NCBI GenBank assembly: GCA_022844205.1 | Contig: JALHMF010000002.1 | Location: forward strand, 124,001-188,000 | Length of the DNA: 64,000 nucleotides | Origin: Xanthobacteraceae bacterium | GTDB lineage: Bacteria > Pseudomonadota > Alphaproteobacteria > Rhizobiales > Xanthobacteraceae | Direction of reading: 5' to 3' | In this document: one piece after another, positions 1 through 64,000 of the stretch | Position numbering within the stretch: position 1 is the stretch's first letter | Layout of the letters: every line of letters begins with the position of its first letter | Position numbers and translations under genes: made by a program | Notes under the pieces: generated by a model | The model's database searches: none | Seen by the model: only the letters and a program-made list of their open reading frames with translations | Told to the model about the DNA's origin: nothing

Positions 1-1500
1 GTTGCGGAACGATGTGTACCCCGCACCGAAGTCGTCGATCGCGACCTTGCAGCCAAAGCCCTTTACCCGCGCGACGAAGCGGCGTGCCGCCTCCACATCG
101 CGGATCGCGGCGGATTCAGTGATCTCCACAATCAGTCGCGAGCCGAGATTGTTGCGCATCTCCGCCGCAAAGGCGGCGAGCCAGACCGGATCGTGGACCG
201 TGGAGGCCGAAACGTTCAGCGACAGCACAAGTGCGGGATCGCTCCGCAATTCTTCAGCCGCCAATTCCATCACACGGTGATCGATCAGACGCACAAGGTC
301 GAGCTTTTCGGCGACTGCCAAAATCGTTATCGCGTCCACTTCGCGGCCGTCCGGCTCCGACACGCGCACAAGACACTCCTTGAACGCGACGCGCCGGTCC
401 TTTGCAATGACCACCGGCTGGAAGGCGAGCTTCACACGGCGGTCATTCAGCGCTGAAACGATCAGATCCGTGACACGCGTGTTTTCTTTCCGGTGCGCTT
501 CCGACTCCACGCTCGGCTGATACACGCGAAAGCTGCCGCGGCCGGATTCGCGCGCAAGCTCGAGCGCCTCCTGCGAACTGCAGATCATTTCCTGCAGATT
601 GCGGGCATGGCGTGGCGCGATCACGCCGCCTGCCGTTACGGAAATGGTGAGCGGTCCGGCAGGTGTCTCGATCGGCGCCTCGCGCACGGCATTCACAAAC
701 CGCGATGCTGCGACCGCAAGATCGTCGGGGCTGCAATCGCTCAACACAATCGCGAATTTCGTGTCGGAGAAACGGGCCAGCGAATCACTGCAGCGCTTAC
801 GCGAGCGCAGGCGTTCGGCCACCGCGCGGATCGCCTGGTCGGCCGTATCGAACCCGTAGGAACGGTTAATGCGGCTCAGGTCGTCGATCCCGATCAGCAA
901 GAGGCCCACGCTGCCCCGCCTGCGGGTCGCACGATCCAGCATTTCCTCCAGCACCTTGCCGAGCTTGTTGCGGTTCATCTCGCCGGTGAGGCTATCGACC
1001 GCGGAAAGCTCTGCGAGAAGCTGCTCGCGCAGATAACGTTCGGTGATGACCCGCACTACACCGGCGGCGCGCGAAGGCTTGCCGTCGGCGCCGGCGAACC
1101 AGCGGCCCGTATCTTCAACCCAGACAGGCTGTTCGCGATCGGGGACGCGTAGAGAATAACAAAGCTGATACGCAACGCCTGAGCCTGCATCGCGCGCCAC
1201 CGAGCCAATGATTTCGTCGTAGCGGTTGGCGGGACTTGCAGGATCGAGGATCGCCGCAAACACCCGACCGGTGCTGATTTTCGCAAGCGAATCGACGCCA
1301 AGAACGAGCGGCGCATTCGCGCTCCAACGCAATTCGTCGGTTGCGAGATTCCAAATGTAAGAAGCATCGCCCGCGGCCGCTGCGATCGCCGCAGCATCGG
1401 CTGGCGCCAGCGCGGTCGGAGAAACCGGACTGGGGGGCCGGACCGGTGCACTGAAGTTTGCGCTGGTGCCAACGGTTTCTGCTAGCGGTTTGGCTTGCAC
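1..1500 (-). CDS. PAS-GGDEF-EAL signalling protein (C-terminus beyond window)
   Basis: The minus-strand frame stays open from about 1602 to the left edge. The likely start is GTG at 1500, with a GGAG about 9 nt upstream; an ATG at 1602 and other GTGs are alternatives. Domain order by eye: a proline-rich N-terminus, a PAS fold (SYIWNLATDELRW, about residues 48-60), a GGDEF domain beginning near DSLTGEMNRNKL, and an EAL domain. The GGDEF signature is replaced by SDTKF, so diguanylate cyclase activity is unlikely. The EAL signature reads ECLVR and keeps the metal-binding Glu; LNVSAST, ITESAA and IDDFGAGYTS match the other EAL motifs. It is therefore probably a c-di-GMP phosphodiesterase or receptor with a sensory PAS input. 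The rest of the EAL domain lies outside the window. Confidence 0.85.
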   Translation of the reverse strand, partial: MQAKPLAETVGTSANFSAPVRPPSPVSPTALAPADAAAIAAAAGDASYIWNLATDELRWSANAPLVLGVDSLAKISTGRVFAAILDPASPANRYDEIIGSVARDAGSGVAYQLCYSLRVPDREQPVWVEDTGRWFAGADGKPSRAAGVVRVITERYLREQLLAELSAVDSLTGEMNRNKLGKVLEEMLDRATRRRGSVGLLLIGIDDLSRINRSYGFDTADQAIRAVAERLRSRKRCSDSLARFSDTKFAIVLSDCSPDDLAVAASRFVNAVREAPIETPAGPLTISVTAGGVIAPRHARNLQEMICSSQEALELARESGRGSFRVYQPSVESEAHRKENTRVTDLIVSALNDRRVKLAFQPVVIAKDRRVAFKECLVRVSEPDGREVDAITILAVAEKLDLVRLIDHRVMELAAEELRSDPALVLSLNVSASTVHDPVWLAAFAAEMRNNLGSRLIVEITESAAIRDVEAARRFVARVKGFGCKVAIDDFGAGYTSFRN

Positions 1501-1649
1501 GAAATTCACTCCGCCCCGCGTCCTGCGGGCCCTCACCCTTTTGGATAGCCCTACCCCCTTAATGTCGGGTGAGCGCCCTTCGGCCCGGGGCTTGCAACGC
1601 ATTCAATGAAAAAGTGCGTTGTGTCCCAAAACGGGACGGAGTTGCTCAC

Positions 1650-1964
1650 ATGCGAATCTCGGCAAGCGTGAATGTGGGAATAGAGGGGCGTGCAAAGCGG
1701 TTTGCAGCGCCACAGGAAGCGGCCAATACGGGGCGCAACCTGCCCGCCGTCTTGGCCGTTCGATCCGTCGATCGTCCGTCCGTGGAACAGCAGCCGAGCA
1801 CCCGCCCCCTTGCAAGCGTCCTTGCCCAGCTTGCGGCGAGCGCCGGAGATCATCCTTTCACGCGAGCGCGGCGGAGAGCTGATCCCGCTGAAGCGGCGAG
1901 TGTCTATGGCCTTGCCGCGCAGGCGCAAGCACCCGCGCGCAAGGTTATACGCTGCATCGTTTGA
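1650..1964 (+). CDS. Small conserved-looking hypothetical protein
   Basis: A 104-residue reading frame starts at ATG 1650 with a GGACGGA purine stretch about 9 nt upstream. It is divergent from the PAS-GGDEF-EAL gene. I do not recognise a named domain. The composition is unlike random GC-rich translation: a variable N-terminal half, then a segment PSTRPLASVLAQLAA followed by TRARRRADPAEAASVY and a basic C-terminus ending KVIRCIV. From memory, short rhizobial proteins with a similar 'TR-RRR-P-EA---Y' segment exist, but I cannot verify this. No signal peptide or membrane segment is visible. A competing minus-strand frame over the same bases has no comparable pattern. Confidence 0.55.
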   Translation: MRISASVNVGIEGRAKRFAAPQEAANTGRNLPAVLAVRSVDRPSVEQQPSTRPLASVLAQLAASAGDHPFTRARRRADPAEAASVYGLAAQAQAPARKVIRCIV

Positions 1965-1970
1965 TCCTAG

Positions 1971-2384
1971 TCAGACGGTGTCTTCGGGATGCCGATCGAC
2001 CGCGAAGTCACGCCGCGCGCTGCGCACGGAAACCGACCAGCCGCCGAGCACATCGACGAGCGAGATCATCAAGAGTGTCGCGAACACCGCAGTCGCCGCT
2101 TCCTTCACGAGCAGGAATTCGACGAGTGCGGCGACGAACACCACCGTCGATAAAAGATGGTCGAACAGCGAGCGCTGGCTTGTGCTGGTCGCCTTCAGTA
2201 CTTCAAAGAACAGGAAAACCAGCGAAAGCGCGATCAGCGCATCACCAATGGAAATGTCCCAGGTCGCGCCGGACTGCATCGGGACTGACAGAAGCACTGT
2301 CGCCCACGACATGCCGGGCGTCAGGAACACGACCATGTTGTAAATCGCGAACGAGATCAGAAATAACGGAAAGCTCGTCCACAT
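1971..2384 (-). CDS. Small integral membrane protein, hypothetical
   Basis: The product is 137 residues, starting at ATG 2384 with GGAG 6-7 nt upstream. Four hydrophobic stretches are visible: roughly residues 5-22, 44-62, 72-90 and 95-110, giving a compact helical membrane protein. The C-terminus is hydrophilic and charged (SVRSARRDFAVDRHPEDTV), so probably cytoplasmic or periplasmic. I do not recognise the family. It ends 6 bp from the end of the convergent small hypothetical gene, and its start is about 50 bp from the end of rpmF, which is transcribed in the same direction. Function unknown. Confidence 0.7.
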   Translation of the reverse strand: MWTSFPLFLISFAIYNMVVFLTPGMSWATVLLSVPMQSGATWDISIGDALIALSLVFLFFEVLKATSTSQRSLFDHLLSTVVFVAALVEFLLVKEAATAVFATLLMISLVDVLGGWSVSVRSARRDFAVDRHPEDTV

Positions 2385-2437
2385 GATCGTCTCCTGAGCG
2401 GGGGCGTGAGTTCAGGCTTCGATGAGGGCAGACGCGA

Positions 2438-2623
2438 TTAGGCGTCGGCCTTCCGCTTCAGGATTTGGCGGCCGCGATACATGCCGGTCTTCATATCGAT
2501 ATGGTGCGAGCGGCGCAGTTCGCCGGAATCCTTGTCCTCGACATAGGACGGATTTTTTAGAGCGTCTGCCGAACGGCGCATGCCACGGCGGGACGGGCTG
2601 GTTTTTCGCTTGGGGACTGCCAT
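2438..2623 (-). CDS. rpmF: 50S ribosomal protein L32
   Basis: The product is 61 residues and begins [20 protein letters not shown], the diagnostic N-terminus of bL32, which binds near the peptidyl-transferase region of the large subunit. The start at ATG 2623 has an excellent GAGGAGAAG Shine-Dalgarno; an upstream in-frame codon would add ten atypical residues. The zinc-ribbon cysteines found in many L32 proteins are absent, as is common in alphaproteobacteria. It lies downstream of mtgA on the same strand with a 90-bp gap, an arrangement I recall from other rhizobia. Confidence 0.97.
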
Positions 2624-2713
2624 TTTCTTCTCCTGAGGAACTGCCACGGCCACTGGGCCCGGCGCCGGGATCGCGGCCTTATAGAGGATCGCTGTCAGCC
2701 TATCCAGTGCGGT

Positions 2714-3397
2714 TCACCGGCGCAGTCCAAGGCATTGGGTGGAAAGGCCCCCGTCCTGCTGGACCGCCGCCAGATTGCGGACGGTGACACGGCGCAGCAC
2801 CGGACCGGGCCGCGCCGGATTGCGCAAATGCGGACTGGGCAGGGTTCCCGCAAGCAGGGAAGCCTCCTCCATGCCCAGATCGCGGGCGGTCCTGTTGAAG
2901 GCGCGGCGCGCGGCGGCCTCGGCGCCAAACTCCCCGTCCGGACCCCATTCGGCGATGTTGAGATAGACCTCCACGATCCGCTGCTTCGGCCAGGCGAGCG
3001 TGAGGTACATCGCAATCGGCATTTCAATGGCCTTGCGGATGAATTGCCGTCCCGGCCAGAGAAACAGGTTCTTCGCGGTCTGCATCGCGATGGTGGAAGC
3101 CCCGCGTGCCTCGAACGGTTCATCCGCCTCGCGCATTGCATCTTTCAGTTCGCGCCAGTCGATGCCCGAGTGAAAACACAGGCGCGAGTCTTCGCTCACC
3201 ACCACCGCATTCACGAGATTGGGCGAGATTGCTTCCAGGGGCCGCCAGTTTCGCGTCACCTGCTGGCCCGTGACCCAACGCCAGATCATCAGCGTCGAGA
3301 CCGGCGGCACATAGGCATAGAGCGTGACGAGCAATAGCACCGCCAGCACATAGGCGAGCGCGAGCTTGAACAGGACGGAAAAGATGCGTGCTATCAT
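2714..3397 (-). CDS. mtgA: Monofunctional biosynthetic peptidoglycan transglycosylase
   Basis: MtgA polymerises lipid II into glycan strands at the inner membrane (GT51 family). The 227-residue product has one N-terminal membrane anchor (about residues 5-28). It then carries the GT51 motifs: VVVSEDSRLCFHSGIDW with the catalytic Glu, RGASTIAMQTAKNLFLW, and RKAIEMPIAMYLTLAWPKQRIVE with the second Glu region, followed by EVYLNIAEWGPDGEFG. No transpeptidase domain follows, as expected. ATG 3397 places the anchor at the very N-terminus; no good Shine-Dalgarno is visible. The start lies only 6 bp from the divergent ispA start, so its promoter and ribosome site must lie inside ispA coding sequence. 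Confidence 0.93.
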   Translation of the reverse strand: MIARIFSVLFKLALAYVLAVLLLVTLYAYVPPVSTLMIWRWVTGQQVTRNWRPLEAISPNLVNAVVVSEDSRLCFHSGIDWRELKDAMREADEPFEARGASTIAMQTAKNLFLWPGRQFIRKAIEMPIAMYLTLAWPKQRIVEVYLNIAEWGPDGEFGAEAAARRAFNRTARDLGMEEASLLAGTLPSPHLRNPARPGPVLRRVTVRNLAAVQQDGGLSTQCLGLRR

Positions 3398-3403
3398 CGG
3401 AGC

Positions 3404-4339
3404 ATGTCTAACCCCGCGAGCGCTTTCCAACAACGCCTGAACGATGTGGCCACTGCCACGGAAGCGGCGCTGATGGGGTATCTCGATCAAAATCCGTTGC
3501 CCGGTGAAATCGCACGGCCGGTCCGGCTCATGGAAGCGATGCGCTATTCCGCGACGGGCGGAAAACGGCTGCGGCCTTTTCTGGTTATCGAGAGCGCGGC
3601 ACTCTTCGGCGTTCCACAGGCCGCGTCTTTACCCGTCGGTGCTGCCTTCGAATGCGTCCATTGCTATTCGCTGATCCACGACGACCTGCCGGCGATGGAC
3701 AACGATGCGATGCGGCGTGGACGTCCGACATCGCATGTGAAATTTGGCGAAGCGACCGCTATTCTTTCGGGTGACTCTTTGTTGACGCTCGCCTTCGGAC
3801 TGATCGCTGACATGGCCGGCGGCACGGAAGACAGCATTCGCGTTGCATTGATCGGTCTCCTCGCGCGCTCTTCCGGCATGGGCGGAATGGCCGGCGGTCA
3901 GATGCTCGATCATGAGGCCGAAGGCCGTTTCACCGCAGACGGAAAACCGCTTCGTCTGTCGCTGGAGGAGATCGAGCGTCTGCAGGCCATGAAAACCGGC
4001 GCACTGCTCGCCGCCGCCTGCGAGGCGGGTGCGATCATGGGAAAGGCCAGCGAGAGCGAACGCAAGGCACTTACGAACTACGCGCGCGCGCTGGGACTTG
4101 CCTTCCAGATCGCGGACGATCTGCTCGACGCCGAAGGCGATGCCGCGAGCCTCGGGAAGGCGGCCGCGAAGGACGCAAAACTCGGCAAGGCAACGCTTGT
4201 ATCATTGCTGGGGGTTGAGCCTGCACGAAAGCGGCTCGGTGCTCTCGTCGCGGAAGCGGTCGCTTCGCTGGATTCGTTCGGCGAACGTGGTGCGGTACTT
4301 GCCGAATGCGCGCGCTTCGTCGCGGAAAGAAAAAACTGA
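3404..4339 (+). CDS. ispA: Farnesyl (polyprenyl) diphosphate synthase
   Basis: A short-chain trans-isoprenyl diphosphate synthase of 311 residues that condenses isopentenyl diphosphate with allylic diphosphates to make farnesyl diphosphate for quinones, undecaprenyl lipids and hopanoids. The first Asp-rich motif is visible as HDDLPAMDNDAMRRGRPTSH and the second as FQIADDLLD; GGKRLRPFL is the substrate-binding lysine/arginine segment. Start is ATG 3404 with GGAG 5 nt upstream. It is followed 3 bp later by the convergent ispG, so two isoprenoid genes lie tail to tail. The dxs gene often found after ispA in alphaproteobacteria is not here. Other chain lengths (geranylgeranyl) are possible. Confidence 0.93.
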   Translation: MSNPASAFQQRLNDVATATEAALMGYLDQNPLPGEIARPVRLMEAMRYSATGGKRLRPFLVIESAALFGVPQAASLPVGAAFECVHCYSLIHDDLPAMDNDAMRRGRPTSHVKFGEATAILSGDSLLTLAFGLIADMAGGTEDSIRVALIGLLARSSGMGGMAGGQMLDHEAEGRFTADGKPLRLSLEEIERLQAMKTGALLAAACEAGAIMGKASESERKALTNYARALGLAFQIADDLLDAEGDAASLGKAAAKDAKLGKATLVSLLGVEPARKRLGALVAEAVASLDSFGERGAVLAECARFVAERKN

Positions 4340-4342
4340 AGC

Positions 4343-5614
4343 CTATTCGGCTGCGGGCGGCGGAACGGCGCTCCAGCGCCGCACGACGTAATCTTCCACC
4401 AGCTTCTTGAAATCGTTTGTGAGATTCTCTCCGCGCAAGGTCGTGGCTTTCTTGCCGTCGATGAAGACGGGCGCGGTCGGCTGCTCGCCGGTTCCCGGCA
4501 GGGAAATGCCGATATCCGCCTGCTTCGATTCACCTGGTCCGTTTACGATGCAGCCCATCACCGCGACCGTAAGGCCTTCAACACCCGGATATTGCTTCTT
4601 CCATTCGGGCATCCGCTCGCGGATGAAACTCTGCACATTCTGCGCAAGCTCCTGGAATGTCGTAGAGGTGGTACGGCCGCAGCCGGGACAGGCCGCCACC
4701 AGCGGCACGAATGTCCGCAAGCCCATCGTCTGCAAAAGCTCCTGCGCGACCTGTACTTCGCGCGTGCGGTCGCCGCCCGGCTCTGGTGTTAACGAAATAC
4801 GGATCGTGTCGCCAATGCCCTGCTGCAGCAGCACGCCGATGGCGGCACTGGAAGCGACGATCCCCTTCGATCCCATGCCGGCTTCGGTCAGGCCGAGATG
4901 CAGCGCGTAATCCGAGCGCCGCGCAAGTTCGGCATAGACCGCGATCAGATCCTGCACGGCAGACACTTTCGCGGACAGAATGATGCGATCACGGCCAAGT
5001 CCGATTTCTTCTGCGCGGGCAGCCGAGAGCAGCGCGGACTGCACCATCGCTTCGCGTGTCACTTCGCGCGCATCTTTCGGTGCGCTGGAACGTGAATTCT
5101 CGTCCATCAGACTGGTCAGCAATTCCTGATCGAGCGAACCCCAGTTCGCCCCGATGCGGATTGGTTTGCCAAGTTTCAACGCAAACTCGACGATCGCGGA
5201 GAACTGCCGGTCTTTCTTTTCCTTGAAGCCGACATTGCCGGGATTGATCCGGTATTTGTCGAGCGCCTCGGCGCAGCCGGGATGTTCGGAAAGAAGTCTG
5301 TGGCCGATGTAATGGAAATCGCCGATCAGCGGCACCTTCACACCCATCGTGAGCAGCTTCTCCTTGATCTTCGGCACTGCAGCGGCTGCTTCGTCGCGGT
5401 CCACGGTAATCCGCACAAGCTCGGAGCCCGCGCGCGCAAGATCGGCGACCTGCCGCACGGTGGCGTTCACATCCGCTGTATCGGTGTTCGTCATCGACTG
5501 CACGACGACCGGCGCACCGCCACCGACCTGAACCTCGCCCACGCGTACGCCCACCGAGTGCCGGCGCGGCGCGGGCGCCGCGGAGAATTCAGATGGGTTC
5601 GGAGAACGGTTCAA
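4343..5614 (-). CDS. ispG: 4-hydroxy-3-methylbut-2-en-1-yl diphosphate synthase (flavodoxin)
   Basis: IspG (GcpE) is the 4Fe-4S enzyme of the MEP pathway that converts methylerythritol cyclodiphosphate to HMBPP in the cytosol. The 423-residue sequence shows the N-terminal TIM-barrel signature [14 protein letters not shown], the conserved GANWGSL, and the C-terminal cluster ligands ACPGCGR and [12 protein letters not shown]. The apparent start is TTG 5614, with AGGA about 10 nt upstream, overlapping the zur stop codon (TTGA). No in-frame ATG occurs before the conserved core. Coupling to the upstream metalloregulator makes metal-dependent control of an Fe-S enzyme plausible (inference). Confidence 0.95.
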
Positions 5615-6114
5615 GCAATTCGTTCCTGTGATGCTGAAGGACTGCGGCAGATTTCACAAAGACCCTTGATCTCGAGGACCGGCGCATGCGCCTCGAAGCC
5701 GACGGCGCTCGCAGCCTTGGTAAGGTCGCGTCCCACCGCGCTGGAAGTGACTTCCGCGACCGTGCTGCAGCGTTCACATAACAGGAACACGACAATCTCG
5801 TCGCCGCCATGACCCCGATTGCAAGCAAGGAAGGCGTTGCGGCTCTCGATCCGGTGCGCGAGGCCCTCGCCGACCAGAAAATCGAGCGCGCGATAGACCG
5901 ACATGGCGGGTGCCGCCTCGCCGGTTTTCTTCAAGCGCTCCACAATATCGTAGGCTCCAACCGGCGCATGGCTCGCTGCGAGAACTCCCAGCACGCGGCG
6001 GCGAAGCGGCGTCAGCCGAACGCCGCGCACGTCACAGGTTTTCTCCGCGTGCGTGAGCGTATCGGCGACGCAGAGCGCGTGATCGTGACCGGGGCTCGGA
6101 AAACCTGATTTCAT
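5611..6114 (-). CDS. zur: Fur-family metalloregulator, Zur-like
   Basis: A 167-residue Fur superfamily repressor. It has an N-terminal winged helix ([15 protein letters not shown], then [18 protein letters not shown] as recognition helix and wing). A C-terminal dimerisation domain carries CNRGHGG, the CERC motif and CEIC, the paired CxxC structural zinc site. The overall pattern resembles Zur (zinc uptake regulator) more than Fur, because the HHH-type Fur iron ligands are not obvious. It overlaps ispG by 4 bp and so forms an operon with it; no znu transporter is adjacent. It is divergent from bdhA over 126 bp, in which I see no clear Zur box. An assignment to another Fur subfamily remains possible. 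Confidence 0.8.
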
Positions 6115-6240
6115 CGGCTTTTCTCGTCACATTCTAGAACGCCAGACCCACTTGAGAAACCTCGGTGCGATAGCTATGGTGCAACGCACAATAAGCGATG
6201 CCCCGCCATCCCATTCAGTCCTTCCATATAGGAGTTCATC

Positions 6241-7023
6241 GTGCTGAAGGGAAAGAACGCCCTCGTGACCGGATCGACCAGCGGCATCGGCGAAGCGATC
6301 GCGCGGGCGCTCGCCAATGCAGGTGCCAGCGTCACTTTGAACGGGTTTGGCGACAAGGCACAGATCGAGAAACTCCGCACGACAATCGCCGCAGAAGCGA
6401 ACGTCGAAGTCGCGTACTCGTCTGCGGACATGACGAAGCCTTCGGAAATCGCCTCCATGATGGCGGAAGCTGAAAAGAAATTTGGCTCGCTCGACATAAT
6501 CGTGAACAATGCGGGCATTCAGCACGTTTCTCCAGTGGAGGATTTCCCCGTTGAGAAATGGGATCAGGTCATCGCGATCAATCTTTCTTCCGCCTTCCAT
6601 ACAATCCGCGCTGCGGTGCCGGGCATGAAGCGGCGCCAATGGGGACGCATCATCAACATCGCGTCCGCGCACGGGCTGGTCGCAAGCCCGCAGAAAACCG
6701 CTTATGTAGCGGCAAAACACGGCATCATCGGCCTGACGAAAAGTGTCGCGCTTGAAGTCGCCAACAACGGCATCACCTGCAATGCGATCTGTCCCGGCTG
6801 GGTGCTGACAGTGCTTGTCGAGAGGCAGATCGCTGCCCGCGCGCAAGCGTCCGGGAAGACCGTGAAAGAAGAAGAACTGGCGCTTCTCTCCGAGAAACAG
6901 CCGATGCACCAATTCAGCCGGCCGGAAAATATCGGCGCACTGACGGTCTTTTTGTGCAGCGATGCGGCTGCAACCATCACCGGCAGTTCCTATTCGATCG
7001 ACGGCGGCTGGACCGCCGTATGA
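6241..7023 (+). CDS. bdhA: D-3-hydroxybutyrate dehydrogenase
   Basis: A classical short-chain dehydrogenase/reductase of 260 residues that oxidises D-3-hydroxybutyrate to acetoacetate with NAD, a step in polyhydroxybutyrate breakdown. The NAD-binding TGSTSGIGEAIA (residues 10-21), NNAGIQHVSPVEDF, catalytic serine in IASAHG and YVAAKHG with the YxxxK pair are visible. CNAICPGWVLTVLVERQI and the insert up to KQPMHQFSRPENIG match bdhA rather than general SDRs. Start is GTG 6241, with AGGAG 6 nt upstream. The patatin gene follows after 22 bp, forming a probable two-gene unit for PHB or lipid turnover. Confidence 0.92.
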   Translation: MLKGKNALVTGSTSGIGEAIARALANAGASVTLNGFGDKAQIEKLRTTIAAEANVEVAYSSADMTKPSEIASMMAEAEKKFGSLDIIVNNAGIQHVSPVEDFPVEKWDQVIAINLSSAFHTIRAAVPGMKRRQWGRIINIASAHGLVASPQKTAYVAAKHGIIGLTKSVALEVANNGITCNAICPGWVLTVLVERQIAARAQASGKTVKEEELALLSEKQPMHQFSRPENIGALTVFLCSDAAATITGSSYSIDGGWTAV

Positions 7024-7045
7024 GGGAGGCGAAGCTCACCCCTTG

Positions 7046-8092
7046 ATGGTATTCCGCCGCAGCGGCAAGGCCAAGAAGGCCGTCAATCTTGCTTTGCAGG
7101 GTGGCGGCGCGCACGGCGCGTTTACCTGGGGCGTCCTCGACCGGCTGCTCGAAGACGAGCGGCTAACCGTGGAAGGTATTTCGGGCACGAGTGCCGGCGC
7201 CATGAACGCCGTCGTGCTTGCGTCCGGGTATAAATCGGGTGGCCGTGACGGCGCGCGCGAGGCGCTGCAAAAATTCTGGCGCTCGATCTCGCGCGATGGC
7301 CGCATGAACCCCATGCAGCGCAGTCTGATGGACCGCATGCTCGGGAATTGGTCGATGGACCAGAACCCGTTCTTTCTCGCGCTCGACGTCGCCAGCCGAT
7401 TTGTCTCTCCCTACGATTTCAACCCGTTCAAGATCAATCCGCTTCGCGAAATCCTCGAACGCGAAGTGGACTTTGAAGCGGTGCGCGCATGCAAGGACAT
7501 CAAGCTGTTCGTTTCCGCCACAAATGTAAGATCAGGCAAAGCAAAAATCTTTCATACGAATGAAATCACGCCCGATGTCGTCATGGCCTCCGCCTGTCTT
7601 CCGTTCCTGTTCCAGGCGGTGGAGATTGACGGCACGCCTTACTGGGACGGTGGCTATGTCGGCAATCCGCCGCTGTTTCCGTTCTTTCGCAACGCCGGCA
7701 CGCAAGACGTGATCCTCGTGCAGACCAATCCGGTCACGCGGGATGAAATCCCGCAGACCGCCCGCGACATCCTCAATCGCGTCAACGAGATCACCTTTAA
7801 TGCCTCGCTGCTGTCGGAATTTCGCGCGATCGGATTTGTCCGTCGCATGATCGAGCGCGGCTTCATGGGCCGCTGGAGCGGCAATACCGACTACCGGAAC
7901 GTCCGCTTGCATCGCATTGCCGGCGACGACGAACTGACAAAGCTCACATCCAGTTCGAAATTCAACACCGAGTGGCCGTTCTTCCTGCATTTGTGCGATA
8001 TGGGACGAACCACGGCGGAAGTTTTCCTCAAGCGTCACTTCTCGGCCATCGGCAAACGCGGCTCGCTCGATCTGCGCCGCGAGCTTGCCTAG
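7046..8092 (+). CDS. Patatin-like phospholipase/hydrolase
   Basis: A 348-residue patatin-fold serine hydrolase with a Ser-Asp dyad. The oxyanion motif LALQGGGAHGAFTWGVLDRL is at residues 13-32, the nucleophile elbow GISGTSAGAMNAV carries Ser, and DGGYVGNPPLFP carries the Asp. The start is ATG 7046, with a GGGAGG about 17 nt upstream; TTG 7043 is an alternative. No signal peptide is seen, so it probably acts in the cytoplasm. It directly follows bdhA. Patatins include intracellular PHB depolymerases as well as phospholipases, so a role in mobilising 3-hydroxybutyrate is plausible but unproven. Confidence 0.88.
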   Translation: MVFRRSGKAKKAVNLALQGGGAHGAFTWGVLDRLLEDERLTVEGISGTSAGAMNAVVLASGYKSGGRDGAREALQKFWRSISRDGRMNPMQRSLMDRMLGNWSMDQNPFFLALDVASRFVSPYDFNPFKINPLREILEREVDFEAVRACKDIKLFVSATNVRSGKAKIFHTNEITPDVVMASACLPFLFQAVEIDGTPYWDGGYVGNPPLFPFFRNAGTQDVILVQTNPVTRDEIPQTARDILNRVNEITFNASLLSEFRAIGFVRRMIERGFMGRWSGNTDYRNVRLHRIAGDDELTKLTSSSKFNTEWPFFLHLCDMGRTTAEVFLKRHFSAIGKRGSLDLRRELA

Positions 8093-8124
8093 CGGTATTG
8101 CGCTGATCCGCATAAAATCGGTTG

Positions 8125-8679
8125 ATGAAACCACGCACGCATCTAGTTGTTGAACGCCTCGGCGCGCGCTTTGAAGTAGCGGTCGGCGACATCACGCACA
8201 TGGATACCGATGCGATTGTGAACGCCGCCAATATCTCGTTGCTCGGAGGCGGTGGCGTCGATGGAGCGATCCATCGGGCTGCCGGGCCGGAACTGCTGGC
8301 CGAATGCAAAATCCTCGGCGGCTGCGCGACCGGTGAAGCGAAGATCACGCGGGGTTATCTGCTGCCCGCCCGTCATGTGATCCATGCCGTCGGGCCGGTC
8401 TGGCACGGCGGCACGAGCGGAGAAGATGAACTGCTCGCGGCATGTTACCTGAATTCGTTGGCGCTCACCGCCACGCACAATCTTTCCTCCATCGCTTTCC
8501 CCGCGATCTCCACCGGCGTCTATCGCTTCCCGGCGGAACGGGCGGCGAAGATCGCCGTCGCAACCTCAATCGCGGAAGTCTCTGCTTCCCGCCGCCGCCT
8601 CCGCATCGTCTATTGCTGCTTCAGCGAGGATTCTGCGATCCATCACGCATCCGCTTTCGCCGAAATGGGGCTTGTTTGA
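8125..8679 (+). CDS. Macrodomain protein, O-acetyl-ADP-ribose deacetylase type
   Basis: A 184-residue macrodomain. The ADP-ribose-binding signature is visible: [17 protein letters not shown], then [19 protein letters not shown], and near the C-terminus [22 protein letters not shown]. This matches the YmdB/TARG-like class that removes acetyl from O-acetyl-ADP-ribose or ADP-ribose from acidic residues. The start is ATG 8125, with TTG 8122 immediately before it. No helicase or NADAR domain is attached. Its stop overlaps the start of the RluA-type gene, so the two are translationally coupled. The biological substrate cannot be told from sequence. Confidence 0.92.
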
Positions 8680-9404
8680 AACCGATCGTCACCGATGAGG
8701 AAATCCTGTCGCGGCTCCTGCATCGGGACGGGCTTGTGCTGGTGCTCGACAAGCCGGCGGGCATCGCCGTGCATCACGGCCCCAAGGGTGGCGAGACGCT
8801 GACCGATCATCTCGATGTCCTGCGCTTCGGATTGCCAAATCCGCCTGAACTCGCGCACCGGCTCGACAAGGACACGTCCGGCTGTCTCGTCCTTGGACGT
8901 CATCGCAAGGCGCTGGCGAAACTCGGCGATCTCTTCGCGCAGGGCAAAGTCGGCAAAACCTATGTTGCGGTCGTTCGCGGTTCGCCTTCCGAAGAAAGCG
9001 GACGGATCGAACTGAAGCTGAAAAAGCGCTCTCCCACGCGCGGCTGGTGGGTCGCGGTCGATCCCGAAGGCCAGCAGGCGATCACGGACTGGCGGGTTCT
9101 TCGGCGCGGTGAGAATTTTTCCGTAGTGGCGGCTTCGCCGCTCACCGGCCGCACGCACCAGATTCGTGCGCATTTCGCGGCCGCAGGCTTTCCGGTGCTG
9201 GGCGACAGGATTTACGGACGCGAGCCCGCTCCGCCTTCGGGTCCGATGCTGCATCTCCATTCCCGCCGCATCGTGCTGCCGATGAATAAAAAAGGCCCGC
9301 TAACGGTGAGCGCGCCGTTGCCGCCGCATATCAACGCGACACTCGCCTCCCTCGGCATTGAAACGGCCAGCATCGAGCGGGAAGCGGACGCAGCTTTTTC
9401 GTGA
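8676..9404 (+). CDS. RluA-family pseudouridine synthase
   Basis: A 242-residue RNA pseudouridine synthase. The catalytic motif is [16 protein letters not shown] with the essential Asp in RLDKDTSG. Other hallmarks are [45 protein letters not shown] and the C-terminal LHLHSRRI. There is no S4 domain, and the length fits the compact RluA/TruC-like group. The start appears to be TTG 8676, which overlaps the macrodomain stop (TTGA) and follows GGGG at a suitable distance; no ATG lies upstream of the core in frame. The target (rRNA or tRNA site) is unknown. It converges on glk with 1 bp between stops. Confidence 0.9.
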
Positions 9405-9405
9405 C

Positions 9406-10344
9406 CTAGCCGCGCGGCGGCAGTTCGGCGGTCAACCTTGCGGCGCCGAGCAGCCCCGGCGTTTCGTGAATGATGACTTTGGTGGGAATGGCCATGAGAC
9501 GGTTCTGGTAGGGCGGATGATCCTCGAACGCCTTTCGGAAAGGCGAGTTCGGGATGAACGGCCCGAGCGAGCGCCCAAGTCCGCCCGCGATGAAAACGCC
9601 GCCCCGCGCATCGAAGGCAAGGGCAAGATCGCCCGCGACCCGACCAAAAAATTGCAGGAAGAGATCGATTGTGCTGCGCGCGGTTTTACTACGCTCATGC
9701 GCGGCGCCGATGATCGCTTCGGAACCGGCCTGTTCGCCGGTGAGAATGCGATGCAACCGTACTAGACCGGGACCCGATAGGATGTGCTCGACCGCAACCG
9801 CACCGGTTTCTCTCGATATTTGTTCGATCACGTGCATTTCATCCGCCGTGATGGCACCCAGCCGCATGTGGCCGGCCTCGCTGGCGAAGGCATGAACGCG
9901 GTTCTTGCCTTTCAGCAGCAAAGCCGAACCAAACCCGGTGCCGGGACCGCAGACCAGCACCGCCCGCCTCGGATCGCTCCTGACCCCGCCGGCACCGAAC
10001 AGTTCGGACGCCTTCAGCGCACCAACCGAATGCGCGACCGCGATGAAATCGTTCACCACCAGCATCCGCCCGATCCGGAACTTCTTGCGCAATTCCCGCT
10101 GTGAAAATGACCATGCGCGATTGGTCAGGATCACGTAATCGCTGTCGACGGGTGCTGCGACGGCCAGCACGCAGGAAGCTGGCCACCAAGGTGCAAGTAC
10201 CCTCATCATCTCACCGAAAAGATCGAAGATGTTCCTGAATTGATCGTTGGAGACAATGTGAACGGCCTCGAGATGGCCGCCACGCGACCGAGCGAAGCGC
10301 GTATTCGTTCCGCCCATGTCGATTACGAGAACTGGAGATTTCAT
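9406..10344 (-). CDS. glk: Glucokinase
   Basis: A 312-residue bacterial glucokinase of the Glk (ROK-unrelated) family that phosphorylates glucose with ATP. The phosphate-binding motif LVIDMGGTNTRFA lies at residues 5-17, VVNDFIAVAHSV carries the catalytic Asp, and GPGTGFGSALL, SEAGHM and VFIAGGLGRSLGPFI are the remaining sugar- and ATP-site segments. ATG 10344 is preferred over an upstream in-frame codon because it puts the phosphate-binding loop at the N-terminus. It is monocistronic as far as I can see, convergent with the RluA-type gene. About 75 bp separates its start from the remnant at 10421-10815. Confidence 0.9.
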   Translation of the reverse strand: MKSPVLVIDMGGTNTRFARSRGGHLEAVHIVSNDQFRNIFDLFGEMMRVLAPWWPASCVLAVAAPVDSDYVILTNRAWSFSQRELRKKFRIGRMLVVNDFIAVAHSVGALKASELFGAGGVRSDPRRAVLVCGPGTGFGSALLLKGKNRVHAFASEAGHMRLGAITADEMHVIEQISRETGAVAVEHILSGPGLVRLHRILTGEQAGSEAIIGAAHERSKTARSTIDLFLQFFGRVAGDLALAFDARGGVFIAGGLGRSLGPFIPNSPFRKAFEDHPPYQNRLMAIPTKVIIHETPGLLGAARLTAELPPRG

Positions 10345-10420
10345 GATCCCATCATTGATCGTGGCGAATGGAGAGATCAATGGCCGATCCGGCAGTTCCC
10401 GCTGGCACGTTGAAAGCCGG

Positions 10421-10815
10421 CTACGCTCTGTTTAGATTGGTGAAAACACCATAAACGCCATCGGGGAGAATGTTTTGCAGAAGTTTTTGATTGCCCCGGC
10501 AAGCAATGGCGCTTACGCCACGAACCCGCAGAAACGGTCGGGATGCTTCGCGCACAGCTCCGCCATTCCGTCGTTGGCGATCTTGCACAGATCCTCGTTC
10601 ATGCTGGCTGGTGCGAATTCTTCCGGCGGCGGCAGCGCAACGGAAATGATCTGCTTGTAATCGCTGAACGGATCCATCGACCGGAAGCGTGCGTCGAGGT
10701 CGTGGATCGCGGGAATGTTGCGGATACGTTTGCCAATGTCCTTGTGGCCCGAAGCGACCTCCTCGATTTTCTGGAAGCAGGCTTTCGGGAAAAAATGATT
10801 GGCGTCGATCCGCAT
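10421..10815 (-). pseudogene. Decayed amidohydrolase (aminocarboxymuconate-semialdehyde decarboxylase-like)
   Basis: From ATG 10815 a frame reads MRIDANHFFPKACFQKIEEV, then MDPFSDYKQIISVALPPPEEF and IANDGMAELCAKHPDRFCGFVA, and stops at 10513. This matches the first ~100 residues of an amidohydrolase_2 enzyme (normally about 330 residues); the HxH metal motif is already lost (N-H-F). Beyond the stop, another frame reads DGVYGVFTNLNRA, resembling the next conserved block (GVQIFTN), before ending. Catalytic histidines and aspartate downstream are missing. I read it as a frameshifted and truncated remnant, possibly of an aromatic-degradation gene next to the box island. A short functional protein is less likely. 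Confidence 0.65.
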
Positions 10816-11063
10816 TGTTTGCTCCTTGCAGGGCTCTTGATCGCACGGCGGCGGCTTTGGCTGCAACTTTCACAGGACCTGTGGCTTTCTGGCCCGGGCA
10901 AATTCGGCTTGAATCCCAGGCAGTAACAGGCAACGCTTCTTTTGCTGCAATCTTCGCGAAAACTGAACGAGAATGCCGCTGCAGGCAAGGGAAACGATCC
11001 GCCTGTTCAATCGTTTGCAAGCAGCCGTGTGATGGCGTGCAGTTCAAACTCCAGGGTCATGCA

Positions 11064-12131
11064 ATGAAAAGCAGGTTGTTTCCCGGTCTGGTAGTCTTGC
11101 TCTATCTCATCGCGCCGTCGGCTTTAGCGCAAACCGAGCCGCCGAAATTTCACACAAACCAGTCCTACATCGAAGACGTGACGCGCCGGACATCGATCCC
11201 TGTCGACGACACGCGCAAGATGTTCGATCTGGTTCTGGGAAGCCTGCCGGATCGCGTCACGGTCTTTCCGACGGAGAATTACTATTACTTCTACTTCTTT
11301 CACAACGGCATACGCTACGCAGGCAACTTCCGGCTCGATCCGGAAAACCGCGACAACGGCAAGATCAACTTCGCCTACTTTGTCGAGCTGACGGAGTGGA
11401 AATCGCGTGAGGGCGTGAGCTATGCGCTGCTTGGAAGAGATGAAGGCGTGATCGTCGAGAAGGTGGAACCGCTGCTCTATCGGGTAACGTCCGGCGCCAA
11501 GAGCGTGCTCTTCACCCTCAACGATCTTTCGGCGGCCGTGCCGCCCGCAGAAGCGCTCGGCTCCGACGATAAATTTATCGGTCCCATTTTCGATGAATCC
11601 GGTATCCGCTTTTTTCTCGTCTTCAATGCGCGGTTAAAACTCTTTCACTACCTTCTCGACGAAACGATCCAGGTGGCGGATGAGCTTGTGCCTTCCGGCA
11701 AGGGCGATCGTCTGCTGATCGGGAGGCGCACCGGATTTGCCTACTATCGCGATCACAAATTACCGCGAAAGATTCTCGTCGGCGTATTCGGTGCCAATGC
11801 CGATATCAACAATTATTTCGACGGCCCGTTCGACCAGTTACCCGATAATTTCATCAAGGGTGAAGAATTGCGCGATGCGATCATCGCAGCCGATCCAACC
11901 CAGAAAGGAAAGATCGACCGTTATGGCAATTCACCCGGCGGCAGCTCGCGCTATCTGATCGGGCCGTATATTTATTACAGCAACGAATCCGAACTCGAGA
12001 TGTTCGACCGCTGTGCGAACGACAAAAAAATACCGGCCGATCTCTATCACGCCTGCTTTGCGGTGAATGACGGAGGCGATCCACCTCCATCCGCGCGGGC
12101 AAAGGCAAATATAAAAGCTAAGAAGCGCTGA
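11064..12131 (+). CDS. Secreted hypothetical protein
   Basis: A 355-residue protein starting at ATG 11064 with AGGG about 8 nt upstream. Residues 1-23 form a clear Sec signal peptide (a hydrophobic core FPGLVVLLYLIAPSA, with a likely cut at ALA-QTEP), so the mature protein is periplasmic or exported. The mature part is rich in aromatic residues (ENYYYFYFFHNG, SSRYLIGPYIYYSN) and ends in a lysine-rich tail (KANIKAKKR). I do not recognise a domain. It ends 2 bp from the convergent monooxygenase gene. The roughly 250 bp upstream contain no gene apart from the amidohydrolase remnant. Function unknown. Confidence 0.85.
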   Translation: MKSRLFPGLVVLLYLIAPSALAQTEPPKFHTNQSYIEDVTRRTSIPVDDTRKMFDLVLGSLPDRVTVFPTENYYYFYFFHNGIRYAGNFRLDPENRDNGKINFAYFVELTEWKSREGVSYALLGRDEGVIVEKVEPLLYRVTSGAKSVLFTLNDLSAAVPPAEALGSDDKFIGPIFDESGIRFFLVFNARLKLFHYLLDETIQVADELVPSGKGDRLLIGRRTGFAYYRDHKLPRKILVGVFGANADINNYFDGPFDQLPDNFIKGEELRDAIIAADPTQKGKIDRYGNSPGGSSRYLIGPYIYYSNESELEMFDRCANDKKIPADLYHACFAVNDGGDPPPSARAKANIKAKKR

Positions 12132-12133
12132 AT

Positions 12134-13270
12134 TCAGTTCAGAACGCGGCCGCTCGCTTCGTATTGCGCGACAAAGCCAGGGGAAAGACGGCGCAATTTG
12201 TCAGGCTCGATACGACCCGATCGCGTGATGTAGCTCATCGCAAAATCGAGCGGCGCGCGTTGCATGTGCTCGGGAAAATTCTCGTACCAACCCGCACTGG
12301 CGACGGCTCCGTTGACAATCTTATCCAAGACGGGCCTGCGGGCGGATTCGTAGCGTTCCAGCGACTGGCCGATATTGCCCCCGCCATCCGCAAGCGCCCG
12401 GTCCAATGCGATGGCATCTTCCATCGCAAGCCGCGTGCCCGATCCGATAGAAAAATGCGCGGTGTGCGCGGCGTCTCCGATGATGACGCAGTTTTTCTCG
12501 CTCCAGCGTCCGCAGCGCACCACCGGAAATCTGCGCCATATCGAATGGTTCGAGATCAGTCGGGTTCCGTCGAGTGCATCCGCAAAAATCCGTTCGCAAC
12601 GCACGATCGTCTCCTGCTCGTTCATTGTCTCGAAGCCACCTTTGGCAAACGTTTCTGCATCCGTCTCAACGATGAACGTGCTCATTCCGGGCTGATAGCG
12701 ATAATGATGCGCGTTGAAGAAACCTCCGTCCGCTTCGCAAAAAGTCTGTGTGAGCGTGCTGAATTCCTTAGCCGCGCCAAACCATGCGAAGCGGTTGTTG
12801 AGATATTCGACGCTCGCATCAAGCCGGTCTGCATAAGTCCGCCGCACCAGTGAATTCACACCATCGGCGCCGACGATCAGGTCCACGTCCGCAAGTTCCG
12901 GCAATGTGGCAACCGGGCGCTCATAAACCTGTTCAACGCCGGCATCGCGAGCCCGCTTCTGCAGGAACCGCAACAATTGCAGGCGCCCGATGGCGGCAAA
13001 ACCAATTCCATCGATCGCGATCCGCTCGCCGCGATGAACCAGCGTGATGTCGCGCCACGATTCCAGAAGCGGGCTGATCGCCTGATAGGTTTCGGGATCG
13101 TCCTCGTTCAGGAATTCCAGCGCGCGATCCGAGAATACGACGCCGAAGCCGAAGGTGGCGTCCGCACGATTCTGTTCAAAAATCCGCACGTCCGCATTCT
13201 TGTACCGGCGTTTCAACAGATAGCCGAGATAGAGCCCTGCCGGTCCCGCCCCGAGAATGGCGACGCGCAT
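12134..13270 (-). CDS. FAD-dependent aromatic CoA-thioester-type hydroxylase
   Basis: A 378-residue class A flavin monooxygenase. It shows the dinucleotide fold AILGAGPAGLYLGYLLK, the DG motif LIVGADGVNSLVR, and the GD motif CVIIGDAAHTAHFSIGSGT followed by RLAMEDAIALDRAL. The HFSIGSGT-(K/R)LAMEDA pattern is characteristic of salicylyl-CoA 5-hydroxylase and of the N-terminal half of anthraniloyl-CoA monooxygenase/reductase. Here only the hydroxylase half is present, with no old-yellow-enzyme half. It starts 2 bp after boxA and so is the last gene of the boxCBA transcript. I infer a peripheral role, hydroxylating or dehydroxylating a substituted benzoyl-CoA. A free-acid hydroxylase is the alternative. 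Confidence 0.8.
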   Translation of the reverse strand: MRVAILGAGPAGLYLGYLLKRRYKNADVRIFEQNRADATFGFGVVFSDRALEFLNEDDPETYQAISPLLESWRDITLVHRGERIAIDGIGFAAIGRLQLLRFLQKRARDAGVEQVYERPVATLPELADVDLIVGADGVNSLVRRTYADRLDASVEYLNNRFAWFGAAKEFSTLTQTFCEADGGFFNAHHYRYQPGMSTFIVETDAETFAKGGFETMNEQETIVRCERIFADALDGTRLISNHSIWRRFPVVRCGRWSEKNCVIIGDAAHTAHFSIGSGTRLAMEDAIALDRALADGGGNIGQSLERYESARRPVLDKIVNGAVASAGWYENFPEHMQRAPLDFAMSYITRSGRIEPDKLRRLSPGFVAQYEASGRVLN

Positions 13271-13272
13271 GT

Positions 13273-14496
13273 TCAGTAAGTTTCTACGTGATAGCGCCCC
13301 TGGTCACGCATCTGGGCGCGGGTCTCGTGCCAGTGAATTCCAAATTGCGCGCAGATGAACTCAAACGATTTCTCCACGCCTTCTTCCATCCCACGCAGTC
13401 CGCAGACATAAATATGCGTCGTGCCGCGTTTCAACAGCATGGCAAGATCGGACGCGCGCGTACGCATCCGATCCTGCACATATTCTTTTTTTACAGGGTC
13501 GATGCGTGAAAACACGAGTTCCTGATCCATCAGCTTCTTCGGCACTTTCTGCAACGGGCCGAAATAGGGCAATTCCTGAGGGGTTCTCGCACCGAAAAAA
13601 AGATAAAGCCTTCCGTGAGCGCTTGGCATCGAACGACGGCGGCGTTCGGTGAATGCCCGGAACGGTGCGGAACCGGTACCCGTGCAAATCATGATGATGT
13701 CCGCAGCCGGGTCGTCCGGCATCAGAAAAGTCGAGCCGAAGGGGCCCGCGACTTTCACTTTGTCGCCCTGCTTCAGGTCGCAGACATAGTTGGAGGCAAG
13801 TCCGCGTTGCTCGCTTCCGTCGGCGTTTTTTTCCGCAACGCGCTTCACCGTGAGCGAAAGATTATTGGTATTGGGCCGCTCGCCATCGCGCGGGCTCGCC
13901 ACCGAATAAAGACGCATTGGATGTGGCCTTCCGTTTTTTGCGGTGCCGGGTAATACAATCCCGATGCTTTGACCCTCCAGCACGGGAAAAGCATTCGCCC
14001 CAAAATCCAGAATGATGTGGCGGATGTCCGAACTGGCATTCTCCGCGGTCAGCCGGAAATTTCCGGTGACGGTCGCCTCGATCGGATTGCTGCGGCTGAA
14101 GAGATTGATGCGGGGCTTCGCGGAAGAGGCCGGCGCACGAACCTTCCCACCAGAGCCTTTATGCGCATCGGCAAGCAATGCGGCCGCTTCTTCATCGACC
14201 GCTTCGATGGCCGCACCCGCATCACCATAACCACTTTCTCCCGCCCCAACTTCTGGCAAATCCGTCCACGAAAACTGTTCATCGAGGGAAAACGGTTTTT
14301 GCACCATCACGAAGTGATTGATCGAGCCGGTCGGGCATGGAGAAACACAATCCATGCAGAAATTGCATTTGTCGATATCCACGACGTAGTTGTTGGAATC
14401 GTGCGTGACCGCACCGACAGGACAAGTAGCCTCACAGGTGTTGCAGCGGATGCAGACCGCTGGATCAATCAGGTGTTGTTTGACCGGCGCAGTCAT
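13273..14496 (-). CDS. boxA: Benzoyl-CoA 2,3-epoxidase reductase component
   Basis: BoxA carries electrons from NADPH to the BoxB epoxidase in aerobic benzoyl-CoA degradation. The 407-residue product has two N-terminal 4Fe-4S motifs, CIRCNTCEATCP (residues 15-26) and CNFCMDCVSPCP (about 44-55). A linker follows, then a ferredoxin-NADP reductase module: MRLYSVASPRDGE for FAD, ICTGTGSAPFRAF for NADPH and the C-terminal YVCGLRGMEEGV. Its length fits the family. It lies 11 bp downstream of boxB in the operon order boxC-boxB-boxA-monooxygenase. Confidence 0.96.
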   Translation of the reverse strand: MTAPVKQHLIDPAVCIRCNTCEATCPVGAVTHDSNNYVVDIDKCNFCMDCVSPCPTGSINHFVMVQKPFSLDEQFSWTDLPEVGAGESGYGDAGAAIEAVDEEAAALLADAHKGSGGKVRAPASSAKPRINLFSRSNPIEATVTGNFRLTAENASSDIRHIILDFGANAFPVLEGQSIGIVLPGTAKNGRPHPMRLYSVASPRDGERPNTNNLSLTVKRVAEKNADGSEQRGLASNYVCDLKQGDKVKVAGPFGSTFLMPDDPAADIIMICTGTGSAPFRAFTERRRRSMPSAHGRLYLFFGARTPQELPYFGPLQKVPKKLMDQELVFSRIDPVKKEYVQDRMRTRASDLAMLLKRGTTHIYVCGLRGMEEGVEKSFEFICAQFGIHWHETRAQMRDQGRYHVETY

Positions 14497-14507
14497 TCGG
14501 GTTCGCT

Positions 14508-15953
14508 TCAGTCTGAAATCTTCACGTACTCGAAATCGCCCGGCTTGTTGTCGATTCCTACCTTCGGTGCCGAGATCCAGCTCGCGAACTTTCCGGGCTC
14601 AAGTTCGGGTTTCATCAGGTCTTCAATAAAATCGCGATCGGATTCGGAGGGCAGATATTTTTCTTTCACGCTATCCCACTGGTCACCCGGCACAAGGTTG
14701 CCATCAGCATCGGCCTCCATGCTCGAAAATTCCCCGATGTGCCGATGGAATGCGACACTCGGCAGCTTGATCGCGAATGGAATATTGTATTTTTCAATGA
14801 TCCGGTTCCAACGGCCAACCCCGCCGTTGCAATCGTCCACGAAATCGTCACGAAGACGCATGTTAAGCGCGGAGAGTGCAGGCACATCCTGCCTTGCAAT
14901 CTTGCCATCGGCGAAGCGAAGCAAGGGATAGCTGCCGTTTTCAAGCTGATGATCGTCCTCAAGCTTGTCTTCCCGGAAACGGCCCTTGATTCCTGCGTGG
15001 AACGCGTTGGCCGCGTTGGTCGAAATTTCATTCCCGAAGAGATCGAGTGTCAGCGAGAAGTGCAGGTTCGCCTTCTTCTGTAAGGTCGGCAGATCGATCA
15101 CGCCGAGCTTTCGCACGGCTGCGATGTCGTGGGGATCTTCGATTCCGGCTTTCTTCATTTCCGCGCATGTCCGTTCGATCACGCGGCCAACGCCAGTTTC
15201 GCCAACGAACATATGATGCGCTTCCTCGGTCAGCATGAAGCGTGTGGTACGCGACAGCGGATCGAAGCCCGATTGCGCAAGCGCCTCGAGCTGCATCTTT
15301 CCATCCCGGTCGGTGAAGTAGGTGAACATGAAAAACGAAAGCCAATCGGGCGTCTTTTCGTTGAAGGCGCCAAGCATGCGCGGGGAATCTTCGTCGCCTG
15401 AGCGGCGCTCCAATAGCGCCTCCGCTTCGTCGCGGCCGTCGCTACCAAAATATTTTTGCAGGAGATAAACCATCGCCCAGAGATGACGTCCCTCTTCCAC
15501 GTTCACCTGGAAAAGATTCCGCATATCGTAGAGCGAAGGCGCGGTCTTACCGAGAAACCGCTGCTGCTCCACCGATGCCGGTTCCGTATCGCCCTGGATG
15601 ACAATCAGACGGCGTAGCATCGCGCGATATTCGCCCGGCACTTCCTGCCATACGTTTTCACCCTTGTGCGCACCGAATGCGATCTTGCGCTCGTTCACCT
15701 GGGGGGCGAGCAGGATGCCCCATTTGTAATCGGGCATCTTCACATAATCGAATTTCGCCCATCCTTTTGGATCCACGCTGACGGCAGTACGCAGATACAC
15801 GAGCGACCCCTGGAAGCCGTCCGGCCCCATATCGTTCCACCAGTTGATGTAACCCGGGTGCCACTTTTCCAGCGCCTTCTTGACGCGCGAATCGGCATTG
15901 AGCCCGACATTGTTCGGAATGAGTCCGTCGTAATCTACATTCATCAGGTTCAT
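14508..15953 (-). CDS. boxB: Benzoyl-CoA 2,3-epoxidase oxygenase component
   Basis: BoxB is the di-iron oxygenase that epoxidises the aromatic ring of benzoyl-CoA at C2-C3. The product has 481 residues, beginning MNLMNVDYDGLIPNNVGL, typical of the family. Carboxylate/histidine iron ligands are seen in VEEGRHLWAMVYLL and LTEEAHHMFVGE. RLRDDFVDDCNGGVGRWNRI is a conserved substrate-side segment. ATG 15953 and the internal ATG three codons later are both possible starts. It begins 2 bp after boxC and is followed by boxA, so all three are translated from one transcript. Confidence 0.96.
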   Translation of the reverse strand: MNLMNVDYDGLIPNNVGLNADSRVKKALEKWHPGYINWWNDMGPDGFQGSLVYLRTAVSVDPKGWAKFDYVKMPDYKWGILLAPQVNERKIAFGAHKGENVWQEVPGEYRAMLRRLIVIQGDTEPASVEQQRFLGKTAPSLYDMRNLFQVNVEEGRHLWAMVYLLQKYFGSDGRDEAEALLERRSGDEDSPRMLGAFNEKTPDWLSFFMFTYFTDRDGKMQLEALAQSGFDPLSRTTRFMLTEEAHHMFVGETGVGRVIERTCAEMKKAGIEDPHDIAAVRKLGVIDLPTLQKKANLHFSLTLDLFGNEISTNAANAFHAGIKGRFREDKLEDDHQLENGSYPLLRFADGKIARQDVPALSALNMRLRDDFVDDCNGGVGRWNRIIEKYNIPFAIKLPSVAFHRHIGEFSSMEADADGNLVPGDQWDSVKEKYLPSESDRDFIEDLMKPELEPGKFASWISAPKVGIDNKPGDFEYVKISD

Positions 15954-15955
15954 GG

Positions 15956-17614
15956 TCAGACCCTCTCCTTATTGAACGTCGGTTGCACGCCCGACCCGTA
16001 CAGCGACAACGAACCTTTTTCACCAACCGCATTCGGCCGCTGAAAAATCCAGTTTTGCCAGGCCGTCAACCGGCCGAAGATTTTCGTTTCCATCGTTTCC
16101 GGCCCGGCGAACCGCAGGTTCGCTTCCATGCCTGTAAGCGCGTCAGGAGAAAAACTGCTGCGCTCCTCGAACATCACGCGCAGTTCGTCGTCCCAGTCGA
16201 AATCCTCATAGGCAAAGGTGATCAGGCCCAATGCCTCGGACGCATCGCCTTCGATCTTCTCACCGATGCGCGCTTTCAACTTTTCAACCGTTTCTGGTTC
16301 ACCCAGAAAGCGTGTCTGCATCCTCGTGAGTCCGTTGCCCATCGGGTAGAAACCGAAATTGGCTTCCCCCAGAACAATCGCAGCAGGCGGACGATTGTCG
16401 CCTTCGCGACTGCCAATCAGCATCACGGAGCGGTCGGCGGCGAGCACGAGTTCGGCCAGTGTGCCGGCAAAACAAGTGCCGGGCTCAACCAGAGCGAACA
16501 GGCTCTTTGCCGTCACGTCCACTCGCTTCAAGACTCGTTTCAGATAATGACGGACTTCACGCATCAGCCAGTCGTTCTGATGCGCAATCAGGAAGGCGTC
16601 GTGGCTCAACACCCCCTCTGCATCGCCTTCGGTGCGGAAGACGAGAATGCCGACTTCGGATTGATTGGTGCGCAGATGCAGAATCGCGTCGTCGAGTTCG
16701 CGTGCGAGCGCAAGCGGCCAGAATGCAGCACCCAGCGCATGCGCTGCCTCAAGCGTCGCAGGAGCCAAATCCTTCGGCGCGCGCACCGTCACAAACGCGA
16801 TGCCTTGCTCGCGCTTTACCTCGATCGAAACGTTCGGGTAGCTCACTGAATCACCGTCAATCTTGCGGTCGAGCGGCGTCAGCTTGATTCCTTTCGCATC
16901 CTTCGGGCGGTCGGACTTGCTCGCGATCTCGTGCGCGCGTGTTTTCACCGCTTCATTCCATTTGGAATTTGGGACCACTTCGTCAACGAGCCGCCAGTCC
17001 ACCGCTTTCTTGCCGCGGATACCCTCTTCGACGGAGCAGAAGAAATCCGCAAGATCGCGGCGCACTTTTCTTTTGTCGCTGACGCGTGTCAGCCCGCCGG
17101 TTCCCGGCAGCACGGCGAGCAGCGGCGTCTCCGGGAGCGAGACGGTCGAACGCCGGTCATCCACAAGCATGATGTAGTCGGTGGCAAGCGCCAGTTCGTA
17201 GCCGCCACCGGCGGCGGTTCCGTTCACCGCGCAAAGATACGTCTGTCTGGAATTTTCCGTCGCATCCTCGATCGAGAGGCGAGTCTCGTTGGTGAATTTA
17301 CAAAAATTCACCTTGTGCCCGTGCGTAGACTTGCCGAGCATGCGGATATTCGCGCCGGCGCAGAAAACATTTTCCTTGCCGGACTTGATCACGACAGCGC
17401 GCACTTCGGGATGCTCGAAGCGTAGGCGCTGCACAGCGTCGTATAGTTCGATATCGACGCCGAGATCATAGGAATTGAGTTTCAGCTCGTAACCTTCGAA
17501 CAGGCCGCCTGCGGGATCGACGTCCATCACGAGATTGGCGACATCTTCATCAAGCTCGATCTTCCAATGCCGGTAGCGGCTAGGATCGGTCTGAAAATCG
17601 ATCTGTTGAGGCAT
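15956..17614 (-). CDS. boxC: 2,3-epoxybenzoyl-CoA dihydrolase (ring opening)
   Basis: BoxC adds two waters to 2,3-epoxybenzoyl-CoA, giving 3,4-dehydroadipyl-CoA semialdehyde and formate. The 552-residue product has a crotonase-like N-terminal domain: CAGANIRMLGKSTH, the oxyanion segment NGTAAGGGYELALATDYIM and LPETPLLAVLPGTGGLTRV, followed by the second crotonase-like half typical of BoxC. The start is ATG 17614. It is the first gene of boxCBA-monooxygenase, preceded by a promoter with TATAAT and TGCA motifs. Length and sequence are normal for the family. Confidence 0.96.
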   Translation of the reverse strand: MPQQIDFQTDPSRYRHWKIELDEDVANLVMDVDPAGGLFEGYELKLNSYDLGVDIELYDAVQRLRFEHPEVRAVVIKSGKENVFCAGANIRMLGKSTHGHKVNFCKFTNETRLSIEDATENSRQTYLCAVNGTAAGGGYELALATDYIMLVDDRRSTVSLPETPLLAVLPGTGGLTRVSDKRKVRRDLADFFCSVEEGIRGKKAVDWRLVDEVVPNSKWNEAVKTRAHEIASKSDRPKDAKGIKLTPLDRKIDGDSVSYPNVSIEVKREQGIAFVTVRAPKDLAPATLEAAHALGAAFWPLALARELDDAILHLRTNQSEVGILVFRTEGDAEGVLSHDAFLIAHQNDWLMREVRHYLKRVLKRVDVTAKSLFALVEPGTCFAGTLAELVLAADRSVMLIGSREGDNRPPAAIVLGEANFGFYPMGNGLTRMQTRFLGEPETVEKLKARIGEKIEGDASEALGLITFAYEDFDWDDELRVMFEERSSFSPDALTGMEANLRFAGPETMETKIFGRLTAWQNWIFQRPNAVGEKGSLSLYGSGVQPTFNKERV

Positions 17615-17649
17615 CGGCGCGCTCCGGAAGGCTTTTTTACCTTAGATGA

Positions 17650-17681
17650 ATTATAATGCATGTTGATATGCTCGCAATGCA
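17650..17681 (-). promoter_or_regulatory. Predicted boxC promoter with BoxR half-sites
   Basis: On the minus strand I read a -35 TTGCGA (17677-17672), a 16-bp spacer, and a perfect -10 TATAAT (17655-17650), about 35 bp before the boxC start. Two TGCA tetramers, each inside ATGCAT, lie at 17657-17660 next to the -10 and at 17678-17681 just upstream of the -35; a third is at 17727-17730. TGCA is the known half-site of the related regulator BzdR, so BoxR bound here would block RNA polymerase. The gap 17615-17732 holds nothing else I can identify. Confidence 0.65.
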
Positions 17682-17732
17682 TTTTCGTGCCGATGACGAA
17701 TTTATAAACGCGTAAATTCAAGCACTTGCAGT

Positions 17733-18533
17733 TTAGGCCACTGGCCGCAGACCTTCGTGGAAGGCGAGGAGGTGGCGCGCAAAGCCCACTATCGCTTCCA
17801 GCGTCCGCTCCGGCTGATCGATCTGCGGCGAGTGGCGGCAGTCCTTCAGAAGCAGCATTTCCACCGGACAGTAGCTTTCGGCCCTCACCAGTTCGAGCTG
17901 CGCGGCGGTGCCGTATTCGTCCTTGTCGCCCTGGATCACAAGCATCGGCACGCGAATATGCGCGACCGCATCGTCGATGCGCCATCCGCGAAAACCGGGA
18001 TCGAGCCAGGCATCGTTCCATCCATGGAACGCCACATCAACATCGCCATGGTATTTCGCGAGGCGCTGCCGCAAATCGCCTTTTTCATACGCCACCTTCG
18101 CCGCCTCAATGCTGCGGATCGAAATATCCTCGACGAAAAAATGCGGCGCCATCACCACAAGTCCGCGCACGCGGAAATCCTGCACACCGCCAGCATAGAT
18201 CGTGGCGATCGAAGCGCCATCGCTATGCCCGACCAGAATGCACTTCTTGATATTAGCCGCGTCTAGCACGCCTGGCAGGACCTGAAGCGCCTCATCGTGC
18301 ATGTAACTTAGCGCACGCGGCAGCATCACCGGATCGGACTTACCGTAACCGTAACGTGAATAGGCAAGTACGCCGTAGCCGCTCTGTTCGGCGAGCAATG
18401 CGGGAAAATTCCGCCACATCGCAACGCAGCCTAATCCTTCATGAAGCAGCACAAGCGTCGGCGCTCGATCCGGGGACGGTCCATGCCAGCTCGCCTCGAT
18501 GCATTTGCCGCCGATGGTGAATACGCGTTCCAT
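17733..18533 (-). CDS. Alpha/beta hydrolase of the box cluster
   Basis: A 266-residue alpha/beta hydrolase. The oxyanion segment LVLLHEGLGCVAMW is followed by the nucleophile elbow LVGHSDGASIATIY with Ser. LVIQGDKDEYGT carries the acid residue and LLKDCRHSPQ the catalytic His. It lies 6 bp after the benzoate-CoA ligase and before boxC. Hydrolases of this kind recur in box clusters; I infer either a thioesterase that frees CoA from dead-end thioesters or a lactonase/esterase producing benzoate from an ester. The substrate cannot be read from the sequence. Confidence 0.85.
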   Translation of the reverse strand: MERVFTIGGKCIEASWHGPSPDRAPTLVLLHEGLGCVAMWRNFPALLAEQSGYGVLAYSRYGYGKSDPVMLPRALSYMHDEALQVLPGVLDAANIKKCILVGHSDGASIATIYAGGVQDFRVRGLVVMAPHFFVEDISIRSIEAAKVAYEKGDLRQRLAKYHGDVDVAFHGWNDAWLDPGFRGWRIDDAVAHIRVPMLVIQGDKDEYGTAAQLELVRAESYCPVEMLLLKDCRHSPQIDQPERTLEAIVGFARHLLAFHEGLRPVA

Positions 18534-18539
18534 ATCGCA

Positions 18540-20135
18540 CTACACCGGTTTTGAGTCCTCATCGCGCAGCTTGAAGCGCTGGATCTTGCCGGTCGCAGTT
18601 TTCGGCAAATCGGTCCTCAATTCGATCCAGCGCGGATATTTCCAGGCCCCCGCGCGCGATTTGACGTGCTCCTTCAGGGATTCGAACAGTTTATCGTCCG
18701 AAGTAACGCCCTCCTTCAGCACGACGTAAGCCTTGGGCTTGATCAGCCCATCGCTGTCCTCGCGGCCGATCACGGCCGCTTCCAGCACCGCATCGTGCGA
18801 AACGAGCGCCGCCTCCACCTCGAACGGAGATACCCAAATGCCGCTCACCTTGAACATGTCGTCGGTGCGGCCACAGCACTGGTAGAAGCCGTCGTCGTCA
18901 CGGATGTACTTGTCACCGGTGTAGGTCCACTCCCCGGCAAATGTGCGGCGCGTCTTGTCACGCTGGTTCCAGTAGCCGTCCGAAGCAGACGCGCCGCGGA
19001 TAATGAGCTCGCCGATTTCGTTGTTGCCAAGTTCGGCACCATCCTCGCCGATGATCTTTGCGTCGTAGCCCGGCACAGGCTTGCCCGATGTGCCGTAGCG
19101 CAAGTCGCCGGGGCGGTTGCTCAGGAAAATGTGCAGCATCTCGGTCGAACCAATGCCATCAAGAATGTCGTGTCCGGCCACTTCTTTCCATTTCTGCCCG
19201 ATATGCGGCGGCAGCGCCTCGCCGGCTGAAATGCAAAGTCGCAAACGCTTTGAGCCGGCTCCCTTGCCGATGTCCTTGTGCGCCAGCAACGCTGAGTACA
19301 GCGTCGGCACACCAAAAAATATCGTCGGCTGCTCGCGCTTGATGATGTCGAGTACCGCATCCGGTGCTGGCCGCCCCGGCAGCAGCACGGCGCAAGCACC
19401 CACCGCCATCGTGAAGGTCATCGCATTGCCGAGGCCGTAGGCGAAAAACAGTTTTGCGGCCGAATAGACGACATCGTCCCTGGTGATGCCGAGTACACCC
19501 TGGGCATAGGTGCGCGCCGTCACCATCAGACTGGCATGAACGTGCTTGGCTCCCTTTGGATTTCCCGTCGAGCCGGACGAGTAAAGCCAGAAGGCAACTT
19601 CATCGGAGAGCGTAGGTGCCGTGAAGAGTTTCGCGTTCCCGCGTGCAAGAATGTTTTCGAATGTATGCTTCTGGATTTTACCGGTGGAAATATCCGTATC
19701 GCCGCCCGAAACGACGATCTGTTTCAGCCATGGCATTTTCCCAAGAATCGGTTCGACCGTTTTTGCGAGCGATGCCGACACAAACAGCACTTCCGCACGG
19801 CTGTCCTCCAGCATGTAGGCGTACTGATCGGCGGAGAGTAGCGTGTTGACCGGAATCGGCACGACGCCGGCGCGAATGGCGCCCCAGAACGCGATCGGGA
19901 AATCCACCGTATCCAGCATCAGGAACAGCACACGGCTTTCTTGCTTCAATCCGATCGCCTGCAGGCCGCTTGCGAATTTGCAGGTCTCTTCCTGGAGCTG
20001 CCTGTAGGTAAGCGAGCGCTCCGCGTCCTTGAACGCCATCCGGCCGCCATTGCCGTTCGCGACGTTGGCGTCAACGAATTCATCGGCCGCGTTGTAAGGC
20101 CGGCGGTGCGTGAGTTCTTCCAGCGAAACCGTCAT
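18540..20135 (-). CDS. bclA: Benzoate-CoA ligase
   Basis: An AMP-forming acyl-CoA synthetase of 531 residues that activates benzoate to benzoyl-CoA with ATP, the entry step of the pathway. Motifs: the phosphate loop YSSGSTGNPKGAKH, the A5 region GIGSTEMLHIF, YTGDKYIRDDDGFY with the hinge CCGRTDDMFKVSGIWVSP, and the C-terminal catalytic lysine in KTATGKIQRFKL. The segments VVYSAAKLFFAYGLG and SNRPGDLRYGTSG are typical of benzoate/4-hydroxybenzoate ligases (BadA/BclA). ATG 20135 lies about 43 bp after boxD, consistent with cotranscription. Confidence 0.94.
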   Translation of the reverse strand: MTVSLEELTHRRPYNAADEFVDANVANGNGGRMAFKDAERSLTYRQLQEETCKFASGLQAIGLKQESRVLFLMLDTVDFPIAFWGAIRAGVVPIPVNTLLSADQYAYMLEDSRAEVLFVSASLAKTVEPILGKMPWLKQIVVSGGDTDISTGKIQKHTFENILARGNAKLFTAPTLSDEVAFWLYSSGSTGNPKGAKHVHASLMVTARTYAQGVLGITRDDVVYSAAKLFFAYGLGNAMTFTMAVGACAVLLPGRPAPDAVLDIIKREQPTIFFGVPTLYSALLAHKDIGKGAGSKRLRLCISAGEALPPHIGQKWKEVAGHDILDGIGSTEMLHIFLSNRPGDLRYGTSGKPVPGYDAKIIGEDGAELGNNEIGELIIRGASASDGYWNQRDKTRRTFAGEWTYTGDKYIRDDDGFYQCCGRTDDMFKVSGIWVSPFEVEAALVSHDAVLEAAVIGREDSDGLIKPKAYVVLKEGVTSDDKLFESLKEHVKSRAGAWKYPRWIELRTDLPKTATGKIQRFKLRDEDSKPV

Positions 20136-20178
20136 CTCTCTCCCCGACTCTGCGGCCTGTTTTTTATGGCCGCTTTTT

Positions 20179-21747
20179 TTAGTGAATGGGCGTGGCCTCC
20201 TTGGTCAAGCTCGACAGCACTTCGGCCGAGCCCTGGACGGCAACCCGTTGATGATAGAACCGCAGGCCGTGCAGCCCGCCCAGTTCCTCGCCATTCCCCG
20301 CACGGCCCGGCCCGCCGTGATTGCATTGAGGCATGACGATGCCGTGCCCGGTATGGCTCGATGCGATCGATGGATCGACCGCGAGGATGCGTCCATGCAC
20401 ATAGCCAAGTTCCCGCGCGGCACGCGCAAGAAAATCCGTATCCGTGCCGAATACGGAAGCGACCAGCGACCCGCCGCCACGGCGAACGAGCGTGAAGGCT
20501 TCAGCCTCATTCTTGTAGGGAACGATCGTCGCAACCGGGCCGAACACTTCGATGTCATGCACGGCCGATGCGGAGCCGTCGGCCGCTTGCAGCAAGGTCG
20601 GCGCTACGAACGCCGAAACCTTCGGATCGATGCCTTCAATCTTTGGAGCGCCCTTCCCGCCTGTGAGCGTTTTTGCGCCGGCAGCGAGCATCGCGATGCC
20701 CTCGAACACCGCCGCCTGCTGCGAACGGTTCACCAGGGGACCCATCCGGGTTTCGGCCTTGCGCGGATCGCCGACCTGCATCGAAGAAAGTTTTGCCGAA
20801 AGCGCCTCAGCCATCGCCGCTGCCCGCTCGGCGGGTACAAACACGCGCCGGATCGCCGTGCATTTCTGCCCGGCTTTGACGGTCATCTCGCGCACGACTT
20901 CCTTCACGAACGCATCAAAAGCGGTGGAGCCGGGAGCCGCATCGGGACCGAGCAAAGCCGCGTTGATGCTGTCGGCTTCGACATTCACCGCCACGTTGCG
21001 TGTCATGACGTTTCTGTCGCCGCGGATTTTCAGCGCCGTATCGTGCGAGCCTGTGAACGCAATGACGTCATCCGCCGTGACATGCGAGAAAAGCCCGCCT
21101 GCACTTCCGCAAAGAAGGCTGAGCGCGCCTTCGGGAAGCACCTTCGCATCGATGACGTCCCGCACCATCTCATACGCAAGCCAGGCGGTGGAGGAAGCAG
21201 GTTTGGAGAGCACCGGGACGCCCGCGAGCAGCGATACCGCCGCCTTCTCCCACAAACCCCAGCTTGGAAAATTGAATGCGTTGATATGAATGGCGACGCC
21301 GCGCCGCGGTACGAGGAGATGGATTGCCTGGAATTTTTCGTCCTTGGCAAGATGCACCGGCCCCTGATCCAGGAGCGACTTTGTTTCACCAAGGCCCGCT
21401 CCAACCTTCGCGAAGTATTTCAGCGTACCAATGCCCCCGTCGATATCGATGGCGGCGTCGATCTTGGTGTTGCCGGAGTTGGCGATGGCGATTTCTTCGT
21501 AACGCGCACGCTTCGCGATCAGCACATTTGCGACATCGTCGAGCAGTTTCGCTCGCGTTGCATAATCGAGAGCGCGCAGGTTCTCACCGCCGCGCACGCG
21601 CGCAAAGTCCAGTGCGGACGCCAGATCGAGGCCGCGCGCCGAGACGGTCGCAAGCTTTTCTCCGGAAACGGGGTCGGTGAGTTGTGTTTCCGTTCCTTCG
21701 CCGGTTTGCCAGCGGCCGGATAGAAAATTTCCAAGCTGTTGAGTCAC
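20179..21747 (-). CDS. boxD: 3,4-dehydroadipyl-CoA semialdehyde dehydrogenase
   Basis: An NADP-linked aldehyde dehydrogenase that oxidises the ring-opened semialdehyde to 3,4-dehydroadipyl-CoA. The 522-residue product shows the substrate/cofactor segment HINAFNFPSWGLWEKAA, the glycine motif FTGSHDTALKI and the nucleophile in KAGQKCTAIRR. The C-terminal GPGRAGNGEELGG and RFYHQRVAVQG are typical of the PaaZ-N-like/BoxD family. The start is GTG 21747 with GAGG close upstream; no ATG precedes the core. It heads the boxD-bclA-hydrolase transcript from a promoter that overlaps the boxR control region. Confidence 0.92.
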   Translation of the reverse strand: MTQQLGNFLSGRWQTGEGTETQLTDPVSGEKLATVSARGLDLASALDFARVRGGENLRALDYATRAKLLDDVANVLIAKRARYEEIAIANSGNTKIDAAIDIDGGIGTLKYFAKVGAGLGETKSLLDQGPVHLAKDEKFQAIHLLVPRRGVAIHINAFNFPSWGLWEKAAVSLLAGVPVLSKPASSTAWLAYEMVRDVIDAKVLPEGALSLLCGSAGGLFSHVTADDVIAFTGSHDTALKIRGDRNVMTRNVAVNVEADSINAALLGPDAAPGSTAFDAFVKEVVREMTVKAGQKCTAIRRVFVPAERAAAMAEALSAKLSSMQVGDPRKAETRMGPLVNRSQQAAVFEGIAMLAAGAKTLTGGKGAPKIEGIDPKVSAFVAPTLLQAADGSASAVHDIEVFGPVATIVPYKNEAEAFTLVRRGGGSLVASVFGTDTDFLARAARELGYVHGRILAVDPSIASSHTGHGIVMPQCNHGGPGRAGNGEELGGLHGLRFYHQRVAVQGSAEVLSSLTKEATPIH

Positions 21748-21760
21748 GGCCTCACCGCGA

Positions 21761-21812
21761 TTGAGTGTGCTTCCGGTCTATGTATTATGGACATGCACTA
21801 TATTGCACGCAA
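21761..21812. promoter_or_regulatory. Divergent boxD/boxR control region with TGCA-N6-TGCA operator
   Basis: For boxD (minus) I read a -35 TTGCGT (21812-21807), a 17-bp spacer and a -10 CATAAT (21789-21784). For boxR (plus) a -35 TTGAGT (21761-21766) and a -10 TATTAT (21783-21788) with 16-bp spacing are plausible. The palindromic TGCACTATATTGCA at 21794-21807 fills the boxD spacer and sits at the expected boxR start point. Its TGCA half-sites match those known for BzdR-type regulators, so one bound BoxR dimer could control both genes. Confidence 0.7.
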
Positions 21813-21823
21813 GCGATCCAGAA

Positions 21824-22729
21824 ATGAAGAATAGCCCCGACACCAAGGAGCGCGACCGGCGAAGCACGCCGGATACCGCGCAGCCCGATCCGTTCCTGAA
21901 CGAACTGGGGGAGCGCGTGCGCATCATGCGCAGCCGGCGCGGAATTTCGCGGAAAACGCTTGCCAATCATTCGGAAGTCTCCGAGCGCTATCTGGCGCAG
22001 TTGGAATCTGGCGAAGCCAATCTCTCCATTACGCTCCTGCGCCGCATCGCGCGGGCGATGAGCATCCCCGTTTCGGAATTGCTGAACGAGCGCCCCGACC
22101 GTCGGGTGGAGGCGCTGCTGCTCGATCAATTGATCGACAGGCTTTCGCCTGCGGAGATCGCGGAAGCGCGCGAGATACTCCTGAAGCGTTTTGGCGGCAT
22201 GTCGAATGAACTTCGCAACCGACGCATCGCCTTGATCGGCCTGCGCGGCGGTGGCAAGTCCACGCTCGGCCGCGCGCTGTCCACGCACTTGAAAGTGCCA
22301 TTCGTGGAGCTTGACAAGATCGTCGAAGAACAAAGCGGCATGGCGCTCGGCGAAATTTTCGAGATGTTCGGGCAAGAGACGTTCCGGCGGCTGGAGCGCG
22401 CGGCACTTGAGAGCGTGCTGCAGCAGCATGAACGTTTCGTGCTGGCGACCGGCGGATCGCTCGTCACCGAACCCGCCACCTTCGAATTGCTGATGGCCTC
22501 CTGCTTCACGATCTGGGTGCAGGCATCGCCCGACGAGCACATGCAGCGTGTGATCGATCAGGGCGACCTGCGGCCGATGGCCGACAATAACCGCGCGATG
22601 GACGACCTGCTGACGATCCTGAAGAGCCGCGAAACGCTCTATGCCAAGGCGGACATCGTCATCGACACCGCGGGCAAGACGCCCTCACAGAACCTGAAGG
22701 AAATGCTGAAGCTGCTTTCGGAAATCTAG
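21824..22729 (+). CDS. boxR: BoxR/BzdR-type benzoyl-CoA-responsive repressor
   Basis: The 301-residue regulator has an XRE-type helix-turn-helix (about residues 28-85; RGISRKTLANHSEVSERYLA, then QLESGEANLSITLLRRIARA). A C-terminal half resembles shikimate kinase: the P-loop IALIGLRGGGKSTLGRAL, then VELDKIVEEQSGM and LATGGSLV. This architecture defines BzdR/BoxR, which represses benzoyl-CoA pathway genes until benzoyl-CoA binds the kinase-like domain. ATG 21824 begins MKNSPDTKERDRR; the upstream in-frame codons run through the operator and are unlikely to be coding. It is divergent from boxD. Its stop codon interlocks with the livF stop. Confidence 0.95.
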   Translation: MKNSPDTKERDRRSTPDTAQPDPFLNELGERVRIMRSRRGISRKTLANHSEVSERYLAQLESGEANLSITLLRRIARAMSIPVSELLNERPDRRVEALLLDQLIDRLSPAEIAEAREILLKRFGGMSNELRNRRIALIGLRGGGKSTLGRALSTHLKVPFVELDKIVEEQSGMALGEIFEMFGQETFRRLERAALESVLQQHERFVLATGGSLVTEPATFELLMASCFTIWVQASPDEHMQRVIDQGDLRPMADNNRAMDDLLTILKSRETLYAKADIVIDTAGKTPSQNLKEMLKLLSEI

Positions 22730-23439
22730 ATTCCGAGGTAGCGGTGCTGGATGTCGGTGGCGGCGGATAATTTTCTCGAATCGCCTTCCCAGACGACACG
22801 TCCGCGTTCGATGATGTAATGACGGTCGGCGATACGGGTAAGCGCATCGACATTCTTGTCGATCACGAGGATCGCCTGGCCATCCTGTTTGAGCTGGCTG
22901 AGGCAGCGCCAGATTTCGGCCCGCACCAGCGGCGCCAGTCCTTCCGTGGCCTCGTCCAGAATGAGCAGCCGCGGATTGGTCATCAGCGCGCGCCCGATCG
23001 CCAGCATCTGCTGCTCGCCGCCGGACAGAAGATTGCCCATGCTGCCGGTGCGCTTTTCGAGCGAGGGAAAGAATTTGTAGACCCGCTCGACCGTCCACGG
23101 GTTACGGGCCGCGAGCCGGTTCGCGGCCGTCGCGACGAGATTCTCGTGCACGGTGAGATTCGGAAAAACCTGACGGCCCTCCGGCACCAGTCCGATGCCG
23201 AGCTTGGCGATGCGGTACGACTCGAAATTCTGGATGTCGTTTCCGCCAAAACGAATCTTGCCGGCAGACGCGCGCGTCAGTCCCATGATCGAGCGAACGG
23301 TCGTGGTCTTGCCCATGCCGTTGCGGCCCATGAGCGTGACCATCTCACCCTGGCCGACAGAGATCGAAATGCCGAACAGCACCTTGCTCAGGCCGTAGGC
23401 GGTTTCGATCCGGTCGACGGAGAGAAGGCTCTCAGCCAT
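22726..23439 (-). CDS. livF: Branched-chain amino acid/amide ABC transporter ATPase LivF
   Basis: A 237-residue ABC ATPase of the LivF type. Walker A is GRNGMGKTTTVRS, the signature is LLSGGEQQMLAIGRALM, Walker B LLILDEATEGLAP, and the H-loop region reads ILVIDKNVDAL, where the usual His is Asn-like (D-K-N in place of E-H). It overlaps livG by 8 bp and has GGAGG upstream, so the two ATPases are coupled. It is the last gene of livKHMGF. The adjacent box genes suggest that this importer carries benzoate or a related aromatic acid rather than an amino acid (inference). Confidence 0.93.
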   Translation of the reverse strand: MAESLLSVDRIETAYGLSKVLFGISISVGQGEMVTLMGRNGMGKTTTVRSIMGLTRASAGKIRFGGNDIQNFESYRIAKLGIGLVPEGRQVFPNLTVHENLVATAANRLAARNPWTVERVYKFFPSLEKRTGSMGNLLSGGEQQMLAIGRALMTNPRLLILDEATEGLAPLVRAEIWRCLSQLKQDGQAILVIDKNVDALTRIADRHYIIERGRVVWEGDSRKLSAATDIQHRYLGI

Positions 23440-24199
23440 TGGCCGCCTCCGCGTCGCGTTCGCCGAGATAGGCCTGGATCACTTCGGCGTTCGCGCGAAT
23501 TTCATCCGGCGTGCCGGACGCAATCACCTTCCCATAGACAAGCACGGTGATGCGGTCGGCCAGCGCGAACACAGCTTCCATGTCGTGTTCGATGAGCAGG
23601 ATCGTAAGTTCCTGCTTCAATTGTTTCAGCATCGCGACCATGCGGCTCGACTCGTCAGGCCCCATCCCCGCCATCGGTTCATCCAGCAGCAGCATCCGCG
23701 GCTTGGTCGCGAGCGCCATTGCAATCTCCAGCTGACGGTGTTCGCCATGGCTCAGCTTCGCGACAAGCAAATTTGCGCGATCCGCAAGGCCCACGCGCTT
23801 CAACGCGATCATCGCCGCCTCCCGCAGTTCTGGCTGCTCGCGGGCATCCGCCCAGAAGCGGAACGAGTGGCCGTCATGCGCCTGCGCGGCCAGCGCCACG
23901 TTGTCGATCACGCTGAAATCGGGAAACAGCGACGTGATCTGGAACGAGCGTGCAAGCCCCAGCATGCTCCGGCGATAGGTCGGCAATGCGGTGATGTCGC
24001 TGCCATCGAAACGCACGCTGCCCGTGTTCGGCGTGATCTCGCCGGTCAACTGTCCGATCAGCGTGGTCTTTCCCGCACCGTTCGGTCCGATGATGGCGTG
24101 AAGTTCGCCGCGCTTGACATCGATTGTGATGGCATCCGAGGCAATGACGCCGCCGAAGCGTTTGGTCAGTCCCTCGACCTGAAGAAGCGCTTCAGTCAC
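23432..24199 (-). CDS. livG: Branched-chain amino acid/amide ABC transporter ATPase LivG
   Basis: A 255-residue ABC ATPase. Motifs: Walker A GPNGAGKTTLIGQL, the long LivG insert after LARSFQITSLFPDFSVIDN, signature LSHGEHRQLEIAMALA, Walker B MLLLDEPMAGM and H-loop LLIEHDMEAVF. I place the start at GTG 24199: a GGAGG lies 7 nt upstream and the codons overlap the livM stop by 8 bp. The longer frame from 24223 begins with atypical residues. It energises import through LivH/LivM together with LivF. Confidence 0.94.
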   Translation of the reverse strand: MTEALLQVEGLTKRFGGVIASDAITIDVKRGELHAIIGPNGAGKTTLIGQLTGEITPNTGSVRFDGSDITALPTYRRSMLGLARSFQITSLFPDFSVIDNVALAAQAHDGHSFRFWADAREQPELREAAMIALKRVGLADRANLLVAKLSHGEHRQLEIAMALATKPRMLLLDEPMAGMGPDESSRMVAMLKQLKQELTILLIEHDMEAVFALADRITVLVYGKVIASGTPDEIRANAEVIQAYLGERDAEAANG

Positions 24200-25187
24200 G
24201 GCCGAACCTCCGCAGCAGTCCATCGATGCCGCCGCGCGCGAACAGCACCACCAGCAGCAGCATCGGACCGAGGATCAGCGCCCAGTATTCCTTGGCCGCA
24301 ACCATGGACTTGCCGGTGACAAAGCCGCCAACCGCGCCGATGATGTGCGGCAGCGTCTCTTCCAGAACGAGCAGCGCGACCGCCCCCATCACCGGTCCGA
24401 TGACCGAGCCCATTCCGCCGAGTACCGCCATCACGATAAGGTCGCCGGAACGCGTCCAGTGCATCGTGGCCGGGCTGATGAAGTCGGCCTGATTGGCGAG
24501 CAGCACGCCCGAAAGCCCGCACAGCACGCCCGCAATCACGAAACAGACGAGCCGGTAGCGATAGGTTGGGAAACCGATCGAGCGCATGCGCCGGTCATTC
24601 GAGCGTGCGCCCTGAATCACCATGCCGAAGCGCGAATTCACCATGCGCCAGACGAGGTAGATCGTTCCCATCAGGCAGGCGAAACAAAAATAGTAGAAAA
24701 CCGTTCTGTTGGAGAGATTGATAAGCCCCGCGAACTGGCTGCGGGTGTAAATCGTCAATCCGTCGTCGGCGCCATAACGATCGAGGCTGACGCCGACGTA
24801 ATAGATCATCTGCGCGAAAGCGAGCGTGATCATGATGAAGTAGACGCCGCGCGTGCGCAGCGAGAGCGCGCCGGTAATCAGCGCAAAAATGGCGCAGGCA
24901 ACCAGCGCCACCGGCCACTGGATAAACGCGGAGGTGACTTTCTCATAGGCGAGAATGCCGACCGCATATCCCCCGATGCCGAGATAGGCGGCGTGACCGA
25001 AACTCACCATGCCGCCAAAACCCATGATCAGGTTGAGGCTTACCGCAGCGATGGCGAGGATCACGATCCGCGTGAACAGCGTCGTCAGAAACGCATTTCC
25101 CGTCAGCACGGCAAAGAACGGCACAAGCGCAAGAAATATGAGCAACGCCACCACGACGACGTTGCGCACTGTAAAGAGCCTGCTCAT
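24192..25187 (-). CDS. livM: Branched-chain amino acid/amide ABC transporter permease LivM
   Basis: A 331-residue inner-membrane permease with about 9-10 hydrophobic segments. NLIMGFGGMVSFGHAAYLGIGGY is the hallmark of the family (FGHAAYLGIG), and RTRGVYFIMITLAFAQM and the loop ARSNDRRMRSIGFPTYRYRL precede the EAA-like coupling region. ATG 25187 overlaps the livH stop (ATGA) and MSRLFTVRNVVVV starts the first membrane helix. It pairs with LivH to form the channel. Confidence 0.94.
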   Translation of the reverse strand: MSRLFTVRNVVVVALLIFLALVPFFAVLTGNAFLTTLFTRIVILAIAAVSLNLIMGFGGMVSFGHAAYLGIGGYAVGILAYEKVTSAFIQWPVALVACAIFALITGALSLRTRGVYFIMITLAFAQMIYYVGVSLDRYGADDGLTIYTRSQFAGLINLSNRTVFYYFCFACLMGTIYLVWRMVNSRFGMVIQGARSNDRRMRSIGFPTYRYRLVCFVIAGVLCGLSGVLLANQADFISPATMHWTRSGDLIVMAVLGGMGSVIGPVMGAVALLVLEETLPHIIGAVGGFVTGKSMVAAKEYWALILGPMLLLVVLFARGGIDGLLRRFGRD

Positions 25188-26101
25188 TTGCTTGCCGCAG
25201 GGAACAGACCTTCCGGCCGCATCACCAAGATCACTGCCATCACGAGGTAGATCAGCATCGACGACAATGCCGGTCCGGCCGTGGAGGCGGCGGAGTTGGA
25301 GAGAAAGAGCTTCAGCACATCCGGCAGGAACGCGCGGCCCACGGTATCGATCAGGCCCACGAGAATGGCGGCGACGAACGCACCACGGATCGAACCGATC
25401 CCGCCAATGATGATCACAACGAAAGCAAGAATAAGAATATTCTCGCCCATGCCGATCTGCACGGTGAGGATCGGCGCCTGCATCATCCCGGCAAGGCCGG
25501 CGAGTGCAGCGCCGATGCCAAACACGAACGTGTAGAGAAGCTTGATGTTTATGCCGAGCGCCCCGATCATTTCGCGGTTGGAAGCGCCGGCCCGGATCAG
25601 CATGCCGATCCGTGTCCGCATCACGACAAGATAAAGCAGCACGGCGACAAACAGGGCGACCGCGATAATCAGCAGCCGGTAGCTCGGATAATAAACGCCC
25701 GGAAGGATTTGCAGCGGCACATTCAGCCAGGGCGGCAAGGGCAAGTTCATTCCCGCCGGTCCCCAGATCAGCCTCACCATTTCGTTTGAAAAGAGGATCA
25801 GGCCGAACGTGCCGAGCACATGGTCGAGATGGTCGCGCCCGTACAGCCTGCGCAAAGCAATCAGTTCCACGGCCATGCCGACGAGGAGCGTGGCGAACAG
25901 AGCCAGAAAAATAGCGCCGACAAAACTTCCGGTCAGCGCCGCGAATGTCGCCGCGAAATACGCGCCCAGCATGTAGAGCGAGCCGTGCGCGAGATTCACT
26001 AAATCCATGATGCCGAAGACGAGCGTAAGGCCCGCAGCCAGCAGGAATAGCAGCAGGCCCAACTGCAATCCGTTCAGGGATTGTTCGATAAAAAGAAGCA
26101 T
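25184..26101 (-). CDS. livH: Branched-chain amino acid/amide ABC transporter permease LivH
   Basis: A 305-residue permease with about eight membrane segments. LTLVFGIMDLVNLAHGSLYMLGAY is the LivH N-terminal signature (only its core NLAHGSLYMLGAY need be noted), and RAGASNREMIGALGINIKLL is the coupling loop; IGGIGSIRGAFVAAI is the conserved glycine-rich helix. I prefer ATG 26101; an upstream TTG at 26137 would add 12 residues and run into the livK-livH intergenic hairpin side. No strong Shine-Dalgarno is visible before ATG 26101. Confidence 0.92.
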   Translation of the reverse strand: MLLFIEQSLNGLQLGLLLFLLAAGLTLVFGIMDLVNLAHGSLYMLGAYFAATFAALTGSFVGAIFLALFATLLVGMAVELIALRRLYGRDHLDHVLGTFGLILFSNEMVRLIWGPAGMNLPLPPWLNVPLQILPGVYYPSYRLLIIAVALFVAVLLYLVVMRTRIGMLIRAGASNREMIGALGINIKLLYTFVFGIGAALAGLAGMMQAPILTVQIGMGENILILAFVVIIIGGIGSIRGAFVAAILVGLIDTVGRAFLPDVLKLFLSNSAASTAGPALSSMLIYLVMAVILVMRPEGLFPAASK

Positions 26102-26147
26102 AGCGCTTAAGCTGCCGCCCGCAATGGGTCCGGTCAATCAATAAAGT

Positions 26148-26178
26148 GGCCCGGACAGCTGATACCGCCGTCCGGGCC
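26148..26178 (-). terminator. Hairpin between livK and livH, probable attenuator
   Basis: A perfect 9-bp inverted repeat, GGCCCGGAC (26148-26156) and GTCCGGGCC (26170-26178), with a 13-nt loop lies 11 bp after the livK stop. On the minus strand it is followed by ACTTTATTG, a weak U-rich tail, so termination would be partial. Such a structure would let livK be expressed in excess over livHMGF, as is known for periplasmic-binding-protein operons, by attenuation or by protecting the livK mRNA 3' end. Confidence 0.6.
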
Positions 26179-26189
26179 GTTTGTTCAGA

Positions 26190-27410
26190 TCACCACTTCA
26201 TCGGGCACTTGTCGCCGTGCCGGTCCTTGCTGTCTTTCACGATGGTGGCAACGGTCTTCAGCACGAGTTCGCCGTCCGCGCCCTTCACCACATCCTGGAG
26301 ATAGAAGTTCTGAATCGGAATGTGATTATTATTGTATTTGAAGGGTCCGCGCACCGACGCGAAGTTGGCCTTGCGCATTTCGTCGCGCATACCGTCCTTG
26401 TTCGACAGATTCCCCTTCACGCCCTTGACCGCGCTGTCGATCAGCATGGCCGCGTCATAGGACTGAGCGCCGTAGAACGATGGCGAGGACTTGTACTTCG
26501 TCTTGAAGTCCGCGACGAACTTCTTGTTTTGGTCGAACGGCAGATCGTTCACCCAGTGCTGGGCACCCGGTACGCCAATCGCCATTTCCTTCTGCCGCGG
26601 AAGCGACAGCTCGTCGATGGTGAAGGCCGTGTAGAGTGGGATCTGGTCCTTGAGACCCGCCTGCGAGTATTGCGTGAGGAACTGAACGCCAGCGGCACCC
26701 GGATAGAACACGAATACCGCGTCCGGTTTCGCCGCGCGCGCCTTCGACAGCTCAGCCGAGAAGTCGAGCTGATCCGGCCACTTGGTCAGGTCCTGTCCGA
26801 CCACCTGACCCTTGAAGGTCGAAGCCACGCCCGCGAGCATGTCCTTGCCGGCCGCATAGTTCGGTCCGATCAGATAGGCGGTCTTCACGCCTTTCTGGTT
26901 CATGTATTCGCCGACAGCCTGCGGCGTCTGGTCGTTCTGCCAGGAAGTCGAAAAGACGTAGGGCGAACAGAGTTCGCCTGCGATCTGCGACGGGCCCGCA
27001 TTGGCGATCACCAGCATCGTCTTGGAGTCGACGATCGGCTTCAGCGAAGCGAGCAAGACGTTCGACCAGATGTAGCCGGCGATGAAGTCCACCTTGTCGG
27101 ACTCGATCAATTTCTGCGTTTTTTGCAAACCGACATCCGGCTTCTGCGCGTCGTCTTCGTAGATCACTTCGACCGGAAGACCGCCGATCTTGCGGCCGAG
27201 ATGGTCAAGCGCAAGCTCGAAAGAATTGCGCATATCGTTGCCGATCACAGCGGTCGGTCCGCTGAACGTGCTAACGAAGCCGATCTTCACGGTCTTCTGC
27301 TGGGCGGCCGTCTGCGAAGCCGAAAGTGCAAGCGCGGCAATGGCCACCATGCTTGCTCCCGCCAGAACGGGGGCATAGCGCCGGGACAACCCGGTAATTT
27401 TATTGATCAT
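26190..27410 (-). CDS. livK: ABC transporter substrate-binding protein, LivK type
   Basis: A 406-residue periplasmic binding protein of the branched-chain amino acid/amide family (peripla_BP_6). Residues 1-37 are a signal peptide (VLAGASMVAIAALALSASQTAAQ). The mature protein starts KTVKIGFVSTFSGPTAVIG. The conserved YIWSNVLLASLKPIVDSK and AYLIGPNYAAGKDM segments follow, and a disulphide pair (CSPY and KCPMKW) is possible. GGAGGAAAT precedes ATG 27410. Homologues bind aromatic acids such as benzoate or 4-hydroxybenzoate in several rhizobia-related bacteria, which fits its place beside the box genes; amino acids remain possible. The 216-bp upstream gap carries an inverted repeat GGATGGT/ACCATCC (27496-27502, 27521-27527). 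Confidence 0.93.
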   Translation of the reverse strand: MINKITGLSRRYAPVLAGASMVAIAALALSASQTAAQQKTVKIGFVSTFSGPTAVIGNDMRNSFELALDHLGRKIGGLPVEVIYEDDAQKPDVGLQKTQKLIESDKVDFIAGYIWSNVLLASLKPIVDSKTMLVIANAGPSQIAGELCSPYVFSTSWQNDQTPQAVGEYMNQKGVKTAYLIGPNYAAGKDMLAGVASTFKGQVVGQDLTKWPDQLDFSAELSKARAAKPDAVFVFYPGAAGVQFLTQYSQAGLKDQIPLYTAFTIDELSLPRQKEMAIGVPGAQHWVNDLPFDQNKKFVADFKTKYKSSPSFYGAQSYDAAMLIDSAVKGVKGNLSNKDGMRDEMRKANFASVRGPFKYNNNHIPIQNFYLQDVVKGADGELVLKTVATIVKDSKDRHGDKCPMKW

Positions 27411-27626
27411 CGATTTCCTCCCTGGCCGTCACCCTCCCGGGGTGCGCCAAATTCAACGAACCGAACTGCGCGTTCGCCGCGCTTGTGAAATTTGCGGATG
27501 GTCTTCGCTAGATAGAGAAAACCATCCTTCCGTATTCTCCAGGCAAGATGAAGCATATTACATGGAGGAAGGCGCGCAAGCGCGTTCGTCCCCGGAATAG
27601 ATGAACTATGGTTCAGGGAAGTTCGG

Positions 27627-29717
27627 CTAACGCAAAGCGTCGGAGAAACTGCCGCCGCTTTCTGCAAGTTTCGAGAGCAAGGGCGCCACTTCCGACCCCA
27701 CACCTCCTACGCGCGCAGCCGCTTCTGCTTCCTGCAGTATCTCTTTGAGACCGATGCGGTCGGCGGCATACATCGGCCCGCCTCTGGCGGCGGGAAAGCC
27801 GTATCCGTTGACGAACACGAGATCGATATCCGATGCGTGCAATGCGATGCCGGCCTGAAGCACCTTCGCGCCTTCGTTTGCCATCGCGGCAATGAGACGG
27901 CGTGAGATTTCCGCATCGGTGAATTTGCGGGGCGTAATTTTCTTCGCGGCGCGCTCGGCTTCCAGATGCTTGACGACTTCGGGATTGGGTACGGGCTGCG
28001 TGCCCTTCTCGTAAACATACCAGCCGCGGCCTGTTTTGCGCCCGAACAACCCTTGCTCGCACAGCCGGTCGGCCACTTCCACATAGCGTTCGTCGGGATG
28101 CCGGGTGGCGGCGCGGCGCTTGCGCATCGCCCAGGCAATGTCGAGACCGGCAAGGTCCGAGACGGCGAACGGCCCCATCGCAAAGCCGAATTTCTCCATC
28201 GCCCGGTCGATTTCCTCCGGCGACGCCCCATCGAGCATCAGGTATTCGGCGTGGCGGCGATAGACCGAGAAAATCCGGTTGCCGATGAAGCCGTCGCAGA
28301 CGCCCGCGACGATGGGGAGTTTTCCGATCCTGCGCGCGATCTCAAGCCCGGTTGCCAAAACATCCGGCGCGGTCTTGGCGCCGCGCACGACCTCAAGAAG
28401 CCGCATGACGTTCGCGGGCGAAAAGAAGTGCAGCCCGACGACTTCCTCGGGGCGCTTGGTCACCGCCGCGATCTGATCGACGTCGAGATAGGAGGTGTTG
28501 GTCGCGAGAATCGCGCCCGGTTTTGCCAGCGTATCGATCTTTCGAAATGCTTCCGTCTTTATGGCAATATCCTCGAACACCGCTTCAATGACGAGATCCG
28601 CCTCGCGCACGAATTCCCAGTCGTCCGTCAGCGCAACCCGAGTCAAGCGCTCGTCCGCCGCTTGCTGCGTGAGCCGCCCCTGCTCGACTTGCCGTTGGTA
28701 GATGGCGCGAATGCGATCCATTCCCGCACCCGCTGCAATCTTGTCGCGTTCGATCACGGTCACTTCATATCGCGCATCCGCGAAGCTTGCCGCGATGCCG
28801 GCGCCCATTGTCCCGGCGCCGAGAATGACGATGCGCTTAATCTCGCGCGGCTTCGCATCGGCGATGCCCGGCACTTTTCGCGATTCCCTTTCGGCGAAAA
28901 ACAGATGCCGCAAGGCTTTGGCTTCGTCGCTCTCGCGCAGCATCAGGAATGCTTCGCGCTCGTTCTGCACGGCCTGATCGAACGGCACATGCTCGCTTTG
29001 GCGGATGGTTTCGATGGCAACTTCGATGTTTTTCGATCCGCGCGATTTCTTGGTAGCGGCGGCGGCGGCAGCCGAAATTTCGTCCGCCGTCGAACACACC
29101 AGTGGCGATTTTGACAGGCGGCGTTTTGGCAGACGGGTTGCAATCAGTTTTGCTTCCGCCAGCAAGTCACCGTAAACAATCGCGTCGATCATGCCGAGTG
29201 AGAGCGCCTCGTTTGCTTTCAGTCTTTTACCTTCTGTGATGAGTTCAATTGCTTTCGCGACTCCGACAAGTCGCGGAAGCCGCTGTGTGCCGCCGGCACC
29301 CGGAATGATGCCGAGTTTCGTTTCCGGCAAACCGACGACGGCGTTCGCTGCCGCCAGCCGATAATCGCACGCAAGCGCGAATTCGTAACCGCCGCCGAGC
29401 GTTGAACCTTTCAGAGCCGCCACAATTGGTTTCCCGCACTTCTCCATTTCCAGAATGACGTCCGGCAAGGATGGTGGAATCGGCGGCAATGACATTTCCT
29501 TCAGATCAGCACCCGCGATGAAATCGCTGCCCGCGCCGGTGATAACAATTGCCTTAACTGCGGAGTCCGAAGCCAGTTCGCAAAACGCCGCGAGCAGGCC
29601 ATCGCGAACCGGTGTGGAAAGTGCGTTGACCGGTGGATTGTCGATCGTCACGACCGCGATCTGCCCGTCGCGCACAATTTTTACAGGCGGCGCAGGTGGG
29701 GTTTTCATGACGGGCAT
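27627..29717 (-). CDS. fadB: Bifunctional enoyl-CoA hydratase/3-hydroxyacyl-CoA dehydrogenase
   Basis: A 696-residue FadB/FadJ-like protein. The N-terminal crotonase domain (about 10-190) has GSDFIAGADLKEMS, LKGSTLGGGYEFALACDYRL and LPETKLGIIPGAGGTQRLP with the catalytic Glu. The dehydrogenase begins near residue 300 with VILGAGTMGAGIAASFADA; LHFFSPANVMRLLEVV, GFIGNRIFSVYRRHAEYLM and the FGRKTGRGWYVYEKG segment complete it. The likely role here is beta-oxidation of 3,4-dehydroadipyl-CoA through 3-hydroxyadipyl-CoA. It is transcribed in the same direction as livK but 216 bp upstream of it. ATG 29717 and ATG 29708 are both possible starts. Confidence 0.92.
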   Translation of the reverse strand: MPVMKTPPAPPVKIVRDGQIAVVTIDNPPVNALSTPVRDGLLAAFCELASDSAVKAIVITGAGSDFIAGADLKEMSLPPIPPSLPDVILEMEKCGKPIVAALKGSTLGGGYEFALACDYRLAAANAVVGLPETKLGIIPGAGGTQRLPRLVGVAKAIELITEGKRLKANEALSLGMIDAIVYGDLLAEAKLIATRLPKRRLSKSPLVCSTADEISAAAAAATKKSRGSKNIEVAIETIRQSEHVPFDQAVQNEREAFLMLRESDEAKALRHLFFAERESRKVPGIADAKPREIKRIVILGAGTMGAGIAASFADARYEVTVIERDKIAAGAGMDRIRAIYQRQVEQGRLTQQAADERLTRVALTDDWEFVREADLVIEAVFEDIAIKTEAFRKIDTLAKPGAILATNTSYLDVDQIAAVTKRPEEVVGLHFFSPANVMRLLEVVRGAKTAPDVLATGLEIARRIGKLPIVAGVCDGFIGNRIFSVYRRHAEYLMLDGASPEEIDRAMEKFGFAMGPFAVSDLAGLDIAWAMRKRRAATRHPDERYVEVADRLCEQGLFGRKTGRGWYVYEKGTQPVPNPEVVKHLEAERAAKKITPRKFTDAEISRRLIAAMANEGAKVLQAGIALHASDIDLVFVNGYGFPAARGGPMYAADRIGLKEILQEAEAAARVGGVGSEVAPLLSKLAESGGSFSDALR

Positions 29718-29757
29718 TCGTTGAGCGCCGATATAAGGACCTGCGCTTGGGCCGGCT

Positions 29758-30474
29758 TTACTGGCCGTAACAAAAGTTGTTGTTCGCGCAACGGGACTGG
29801 CCCAGCGAATTGATCAGCGTGGAAAGGTCGAGCGTTCCGTTGAACACATATTGCATCGACCGCTCGTTGAAGAAATCCATCTTGTAAGGACCCTGCAATC
29901 CGGTTGAGGTCGAATAGGTGATCGCGTCGCCGGCATTCAGCGTGAACGTCTTGCCGCCGAAATTGATCACGATTGAGCCTTGCGGCACGAAGAACACGGC
30001 CCAGTACACGCCCGGCGAAAGCTGCTTCACGATCCAGTGGATCACGGTGCCACGAACGCCGATGGTGGCGACCGGCGTGCGGATTTCATACGCGGTCGAT
30101 TTTTGCGCGCCACTCACAAAACGGAATGCTCCGACGCCCGCATTGACCACGACCTTTCCGTTTCCGCGATTGGGGTCGTACACGAAACGGTCCAGCACCA
30201 CTTCGGACTGCGCGCCGACACTGAGCGTCGTCTGGTCGAGGAAGAGAAACTGCGCGGTACTGGCCGCACCGGTTCGAATACGTTCGTTAGCGGACACATC
30301 GCTGCCATTCGAGAGCGCGCGCTGCGCGCCGCCCTGAACGCCTGCGACTTCGTTGCGGACGGCGGAAGCCACGCCGATTTTCTGGGCGGATGCTTCCCCC
30401 GCGAAGGCAGCGAGCGAGGCGGCCACGAATGCGGCTGCAAACATACCTGCGAGAATTCTGGAGACTGTGTTCAT
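29758..30474 (-). CDS. Secreted FecR-domain protein
   Basis: A 238-residue exported protein. Residues 1-31 form a signal peptide (ILAGMFAAAFVAASLAAFAG, cut near ASA-QKIG). The mature part carries a FecR domain: IRTGAASTAQFLFLDQTTLS, the LDRFVYDPNRGNGKVVVNAG repeat and YEIRTPVATIGVRGTVIHW (the most conserved FecR block). The C-terminal tail holds two cysteines (RCANNNFC) that may form a disulphide. Unlike FecR of iron signalling there is no anti-sigma or membrane domain, and no sigma factor or TonB receptor is near. It is divergent from the TPR/beta-barrel gene over 141 bp and belongs with the CHASE2 cyclase cluster (inference). Confidence 0.85.
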   Translation of the reverse strand: MNTVSRILAGMFAAAFVAASLAAFAGEASAQKIGVASAVRNEVAGVQGGAQRALSNGSDVSANERIRTGAASTAQFLFLDQTTLSVGAQSEVVLDRFVYDPNRGNGKVVVNAGVGAFRFVSGAQKSTAYEIRTPVATIGVRGTVIHWIVKQLSPGVYWAVFFVPQGSIVINFGGKTFTLNAGDAITYSTSTGLQGPYKMDFFNERSMQYVFNGTLDLSTLINSLGQSRCANNNFCYGQ

Positions 30475-30615
30475 GGCGCAACGATCCTATGCTTTTGCCG
30501 GTCCAATTTGAAGAGTGTCCGGTACCGCCCGGTCCCTTCGCGGCTGGCGCGCAAATCACCCCTATGCTTTATTTCGGCGAATCTCAATTGGCCGCGTTTT
30601 CGGGGTTTTTGGGCC

Positions 30616-31776
30616 GTGAAGTCTGCTGCAAAATTCTGTTTTTTTGTGATCGTCCTGCTGGTGGCAACCGTCACCCTTGCATCGGCGGACGAGCTTGCGC
30701 GCCTGAACGCGGGAATCATGCGCGACCCGAACAATGTTGAATTGAACCTGCGTTACGCCCAGGCCTCCGAGGATGCCGGACAGCCGGAAAAGGCGCTGGC
30801 CGCCTATGAGCGCGTGCTCGATCTCGATCCCGCCAACCTGCCGGCCCGCCTCGGGATCATCCGCGCAACCAAGGGTGTGCTGCCGAACATCACGCAGGTT
30901 TTTCTTGAATACGGCGCCGCCTGGGAATCCAACCCTCGCCGGGTGAACGGCGGCAGCGGCAGCGATTTCCTTCTGTTGGGCCGCGCGATGATCAAGGACG
31001 ACCGCACGCTTGGAACGACGCGCTGGCGCACGATCGGCAATCTTGCCGGACAGGTTTACTTCGACAACGGCGACCTCAGCTATGGCTATGCCGGAGGCGA
31101 GACCGGCCCGCTGATTTTCCTGAGTGACAAATTATTCGTGCACGCGGCCGTCGGCGCCGCGGGCGCCTACTTCGATCATCGCGCGCTGTACGGCGAAGCA
31201 TCCGCGAGCCTCACCTTCGAGAATGTTCCGACCGGGGCCTACAGCAACAGCCTGCGGCTGCGCGGCGGCTATCGCCAATACGACAGCCACTTCCCGGTTA
31301 CTGAAGGGCCGTTCGCGGAAGCGATCTGGAAGTTCTCCGCCATCGGCCTGTTCGGCGACGACGCATTCCTGTTCGCGCCGTTCTATCGCTGGAGCGACAT
31401 TCCGGGCACTGCGTTCTCGATCATCAACGCAGAACCGTTGCAACCGGGCCGCTTCAATGAAGTCGGCCTGCGCACGGAATATTACCGCAAGGTCTTGCCG
31501 GCCGCGAGCCTCGGCGGCACCTTGACGATTGCCCATCGCGATTACAGCAAGGCCTTCGACCCGTTGGCGGGGGTGGACTCGAAGCGCGAGGAATTGCTGA
31601 TCGTTCCGGGTGCTGCGCTGATCTTGCATCAGTTCCTGAACAGCCGCACCGACCTTCGCTTCGACTATCGCTTCGAACACCGTGACCTGAAGATCAAGAC
31701 CGATCCTCCGGGTCCGGTTGCCTCGGAGGATTTCAGGAACCACGTCGTCACGATGACGTTCCAGACGCGCTACTAA
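30616..31776 (+). CDS. TPR plus outer-membrane beta-barrel protein
   Basis: A 386-residue protein. I place the start at GTG 30616, where a signal peptide follows (FCFFVIVLLVATVTLASA, cut before DELAR). Residues about 25-95 hold at least two TPR-like helices pairs (NVELNLRYAQASEDAGQPEK, then ALAAYERVLDLDPANLPARL). From about 110 on the sequence is strongly alternating and aromatic (QVYFDNGDLSYGYAGG, SLRLRGGYRQYDSHF, LRFDYRFEHRDLKIK) and ends in VTMTFQTRY, a C-terminal aromatic typical of barrels inserted by BamA. The layout recalls Slam-like secretion proteins (DUF560) but I see no decisive motif. Function unknown; the divergent FecR gene suggests a surface partnership. Confidence 0.75.
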   Translation: MKSAAKFCFFVIVLLVATVTLASADELARLNAGIMRDPNNVELNLRYAQASEDAGQPEKALAAYERVLDLDPANLPARLGIIRATKGVLPNITQVFLEYGAAWESNPRRVNGGSGSDFLLLGRAMIKDDRTLGTTRWRTIGNLAGQVYFDNGDLSYGYAGGETGPLIFLSDKLFVHAAVGAAGAYFDHRALYGEASASLTFENVPTGAYSNSLRLRGGYRQYDSHFPVTEGPFAEAIWKFSAIGLFGDDAFLFAPFYRWSDIPGTAFSIINAEPLQPGRFNEVGLRTEYYRKVLPAASLGGTLTIAHRDYSKAFDPLAGVDSKREELLIVPGAALILHQFLNSRTDLRFDYRFEHRDLKIKTDPPGPVASEDFRNHVVTMTFQTRY

Positions 31777-31808
31777 AAAACGCGGGCTTCTTTCAAAATC
31801 CGTTCTGA

Positions 31809-32201
31809 TCAGAGCCCCGCAGCAAACGCAAGCGCGGCTGCCATCGCCAGATAGCTCAACTGGTGAAGTCCCTGGTCGGCGCCAAACGTCCACCAGTATT
31901 CAGCCTGTGGAAATTTCAGGCGTTTGCGCTTGACGGTCTGCTCTTTCAACCAGTCGATGTGATAGTGCGCGAGAAATTCGCCCAGCATGATCGCAGTGGC
32001 GGCCAGCCAGCCCGGCTGAATAACATAGAAGATCGGCGTCGATGTAAGCGTATGCAGGCCGGCGTGAATGATGCCGCCGGGATGCCCGTACTTGCCCTTG
32101 TTCATAAACTGATAGGGCGTTTGCAAAACGAAATCGCACAAAAAATGCTTGAGCTGGAGGATCAGCAGCACCGCCAGCAGCAATTTGACATCTTGGCTCA
32201 C
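31809..32201 (-). CDS. DUF3307-like small membrane protein
   Basis: A 130-residue protein. I choose GTG 32201, preceded by AGGAGAAGG at about 10 nt; a longer frame from 32267 has a non-hydrophobic and atypical start. Conserved-looking blocks are LKHFLCDFVLQTPYQFMNKG, then GIIHAGLHT and AHYHIDWLKEQ, and the C-terminal YWWTFGADQGLHQLSYLAMA. This spacing of histidines and acidic residues in membrane helices matches what I recall of DUF3307. Three or four membrane segments are visible. It is 66 bp downstream of the cyclase on the same strand, so it may be cotranscribed with it. Function unknown. Confidence 0.75.
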   Translation of the reverse strand: MSQDVKLLLAVLLILQLKHFLCDFVLQTPYQFMNKGKYGHPGGIIHAGLHTLTSTPIFYVIQPGWLAATAIMLGEFLAHYHIDWLKEQTVKRKRLKFPQAEYWWTFGADQGLHQLSYLAMAAALAFAAGL

Positions 32202-32267
32202 AGAACGTCCTTCTCCTCCGCAAATCGCTCCGGATGGCAGTTCACATTTCCAAAGTGAAGCTGGCAA

Positions 32268-34484
32268 CTACTTTTCATGGGCTGTGTATACGCCGTCCCA
32301 GTTTTCGGGAGGCGGGTCAGCCTTGAAGGCCGCAATCCGCGACAGGAACAGCGAATAATAATGCTCCATTCGCGCGATCCCGAGGCTGCGGCATTCTGCA
32401 ATCGCGGCCTCGGCCTTGGCCCATTGCTGCGCCCGGAAATGTTCCAGGAATTCATTATGCGTATGCCGCAGATGCGCGGCTTTGCTCTCATCGGCGTCGA
32501 GCAAATTGCTGAAAGTGTAAATCGGTGACGGACGGCCGCGGCCCTTCACCCGTACGAAATCGAGTTCGAGCGCTGCAAAACCCCGCATCTCGTTGACCGT
32601 TCGTTCGCCGACGATTGCGGTCAGTCCATAGGCTTTGGACAATCCTTCGAAGCGGGAGGCTACGTTCACCTCGTCACCGATCGCCGAATAGTCGAAGCGC
32701 TGCAGGGAGCCGAGATTGCCGACACAGCAGCGGCCGGTATTGATGCCGATGCCGATGCTCACGCGCGGAAACGGCCGACCCGCCGCATCGGCTTCCTTCT
32801 GCCAGTAATCGTTGAGAGCGGCCATGCGCGCGGCCATATCGATCGCCGAGCGGCAGGCTTGTGTCGCATGTTCTGGCTCGTCGAGTGGCGCGTTCCAGAA
32901 CGCCATAATCGCATCACCCATGTATTTATCGATGGTACCGCGATGGGAAAGGATGATGTCCGTGAGCGGTGTGAGCAGTTCGTTGATGAACCTGGTCAGA
33001 TCGTGCGCGGACAGGCCTTCCGAGATCGTCGTGAAGTTGCGCACATCGCAGAACAAAAGCGTCAGTTCCCGCTCCTCGCCGCCAAGCTCGAGCTTTTCCG
33101 GATTGGCGAGCAGTTCGTTCACCACCGCCGGCGCGACATACCGGCTGAACGCGCCGCGGATTTCGCCGCGCTGAACCTCCACCCGCCGGTACACATAGAA
33201 AGTTGCGGCGGCGACAAGAAATAAAAGTGCCAGTGCGGGAAAAACAGGATCGAGCAGCAGGCCGAAGCGGCTGTAAGCGATCCAGCCGCCAAGCAGCAGA
33301 ATCGAAATCGCCGAGAGTCCAATCAGTGCCGCCGTATGCGCGGACACCCGGTAAAGTGCCAGTCCGAGCAGCAAACCGAACAGCACGATCACGAATTGCT
33401 CGATGGTGTAGGCGTAATCGGGCCGTGTCAGGAATTCGCCTGACAGCACATGTTCGATCGACTGCGCGATGATCTCGACGCCGGCGATCGATGAATCGAG
33501 TGGCGTGGCCCGAAGGTCGAGCAGGCCCGGCGCGCTGGTGCCGACCAGCATGATGCGCCCCTCGATCTCATCCCTTGGAATTTCACCGGCCAGCAGTTTC
33601 CAGACCGGAATATAAGAATCCGGTTTGCTCGGCCGGAATTTGAGCCAGATGCCGCCGTCCGGGTCCGTGGGAATTTCCAGCGAGCCAACGCGAATGTGAT
33701 TCAGACCGGTCGTTTGTCCGAAGGCGGTCTCCCCGCTCGCATTCGATGCCTTCAGCAGAAACGAAGAGGCGCCCTGCGCGACACGCAGCGCCTCGGCGAA
33801 CAAGGCCGGCACGAACTGATCGCCGACCCGGTACACAAGCCCGACGCGGCGCAGGACCTGGTCGCGGTCGGGCCGCCAGTTAATTGAACCGATGCCGGTT
33901 GCGGCATCCTCGAACAATTTGAGGTTGCCGGCTCCGGTGGTAAACGGCGGAATGAACGGACGCGGATCGTCGCCCGCAAACGAGAAGCCCGCCTTCATCT
34001 TCGTGCCGAAACTTCCCTCGCCGCCCGCAAGCGCGATCGCAAGAATGCTGGGCACCTGTTTCAACGCGGCCGCGAACACTTCATCGTTTGTCTGCTGGCC
34101 GGCGATGATCGGCTGAATCCTTGCCGCCTGATCCTGCGGCAGGCGTCTCATTACTTCTTCAAGCGATGTGCGGTCCGGCTCCGAGAACTGAACGTCGAAG
34201 GCTACGGCGGCGGCACCCTGCTCGCGCAGTCTGTCCACAAGATCGCGCATGACGGTGCGCGGCCACGGCCATTGGCCAAGCATGGCGAGCGAGCGTTCGT
34301 CGATATCGACGATCCGCACGGGCACCGACGGATCGTATTCGCGGGGCGCCAGGCGTTGATAGGTATCGAAGCCGATCAGCCGCAGCCCCTGGATGGCAAA
34401 GGGATCGGCATGGCGGATCAAGAGCGCTCCCGCGATCACCGTCCCCACCAGCAGCGCGTAAAATCCGGTCGCGCGAACAACCAT
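32268..34484 (-). CDS. CHASE2-domain class III adenylate/guanylate cyclase
   Basis: A 738-residue membrane sensor cyclase. A first helix (residues 7-23) is followed by a large extracytoplasmic CHASE2 domain (about 25-335; DTYQRLAPREYDPSVPVRIV, ERSLAMLGQWPWPR) and three membrane helices (about 350-440). The cytoplasmic class III cyclase domain keeps every catalytic element: metal Asp in LLFCDVRNFT, Lys and second metal Asp in IDKYMGDAIMAFW, and the base- and transition-state residues in DYSAIGDEVNVASRFE. The Asp at the base-recognition position favours ATP, so cAMP is the likely product. ATG 34484. It is divergent from the antiporter with a cyclic-nucleotide-binding domain, 227 bp away. Confidence 0.92.
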   Translation of the reverse strand: MVVRATGFYALLVGTVIAGALLIRHADPFAIQGLRLIGFDTYQRLAPREYDPSVPVRIVDIDERSLAMLGQWPWPRTVMRDLVDRLREQGAAAVAFDVQFSEPDRTSLEEVMRRLPQDQAARIQPIIAGQQTNDEVFAAALKQVPSILAIALAGGEGSFGTKMKAGFSFAGDDPRPFIPPFTTGAGNLKLFEDAATGIGSINWRPDRDQVLRRVGLVYRVGDQFVPALFAEALRVAQGASSFLLKASNASGETAFGQTTGLNHIRVGSLEIPTDPDGGIWLKFRPSKPDSYIPVWKLLAGEIPRDEIEGRIMLVGTSAPGLLDLRATPLDSSIAGVEIIAQSIEHVLSGEFLTRPDYAYTIEQFVIVLFGLLLGLALYRVSAHTAALIGLSAISILLLGGWIAYSRFGLLLDPVFPALALLFLVAAATFYVYRRVEVQRGEIRGAFSRYVAPAVVNELLANPEKLELGGEERELTLLFCDVRNFTTISEGLSAHDLTRFINELLTPLTDIILSHRGTIDKYMGDAIMAFWNAPLDEPEHATQACRSAIDMAARMAALNDYWQKEADAAGRPFPRVSIGIGINTGRCCVGNLGSLQRFDYSAIGDEVNVASRFEGLSKAYGLTAIVGERTVNEMRGFAALELDFVRVKGRGRPSPIYTFSNLLDADESKAAHLRHTHNEFLEHFRAQQWAKAEAAIAECRSLGIARMEHYYSLFLSRIAAFKADPPPENWDGVYTAHEK

Positions 34485-34711
34485 ATCCCGGTCCCCGTTC
34501 CGTGAAGGACGTTACACACCCGGCAGAATGAAGCGAAGTCCCGGCGCCGGCCGGAGGATACCGCAAGTGTAGACGTTAATGGGCATTTCAATGCGCCATG
34601 GCGGAACAATCGCCTTGCGATTGGCGCGCGCACTTCATAACAATGGAGCCGGGTTGTGCGGTCGAACGGCGCCGGTCATCTGCCGCGCCAGGCAAAGCAA
34701 ACGCGGGGAAT

Positions 34712-36439
34712 ATGGAACACGAGACAACGCTCATCGTCACGATCGTGATGAGCCTGGTACTCGCCTTCTCGTTCGGGTTCGTCGCGACCTGGCTGAAGCT
34801 GCCGCCGCTTGTCGGATATCTCGTCGCCGGCATCGCAGTCGGCCCGTACACGCCCGGATTTGTCGTTGACGCCGGGTTGGCCAGTCAGCTCTCAGAAATC
34901 GGTGTCATCCTGCTGATGTTCGGCGTCGGGCTTCATTTTTCCGCGACCGACCTCCTCACGGTGAAGTGGGTCGCGATTCCCGGAGCGATCGTTCAAATCA
35001 CCGTCGTCACCACGATCGGAGTCCTGGTTGCAACCAGCTGGGGATGGAGCTTCGGCACGGCACTCGTGCTCGGTCTCTGTATGTCGGTCGCAAGTACGGT
35101 TGTGCTGCTGAAGGCGCTGGACGAGCGCAACCTGGTCAACTCTGCGAACGGACGCATCGCGATCGGCTGGCTGATCGTGGAAGACCTCGTCATGGTGCTC
35201 GTTCTCGTCCTGCTACCCGCGCTCGCGGGGATGCTGGGCGGCAAGACCGCCCAGGCGAACGGAATGCTGGACGGCAATCTGGCGCTCTCCATCCTGTTCA
35301 CGCTCGGAAAAGTAGGCGCCTTCGGCGCAATCGTTTTCCTGTTCGGTCCCCGCCTGGTGCCCTGGCTTTTGGGGCGCGCGGCCCGAACCGGCTCGCACGA
35401 ACTGTTCACGCTCTCCGTCCTCGCAGTGGCGCTCGGAATTGCCTTCGCGGCCTCCAAGGTATTCGACGTCTCCTTTGCGCTCGGCGCCTTCTGCGCGGGC
35501 GTCGTGCTTTCCAAATCCGACTTCAGCCATCGCGCCGCGGAGGAATCGCTGCCGCTGCAAAATGCCTTTGCGGTCCTTTTCTTTGTTTCGGTCGGAATGT
35601 TGTTCGACCCCTCGATCCTGATTCGGGAGCCACTGCATGTGCTGGCAGTGTTGGGCGTGATCCTGATCGGCAAATCCGTCACGGCCTTCTCGCTCGCGTT
35701 GATACTTGGCATGCCGGCCGGAAGTGCGCTGACCATTGCAGCGGGTCTCGCTCAGATTGGTGAGTTTTCCTTCATTCTCGCGGGGCTGGGGATGACGCTC
35801 GGTTTGCTGCCATCCGAGGGCAAGGATCTCATCCTCGCGGGCGCACTGCTGTCGATCACGCTGAATGCGCTGGCATTCACCGCCGTGAAGCCGCTGACGT
35901 TGTGGTTCAGCACCAAATTCCCGTTGACCGCGCGTGGAGAACCTGCGCGGCGCGAGCGGCTCGCTTCCCTGCAAAAAAAGCTTTCCGCGGCGAGCAAGCA
36001 AGCGCAGCCGGTCAATCTCAGCCTGCAGCCCGGCGAGATGATGAACAAGTTTCCGGTCTTTGCGAGCCTCAACCCGATTCAGCGCGCGGAACTGCTCGCA
36101 CTCTTCAAGCCACGTTCGGCGGCACCGGGCGAACGCGTGATCCGTGCGGGCGATGTGGCGAACGAAATGTTCTTCATCTCTTCAGGCGCGGTCGAAGTAT
36201 CGGTTGGCTCGCAAACCATCCATCTCGGACCAGGCGATTTCTTCGGCGAGATGGCGCTGCTCAGCGGCGGACGCCGCAGCGCCGACGTGACGGCAATCGA
36301 CTACTGCCTGTTCCTGACCCTCGACGTAAAGGACTTCCGGGATTTCATCGGTCGCCATCCCGAGCTGAAAACGACGCTGGACGAAGTCGCCCGCCAGCGC
36401 GCCGAAATGAACAAGCGGGAGACCGAACAGAACGCCTGA
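34712..36439 (+). CDS. KefB-type cation:proton antiporter with C-terminal cyclic-nucleotide-binding domain
   Basis: A 575-residue protein. About 12 membrane segments fill residues 8-405 (VATWLKLPPLVGYLVAGIAV, LIVEDLVMVLVLVLLPAL, FDVSFALGAFCAGVVLSKSD), the CPA2 Na+/H+ exchanger fold of KefB/YbaL. The usual RCK (TrkA-N) NAD domain is missing. After a linker, residues about 440-560 form a cyclic-nucleotide-binding domain: NEMFFISSGAVEVSVG, then a phosphate cassette GPGDFFGEMALLSGGRRSADV with the ribose-contacting Glu and phosphate-contacting Arg. ATG 34712 follows GGGGAA. Divergent placement from an intact cyclase suggests cAMP gating of ion exchange. Confidence 0.88.
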   Translation: MEHETTLIVTIVMSLVLAFSFGFVATWLKLPPLVGYLVAGIAVGPYTPGFVVDAGLASQLSEIGVILLMFGVGLHFSATDLLTVKWVAIPGAIVQITVVTTIGVLVATSWGWSFGTALVLGLCMSVASTVVLLKALDERNLVNSANGRIAIGWLIVEDLVMVLVLVLLPALAGMLGGKTAQANGMLDGNLALSILFTLGKVGAFGAIVFLFGPRLVPWLLGRAARTGSHELFTLSVLAVALGIAFAASKVFDVSFALGAFCAGVVLSKSDFSHRAAEESLPLQNAFAVLFFVSVGMLFDPSILIREPLHVLAVLGVILIGKSVTAFSLALILGMPAGSALTIAAGLAQIGEFSFILAGLGMTLGLLPSEGKDLILAGALLSITLNALAFTAVKPLTLWFSTKFPLTARGEPARRERLASLQKKLSAASKQAQPVNLSLQPGEMMNKFPVFASLNPIQRAELLALFKPRSAAPGERVIRAGDVANEMFFISSGAVEVSVGSQTIHLGPGDFFGEMALLSGGRRSADVTAIDYCLFLTLDVKDFRDFIGRHPELKTTLDEVARQRAEMNKRETEQNA

Positions 36440-36487
36440 ATCCTAGCCGTTTACGCTCTCCCGGATTCGTCCTAGCATCCGTCATCC

Positions 36488-37561
36488 ATGCGGGGGCGTT
36501 GGATGCGTTTGTTCGGTGGTTTCCTTGCCGCTTGCTGTGCGGCTTTCGGATTGGCGGCCAGTGCCGCCGAAGTCGAACGTCCGCCGCAATTCATTGTTTT
36601 TTCCTACGACAACTGCACCGAACTCGACCGCTGGCGCGAGCTGATTTCCTTTTCAGAGGAAATGAACCGCGACAGCCCGCGCGTGCATTTCACGTTCTTC
36701 GTCAGCGGCACGAATTTCCTCGCCGACAGAAAGCGCCATATTTATTCCGGTCCGCGCAATCCGGCGGGCGCTTCGAAAATCAATTTTGGTGGCCCGCCTG
36801 AAGACATCCGCGCCCGTATCGAACTCATCAATCGCGCGCACGGGGACGGCCATGAAATTGCTTCCCACGCCGTCGGACATTTTGACGGGCGCCAGTGGTC
36901 GGCGGCCGACTGGTCGCAGGAATTCAGTATCCACCGTTCGCTGTTCCAGAACATCGCGCGCAACAACGAGCTGGAGGATTCAGCTTCGTTTGCATTTCCG
37001 GCGGCCGAGGTCGCCGGCTTTCGCGCGCCCTATCTCAGCACCAGTCCCGGCCTGTTCGAGGCCATGCGCGAAAGCAAGTTCGCCTATGATGCGAGCGGCG
37101 TCGGTCACGCGCATGAATGGCCGGACAAAAAGGACGGCATCTGGCGTTTCAATCTAGCAAGCCTGCGGATCGCCGGCTCAGGCAAGATGACGTTGTCGAT
37201 GGATTATAATTTTTACGTCGCTCAGTCCGGCGCATTTAACAATCCTTCGCAACACGCTTTGTTTCGCGAGCAGATGCAATCGACTTACATGAATTACCTG
37301 CGCGCCAATTACACAGGGAACCGCGCGCCCGTTCACATCGGGCATCATTTCTCGACGTTCCAGGGCGGGATTTACAATCAGGCGCTGCTCGCCTTCGCCC
37401 GCACCGTTTGCGGCTTGCCGGAGGTGAAATGTGTGACTTACACGAAACTTGTGCAGTTCATGGAGAGTCTCGATCCCGAGAGGCTCGCCGCCTATCGCAA
37501 GGGTGAATTCCCGCGCGCCACATTCCCGGCTTTCGACCTGGTACGGGCAAGCACGCAATAA
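36488..37561 (+). CDS. Secreted polysaccharide deacetylase-family protein
   Basis: A 357-residue protein. A signal peptide occupies about residues 1-27 (FGGFLAACCAAFGLAASAA); ATG 36488 and ATG 36503 are both possible starts. The CE4 NodB-type motifs can be followed: SYDNCTELDRW (general base Asp), HEIASHAVGHFDG (metal-binding S-H-x-x-x-H type) and AGFRAPYLST, so the metal site looks intact. It differs from common peptidoglycan or chitin deacetylases in the long C-terminal part (VHIGHHFSTFQGGIYNQ and a CGLPEVKC pair). It starts 48 bp after the antiporter and converges with the TetR gene. The substrate is unknown. Confidence 0.85.
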   Translation: MRGRWMRLFGGFLAACCAAFGLAASAAEVERPPQFIVFSYDNCTELDRWRELISFSEEMNRDSPRVHFTFFVSGTNFLADRKRHIYSGPRNPAGASKINFGGPPEDIRARIELINRAHGDGHEIASHAVGHFDGRQWSAADWSQEFSIHRSLFQNIARNNELEDSASFAFPAAEVAGFRAPYLSTSPGLFEAMRESKFAYDASGVGHAHEWPDKKDGIWRFNLASLRIAGSGKMTLSMDYNFYVAQSGAFNNPSQHALFREQMQSTYMNYLRANYTGNRAPVHIGHHFSTFQGGIYNQALLAFARTVCGLPEVKCVTYTKLVQFMESLDPERLAAYRKGEFPRATFPAFDLVRASTQ

Positions 37562-37565
37562 CCGT

Positions 37566-38144
37566 TCAGCTTTCCTTCACGCTCTCGATCGTCTGCACCA
37601 TCATCGCTACAGCGGCGTTCTGCTCGAGGCCGGCCTGCTGAACCAGCGTTCGCCAGGTGAAGAAGCTTAATGCCAGCCGCAGCATCGCCCGCTGCTTCAC
37701 GTTCAGCTTTGCACCGAGCACCTCGTTCCAGACTTTCATGACTGGGCCGAAGCGAAGCGTGCTGATCTCCTTGGTCAACGGATGGATTTCGGCGTCGCGC
37801 AATACATTGGACAACCGCGAAGCGTTTCGTTCAAACCAGCCATAAATCGCGCTCAGCCCCGCCGTCAGCCTTTCGTTTGTATTGGCAATGTCCCTCCATG
37901 CCGCCGCATCCGGCGGCGGAAAAAGCTCTGCCGTGTGTCCCGAGCAAGCCATCAGCAGGCTGCGCTCGTCCGGGAAATGAGCATAGAGCGTGTGCCGCTG
38001 AACGCCCGCGCGCTCGGCGACCATGCTTATGTTCGTTTGCGCCGGCCCTATGGTGCTGTGCAGTTCGACGGCGGCCTCGACAATGCGCTGCCGCGTCTCA
38101 GCCTGCTGCTCCGCCCGGCGCTTCTGATGATAGGTCCGTGCCAT
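37566..38144 (-). CDS. TetR/AcrR-family transcriptional regulator
   Basis: A 192-residue TetR-family repressor. The N-terminal helix-turn-helix reads TRQRIVEAAVELHSTIGPAQ, then TNISMVAERAGVQRHTLYAHF, with the recognition helix at about residues 41-55. The C-terminal ligand domain (about 70-190) is not recognisable to me. It is divergent from the metallo-beta-lactamase-fold gene, and the 108-bp gap contains a long inverted repeat that is probably its operator. The convergent deacetylase ends 4 bp away. Autorepression together with control of the neighbouring enzyme is likely; the inducer is unknown. Confidence 0.92.
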   Translation of the reverse strand: MARTYHQKRRAEQQAETRQRIVEAAVELHSTIGPAQTNISMVAERAGVQRHTLYAHFPDERSLLMACSGHTAELFPPPDAAAWRDIANTNERLTAGLSAIYGWFERNASRLSNVLRDAEIHPLTKEISTLRFGPVMKVWNEVLGAKLNVKQRAMLRLALSFFTWRTLVQQAGLEQNAAVAMMVQTIESVKES

Positions 38145-38163
38145 GTCAATTTAGATACACTAC

Positions 38164-38207
38164 TATGTGCAATGAATATTGACAAGTCCTAAATTTCATT
38201 GCACATA
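38164..38207. promoter_or_regulatory. Inverted-repeat operator between TetR and MBL-fold genes
   Basis: TATGTGCAATGAA (38164-38176) and its exact reverse complement TTCATTGCACATA (38195-38207) are separated by 18 bp. A plus-strand -35 TTGACA (38179-38184) lies inside the repeat, with a possible -10 over 38202-38207, so repressor binding would cover the promoter of the MBL-fold gene; a minus-strand TTGTCA lies on the same bases. Thirteen matched bases in each arm is a strong palindrome for two TetR dimers or one cooperative pair. Confidence 0.75.
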
Positions 38208-38252
38208 TCTGTTCTACTAAATTTAAGGCCTCAAACCCACAGGAGAACTGTC

Positions 38253-39005
38253 ATGGAAACCAAAGTCGCTGAAATCGCCGATGGCATTTACCGCCTCTCG
38301 ACCTATGTGCCGGAGATCGCAGCCCCCGCCGGCCTCGCCTTCAACCAGTTTCTCATCCTCGGCGATGAGCCGCTGATGTTCCACACCGGCCTGCGCAAGA
38401 TGTTCCCGCTCAACCTCGAGGCGGTGCGCAAGATCATCCCGCCGGAGAAATTGCGCTGGATCACCTTCGGCCATTACGAGGCCGACGAATGCGGCGCCAT
38501 GAACGAATGGCTCAAGGTGGCGCCGAATGCGGAAATCGCTCACGGCCAGACCGGCGTCATGGTCTCCCTGAACGACATGTCGGACAAGGCGCCGCGTGTG
38601 TTGCAGGATGGGGAGGTCGTCGACATCGGCGGCAGGCGCGTCCGCTACATCGACACGCCTCACACGCCGCACGGCTGGGACGCCGGCGTTGTGTATGAAG
38701 AATCGACCGGCACGCTGCTGGTGGGCGATCTGTTCACCCAGCTCGGTGATCGCCCCGCGTTGATCCACGGCGGCGACATCGTCACTCCCGCCATGGAAGC
38801 CGAAAACATCTTCCAGTACTCGGCGCTGAATCCGGGCATGGGCGCGACGATCCGCTCGCTCGCGAAGTTCGCGCCGAAGACGCTGGCCCTCATGCACGGG
38901 CCGTCTTTTGCGGGGGACGGTGCGGCGGCGCTGCATGCGCTCGCCAATGAATACGACAACCGTCTGGCAAACCGCGTGCCGGTTGCGATCAAGAATGCGG
39001 CCTGA
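38253..39005 (+). CDS. Metallo-beta-lactamase-fold protein with flavodiiron-type (ODP) ligands
   Basis: A 250-residue MBL-fold protein, ATG 38253 with GGAG 7 nt upstream. In place of the usual HxHxDH motif it has FGHYEADECGA, the H-x-E-x-D arrangement of flavodiiron oxygen reductases and ODP-type oxygen sensors. Further ligands are probably in AHGQTG (His), VGDLFTQLGDRP (bridging Asp) and ALMHGPSF (His). No flavodoxin domain follows, so it would need a partner to act as a reductase; an oxygen- or NO-sensing role is also possible. The adjacent TetR regulator probably controls it. An ordinary hydrolase activity cannot be excluded. Confidence 0.85.
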   Translation: METKVAEIADGIYRLSTYVPEIAAPAGLAFNQFLILGDEPLMFHTGLRKMFPLNLEAVRKIIPPEKLRWITFGHYEADECGAMNEWLKVAPNAEIAHGQTGVMVSLNDMSDKAPRVLQDGEVVDIGGRRVRYIDTPHTPHGWDAGVVYEESTGTLLVGDLFTQLGDRPALIHGGDIVTPAMEAENIFQYSALNPGMGATIRSLAKFAPKTLALMHGPSFAGDGAAALHALANEYDNRLANRVPVAIKNAA

Positions 39006-39110
39006 TCATGCAGGCAGCAGAACAGCAGAAGGTGCGCGGGGCCGCAGAGAGCGGTCCCGCCCCTTGCGGGCAGAACTGCGCGACGTGTCCGGTAAAACTG
39101 GAATGTGGAG

Positions 39111-39200
39111 TGGCGGAGAGGGTGGGATTCGAACCCACGATACGGTTTCCCGTATGCCGCATTTCGAGTGCGGTGCTTTCAACCGCTCAGCCACCTCTCC
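39111..39200 (-). tRNA. tRNA-Ser (anticodon CGA)
   Basis: A minus-strand cloverleaf of 90 nt with a seven-pair acceptor stem (GGAGAGG with CCTCTCC), D-arm TGAGCGGTTGA, anticodon loop containing CTCGAAA (anticodon CGA, reading UCG), a long variable arm (ATACGGGAAACCGTAT) that marks class II serine tRNAs, and a T-arm GGGTTCGAATCCC. The 3' CCA is encoded. It stands alone between the MBL-fold gene and rplU, on the opposite strand to both. Confidence 0.96.
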
Positions 39201-39335
39201 GTGGTCCGAAAAAACGCTTCGATGCAAGCGCGGTTGATGCCCGGTAGATAAAGGACGGGGGGATAACAGACAAGCGAAGGCCCCGATTTCACGGGCTTTT
39301 GCGGCGCTGCTGGCTCGCGCGGCAAAATGGGCAGG

Positions 39336-39361
39336 AAGGGGCCATTTCAGCCCCTTTTCTT
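39336..39361 (+). terminator. Probable intrinsic terminator upstream of rplU promoter
   Basis: AAGGGGC (39336-39342) pairs with GCCCCTT (39350-39356) around a 7-nt loop and is followed by TTCTT. It would stop plus-strand transcripts arriving before rplU. It abuts the predicted rplU -35 box. The remainder of 39006-39474, outside this hairpin, the tRNA and the promoter, shows no gene. Confidence 0.55.
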
Positions 39362-39388
39362 GACAGTCCTGGCTGTTCCCCCCATAAG
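39360..39388 (+). promoter_or_regulatory. Predicted promoter of rplU-rpmA
   Basis: A consensus -35 TTGACA (39360-39365), a 17-bp spacer and a -10 CATAAG (39383-39388) are placed about 87 bp before the rplU start, leaving a GC-rich leader of roughly 80 nt. The -35 box is perfect, the -10 weak. Confidence 0.55.
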
Positions 39389-39474
39389 CATCGCCGAAAG
39401 CGCGGGTCCACGGGTCCGCGCGCTTTATTGCCGGCCAAAGCAGCGGCCAGCACCCAAAATTCGGAAATACGACG

Positions 39475-39924
39475 ATGTTCGCAGTCATCAAGACGGGCGG
39501 TAAGCAATTTCGGGTCGCCGCCGAAGAAACGCTCCAGGTCGGCAAGCTCGACGCCAAGCCGGGCGATATTGTCACCTTTCCCGTCATCATGATGGGCGGC
39601 GACAAGCCCTCGATCGGCTCGCCCATGGTTTCCGGCGCGACGGTCGCCGCCGAAGTGGTGGACCACAAGCGTGGCGACAAGGTCATCGCCTTCAAGAAGC
39701 GCCGCCGCCAGAATTCCAAGCGCAAGCGGGGCTATCGGGACAGCTTCACGCTCATCCGGATCACCGAGATCCTGAGCGACGGCAAGCAGCCCAACATGAC
39801 CGCAAGGCCGAAACCGCAGCCAAAACCAAAAGCGGCCAAGGCCGAAGGTGAGGAAGACGCCAAGCCGAGGGCGAAAGCCAAGGCGAAAACGAAAGCCCCA
39901 GCCAAGAAAGCAAAAAAGAAGTAA
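39475..39924 (+). CDS. rplU: 50S ribosomal protein L21 with long basic C-terminal tail
   Basis: bL21 of the large ribosomal subunit, beginning MFAVIKTGGKQFRVAAEETL and containing FKKRRRQNSKRKRGYRDSFT followed by LIRITEI, both diagnostic. The core covers about residues 1-103. A further 46 residues are almost entirely Lys, Ala and Pro (KPQPKPKAAKAEGEEDAKPR, then KAKAKTKAPAKKAKKK). Such tails occur in some alphaproteobacterial L21 proteins and are probably disordered and RNA-binding. The start is ATG 39475. rpmA follows after 57 bp. Confidence 0.97.
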   Translation: MFAVIKTGGKQFRVAAEETLQVGKLDAKPGDIVTFPVIMMGGDKPSIGSPMVSGATVAAEVVDHKRGDKVIAFKKRRRQNSKRKRGYRDSFTLIRITEILSDGKQPNMTARPKPQPKPKAAKAEGEEDAKPRAKAKAKTKAPAKKAKKK

Positions 39925-39981
39925 TCCCTTCACCAGACACTGGTGTGGTGTTAAAAACGAAGAGAATTTCGGAGCAGAGCG

Positions 39982-40254
39982 ATGGCACATAAGAAAGCAG
40001 GCGGTTCCTCCCGCAACGGGCGCGACTCGGCGGGCAAACGACTCGGCGTGAAGCGTTTCGGCGGCGAGCAGGTTATTGCCGGCAACATTCTTGTCCGTCA
40101 GCGCGGCACCAAGATGCACGCCGGCCCCAATGTCGGCATCGGCAAGGACCACACCCTGTTCGCGCTCGTGAACGGAGAAGTGAAATTCCGCTCCGGCCTC
40201 AAAGACCGCGTAACGGTAGCCGTAGTCCCGATGCCGGAGGCTGCAGCCAAATAA
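39982..40254 (+). CDS. rpmA: 50S ribosomal protein L27
   Basis: bL27, 90 residues, beginning [20 protein letters not shown]; its N-terminus reaches the peptidyl-transferase centre. Conserved [20 protein letters not shown] and [20 protein letters not shown] follow. The start methionine immediately precedes the mature family N-terminus, so no Firmicutes-type propeptide is present. The gene is cotranscribed with rplU. The structured 120-bp gap behind it separates it from the GNAT-obgE genes. Confidence 0.98.
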
Positions 40255-40255
40255 A

Positions 40256-40367
40256 CGGTGGAGATTAGCGAAGAATCCACCGGTAACTCGTCAAACCGGT
40301 GGACCTTCCAAAGAGCGGTCCAGTTCAAGGGGAGACGGGTTACGTCTCCCCTTCGCATTTTGGAAGG
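40256..40367 (+). promoter_or_regulatory. Candidate cis-acting RNA with mutually exclusive hairpins before GNAT-obgE
   Basis: Three complementary arms occur in series: CGGTGGA (40256-40262), TCCACCGGT (40276-40284) and ACCGGTGGA (40295-40303). Arm 2 can pair with arm 1 (7 bp) or with arm 3 (9 bp, perfect), but not both. Next, CCTTCCAAA (40304-40312) pairs perfectly with TTTGGAAGG (40359-40367), which includes the Shine-Dalgarno of the GNAT gene. Inside that helix AGGGGAGACG (40328-40337) and CGTCTCCCCT (40343-40352) form a 10-bp hairpin. The tail TTCGCATTTT is a poor U-run, so translation control or partial termination is more likely than a full terminator. Confidence 0.6.
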
Positions 40368-40375
40368 AGCCTGTG

Positions 40376-43154
<2,779 letters not shown>

Positions 43155-43155
43155 G

Positions 43156-44433
43156 ATGAACGCGCGCTCCGATATCGATATTCATGCGCTAATGCTCGAC
43201 ATGGGCAAGCGCGCCCGTACAGCCGCGCGCAAGCTCGCGCTCGCGGCCCCGGAGAAAAAGACGGCCGCGCTGCGCGCGGCCGCGAAAGCCGTCCGCGAAA
43301 GCGCTTCGGCGATCTTGCAGGCGAATGCCGAGGACATTTCCTCGATCCAGGCGGAGAAAGCGACGCCCGCTTTCCTCGACCGGCTTTCGCTCGATGCGAA
43401 GCGGATAGAAGGAATTGCTGAAGCCGTTGAGGTCGTGGCCAATCTGAAAGACCCCGTCGGCGACGTAATTGCCTCCTGGACTCGTCCGAACGGCATGACG
43501 ATCGAGCGCGTGCGCACGCCGCTCGGCGTGATCGCGGTCATCTTCGAAAGCCGTCCGAACGTCACCGCCGATGCAGGCGCGCTCGCCTTCAAGGCGGGCA
43601 ACGCGGTAATCCTGCGCGGCGGCTCGGAAGGTTTCCAGTCATCGCAGGCGATTCACGCGGCGATGGTGCGCGGGTTGAAAAGCCAGGGCCTTCCCTCCGA
43701 CGCGATCCAGCTTGTGCCGACGCGCGACCGCGCGGCGGTGGGCGAAATCCTCACCGGTCTAAATGGCACGATCGATGTCGTGGTCCCGCGCGGCGGCAAG
43801 GACCTCGTCGCGCGCGTAGAGAAAGAAGCGCGCGTTCCTGTGTTCGCGCATCTCGAAGGCATCTGCCACGTCTATGTGCACGCGCCCGCCGACCTGGAGA
43901 TGGCGAAAAAGATCGTGCTGAACGCCAAGATGCGCCGCACCGGCGTATGCGGTTCGGCGGAAACGCTGCTCGTGGACCGCGCGCTGGCCGGCACGCATCT
44001 CAAACCGCTCGTTGAAATGCTGATCGCTGCCGGTTGCGAAATCCGCGGCGACGATGCGACCCGCGCCATCGACAAGCGTGTGAAGGCCGCCACCGAGCAG
44101 GATTGGTCGACGGAATATCTCGACGCGATCATCTCGGCGAAAGTGGTGAATGGAGTTCAGGACGCCATAGAACACATCGAGCAATACGGCTCGCATCATA
44201 CGGATTCTATTGTCACCGAAGACAAGGAGGCAGCGGAAAAATTCCTGAACGAAGTTGACTCCGCCATCGTGCTCCACAACGCCTCGACCCAATTCGCCGA
44301 CGGCGGCGAATTCGGCTTCGGCGCCGAGATCGGCATCTCCACCGGCCGGATGCACGCACGCGGCCCGGTCGGCGTCGAGCAGCTCACTTCGTTCAAATAT
44401 CGCGTTCACGGCGCGGGACAGACGCGGCCGTGA
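43156..44433 (+). CDS. proA: Gamma-glutamyl phosphate reductase
   Basis: ProA reduces glutamyl 5-phosphate to glutamate semialdehyde with NADPH and works with ProB in proline synthesis. The 425-residue aldehyde-dehydrogenase-like protein shows [20 protein letters not shown], the catalytic cysteine in [13 protein letters not shown] and the C-terminal [28 protein letters not shown] block. The start is ATG 43156. The stop overlaps the nadD GTG. Confidence 0.97.
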
Positions 44434-45029
44434 CCGGCGCCGGCAGACTCCTCATCGCACCCGGCATGCGCATCGGACTGCTCGGGGGCAGTTTCAATCC
44501 CGCGCATGAGACACACCGCGCGATCAGCCTGCTGGCACTACGCCGTCTCAGACTCAATCGTGTTTGGTGGATGGTCAGCCCCGGCAATCCGTTGAAGGAT
44601 GCAGCCGGCCTGAAACCGCTCAGTGAAAGGCTCGCACACGCCCGGGAGACCGCCACGCATTCGAAAATCGATGTCACGGCCATCGAAACGTCGCTTCACA
44701 CACGCTACACATTCGATACCGTCTCGAAGCTGACGGAACAATATAAGGACATCCGCTTTGTATTCCTGATGGGCGCGGACAATCTTGCTCAACTCCATCT
44801 GTGGAAGCGCTGGCGCGAACTGGCAAACCTTATTCCCCTTGCGGTTGCCGATCGTGCCGGATGGAGTTTGCGCGCCCTCGCCTCTCCGGCTGCCATCGCC
44901 TTGTCACAAGCGCGTTTGCCAGAACAAAATGCCGGCTCACTCGCAGCGTCCTCCGCTCCTGCCTGGGTTTTCCTGCACGGCTTGAAGTCGGCCATGTCCT
45001 CGACCAAGCTGCGATCCACCGGTTCCTGA
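44430..45029 (+). CDS. nadD: Nicotinate-nucleotide adenylyltransferase
   Basis: NadD joins ATP and nicotinate mononucleotide to make deamido-NAD. The 199-residue product has the nucleotidyltransferase signature [18 protein letters not shown] (HxGH-type region is shifted to HETH), the conserved [28 protein letters not shown], and the C-terminal [10 protein letters not shown] motif. The annotated GTG 44430 overlaps proA by 4 bp; an internal ATG (MRIGLLGG) 12 codons later is an alternative. rsfS follows after a 73-bp gap. Confidence 0.94.
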
Positions 45030-45102
45030 TACCAGAAGGATTGTAACCATTCCTCCAAAGCGCGTAAAATCAAAGCGGCGCCGCGAATCACCCAAGTCCC
45101 GG

Positions 45103-45552
45103 ATGAAGTCGCGCAAGCCAAAACATGGGAAGGTTTCCAAACCGAAGAGGCAGAAAATCCTTTCAAACCTCGCTACCCAAGCGAAACCGCGCAAGCGGGT
45201 TGTTTCCAAAGATGCCCGAGCCGAGGCGACACTCGCGCTGATCCTGTCCCGGCTTGATGACGCAAAAGCAACCGGAACCGTCACCATCGACCTCTCCGGA
45301 AAATCCACCCTCGCCGATTACATGGTTGTCTCCTCCGGCCGCTCGCACCGCCATGTCAGCGCGATCGCGGATCAATTGACGGAGGCCCTGCACAAGGGCG
45401 GCAACAAGCGCGTTCGCGTCGAGGGGCTGCCCCATTGCGACTGGGTTCTCGTCGATGCGGGCGACGTGATCATTCATGTGTTCCGGCCTGAAGTGCGCGA
45501 TTTCTACAATCTCGAGAAGATGTGGACCCGGACGCGTTCCGAGGAAAATTGA
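45103..45552 (+). CDS. rsfS: Ribosome silencing factor RsfS
   Basis: RsfS (RsfA/YbeB family) binds L14 and blocks subunit joining when nutrients are limiting. The 149-residue product contains LADYMVVSSGRSHRHVSAIA and WVLVDAGDVIIHVFRPEVRD, then FYNLEKMW, the family core, from about residue 40. The first ~38 residues form a lysine/arginine-rich extension (MKSRKPKHGKVSKPKRQK). No start codon with a better ribosome site lies nearer the core, so I keep ATG 45103. The order nadD-rsfS-rlmH is widely conserved. Confidence 0.94.
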   Translation: MKSRKPKHGKVSKPKRQKILSNLATQAKPRKRVVSKDARAEATLALILSRLDDAKATGTVTIDLSGKSTLADYMVVSSGRSHRHVSAIADQLTEALHKGGNKRVRVEGLPHCDWVLVDAGDVIIHVFRPEVRDFYNLEKMWTRTRSEEN

Positions 45553-45564
45553 GACGGTTCGTTC

Positions 45565-46047
45565 ATGCGGCTCGTGATCGTCGCGGTCGGCAAGCTGAAA
45601 GCCGGACCCGAACGGCTGCTGATCGAGCGTTACCTCGAGCGGGCCAATGCCGCCGGTCGTGCCGTCTCCCTCTCACCCGTCGATGTGGTGGAGGTCGCAG
45701 AAAGCAGCGCCCGCCGTTCCGCCGAACGCCAGAAAGAAGAAAGCGAAAAGCTGTTGAAAGCCGTGCCCAAGGGCGCACGCACCATCCTGCTCGATAGCCG
45801 GGGCAGCGCCCTTACCAGCGAAAAATTCGCGGCCAGGCTCGCGGCCTTCCGCGATGCGGCCGTCCCCGCCACCGCCCTCATGATCGGAGGTGCCGATGGC
45901 TTCGATCAAGGTTTTGTCAAAAGAGCCGACGCCAGCTTTTCTTTCGGAGCCGCCACGTTTCCGCACCAGATCGTCCGTATCCTTCTGGCCGAACAAATTT
46001 ATCGCGCCATCACCATTCTCTCCGGACACCCCTATCATCGCGCCTGA
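45565..46047 (+). CDS. rlmH: 23S rRNA pseudouridine-1915 N3-methyltransferase
   Basis: RlmH methylates pseudouridine 1915 in helix 69 of 23S rRNA, using S-adenosylmethionine through a knotted SPOUT fold. The 160-residue product begins MRLVIVAVGKLKAGPERLLI. It carries LLDSRGSALTSEKFAARL, the SAM loop LMIGGADGFDQGF and the C-terminal HPYHRA, all diagnostic. The start is ATG 45565, 12 bp after rsfS. Confidence 0.97.
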   Translation: MRLVIVAVGKLKAGPERLLIERYLERANAAGRAVSLSPVDVVEVAESSARRSAERQKEESEKLLKAVPKGARTILLDSRGSALTSEKFAARLAAFRDAAVPATALMIGGADGFDQGFVKRADASFSFGAATFPHQIVRILLAEQIYRAITILSGHPYHRA

Positions 46048-46049
46048 CG

Positions 46050-47378
46050 ATGATTCGCCGAACCCATAAAGCTTCATTGCCGTGCTTTGGCCGCAAGGCG
46101 GTCATGGCAACGCTACTTTTTGGCGTTGTTTGCAGTGGAATGAATCTTGTCCTCGCCCAGGAGCAAAAAGGCCCGCAGAGCGCACGCGAGGCCGAAAAAA
46201 TCGAGCGCCAGCGCGAACTCGAAATCCTGCGCAGCGACCTGGACCGCAAGAAAGCCGCCGAAGCCCAGATCAAATCCGAGATCGATACGATCAAAGGTGA
46301 CCGCACAAAGCTTACGCAAGAACTGGTGACAGCCGCGGAGAAAATGCGGCAACTGGACCGCAAGATCGCCGCGACCGAAACGCGCCTCGTCCCGTTGGAT
46401 GCGCGCGAGAACGAGATCAACGGCTCCCTTGCCGCACGGCGCGAAGTACTGTCGGAAGTGCTGGCGGCGCTCACCCGGATCGGACGAAACCCGGCACCTG
46501 CAATCCTGCTTCGGCCAGAGGACGCTCTCTCCTCGGTGCGCTCGGCAATTTTGCTGAATGCTGTCATCCCCGAATTGCGCGGGCAGGCGGAGACGCTGGT
46601 GAACGATCTGGCCGAACTCCGCAGGCTGAGAGCGCAGATCGCGGCCGAGCGCGACATCCTGAGTTCTGACCGGGCATTGCAGGAACAGGATCGCATCCGT
46701 CTGTCCGCCCTGGTCGAGGAACGTCAGCGCCAGCAGGCTGCCGCAGAGAAAACGCTGCAAAGCGAACGTGCGCGCACCCTCGCCCTGGCAAAGCAAGTAG
46801 AGAGTGTCACCGAACTTGTCACGCGCATGGAAAAGGAAATCGAAGCCTCAGCGCGGGCTGCGGAAGCCGCACGCAAGCTCACCGAGGGTCAAAAACAGCT
46901 CGGCGCCATCGGCGACCCCAGCCGTATCAGTCCCGCGATTCCATTCGCGCAGGCGAAAGGCCGTTTACTGTTGCCGGTCGACGGAACACGTGTGCGTGAT
47001 TATGGTGCCGCTGACGAGGCTGGCCGCAAGGAAAAAGGCGTTTCGGTCGTTGCGGCAGCTGGAACCCAAGTCATTTCGCCATGCGATGGCTGGGTCGTCT
47101 ATTCCGGCGTGTTTCGCTCTTATGGACGTCTCTTGATCATAAACGCCGGCGGCGGGTATCATGTGCTCTTGGCAGGTATGGAACAAATCACCGTGGAACT
47201 GGGGCAATTCGTGCTAATCGGAGAGCCCGTCGCGGTGATGGGGGGACCAAGGATGTCCTCGTCCGCATCGGACACTTCCACCGACCCAATTCTATTCATC
47301 GAGTTTCGCAAGGACGGGAACACGATCGATCCAACTCCCTGGTGGGCTGAAACCGCAAACGAAAAGGCGCGCGGATAA
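46050..47378 (+). CDS. EnvC-like murein hydrolase activator (degenerate M23 domain)
   Basis: A 442-residue exported protein. A signal peptide covers about residues 1-36 (VMATLLFGVVCSGMNLVLAQ). A long coiled coil (about 45-290; EKIERQRELEILRSDLDRKK, then later QRQQAAAEKTLQSERARTLA) leads to a LytM/M23 domain (about 315-430; GRLLLPVDGTRVRDYGAADE, GVSVVAAAGTQVISPCDGWV, GYHVLLAGM, ILFIEFRKDG). The zinc ligands are incomplete: the first His is replaced (RVRDYG) and the final HxH is lost, so like EnvC it should activate amidases rather than cut murein. It lies 2 bp after rlmH and overlaps ctpA (TAATG). Confidence 0.92.
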   Translation: MIRRTHKASLPCFGRKAVMATLLFGVVCSGMNLVLAQEQKGPQSAREAEKIERQRELEILRSDLDRKKAAEAQIKSEIDTIKGDRTKLTQELVTAAEKMRQLDRKIAATETRLVPLDARENEINGSLAARREVLSEVLAALTRIGRNPAPAILLRPEDALSSVRSAILLNAVIPELRGQAETLVNDLAELRRLRAQIAAERDILSSDRALQEQDRIRLSALVEERQRQQAAAEKTLQSERARTLALAKQVESVTELVTRMEKEIEASARAAEAARKLTEGQKQLGAIGDPSRISPAIPFAQAKGRLLLPVDGTRVRDYGAADEAGRKEKGVSVVAAAGTQVISPCDGWVVYSGVFRSYGRLLIINAGGGYHVLLAGMEQITVELGQFVLIGEPVAVMGGPRMSSSASDTSTDPILFIEFRKDGNTIDPTPWWAETANEKARG

Positions 47379-48712
47379 TGCGTAGATTTTCAATGTTCTT
47401 TCTCGGAGCCGCTGCCGGCGCACTCGTTGCCCTTGTAATCGCCCAGCCGAGAATTCTGCTGAATGCGACCGCAAAGGCCGCAAGTTCGGATGTCTACCGG
47501 CAGCTCAACCTGTTCGGAGACATTTTCGAGCATGTGCGCGCGCAATATGTCGAGAAGCCGAACGAAGCAAAGATGGTCGAAAACGCGATCAACGGCATGT
47601 TGACTTCGCTCGACCCGCATTCGGCCTTCCTCGACATCAAGAACTTCCGTGACATGCAGACCCAGACCCGCGGCGAGTTTGGCGGGCTTGGTATCGAAGT
47701 CACGATGGAAAACGGTCTCGTGAAGGTGGTGACGCCGATGGACGGCACGCCCGCTTTCCGCGCCGGCGTCCAGCCGAACGATCTCATCACCCACCTCGAC
47801 AACGATCCGGTGAAGGGTCTCACGCTCGAACAGGCCGTCGAAAAAATGCGCGGGCCGGTCAATTCCGCGATTAACCTGAAGATTTCCCGCAAGGGTGTGG
47901 ACAAGCCGGTCGAAGTGAAGATCATCCGCGAGATCATCTCGATCCGCAATGTTCGTCCGCGCATCGAAGGCGAAGACATCGGCTACCTGCGCATCACGAG
48001 CTTTCAGGGCGAGCGTACCAAGGCGCAACTCGAGGAAGGCATCGCCGAGATCAAGAAGAAGATCCCGGCGGACAAGCTGAAGGGTTACGTCATCGACCTG
48101 CGCAACAACGGCGGCGGGCTGCTCGATCAGGCAATCTCGGTGACCGATGCGTTCCTGGAACGCGGTGAGATCGTCTCCACCCGCGGCCGCAATCCGGACG
48201 ACACCCAGCGCCGCAATGCCACGGCGGGCGACCTCACGAACGGAAAGCCGCTGATCGTGCTGATCAACGGCGGCTCGGCGTCGGCTTCGGAAATCGTCGC
48301 GGGCGCGTTGCAAGACCACAAGCGGGCGACGCTTCTAGGCAGCCGTTCTTTTGGCAAGGGTTCGGTACAGACCGTGATCCCGATCGGCCAGTTTGGCGCA
48401 CTGAAGCTCACGACCGCGCGTTACTACACGCCGTCGGGCCGCTCGATTCAGGCCAAGGGCATTACCCCGGACATCGAGCTGATCCAGGACCTGCCCGACG
48501 ACCTGAAGGGCAAAATCGAAACCAGGGGCGAGGCCTCGCTCCGTGGCCATCTCAAGGGCACAGAGGAAGAAGAAGAAAAAGGCGGATCGCCGGCCTACAT
48601 CCCGCCGGACTCCAAGGACGACAAACAGCTGCTGCTCGCCCTCGACCTTCTTCGTGGCGTACAGAAGAATTCGGCCTTCCCGCCAAGCGTGCGCGGACCG
48701 ATCCCGAACTAA
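47378..48712 (+). CDS. ctpA: Carboxy-terminal processing protease, S41 family
   Basis: A 444-residue periplasmic protease with an N-terminal membrane anchor (residues 5-22; FLGAAAGALVALVIAQ). The PDZ domain covers about 85-170 (GEFGGLGIEVTMENGLVKVV), and the S41 catalytic part has the nucleophile in LINGGSASASEIVAGALQDH and the base in GSRSFGKGSVQTVIPI; DLRNNGGGLLDQA is the conserved oxyanion segment. An acidic C-terminal insert (GTEEEEEKGG) precedes the end. It overlaps envC by one base. The envC-ctpA pair suggests a role in controlling cell-wall hydrolases at division. A strong terminator follows. Confidence 0.95.
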   Translation: MRRFSMFFLGAAAGALVALVIAQPRILLNATAKAASSDVYRQLNLFGDIFEHVRAQYVEKPNEAKMVENAINGMLTSLDPHSAFLDIKNFRDMQTQTRGEFGGLGIEVTMENGLVKVVTPMDGTPAFRAGVQPNDLITHLDNDPVKGLTLEQAVEKMRGPVNSAINLKISRKGVDKPVEVKIIREIISIRNVRPRIEGEDIGYLRITSFQGERTKAQLEEGIAEIKKKIPADKLKGYVIDLRNNGGGLLDQAISVTDAFLERGEIVSTRGRNPDDTQRRNATAGDLTNGKPLIVLINGGSASASEIVAGALQDHKRATLLGSRSFGKGSVQTVIPIGQFGALKLTTARYYTPSGRSIQAKGITPDIELIQDLPDDLKGKIETRGEASLRGHLKGTEEEEEKGGSPAYIPPDSKDDKQLLLALDLLRGVQKNSAFPPSVRGPIPN

Positions 48713-48734
48713 GCGGCTTTTGACCGCTTCTCGG

Positions 48735-48765
48735 AACCCCGCCCGGCACAACCGGGCGGGGTTTT
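48735..48765 (+). terminator. Strong intrinsic terminator after ctpA
   Basis: AACCCCGCCCGG (48735-48746) and CCGGGCGGGGTT (48752-48763) form a perfect 12-bp stem with a 5-nt loop, followed by TTTTG. It lies 22 bp after the ctpA stop and probably closes the obgE-to-ctpA unit. Confidence 0.9.
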
Positions 48766-48811
48766 GCTTTGAGGCTCGTGGTAGAATCCGCGCGATTCGT
48801 TGAGGATCGGC

Positions 48812-49978
48812 GTGGCAGACGATCTCGGAAAACCCCTCGGTACCAACCGCGCGAGCCGCACTCCGGCGCGATGGAAGCTGCCGTTTGTTCCGCTGCTTGC
48901 ATCCGTGCTTGCAGGGGTACTGATCCTCGCGCTCGGCTGGGTCGCGCTGGTGGATGATCCCCTGGGCGGCGAGCCGCGTGCTGTTGCCAGCATCAACACA
49001 CCGGATGCATCGGCCAAGGCCTCCGCGGCGAAGATGGACGCGGCAAAAAAATCCGCAACCGCTGAAGCCAAGGCTGGCGGCCAGACCGTAACCATCATCG
49101 ACGGGAAAAGCGGTGCCAAACGCGAAGTCATCCTGACACCCGGAGCCGATAGCGAAAAGCCGGTCGGCAGCGCGCCGCTCGATCCGCGGCTTGCGGAGTA
49201 TTCCCGCCACGGCTCGATCCCGAAGATCGGCCCGGACGGCGCGCAACCGATGGAAGTGTTCGCCAAGACTGCCCCCGGCGCTGCCGCGGAGCGAAAGGGT
49301 GCGCGGATTGCCATCGTGGTCGGCGGACTCGGTATTGGCGCTGCCACAACCGGTGAGGCGATCGCAAAACTTCCCGCCGTTGTGACGCTTGGCTTCATGC
49401 CCTACGGCGCGGAACTGCCGAAGTGGGTCGCCAAAGCGCGCGGCGACGGACATGAAGTGCTGCTGCAGGTACCGATGGAGCCCTTCGACTATCCCGACAA
49501 CGATCCCGGCCCGCAGACACTTCTCTCGACGATTTCGACCGAGCAGAATCTCGACCGGCTGCACTGGTTCTTGAGCAGGGCGCAGGGCTATGTCGGCGTC
49601 ACGAATTTCATGGGTGCCCGTTTCACCGCCAATGATACCGCCCTCGCCCCCGTCCTGCGCGACATCGGCAAGCGCGGCCTGCTCTATTTCGATGACGGAT
49701 CCTCGCAGCGAACCCTCGCACCCAAGATTCTCGCCGAGAACAAACTGCCCTTCCTGAAGGGCGATGTCGTGATCGACGCGCACCCGACCTGGCAGGAGAT
49801 CGACCATGCGCTGGAACGGCTGGAGAAAATAGCCGCCGAACAAGGCTACGCGATCGGCACCTCCGGGGCGCTGCCGATCTCCATTGAGCGCATCGCCCGC
49901 TGGACCAGGGCCGCCGAAGCGCGCGGCGTGATCGTGGTGCCGATCAGCGCTATTCTGGCGAGACAGAAACAGAGCTGA
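48812..49978 (+). CDS. Divergent polysaccharide deacetylase family protein (YibQ/DUF610 type)
   Basis: A 388-residue protein. I choose GTG 48812, with GAGGA 5 nt upstream; a TTG at 48800 is the alternative. One membrane helix (about residues 24-46; [20 protein letters not shown]) anchors it, followed by a low-complexity Ala/Lys linker and a divergent NodB-like domain from about residue 165: [77 protein letters not shown]. The usual metal triad is not complete. The family is associated with envC-ctp genes in gammaproteobacteria (YibP-YibQ) too, so a cell-envelope role is likely; the reaction is unknown. Confidence 0.88.
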
Positions 49979-49994
49979 GCGCCGGAGTTCCCGC

Positions 49995-50507
49995 GTGAAG
50001 GACTACGAGAATCTCCCTTACCGTCCCTGCGTCGGCATCATGCTGGTCAACGCGAAGGGCCTCGTCTTTATCGGCCGCCGTTTCGGCGGGGGGCCGGAGC
50101 ATGTGGACAACACGCATTCCTGGCAGATGCCGCAAGGTGGAGTCGACGAGGGCGAGGACACCTATAAAGCCGCGCTGCGCGAGCTTTACGAAGAAACGAA
50201 CGTGAGATCCGTCAAGAAGCTCGGCGCGAGCAAGGGCTGGCTGAAATACGACATCCCACGCACGATCGTCGGTCAGGCATGGAAAGGCAAATATCGCGGC
50301 CAGAAGCAGAAATGGTACGCGCTGCGCTTCACCGGCAAGGATTCCGAGATCGATGTCGAACATCCCGGCAGCGGGCATAAACCGGAATTCAATGAATGGC
50401 GCTGGGAGAAAGTCGAGGGCCTGACGGACCTGATCATCCCGTTCAAGCAGGACGTCTATGGGCGGGTGATCGAGGAACTCGGGAAATATGCGAAGCCGGT
50501 GAAGTAA
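49995..50507 (+). CDS. rppH: RNA pyrophosphohydrolase
   Basis: RppH removes pyrophosphate from triphosphorylated mRNA 5' ends (or cleaves diadenosine polyphosphates) to start decay. The 170-residue product has the Nudix box [20 protein letters not shown] followed by TNV, and the RppH-type surroundings [20 protein letters not shown] and WQMPQGGVD with WLKYDIP and [10 protein letters not shown] downstream. The start is GTG 49995. It is 16 bp after the deacetylase-like gene and is followed by a palindromic repeat and the convergent atpC. Confidence 0.94.
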
Positions 50508-50531
50508 TTCACGCGCGCCGAAATTTTTCCG

Positions 50532-50628
50532 TCATTCCGGGACGGCGGGCGCCGACCCGGAATCCAAACGCAAGTTCAGTGAATGTTTCTGGATTCCGGG
50601 CTCACGCCTGCGGCGCGCCCCGGAATGA
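50532..50628. repeat. Intergenic palindromic element between rppH and atpC
   Basis: TCATTCCGGG (50532-50541) and CCCGGAATGA (50619-50628) are exact reverse complements. Inside them CCGGAATCCA near 50557-50566 faces TGGATTCCGG near 50589-50598, so the whole 97 bp can fold into nested stems. Elements built on this CATTCCGGG/CCGGAATG core are widespread between genes in Bradyrhizobium-like genomes (from memory). Lying between convergent genes, it may also act as a bidirectional terminator. Confidence 0.8.
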
Positions 50629-50634
50629 TCGCAA

Positions 50635-51051
50635 CTAGTGCTTCGCGGCTCCCGCGTCCGCAAGCTGCACCGCGGCCGCCTTCATCTGATCCAGCGCCTC
50701 GATGGCCTTCCAGCGCGCGGCATCGTCCTTGGCGGACGCAACCGCTGCTTCGGCGTCCTTGATGGCAGTGGCGAATGCATCGCGGTCGAGATTTTCGACC
50801 GGGACGGCCGTCTCGGCGAGGATCGTCAGTCCCTTCGCGCTCACCTCGGCAAAACCATCCCGAACAAAAAGCCGCTGGGCGCCGCCGGCGTCGCGGATCG
50901 TCAGCACACCCGGGCGCAGCGTCGCCACGAATGGCGCATGGCCCGCGAGCACGCCGAAATCGCCCTCGGCACCCGGCACGTCCACCTGCTCCACCTCGCC
51001 GGAAAAGACGAGGCGCGAGGGCGAGACGAGTTCAAATGAGAAGGTAGCCAT
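50635..51051 (-). CDS. atpC: F1 ATP synthase epsilon subunit
   Basis: The epsilon subunit of the F1 rotor stalk, 138 residues, beginning [40 protein letters not shown] is the conserved beta-barrel segment, and the C-terminal helical hairpin is Ala-rich ([20 protein letters not shown]). ATG 51051 is preferred; the upstream frame adds eight atypical residues. It is the last gene of the atp operon, 20 bp after the small membrane gene. Confidence 0.96.
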
Positions 51052-51071
51052 TAGCTGTGCGCGCCTTTCAT

Positions 51072-51344
51072 TCAACCAATGCGGCGGCCATCGGCCACGA
51101 AGCCAAGGCCCAGCCCGATCAGACCGCCGATCACCGTGAACAGCAGGACGTGCTGCACCTGACTGCTGGTCAGTTCGCCGTCGCGGCGGGATTCGATGCC
51201 GCGTCCGGTGATTTCGATGCTCATGCCGCCGATGCGGATTTCCGCGGATTCAGGCCGCGTCACGTAACCGACCAGCAGGCCGGCGATCAGCCCGATCGCG
51301 AGCAGCGCTGCCTTGTTGCTGACGTTGCGGCCTCCGATCTGCAT
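51072..51344 (-). CDS. Small two-helix membrane protein between atpD and atpC
   Basis: A 90-residue frame starts at ATG 51344, one base after the atpD stop, and ends 20 bp before atpC. It reads [20 protein letters not shown] at the start. Two hydrophobic helices are visible (about residues 12-28 and 66-84), separated by a short polar loop with [20 protein letters not shown]. Both helices contain glycine spacing ([20 protein letters not shown]). I do not recognise the family. Its tight packing in the operon indicates cotranslation with the F1 genes; a role in ATP synthase assembly is possible but only inferred. Confidence 0.75.
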
Positions 51345-51345
51345 G

Positions 51346-52791
<1,446 letters not shown>

Positions 52792-52796
52792 CTAGC

Positions 52797-53675
52797 TCAA
52801 AGCGCTTCCGCGCCGGAGATGATCTCGATCAGTTCCTTGGTGATCATCGCCTGGCGGGTGCGATTGTAAGTGATGGTTTGCTTCTTGATCATGTCGCCCG
52901 CGTTGCGCGTAGCGTTATCCATGGCGCTCATGCGGGCCCCCTGCTCGGAAGCCGCGTTCTCCAGCAGCGCACGGAAAATCTGGGTCGCAAGGTTGCGCGG
53001 CAGCAGCTCGGTGAGGATGTCTTCCTCTTCCGGCTCGTATTCGTAAATCGCGGAGGGGCCGGTGCTTTTTTCCTGCGCGAGGAACACCGGCGGAATGATC
53101 TGCCGCGCCGTGGGGATCTGTGAAATCACCGACTTGAAACGCGAATAAAACAGCGTGGCGACATCGAATTCGCCGGCTTCGAAGCGCGCGACGATCTTGT
53201 TCGCGACCTGGGTGGCGTGCTCGTAGGCAAGCGAGCGCACGGATTTGAAATCGACGACTTCAATGATCTGCTTTTCATACTGGCGGCGAAGCTGATCGAA
53301 GCCCTTGCGGCCGACGCATAGAATCTTGACCGTCTTGCCTTCCGCCTGAAGCCGCACGATGTGCTCGCGGGCAAGGCGCACGATCGAGGAATTGAACGCC
53401 CCGCAAAGGCCGCGCTCGGCGGTGCAGACCAGCAGCAGATGCACGTCGCTCTTGCCGGTGCCGACCATCAGGCGCGGCGACTCCGGCGACGGCGTGATGC
53501 TGCCGGCAATGTTGCCGAGCACCTTTTCCATGCGCTCCGCATAGGGGCGCGCCGCTTCCGCGGCCATCTGCGCGCGGCGCAGCTTCGCCGCAGCGACCAT
53601 CTGCATCGCCTTGGTGATCTTCTGCGTCGCCTTCACCGAGGCGATGCGATTGCGCAGTTCCTTGAGCGAAGCCAT
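52797..53675 (-). CDS. atpG: F1 ATP synthase gamma subunit
   Basis: The central shaft subunit, 292 residues. It begins [20 protein letters not shown], and the C-terminal [20 protein letters not shown] helix plus [20 protein letters not shown] are the conserved coiled-coil ends that rotate in the alpha/beta core; [17 protein letters not shown] is also conserved. ATG 53675 is preceded by GAGGAG, next to a stable hairpin (see 53691-53711). An insertion of about ten residues (EPEEEDILT region) is typical of alphaproteobacteria. Confidence 0.97.
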
Positions 53676-53690
53676 TAACTGAACTCCTCA

Positions 53691-53711
53691 CCTCCCCCTA
53701 AAAGGGGGAGG
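53691..53711 (-). promoter_or_regulatory. Hairpin next to the atpG ribosome-binding site
   Basis: CCTCCCCCT (53691-53699) and AGGGGGAGG (53703-53711) form a perfect 9-bp stem with a 3-nt loop in the atpA-atpG gap. On the minus-strand transcript the stem ends immediately before TGAGGAG, the atpG Shine-Dalgarno, and its own purine-rich arm could compete as a ribosome site. It may tune the alpha:gamma ratio (3:1) of F1. No U-run follows, so it is not a terminator. Confidence 0.5.
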
Positions 53712-53736
53712 GAAAAAATGTCGGCAACGTCCGGCA

Positions 53737-55823
<2,087 letters not shown>

Positions 55824-56136
55824 GTCTGTTCCTCGGGTTGGCTCTGCGCGCAACGGCAGAGGCCCATTGTATGACTTACGTGCTGGTATCGAAGAAGGGC
55901 GGCAGCTTTTTTCTGCACCCTTCGAAGCCGCGGTTGAGTAACACGGCGACTATGCGGGTGCAACATACGGGACGCTTTGTCGCGGCGCGAAAACCGTTGC
56001 GGCACAAGGGTTCCTCGCACTTTCTGGAAGCGCAGAAAATAGTCAGGCCGATGCAGCTTCGCGGCTTCACCGGCCTGAATTTTCGGGGCCGTGGGCAGCT
56101 ATCGAAGCCGACCCCGGTGAATTCATGGCGCGATAC
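55824..56136. other. Non-coding leader region of the atp operon
   Basis: About 310 bp with no convincing gene. It should contain the atpHAGDC promoter (minus strand), but I see no unambiguous -35/-10 pair. A hairpin with arms GAAGGGCGGCAG and CTGCACCCTTC lies around 55892-55922, separated by a T-rich loop, within 70-100 nt upstream of the atpH start; on the minus strand it would form part of the mRNA leader. Short frames on the plus strand here lack a family resemblance or a ribosome site. Confidence 0.5.
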
Positions 56137-56180
56137 ATGACCCCGAAAAGTGGGCACGGGTTTTTGAAAAAGATCATGCC
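56137..56180. repeat. Short dispersed repeat near priA 3' end
   Basis: The stretch starts ATGACCCCGAAAAGTGGGCA and ends AAAAAGATCATGCC. A sequence of the form CCGAAAAGTGG...GGTTTT...GAAAAGATCATG recurs between genes in many Rhizobiales genomes (from memory). It stands just behind the priA stop, but its function is unknown. Confidence 0.55.
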
Positions 56181-56185
56181 CAGGA

Positions 56186-58351
56186 TTAGAGGAACGATTG
56201 GGGATCGATGTCCACGGTCACCTGCAGGCTGCCTTTCGCTTTTGGGCCAACGGCAAGCCACGACCGGATATAGCCGGATAGATCGAACCCGCGCCTTGAG
56301 CGCGCGAGCAGCCTGTATCTGTGACGCCCCCGGATGAGTGCCAGCGGCGCCTCGGCCGGACCGAGCACCCGCACGTTTTCATCGCGAGGCGCGTTCGCAA
56401 GCAGCTTGCGCGCATGTCCTTCGGCTTCCGGCGCGCTCGACGCTGAGACGATCAGGCTCGCGAGCCGCCCGAACGGAGGCAGTTCGGCCTTTTCCCGTTC
56501 CTCGATCTCCCGGCTGTAGAACGCGTCGCGATCCCCCGCGATCAGCGCCTGCATCACCGGATGATCCGGCTGATGGGTCTGCAACAGACCCCGGCCAGGC
56601 GTATCCTCGCGGCCCGCGCGGCCAACCACTTGGTGCAACAACTGGAATGTGCGCTCCGCCGCGCGCGGATCGCCGTTGCCGAGCCCGAGATCGGCGTCAA
56701 TCACGCCGACCAATGCCAATGACGGGAAATGATGGCCCTTGGCCACCAATTGCGTGCCGATCACCACATCCACCTTGCCCCGCTCGATCGCATCGAGTTC
56801 GGCGCGGATGCGCTCCACGCCGCCCGAGAGATCGCTCGACAAGACCTGCGTGCGCGCCTTTGGAAAGAGTGCGCGCACTTCTTCCTCCAGCCGCTCGACC
56901 CCGGGTCCGCAGGCGACGAAGGAATCCACCGCCTCGCATTTCGGGCATGCGTTGGGTGGCGTGGTTGAAAAACCGCAGTGGTGGCAGACGAGACGGCGGC
57001 GATGGCGATGCTCGACCAGCCAGGCGTCGCAGGCCGGACAATGCAGCCGGTTGCCGCAGGTACGGCAAAGTGTCAGCGGCGCGTAGCCGCGGCGATTCAG
57101 GAACAGAAGCGCCTGCTGGTTGATTCCGATCGTTTCATGCATCGCCGCTTCGAGCTTGGGTGCGATCCATCGTCCCTTCGATGGCCCATCGCTCCGCAGA
57201 TCGATTGCCTCAAGCTTCGGCATCGCACTGCCGCTGAAACGTTCCGGCAAATGCAGGCGTCTGTATCGCTTGCGCCGGACGTTCACCTCGGTCTCGATGG
57301 AAGGTGTGGCCGACGACAGAACGACAGCCGCACCGGCCAGCGAACCTCGCACCACCGCCATGTCGCGCGCATGATAGTGCACGCCGTCCTCTTGCTTATA
57401 GGCTGGGTCGTGCTCTTCATCGACGACGATCAGGCCGAGATCGCGGAACGGAAGAAACAGCGCCGAGCGCGCACCCGCCACCACCGAAGCTTCGCCGCGC
57501 GCAATCGCTTCCCATATGCGCGCGCGCTTACGGGGCGCCACCTGCGAATGCCATTCGGCGGGGCGCACGCCAAACCGCTCCGCGAAGCGATCCAGAAACC
57601 GCGCGGTCAGCGCGATTTCCGGCAGCAGGATCAAAGCCTGCCGCTTTTGCCGGATCGCTTCCGCCACCGCCTCGAAATAGGTTTCGGTCTTGCCGGAGCC
57701 GGTGACGCCATCGAGCAGATGGGTCGAAAAATTCTTCGCAGCGACTGCTTCACGCAATAATCCCGCCGCCTGCGCCTGCGGCTCGCTGAGTTTCGGCATC
57801 GCATGATCCGGATCGGGCGGCAGCGTCACCGGCTCCGGCAAAATCTCCGCCTGTTGCAGCACGCCTTCGTCGAGCAAGCCGTTCACCACCGACACACTGA
57901 CGCCCGCTTCGCGTGCGGTTTCCGCTTTGCTCCGAACGACTCCATCAGCGAGCAGCGCCAGCACCTGCCCGCGCGCCGCACTGGCGCGCTTCGGGGAAAG
58001 GCCGGATAGCCGCACGCCCACTTTCGTGCTCTCTCCGGCTTCATCGAACTTCAGCGCCATGCGAAGCACCATGCCGCGCGGCGCCAGTGTGTAGTCGGCC
58101 ACCCAGTCGATAAATTTCACGAGTTCCGCCGAGAGCCCCGGCACATCGAGCAGAGCGGAGATGGGTTTCAGCTTCGCGCTGGCGGGTAGCTCGCGCTGGC
58201 GCTCCGGCCATACGCAGCCGATGACGCGGCGCGTGCCGAGCGGCACGGCGACGATGTCCCCGGCTTTCAGCGAAACGCCATTGGGGACATGATAGGTATA
58301 GGGTGAGTCGACGGCCACAGGCACGAGCACGTCGGCTTTGCGTTCAGACAT
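56186..58351 (-). CDS. priA: Primosomal protein N' (replication restart helicase)
   Basis: PriA recognises stalled forks, unwinds DNA 3'-5' and reloads the replisome. The 721-residue product has an N-terminal DNA-binding domain (VAVDSPYTYHVPNGVSLKAG), Walker A LLDGVTGSGKTETYFEA, the DEEH box VDEEHDPAYKQEDGVHYHAR and SSATPSIET. The zinc-binding region has eight cysteines (LCRTCGNRLHCPACDAWL and CHHCGFSTTPPNACPKC). Helicase motifs V-VI follow (GTQLVAKGHHFPSLALVG, QLLHQVVGRAGREDTPG). ATG 58351. It is divergent from the xerC gene 57 bp away. Confidence 0.97.
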   Translation of the reverse strand: MSERKADVLVPVAVDSPYTYHVPNGVSLKAGDIVAVPLGTRRVIGCVWPERQRELPASAKLKPISALLDVPGLSAELVKFIDWVADYTLAPRGMVLRMALKFDEAGESTKVGVRLSGLSPKRASAARGQVLALLADGVVRSKAETAREAGVSVSVVNGLLDEGVLQQAEILPEPVTLPPDPDHAMPKLSEPQAQAAGLLREAVAAKNFSTHLLDGVTGSGKTETYFEAVAEAIRQKRQALILLPEIALTARFLDRFAERFGVRPAEWHSQVAPRKRARIWEAIARGEASVVAGARSALFLPFRDLGLIVVDEEHDPAYKQEDGVHYHARDMAVVRGSLAGAAVVLSSATPSIETEVNVRRKRYRRLHLPERFSGSAMPKLEAIDLRSDGPSKGRWIAPKLEAAMHETIGINQQALLFLNRRGYAPLTLCRTCGNRLHCPACDAWLVEHRHRRRLVCHHCGFSTTPPNACPKCEAVDSFVACGPGVERLEEEVRALFPKARTQVLSSDLSGGVERIRAELDAIERGKVDVVIGTQLVAKGHHFPSLALVGVIDADLGLGNGDPRAAERTFQLLHQVVGRAGREDTPGRGLLQTHQPDHPVMQALIAGDRDAFYSREIEEREKAELPPFGRLASLIVSASSAPEAEGHARKLLANAPRDENVRVLGPAEAPLALIRGRHRYRLLARSRRGFDLSGYIRSWLAVGPKAKGSLQVTVDIDPQSFL

Positions 58352-58408
58352 CGGTTTCCAGCGTATCGAATCCGCGAACGGGCCACAGCATACTTGGTGT
58401 CGAGACAG

Positions 58409-59398
58409 ATGCCCGCAACAGCCGGCGAAATTCTGGAACAGGCCAAGGCCTCGATCGCGGCCGCAGCCGCGAAAGACTTAGCGAACGAGGGCGCGCGCTG
58501 GCTCGCGTTCCTCGGCGTGGAGCGCCGTCTCGCGCCGAAAACGCTCGAAGCCTATGGCCGCGACGTCGCGGAGTTCCTGTGTTTTCTCGCGGGACATTTC
58601 GGCCACAAGCCGAAACTCGCCGAATTCTCGAAACTGACGCCCGCGGATGTGCGCGCCTATCTGGCGTATCGCCGCCGCAACGGCATTGAGGCACGCAGCC
58701 TCATGCGCTCGCTGGCGGCGACACGATCGTTCGGCCGGTTTCTGGAACGTGAGGGACTTGGAAAAGTGGCCGCACTCACCGCCGTGCGCGCGCCGAAAGT
58801 GCCGCGCTCATTGCCAAGACCTCTTTCGACGAAATCCGCGCGCGCCGTCTCCAACCCCGCAAGCCGCGCCGGCGAGGAGCGCGAGCCGTGGGTGCTGGCC
58901 CGCGATGCCGCCGTGATGGCGCTGCTCTACGGCTCCGGCCTCCGGATCTCCGAGGCGCTCAGCCTGAAACGGCGCGACATTCCAAAGCCGGGGAAAGGCG
59001 ATGCGCTCACCATCTTAGGCAAGGGCAACAAGACGCGAATGGTCCCCGTGCTGCCGCAGGTGCTGGAGGCGATCGAGGACTACACCAGCACCTGCCCGTT
59101 CAAGATTTCACCCGAAGAGGAAATCTTCCGGGGCACGAGAGGCGGACCGCTTTCGCCCCGCATCGTGCAACTCGCGATGGAACGGATGCGCGGCGCGCTC
59201 GGCCTGCCCTCCACAGCCACGCCCCATGCGCTGAGGCATTCTTTCGCGACCCACCTTCTGGCCAGAGGCGGCGATTTGCGGGCCATTCAGGAATTGCTCG
59301 GCCATGCCTCGCTCACGTCAACGCAAATTTACACCGAAGTGGATTCCACCCGGCTTATAGAGGCCTATAAATCCGCCCATCCCCGCGCGCGCGGCTGA
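58409..59398 (+). CDS. xerC: Tyrosine recombinase XerC
   Basis: A 329-residue tyrosine recombinase, probably one of the XerC/XerD pair that resolves chromosome dimers at dif. The SAM-like N-terminal domain covers about residues 20-120 (WLAFLGVERRLAPKTLEAYG). The catalytic domain has LLYGSGLRISEALSLKRRDI (first Arg), LTILGKGNKTRMVPV (Lys), TPHALRHSFATHLLARGGDL (HxxR), LGHASLTSTQIYTEVD (His and nucleophile Tyr). ATG 58409 is preferred over TTG 58394. Location beside priA is usual in this order, and no att site or mobile genes are near, which argues against a phage integrase. Confidence 0.92.
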   Translation: MPATAGEILEQAKASIAAAAAKDLANEGARWLAFLGVERRLAPKTLEAYGRDVAEFLCFLAGHFGHKPKLAEFSKLTPADVRAYLAYRRRNGIEARSLMRSLAATRSFGRFLEREGLGKVAALTAVRAPKVPRSLPRPLSTKSARAVSNPASRAGEEREPWVLARDAAVMALLYGSGLRISEALSLKRRDIPKPGKGDALTILGKGNKTRMVPVLPQVLEAIEDYTSTCPFKISPEEEIFRGTRGGPLSPRIVQLAMERMRGALGLPSTATPHALRHSFATHLLARGGDLRAIQELLGHASLTSTQIYTEVDSTRLIEAYKSAHPRARG

Positions 59399-59457
59399 CG
59401 CCCGCTGTCGCGGGTTTGTCGTGGAGCCGTCATAAAACGAAGCCGGGGAGAAAGATC

Positions 59458-60045
59458 ATGGCCGCAAAATCCGAAGAAGCCGCCCATCACGCGACGCATC
59501 TGGAAGGCAACAACAAGAAGATCGCGTTGCTGATCGCCGTGCTTGCATTGTTTCTGGCGTTTTCCGAGACGCTCGGCAAAAGCGCGCAGACAAATGCGAT
59601 CAGTTATAACGTGGAGGCGTCGAACCTCTGGGCGTTCTTTCAGGCGAAGACGATTCGCATGACCGCCGTGCGCACCGCCGCCGAAAGCATGGCGACGGAC
59701 CTGCCCGCGACGAACGATCCCGCGCTCAAGGCCACCCGCGAGAAGCGCGTCGCCGACTGGAACGCCACCGCCAACCGCTACGACACCGAACCGGAAACGC
59801 AGGAAGGCCGTCGCGAACTCGCCGCCCGCGCGAAAAAGACCGAGGAGAAGCGCGATCTCTTCATGGCGAAATATCATCACTATGAATTCGCCTCCGCCGC
59901 ATTCCAGATCGCGATCGTGCTGGCGTCCGCCACCGTGATTACCGGCGTGATGGCGCTGACCTTTCTCGCCGGCGGTCTCGGCATTGTCGGCATTGGCTTC
60001 ATGGCAATTGGCTTGTTCGCGCCGCATGCGGTTCATCTGATGTGA
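59458..60045 (+). CDS. DUF4337-family membrane protein
   Basis: A 195-residue protein beginning MAAKSEEAAHHATHLEGNNK; ATG 59458 follows GGGGAGAAAG. Hydrophobic helices are at about 21-37 (IALLIAVLALFLAFSETLG), 142-165 and 170-190 near the C-terminus. The central soluble, highly charged part (KATREKRVADWNATANRYDT, ARAKKTEEKRDLFMAKYHHY) is probably helical and faces one compartment. The pattern ETLGKSAQTNAISYNVEASN, then LWAFFQAKTIR matches DUF4337. The function of the family is unknown. It lies 59 bp after xerC. Confidence 0.85.
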   Translation: MAAKSEEAAHHATHLEGNNKKIALLIAVLALFLAFSETLGKSAQTNAISYNVEASNLWAFFQAKTIRMTAVRTAAESMATDLPATNDPALKATREKRVADWNATANRYDTEPETQEGRRELAARAKKTEEKRDLFMAKYHHYEFASAAFQIAIVLASATVITGVMALTFLAGGLGIVGIGFMAIGLFAPHAVHLM

Positions 60046-60084
60046 TGCGTTCCCGCTGCGGAAAACCGCGCGAGGCTTGAATGA

Positions 60085-60415
60085 GGGGACCGGAGCGCCC
60101 GGAAGCGCAAGGGTCTTCGGTTTCGCGCATCGGCAAATGCGCGCGTCGCCTTCAGGCACTCCGGTCCGGCGTTTTCCTTCCGGCATGGGCCACGCTTTTC
60201 GTGAGGCGTTGCCGCCTCTCCGTCAGCCGTGCTCCCGGCAGGCGAGCCTAGTCTCGCCGGGTGGAGCCCCATGCCGCCCCGGCGCATGGTTGCGGCCATG
60301 CACGGAGGCGCCGATCCCGTTCCGCTTTCAAGACGCCTCTAGAAGCGCCCCTCGCGAACGGGACGCGCGGAAGATAGTCGCGCGGGCGGATGCGGGGATA
60401 AGTTTTTGGCAAGCC
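60085..60415. other. Structured non-coding or repeated stretch between DUF4337 gene and lpd
   Basis: No convincing gene fills 60046-60634. From 60085 to about 60270 several stems follow each other: GGACCGGAGCGC (60087-60098) with GCACTCCGGTCC (60156-60167, one mismatch); CGCGCAT (60124-60130) with ATGCGCG (60137-60143); GAGGCG (60203-60208) with CGCCTC (60213-60218); and GGCGAG with CTCGCC near 60241-60258, enclosed by GCTCC/GGAGC. Translations of both strands (for example a 124-residue plus-strand frame at 60077-60451) look like low-quality ORFs, yet I recall very similar ones annotated repeatedly in Bradyrhizobium relatives, which points to a multicopy element or structured RNA. Confidence 0.45.
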
Positions 60416-60530
60416 CTTGAACTTGCAGAACTCGAAAGCAGACAATCGTGAATAATCAAATCGTCATCGCCCGGCTTGGCTGGCCCCTCCGCCAATCGCG
60501 GGCAGATCGTGCATTCAATATGAAAGGTAA

Positions 60531-60630
60531 CTGTCGTCCCCGCGAAAGCGGGGACCCATACTCACAAATCTATCTATTCGACGGAGATTATGGGTGTCGG
60601 CTCTCGGCTTCGCCTCGGCCGGGACGACAG
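60531..60630. repeat. Palindromic element downstream of lpd
   Basis: CTGTCGTCCC (60531-60540) and GGGACGACAG (60621-60630) are exact reverse complements and enclose CCCCGC-GAAA-GCGGGG (60538-60553) on one side and a CTCGGCTTCGCCTCGGCC-type stem on the other. It begins 4 bp beyond the lpd stop, so the lpd message would end in this fold. It may work as terminator or mRNA 3'-end stabiliser. Confidence 0.75.
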
Positions 60631-60634
60631 GGAT

Positions 60635-62035
60635 TCACATATGAATCGCGCGCTTGTCGACGGCCAGCGCGGCTTCCTTTACCGCTTCCGAAAGTGTGGG
60701 ATGCGGGTGGCAGGTGCGGGCGATGTCTTCGGAAGATGCGCCGAATTCCATTGCCAGTGTCACTTCCGAAATCATCGTGCCGGCGTCCGGCCCCACAATA
60801 TGCACGCCGAGCACGCGGTCGGTCTTGGCATCGGCGAGAATCTTCACGAAGCCGTCGGTCGTCTTGTTCACCTTGGCGCGGCCGTTGGCGGTGAACGGAA
60901 ACTTGCCGGATGTGTAGGCGACGCCGGCCTGCTTCAGTTCTTCCTCGGTTTTGCCGACGGAGGCGACTTCCGGATAGGTGTAGATCACGTTCGGGATCGC
61001 GTCGTAATTCACGTGACCCGCCTTGCCCGCGATGATCTCCGCGGCGGCGATGCCTTCATCCTCGGCCTTGTGCGCGAGCATCGGCCCGGCGATCACGTCG
61101 CCGATGGCATAGATGCCTTTCACATTCGTCTGAAAATGATCGTCCACGACCACTCTTTTACGATTATCGATCTGCACGCCCGCTTCGGCGAGACCCAGTC
61201 CTTCCGTGTAGGGGACGCGGCCGATGGAAATGAGCACGACGTCGGCTTCCAGCGATTCCGATTTTCCACCCGCCGCCGACTCAATCGTCGCCTTCAGGCG
61301 CTTGCCCCTGGAATCGACGCCAGTGACCTTGGCGCCGAGCCGGAATTTCATGCCCTGCTTTTCCAGGATGCGCTGGAACTGGCGTGCGACTTCGGCGTCC
61401 ATGCCGGGGAGAATACGGTCCACGAACTCGACCACTTCGACTTCCGCGCCGAGGCGGCGCCAGACCGAGCCAAGCTCAAGCCCGATCACGCCGGCGCCGA
61501 CAATCAGGAGCTTCTCCGGCACTTTGGTCAGATCGAGTGCACCGGTGGATGAGACCACGCGCTTCTCGTCGATCTCGATGCCCGGCAGCCGCGCGATGTC
61601 GGAGCCGGTGGCGATGACAATGTTCCTGGTTTCGAGCACCTGCGTCTTGCCGTTGCCGGTGGAGACTTCCACCTTGCCCGGACCGAGGATTTTTCCGCGG
61701 CCGAAATGCGCATCGACCTTGTTTTTCTTGAGCAGGAAATCGACGCCCTTCACGTTCCCATCGACGCCTTCCATCTTGAATTTCTGCATCTGCGCGAGGT
61801 CCAGCTTCGGCTTGGAGACGCCGATGCCCATGCCGGCGAAATCGTGCGCGGCTTCCTCGAATAAATGCGAAGCGTGCAGCAGCGCCTTGGAGGGAATGCA
61901 GCCTACATTCAGACAGGTGCCGCCGAAGGTCTTGTCCTTCTCCACCACCGCCACCTTCATGCCGAGCTGTGCCGCGCGGATCGCGCAGACATAGCCGCCG
62001 GGGCCGGTGCCGATGACAATGAGATCGTAGGACAT
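60635..62035 (-). CDS. lpd: Dihydrolipoyl dehydrogenase (E3)
   Basis: The E3 flavoprotein that reoxidises dihydrolipoamide in the 2-oxoglutarate dehydrogenase complex. The 466-residue product has the FAD fold [20 protein letters not shown], redox disulphide [17 protein letters not shown], the NAD fold [37 protein letters not shown] and the C-terminal [15 protein letters not shown] with the His-Glu pair that completes the active site of the partner subunit. ATG 62035. It follows sucB with a 123-bp gap that holds a palindromic element. Confidence 0.97.
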
Positions 62036-62066
62036 GAAATGACTCCGACTATGTTCTCTTCAAAGG

Positions 62067-62149
62067 CATGGCCGGGCTCGTCCCGGCCATCCCGCTTAGA
62101 TTGGCATTACTTCCCTGAGCGGGATGCCCGGCACAAGGCCGGGCATGAC
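62067..62149. repeat. Palindromic element between sucB and lpd
   Basis: ATCCCGCTTAG (62090-62100) faces CTGAGCGGGAT (62116-62126) with one mismatch. Flanking hairpins GGCCGGG-CTCGT-CCCGGCC (62071-62089) and GCCCGG-CACAA-GGCCGGGC (around 62127-62146) make a three-stem cruciform. It fills most of the gap between two genes of one operon, so it is transcribed. Confidence 0.75.
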
Positions 62150-62158
62150 AGCTATGAT

Positions 62159-63388
62159 TTAAAGGTCGAGCACCAGCCGCGCGGGATCTTCGAGGTTTTC
62201 CTTCACGCGCACGAGGAAGGTGACGGCCTCGCGGCCATCGACGATGCGGTGGTCATAGGAGAGTGCGAGATACATCATCGGCTTCACCACGACCTGGCCT
62301 TTCACAGCGACCGGGCGCTCCTCAATTCTGTGCATCCCCAGAATGCCGGACTGCGGCGCATTCAGGATCGGCGTCGACAGCAGCGAGCCGTAGATGCCGC
62401 CGTTCGAGATCGTAAAGGTGCCGCCCTGCATGTCGCCGATCGCGAGCTTGCCGTCGCGCGCGCGCTTGCCGAAGTCGGCGATGGTCTTTTCGATTTCGGC
62501 GATGGACAACTGATCGGCGTCACGCACCACCGGCACCACGAGACCCTTGTCGGTGCCGACGGCAACGCCGACGTGATAGTAGTTTTTGTAAACGAGATCG
62601 CCGCCATCGACCTCCGCGTTCACCGCGGGAATTTCCTTGAGCGCCTGGATGCAGGCCTTTACGAAGAAGCCCATGAAGCCGAGCTTCACGCCGTGTTTCT
62701 TCTCGAACGCTTCCTTGTAATGGGCGCGCATGTTCATCACGCCGCTCATGTCCACGTCGTTGAACGTGGTGAGCATTGCGGCGGTGTTCTGCGCTTCCTT
62801 CAATCTTGTGGCGATGGTCTGGCGCAGCTTGGTCATGCGCACGCGCTCTTCGCGCTCGGCGTCCGACTGCGGAGAAGGTGCCCGCGCCTGCGCGGGTGCC
62901 GGCTTGAACGAAGTGCCGGCCGAAACCGCCGCCAGCATGTCGCCCTTGGTCACGCGTCCGTCCTTGCCCGAACCTGCAACATTGGCGGGGTCGATTCCGC
63001 TCTCGGACGCAACCCGGCGCACGGAGGGCGGCATCGGCGTATCGCCGGAAATCCTTGGTGCCGCGGGAGCCGCGGCTTTCGCGGCCGGCACAGCAGCCGG
63101 AGCAGCCTTGGCCGGAGCCGCAGGCTTCGCGGCGGCCTTCGCACCCCCGGCACCTTCCGCGATGGAGCCGAGCACGGCGCCGACGCCGACCGTCTCGCCG
63201 TCTTTCGCGACAATCGACTCCAGCACGCCGGCAGCGGGTGCCGGCACTTCGACCGTTACCTTGTCGGTTTCCAGCTCCACGAGCGGCTCGTCGACAGCGA
63301 CCGCTTCGCCCGCCTTCTTGTACCAGCGGGCGATGGTCGCTTCCGTTACCGATTCACCAAGCGTCGGTACGCGAATATCAGTGGCCAT
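62159..63388 (-). CDS. sucB: 2-oxoglutarate dehydrogenase E2, dihydrolipoyl succinyltransferase
   Basis: The E2 core of the 2-oxoglutarate dehydrogenase complex (TCA cycle), 409 residues. The lipoyl domain (1-80) has the modified lysine in [15 protein letters not shown]. An Ala/Pro/Lys-rich linker follows, then the E3-binding domain ([33 protein letters not shown]). The catalytic domain (from about 180) ends with [18 protein letters not shown], containing the HxxxDG pair. ATG 63388 is preferred; a codon 15 bp upstream adds MRIRQ. A single lipoyl domain is normal for OdhB. Confidence 0.97.
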
Positions 63389-63410
63389 TTGTCTTATCCT
63401 CAACCCGTAA

Positions 63411-63511
63411 TGTCATCATCCGCAAAAGCGGATGATCCAGTATCCGCCGGACGAAATTGTTTCCCTCGTACCCATCGTTTACTGGATGCCCCGCTTTCGC
63501 GGGGCATGACG
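63411..63511. repeat. Palindromic element between sucA and sucB
   Basis: Three hairpins: TCATCCGC (63416-63423) with GCGGATGA (63428-63435); CCAGTA (63437-63442) with TACTGG (63480-63485); TGCCCCGC (63487-63494) with GCGGGGCA (63499-63506). ATGTCAT and ATGACG flank the whole. The sequence differs from the elements at 62067 and 60531, so these are not simple copies of one repeat. Confidence 0.75.
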
Positions 63512-63515
63512 AAAA

Positions 63516-64000
63516 TCATGCCAGCGCTTCGTCGAGAAACGCCTTCAATTGTTTCAAGTGACTCGACATCAAACCGGTCGCCGTCGCGGCCGACGCCGGA
63601 CGCCCGACATAGCGCGGGCGACGGCTCGCCGAATGCGTCTGTTCCAGCACCCATTCGAGATAGGGCTGCACGAAAGCCCACGCACCCTGATTGCGCGGCT
63701 CTTCCTGGCACCAGATGATCTCAGCACCCTTGAAGCGTGAGAGTTCCGCCACCAGCGTCTTCAACGGGAACGGATAAAGCTGCTCCAGCCGCAGGATGTA
63801 GATGTCGGTGAGACCGCGTTTCTCCCGCTCCTCGTGAAGGTCGTAATAGACCTTGCCCGAGCAGATCACCACGCGGCGGATTTTTTCATCCGCCACGAGC
63901 TTGATCGGCGAAGCCGGATCGAGCTGCGCGTCATCCCACAGAATGCGGTGGAAGGTCGTGTCGGCGCCCATTTCCGCGAGCTTCGATACCGCGCGCCTGT
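63516..64000 (-). CDS. sucA: 2-oxoglutarate dehydrogenase E1, C-terminal part (cut by window edge)
   Basis: The frame is open through the right edge, so only the C-terminal ~160 residues are visible. They read RRAVSKLAEMGADTTFHRIL, then WDDAQ, KIRRVVICSGKVYYDLHEER, LEQLYPFPLKTLVAELSRFK and IIWCQEEPRNQGAWAFVQPY, ending YVGRPASAATATGLMSSHLK before the final helix. This is the conserved end of the thiamine-diphosphate E1 component (OdhA/SucA) of the 2-oxoglutarate dehydrogenase complex. The gap to sucB (127 bp) holds a palindromic element. Gene order sucA-sucB-lpd indicates one operon. Confidence 0.95.
   Translation of the reverse strand, partial: RRAVSKLAEMGADTTFHRILWDDAQLDPASPIKLVADEKIRRVVICSGKVYYDLHEEREKRGLTDIYILRLEQLYPFPLKTLVAELSRFKGAEIIWCQEEPRNQGAWAFVQPYLEWVLEQTHSASRRPRYVGRPASAATATGLMSSHLKQLKAFLDEALA

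Follow-up and report, generated by a model that had tools for sequence, protein, structure and literature searches.

CHASE2 receptor cyclases across the order are repeatedly found beside genes for cyclic-nucleotide-binding (CNB) proteins, and the partner changes from locus to locus; these varying partners matter more than the single pair described in an earlier note, a membrane sensor cyclase divergent from an antiporter with a CNB domain. In the window (the whole stretch of DNA that was analysed, 64,000 nucleotides) both genes do lie where that note had placed them. On sequence and model grounds we hold it moderately probable that they take part in a trans-envelope cAMP relay with the ion exchanger as its local output.

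The cyclase gene (32268..34484, minus strand) encodes a 738-residue CHASE2 receptor with a class III (IIIb-like) adenylate/guanylate cyclase domain, as judged by Pfam and alignments. The CHASE2 sensor domain covers residues 21-375 (33360..34424, minus strand; PF05226, 186 bits) and is followed by the catalytic domain at residues 473-651 (32532..33068, minus strand; PF00211, Guanylate_cyc, 67.3 bits). Alignment with two class III cyclases of solved structure, 3r5g (CyaB) and 1wc0, shows that the catalytic domain has both metal aspartates (FCDVRNF and KYMGD), the purine-site lysine and the Asn and Arg of VNVASR, which together with the preceding CHASE2 domain is the make-up of a CHASE2 receptor class III cyclase. 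The second purine-site residue is a threonine in both solved enzymes, the IIIb signature at this position, and a serine in all eight aligned rows, that is, the window cyclase and seven relatives. Because of this residue, the claim that every class III catalytic residue is kept is right save for one conservative change. The product would be cAMP, less likely cGMP. No other class III cyclase in the genome scored above the Pfam cut-off, and a search of the genome for a class I cyclase gave no match.

The divergent gene (34712..36439, plus strand) encodes a CPA2 (YbaL-like) cation/proton exchanger with a C-terminal CNB domain, 575 residues long from its likely start. The longest open reading frame opens at 34598; the start is probably 34712 since homologues begin there, and the intergenic region of 227 bp (34485..34711) given in the earlier note follows from it. 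The transmembrane domain (34757..35878, plus strand; PF00999, Na_H_Exchanger, 173.5 bits) contains the motif VEDL, whose aspartate matches Asp156 of KefC in an alignment that includes KefC and the Asp156Asn variant; such a domain with the conserved transport aspartate identifies a CPA2 antiporter. A structure model (pLDDT 79.8) was searched with Foldseek, and the top matches were KefC, then NapA, SOS1 and SLC9C1. The replacement of the RCK domain by a CNB domain (36113..36358, plus strand; PF00027, cNMP_binding, 69.4 bits) is borne out: Pfam lists no TrkA_N in the window exchanger, and the genome encodes a paralogue (51% identity in the membrane part) that does carry one, so the tail really differs. 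The label "KefB-type" should give way to YbaL-like CPA2, which fits better. The exchanger shares the transmembrane family and the transport aspartate with KefC and YbaL, whose tail is RCK/TrkA_N, but it is not YbaL, KefB or KefC proper, having no TrkA_N and scoring 521 bits against a family cut-off of 700. SLC9C1, the sperm Na+/H+ exchanger, also combines a CPA exchanger with a CNB domain and is a Foldseek match; however, it is eukaryotic, has a voltage-sensor domain between the two parts, and is a more distant match than KefC. The 78 residues between the exchanger and CNB Pfam matches of the window protein (427 and 506) leave too little room for a voltage sensor, and no channel-type domain appears among the Pfam matches, so that membership of SLC9C was rejected. 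The MloK1-type bacterial K+ channels are likewise membrane ion transporters with a C-terminal CNB domain, but they are channels, not exchangers.

We then consider the pair in its genome and genus. Nine CNB genes are present in 3.17 Mb; classified by eye rather than by a Pfam scan, seven resemble Crp/Fnr regulators with a C-terminal HTH, one encodes a short soluble CNB protein, and only the exchanger is a membrane protein. With so few CNB genes and a single class III cyclase over the cut-off, their adjacency here and again in two congeners is more than chance. The pair occurs in two of four other members of the genus, G003 and G002 (one cut by a contig end), and the gene opposite this cyclase in the congener G004 codes for another CNB protein. 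Proteins with the CPA2-CNB fusion are, for their part, frequent in Rhizobium, Phyllobacterium and further groups. Among the matches listed, none of the 23 named CPA2-CNB loci elsewhere had a class III cyclase in the flanks examined, several of which end at contig ends, meaning that the exchanger does not need a cyclase partner. The conserved neighbourhood that the earlier note had set as its own test is thus found inside the genus and not at these 23 loci; among the loci examined it belongs to one genus only, and the pair is not supported as a widely conserved unit. No sigma-70-like site was found in 29500-36700 (1.7 expected in shuffles) and no Rfam match in 29000-38500, results that say little for such a bacterium.

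Nor is the locus a two-gene unit, as three further genes belong to the neighbourhood. A FecR-domain protein of 238 residues (29758..30474, minus strand; Pfam FecR, 44.9 bits), whose N-terminus reads like a signal peptide, is the predicted periplasmic link. The next gene (30616..31776, plus strand), with a likely GTG start codon, encodes a protein with TPR matches whose AlphaFold model (pLDDT 88.3) shows helices followed by 14 long strands, and whose best Foldseek matches are outer-membrane porins with modest TM-scores, pointing to an outer-membrane barrel. Directly behind the cyclase on the same strand lies a DUF3307 gene (31809..32267, minus strand; Pfam DUF3307, 38.9 bits), a position that it also holds on the Paracoccus plasmid pAMI5. 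We examined 118 CHASE2-cyclase loci of the order (80, then 38) with 40 stretches of the same genomes as controls. FecR-type open reading frames (ORFs) were found at 60 of the 118 loci, relatives of the TPR-barrel protein at 41 and DUF3307 at 18, compared with none of the 40 controls in each case.

For the CNB genes, a hit within about 5 kb was obtained at 31 of the 118 loci (24/80 of the first and 7/38 of the later ones) versus one of the 40 controls, the sampled genomes being related and the loci therefore not independent; at the other 87 loci, some with flanks that end at contig ends, no CNB ORF was found in that range. The first 80 loci yielded 31 CNB ORFs in 890 kb, whereas the density of PF00027 in 49 of these genomes (E up to 1e-5, rounded genome sizes) predicts about 2.4. 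All 19 of these 31 ORFs that were scanned with Pfam exceeded the PF00027 cut-off. The partners are CPA2 and, separately, CPA1 antiporters, K+ channels, SulP carriers, small membrane proteins, SpoIIE and Crp proteins. Seen as outputs of a modular cassette, they would comprise two exchanger families, K+ channels, SulP carriers, a small membrane CNB protein and an ABC protein, and also SpoIIE phosphatases and a phospholipase. In all three genomes (L238, L304, L305) sampled from one genus of another family, two of them because of the first, a CNB-tailed CPA1 exchanger is encoded 0.9 kb away from the CHASE2 cyclase. Ion-channel CNB proteins stand beside the cyclase at four loci (L200, L203, L218, L241).

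These data also bear on whether the cyclase acts on its neighbour at all. It could mainly feed Crp-type regulators, in which case the exchanger would be one more protein reading a global cAMP pool, and its proximity would be incidental or due to shared regulation. This would agree with the Crp/Fnr-like proteins of the genome, with the 23 cyclase-free CPA2-CNB loci, with the Crp-type neighbours of some CHASE2 cyclases (L212 and, by reading, L319) and with Sinorhizobium meliloti, where CyaD1, CyaD2 and CyaK work with Clr according to PMC5498481 and PMC13001267. The latter gives 28 annotated class III cyclases for S. meliloti, and in relatives cAMP therefore need not act locally. In contrast, the CNB neighbours at the first 80 loci are mostly not transcription factors: a membrane CNB protein was recognized, from the sequences and Pfam, at 16 of the 24 CNB-positive loci, although two of these (L171 and L209) showed no segment in a crude hydropathy scan. 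Given also the separate CPA1-CNB pairing, we regard such a regulator-centred role as rather unlikely.

The ligand end of the exchanger was judged from its phosphate-binding cassette, FGEMALLSGGRRSADV (36242..36289, plus strand), aligned with those of PKA and PKG. F511, G512, E513, R522 and A524 do not vary among the 27 aligned proteins, of which the window's is one, and the cassette is complete, as had been claimed; its Glu and Arg, present in both alignments, are the sequence hallmark of ligand-binding CNB proteins. The domain resembles those of HCN, SthK, MloK1 and PKG/PKA. Cyclic-nucleotide binding is not a property of every CNB-fold domain, and the tail might be a structural or regulatory module with another ligand or none, in which case there would be no cAMP circuit despite the neighbouring genes; the aspartate in RRSADV, where the aligned PKA and PKG domains have Thr or Ser, could be read in this sense. 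The invariant Glu and Arg, the sequence and fold matches to HCN, MloK1 and SLC9C1 structures, several with bound cyclic nucleotide, and the enrichment of CNB genes beside cyclases make this improbable. That the association merely reflects how the genomes are organised (signalling or envelope islands), with no functional circuit, is more doubtful still and very improbable, for it would suit the relatedness of the genomes and the 26 of the first 80 loci at which all four associated gene types are missing within about 5 kb, but not CNB neighbours of different protein classes in nine families of the order, nor a CNB ORF within 300 bp of the cyclase or overlapping it at 13 of these 80 loci (stop-to-stop ORFs), nor the one hit in 800 kb of same-genome controls.

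The closest known arrangement is NsrA-CyaK / CyaD1-Clr of S. meliloti, in which, according to PMC13001267, PMC7529298 and PMC5498481, the outer-membrane receptor NsrA works together with CHASE2 cyclases whose output is the CNB regulator Clr, and FecR and TPR proteins belong to the pathway. Near the window cyclase, too, there are genes for FecR, TPR and outer-membrane barrel parts, an NsrA-CyaK-type gene content with a CNB output; the output there is a transcription factor, whereas the adjacent one here is an ion exchanger. On pSymB, a cyclase is directly preceded by a 1227-residue ORF that has FecR and TPR domains; this cyclase was assigned to the CHASE2 type through its blastp match with the window protein rather than by Pfam. 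The C-terminal half of the ORF reads like a barrel, with no Pfam domain found there, and the two genes are presumably nsrA-cyaK. FecR and barrel are separate proteins in the window, whereas on pSymB a single ORF carries the FecR domain and the barrel-like half. Neither blastp (E up to 1e-3) nor the barrel HMM (E up to 0.01) linked the window barrel to this putative NsrA, of which it is not a detectable homologue by these methods. PMC5498481 found no support for the FecR protein SMc02177 of S. meliloti being involved in perception of the shoot signal. A cluster in Campylobacterota, a different phylum, combines a CHASE2 cyclase with a phosphodiesterase, FecR and TPR proteins (PMC9239204); the part consulted names the cAMP phosphodiesterase and lists no CNB neighbour.

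The two-part cAMP circuit proposed in the earlier note remains the best reading, because both ends look intact, the genome has one class III cyclase over the cut-off and no class I match, and CNB genes are commoner near CHASE2 cyclases than in controls; what falls is its restriction to two genes and any wide conservation. In the relay that we favour, the TPR/14-strand outer-membrane barrel and the periplasmic FecR-domain protein would sense something outside and pass the signal on to the inner-membrane receptor through its periplasmic CHASE2 domain. The cytoplasmic cyclase dimer would then make cAMP, which would bind the CNB tail of the divergently encoded exchanger and free it from an inhibitory grip of that tail, probably activating rather than inhibiting it. 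Exchange of a cation (probably K+) for protons would be switched in this way, changing cytoplasmic pH and ion content with no new transcription. Points that weigh against this relay are the purine-site serine of the cyclase, the 23 cyclase-free CPA2-CNB loci, the 87 cyclase loci with no CNB ORF nearby, the many cyclases of S. meliloti, the result for SMc02177 and the missing match between the window barrel and the pSymB ORF. The CNB output may be a plug-in, the receptor being kept in relatives and its CNB partner swapped. More tentatively, we suggest that Alphaproteobacteria could possess a modular trans-envelope cassette (TPR-barrel, FecR, CHASE2 cyclase) with interchangeable CNB outputs, many acting at membranes, which in this genus would form a receptor-to-exchanger cAMP circuit controlling ion/proton balance without transcription.

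Bacterial cAMP has been studied mostly through Crp-type transcription factors. A receptor cyclase found repeatedly beside CNB-tailed transporters and channels offers concrete pairs for testing fast cAMP control of bacterial ion transport, and an ion-transport response to an outside signal is directly testable at such loci; with one class III cyclase over the cut-off and one membrane CNB protein, this genome allows a clean test. Such pairs bear on the cellular stimuli to which CNB channels and exchangers of bacteria respond, and also on how an outer-membrane signal reaches an inner-membrane cyclase. If true, the receptor-to-exchanger circuit of this genus would be a bacterial counterpart of the second-messenger-gated transport of sperm.

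The cyclase gene of the window (positions 32268 to 34484, minus strand) encodes a 738-residue protein in which Pfam recognizes CHASE2 (residues 21 to 375, 186 bits) followed by the catalytic domain of a class III cyclase (residues 473 to 651, 67 bits). The longest ORF of the exchanger runs from 34598 to 36439 on the plus strand, with the Met at which its homologues begin at 34712, and the two genes match the divergent pair described in an earlier note. That note had also credited the cyclase with all class III catalytic residues. The metal aspartates, the purine-site Lys and the Asn and Arg of the VNVASR motif do align with those of the solved cyclases 3r5g (CyaB) and 1wc0, but where these two carry a Thr, a Ser is found in all eight aligned cyclases (the window protein and seven relatives). 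Around the two genes, scans for sigma-70 promoters and for Rfam families gave no sites and no matches, respectively.

In the exchanger, Pfam identifies Na_H_Exchanger and cNMP_binding (CNB) domains without TrkA_N, and a paralogue in the same genome (51% identical) retains TrkA_N, as expected from the proposed exchange of an RCK tail for a CNB domain. The label "KefB-type", in contrast, was dropped, since the YbaL-like model scores far higher; YbaL is the best NCBIfam model (521 bits), under its cut-off of 700. The Asp of the VEDL motif is aligned with Asp156 of KefC, and the closest structure to the AlphaFold model (pLDDT 79.8) is KefC, followed by NapA, SOS1 and SLC9C1, the CNB domain of MloK1 also appearing among the matches (rank 46). 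The cassette residues F511, G512, E513, R522 and A524 are unchanged across 27 aligned exchanger proteins, which argues for retained ligand binding by the CNB domain. The exchanger gene is followed after 48 bp by a co-oriented polysaccharide deacetylase-like gene (36488 to 37561; 20.9 bits, short of the Pfam cut-off), and the two are possibly carried on one transcript.

The genome that carries the window (3.17 Mb, 98% complete) has a single match above the Guanylate_cyc cut-off, the window cyclase itself; a second match is partial (21.1 bits vs a cut-off of 21.9), and no match to a class I cyclase was found. Nine CNB genes are present. On reading, seven encode Crp/Fnr-like proteins that end in an HTH domain and one a short soluble CNB protein, which leaves the exchanger as the only membrane protein among them. 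Four other genomes of the genus were searched, and the same divergent pair occurs in G003 (71% and 69% identity) and in G002, where the exchanger is truncated by the contig end. In G004 (68% complete) the cyclase, at 71%, faces another kind of CNB protein, and in G001 (80% complete) neither cyclase nor exchanger was found at E 1e-30.

A unit made of the cyclase and the exchanger only was rejected. Behind the cyclase, on the same strand, is a DUF3307 gene (31809 to 32267), followed by a TPR-barrel gene on the opposite strand (30616 to 31776) and a FecR-domain gene (29758 to 30474). The AlphaFold model of the barrel protein (pLDDT 88.3) consists of helices and then 14 long strands, and Foldseek places it nearest to porins of the outer membrane such as CymA and OmpG, with modest TM-scores. 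According to the available text of the papers cited, the S. meliloti CHASE2 cyclases CyaD1, CyaD2 and CyaK raise cAMP, sensing via NsrA in the outer membrane, and Clr, a protein of the Crp type, responds to that cAMP (PMC13001267, PMC7529298); clr (SMc02175), cyaD1 (SMc02176) and smc02178 are clustered and SMc02177 contains a FecR domain (PMC5498481). From its gene number, smc02177 would sit within the clr-cyaD1 cluster. On S. meliloti pSymB, an ORF of 1227 residues (L300:2705-6385) with FecR and TPR domains by Pfam and, on reading, a barrel-like C-terminus lies immediately 5' of a CHASE2-type cyclase. The gene nsrA lies directly upstream of cyaK, and we infer that this ORF and cyclase are nsrA and cyaK; NsrA would then combine in one chain the FecR and barrel parts that the window encodes as two proteins. 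The window unit resembles NsrA-CyaK in its CHASE2 cyclase, FecR, TPR and barrel components, but its barrel has no detectable sequence homology to the pSymB ORF. Relatives of the window barrel adjoin cyclases on Paracoccus and Shinella plasmids. In the text available, a cluster of CHASE2 cyclase, FecR and TPR genes was noted in Campylobacterota in 2022 (PMC9239204), and magnetotactic bacteria have a CHASE2-cyclase-like gene after the TPR protein gene mtxA (PMC4439547). Given the S. meliloti and Campylobacterota precedents, the kind of input side seen here is already known.

The neighbourhoods of CHASE2 cyclases, meaning proteins homologous over most of their length to either the window protein or the eight-protein alignment, were compared at 118 loci from 112 genomes of one order (two loci each in six genomes). 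The first 80 were picked blind to their neighbours: 54, three of them partial, were all the matches at E <=1e-120 once that of the window was set aside, and 26 came from the upper part of a longer match list, roughly one for each genus although some genera appear more than once. The second set, 38 loci from the same longer list, included G342 and G395, deliberately added as belonging to the genus of L238, as well as L322, from the same genus as the CNB-positive L230. Test stretches measured at most about 12 kb (890 kb in total for the 80 loci, 450 kb for the 38), and the 40 control stretches, 20 kb each (800 kb), were taken from the contigs of 40 of the loci. An initial scan for the CNB-cassette motif gave mostly out-of-frame noise, although it flagged L037 and L062, and HMMs were used instead. 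The HMMs for CNB and cyclase were built from the window, 23 CPA2-CNB loci and the first 80 cyclase loci, and those for FecR, barrel and DUF3307 were iterated on a set including the 40 controls; because training overlapped the first loci and the controls, cleaner tests are provided by the second set and by the Pfam checks.

CNB ORFs were found at 24 of the first 80 loci (31 ORFs) vs one of the 40 controls (one ORF), whereas about 2.4 were expected in the 890 kb from the PF00027 density in 49 of these genomes. The corresponding numbers were 38/80 vs 0/40 for FecR, 30/80 vs 0/40 for TPR-barrel and 15/80 vs 0/40 for DUF3307 ORFs, and 26 of the 80 loci had none of these four partners. At 13 of the 80 the CNB ORF overlapped the cyclase or lay <=300 bp from it. 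Among the 38 second-set loci, CNB ORFs occurred at 7 (5/36 without G342 and G395), FecR at 22, barrel at 11 and DUF3307 at 3. All CNB ORFs scanned with Pfam exceeded the PF00027 cut-off (19/19 of the 31 in the first set, 4/4 of the 8 in the second). Altogether, a CNB ORF is present at 31 of 118 loci, which represent 9 families of the order, and 87 loci have none within reach; a Fisher test against the controls, with the loci of related genomes counted as independent, gives p 0.0005. The single control match (L260:3995-7535), from the congener G003, itself adjoins two class III-like cyclase ORFs.

The CNB partner changes from locus to locus. It is a CPA2 exchanger in the window and at L172. At L304:1521-4082, L305:1520-4039 and L238:8072-10627 it is an exchanger with a CNB tail (Na_H_Exchanger by Pfam, CPA1-type by reading), located 0.9 kb from the cyclase and accompanied by FecR and barrel genes; at L238 a metallo-beta-lactamase-fold hydrolase (7223-8068) lies in between. 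This arrangement, present in all three sampled genomes of one genus from another family than the window's, is a separate cyclase-antiporter pairing. Other loci carry ion channels with CNB (L200, L203, L218, L241), SulP carriers with STAS and CNB domains (L177:8534-10771, L232:2655-4970; L231:3185-4555 is a SulP carrier by likeness only) and an ABC protein with CNB (L241). Small proteins with a membrane N-terminus and a CNB domain, grouped by eye (L171:6226-7002, L174, L191, L196, L202, L208, L209 and others), recur, and at the first 80 loci no other membrane CNB protein accompanies the cyclases of the window's family as often. Their layout is Popeye-like, and L196 alone matched YgjV, slightly under the cut-off. 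There are also a glutaminase-STAS-CNB fusion 1.6 kb from the cyclase (L213:8694-10565), CNB-SpoIIE phosphatases near cyclase and DUF3307 (L333:7856-9238, L335:8566-9885), Crp-type regulators (L212, and L319 by reading) and, at various loci, short soluble CNB proteins. On the Paracoccus plasmid pAMI5, a CNB-patatin phospholipase (L301:197-2086) is followed by TPR protein, FecR, CHASE2-type cyclase and DUF3307 genes. That two separate exchanger families join one type of cyclase is the strongest single argument for a functional exchanger pairing.

The exchanger fusion itself has a wider distribution. A search of named genomes gave at least 594 pattern matches, and the best 80 loci included 23 full-length CPA2-CNB proteins; among those listed, the fusion occurs in Rhizobium, Mesorhizobium, Phyllobacterium, Roseomonas and Vineibacter, and in bins labelled Niveispirillum, Burkholderiales, Chthoniobacterales, Opitutus and others. 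Of the 101 records that matched in a plasmid collection, 17 covered >=80% of the exchanger query. No class III cyclase, FecR or barrel ORF was found at any of the 23 listed CPA2-CNB loci (flanks of <=6 kb per side, less at contig ends). The co-occurrence proposed for scoring holds in G003 and G002 and fails at these 23 loci, and a widely conserved CPA2-CNB/cyclase pair was rejected on these flanks; the fusion is common and independent of a cyclase neighbour.

Most likely, the barrel and the FecR protein would read an outside signal and pass it to the CHASE2 domain of the receptor cyclase, which would then make cAMP; binding of cAMP to the CNB tail would free cation/H+ exchange from inhibition. 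The whole relay, including the cAMP product, CNB binding and gating, is putative. In KefC (RCK) and in CNB channels the tail restrains the protein until the ligand releases it, and by this analogy our guess is that cAMP may activate rather than inhibit the exchanger. Among the open-literature papers listed, mostly at the level of titles and abstract openings, neither a bacterial cyclase-antiporter circuit nor a neighbourhood of CHASE2 cyclase and CNB transporter is described, which is weak evidence of absence, as the lists were incomplete and subscription papers are mostly outside them; the words "antiporter", "exchanger" and "cyclase" are absent from the available text of a 2007 CNB survey (PMC2246266), and the papers listed gave nothing useful on a cyclase adjoining the MloK1 gene. 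The component parts of the circuit are already known, and its novelty is the output side, where the CNB partners change.
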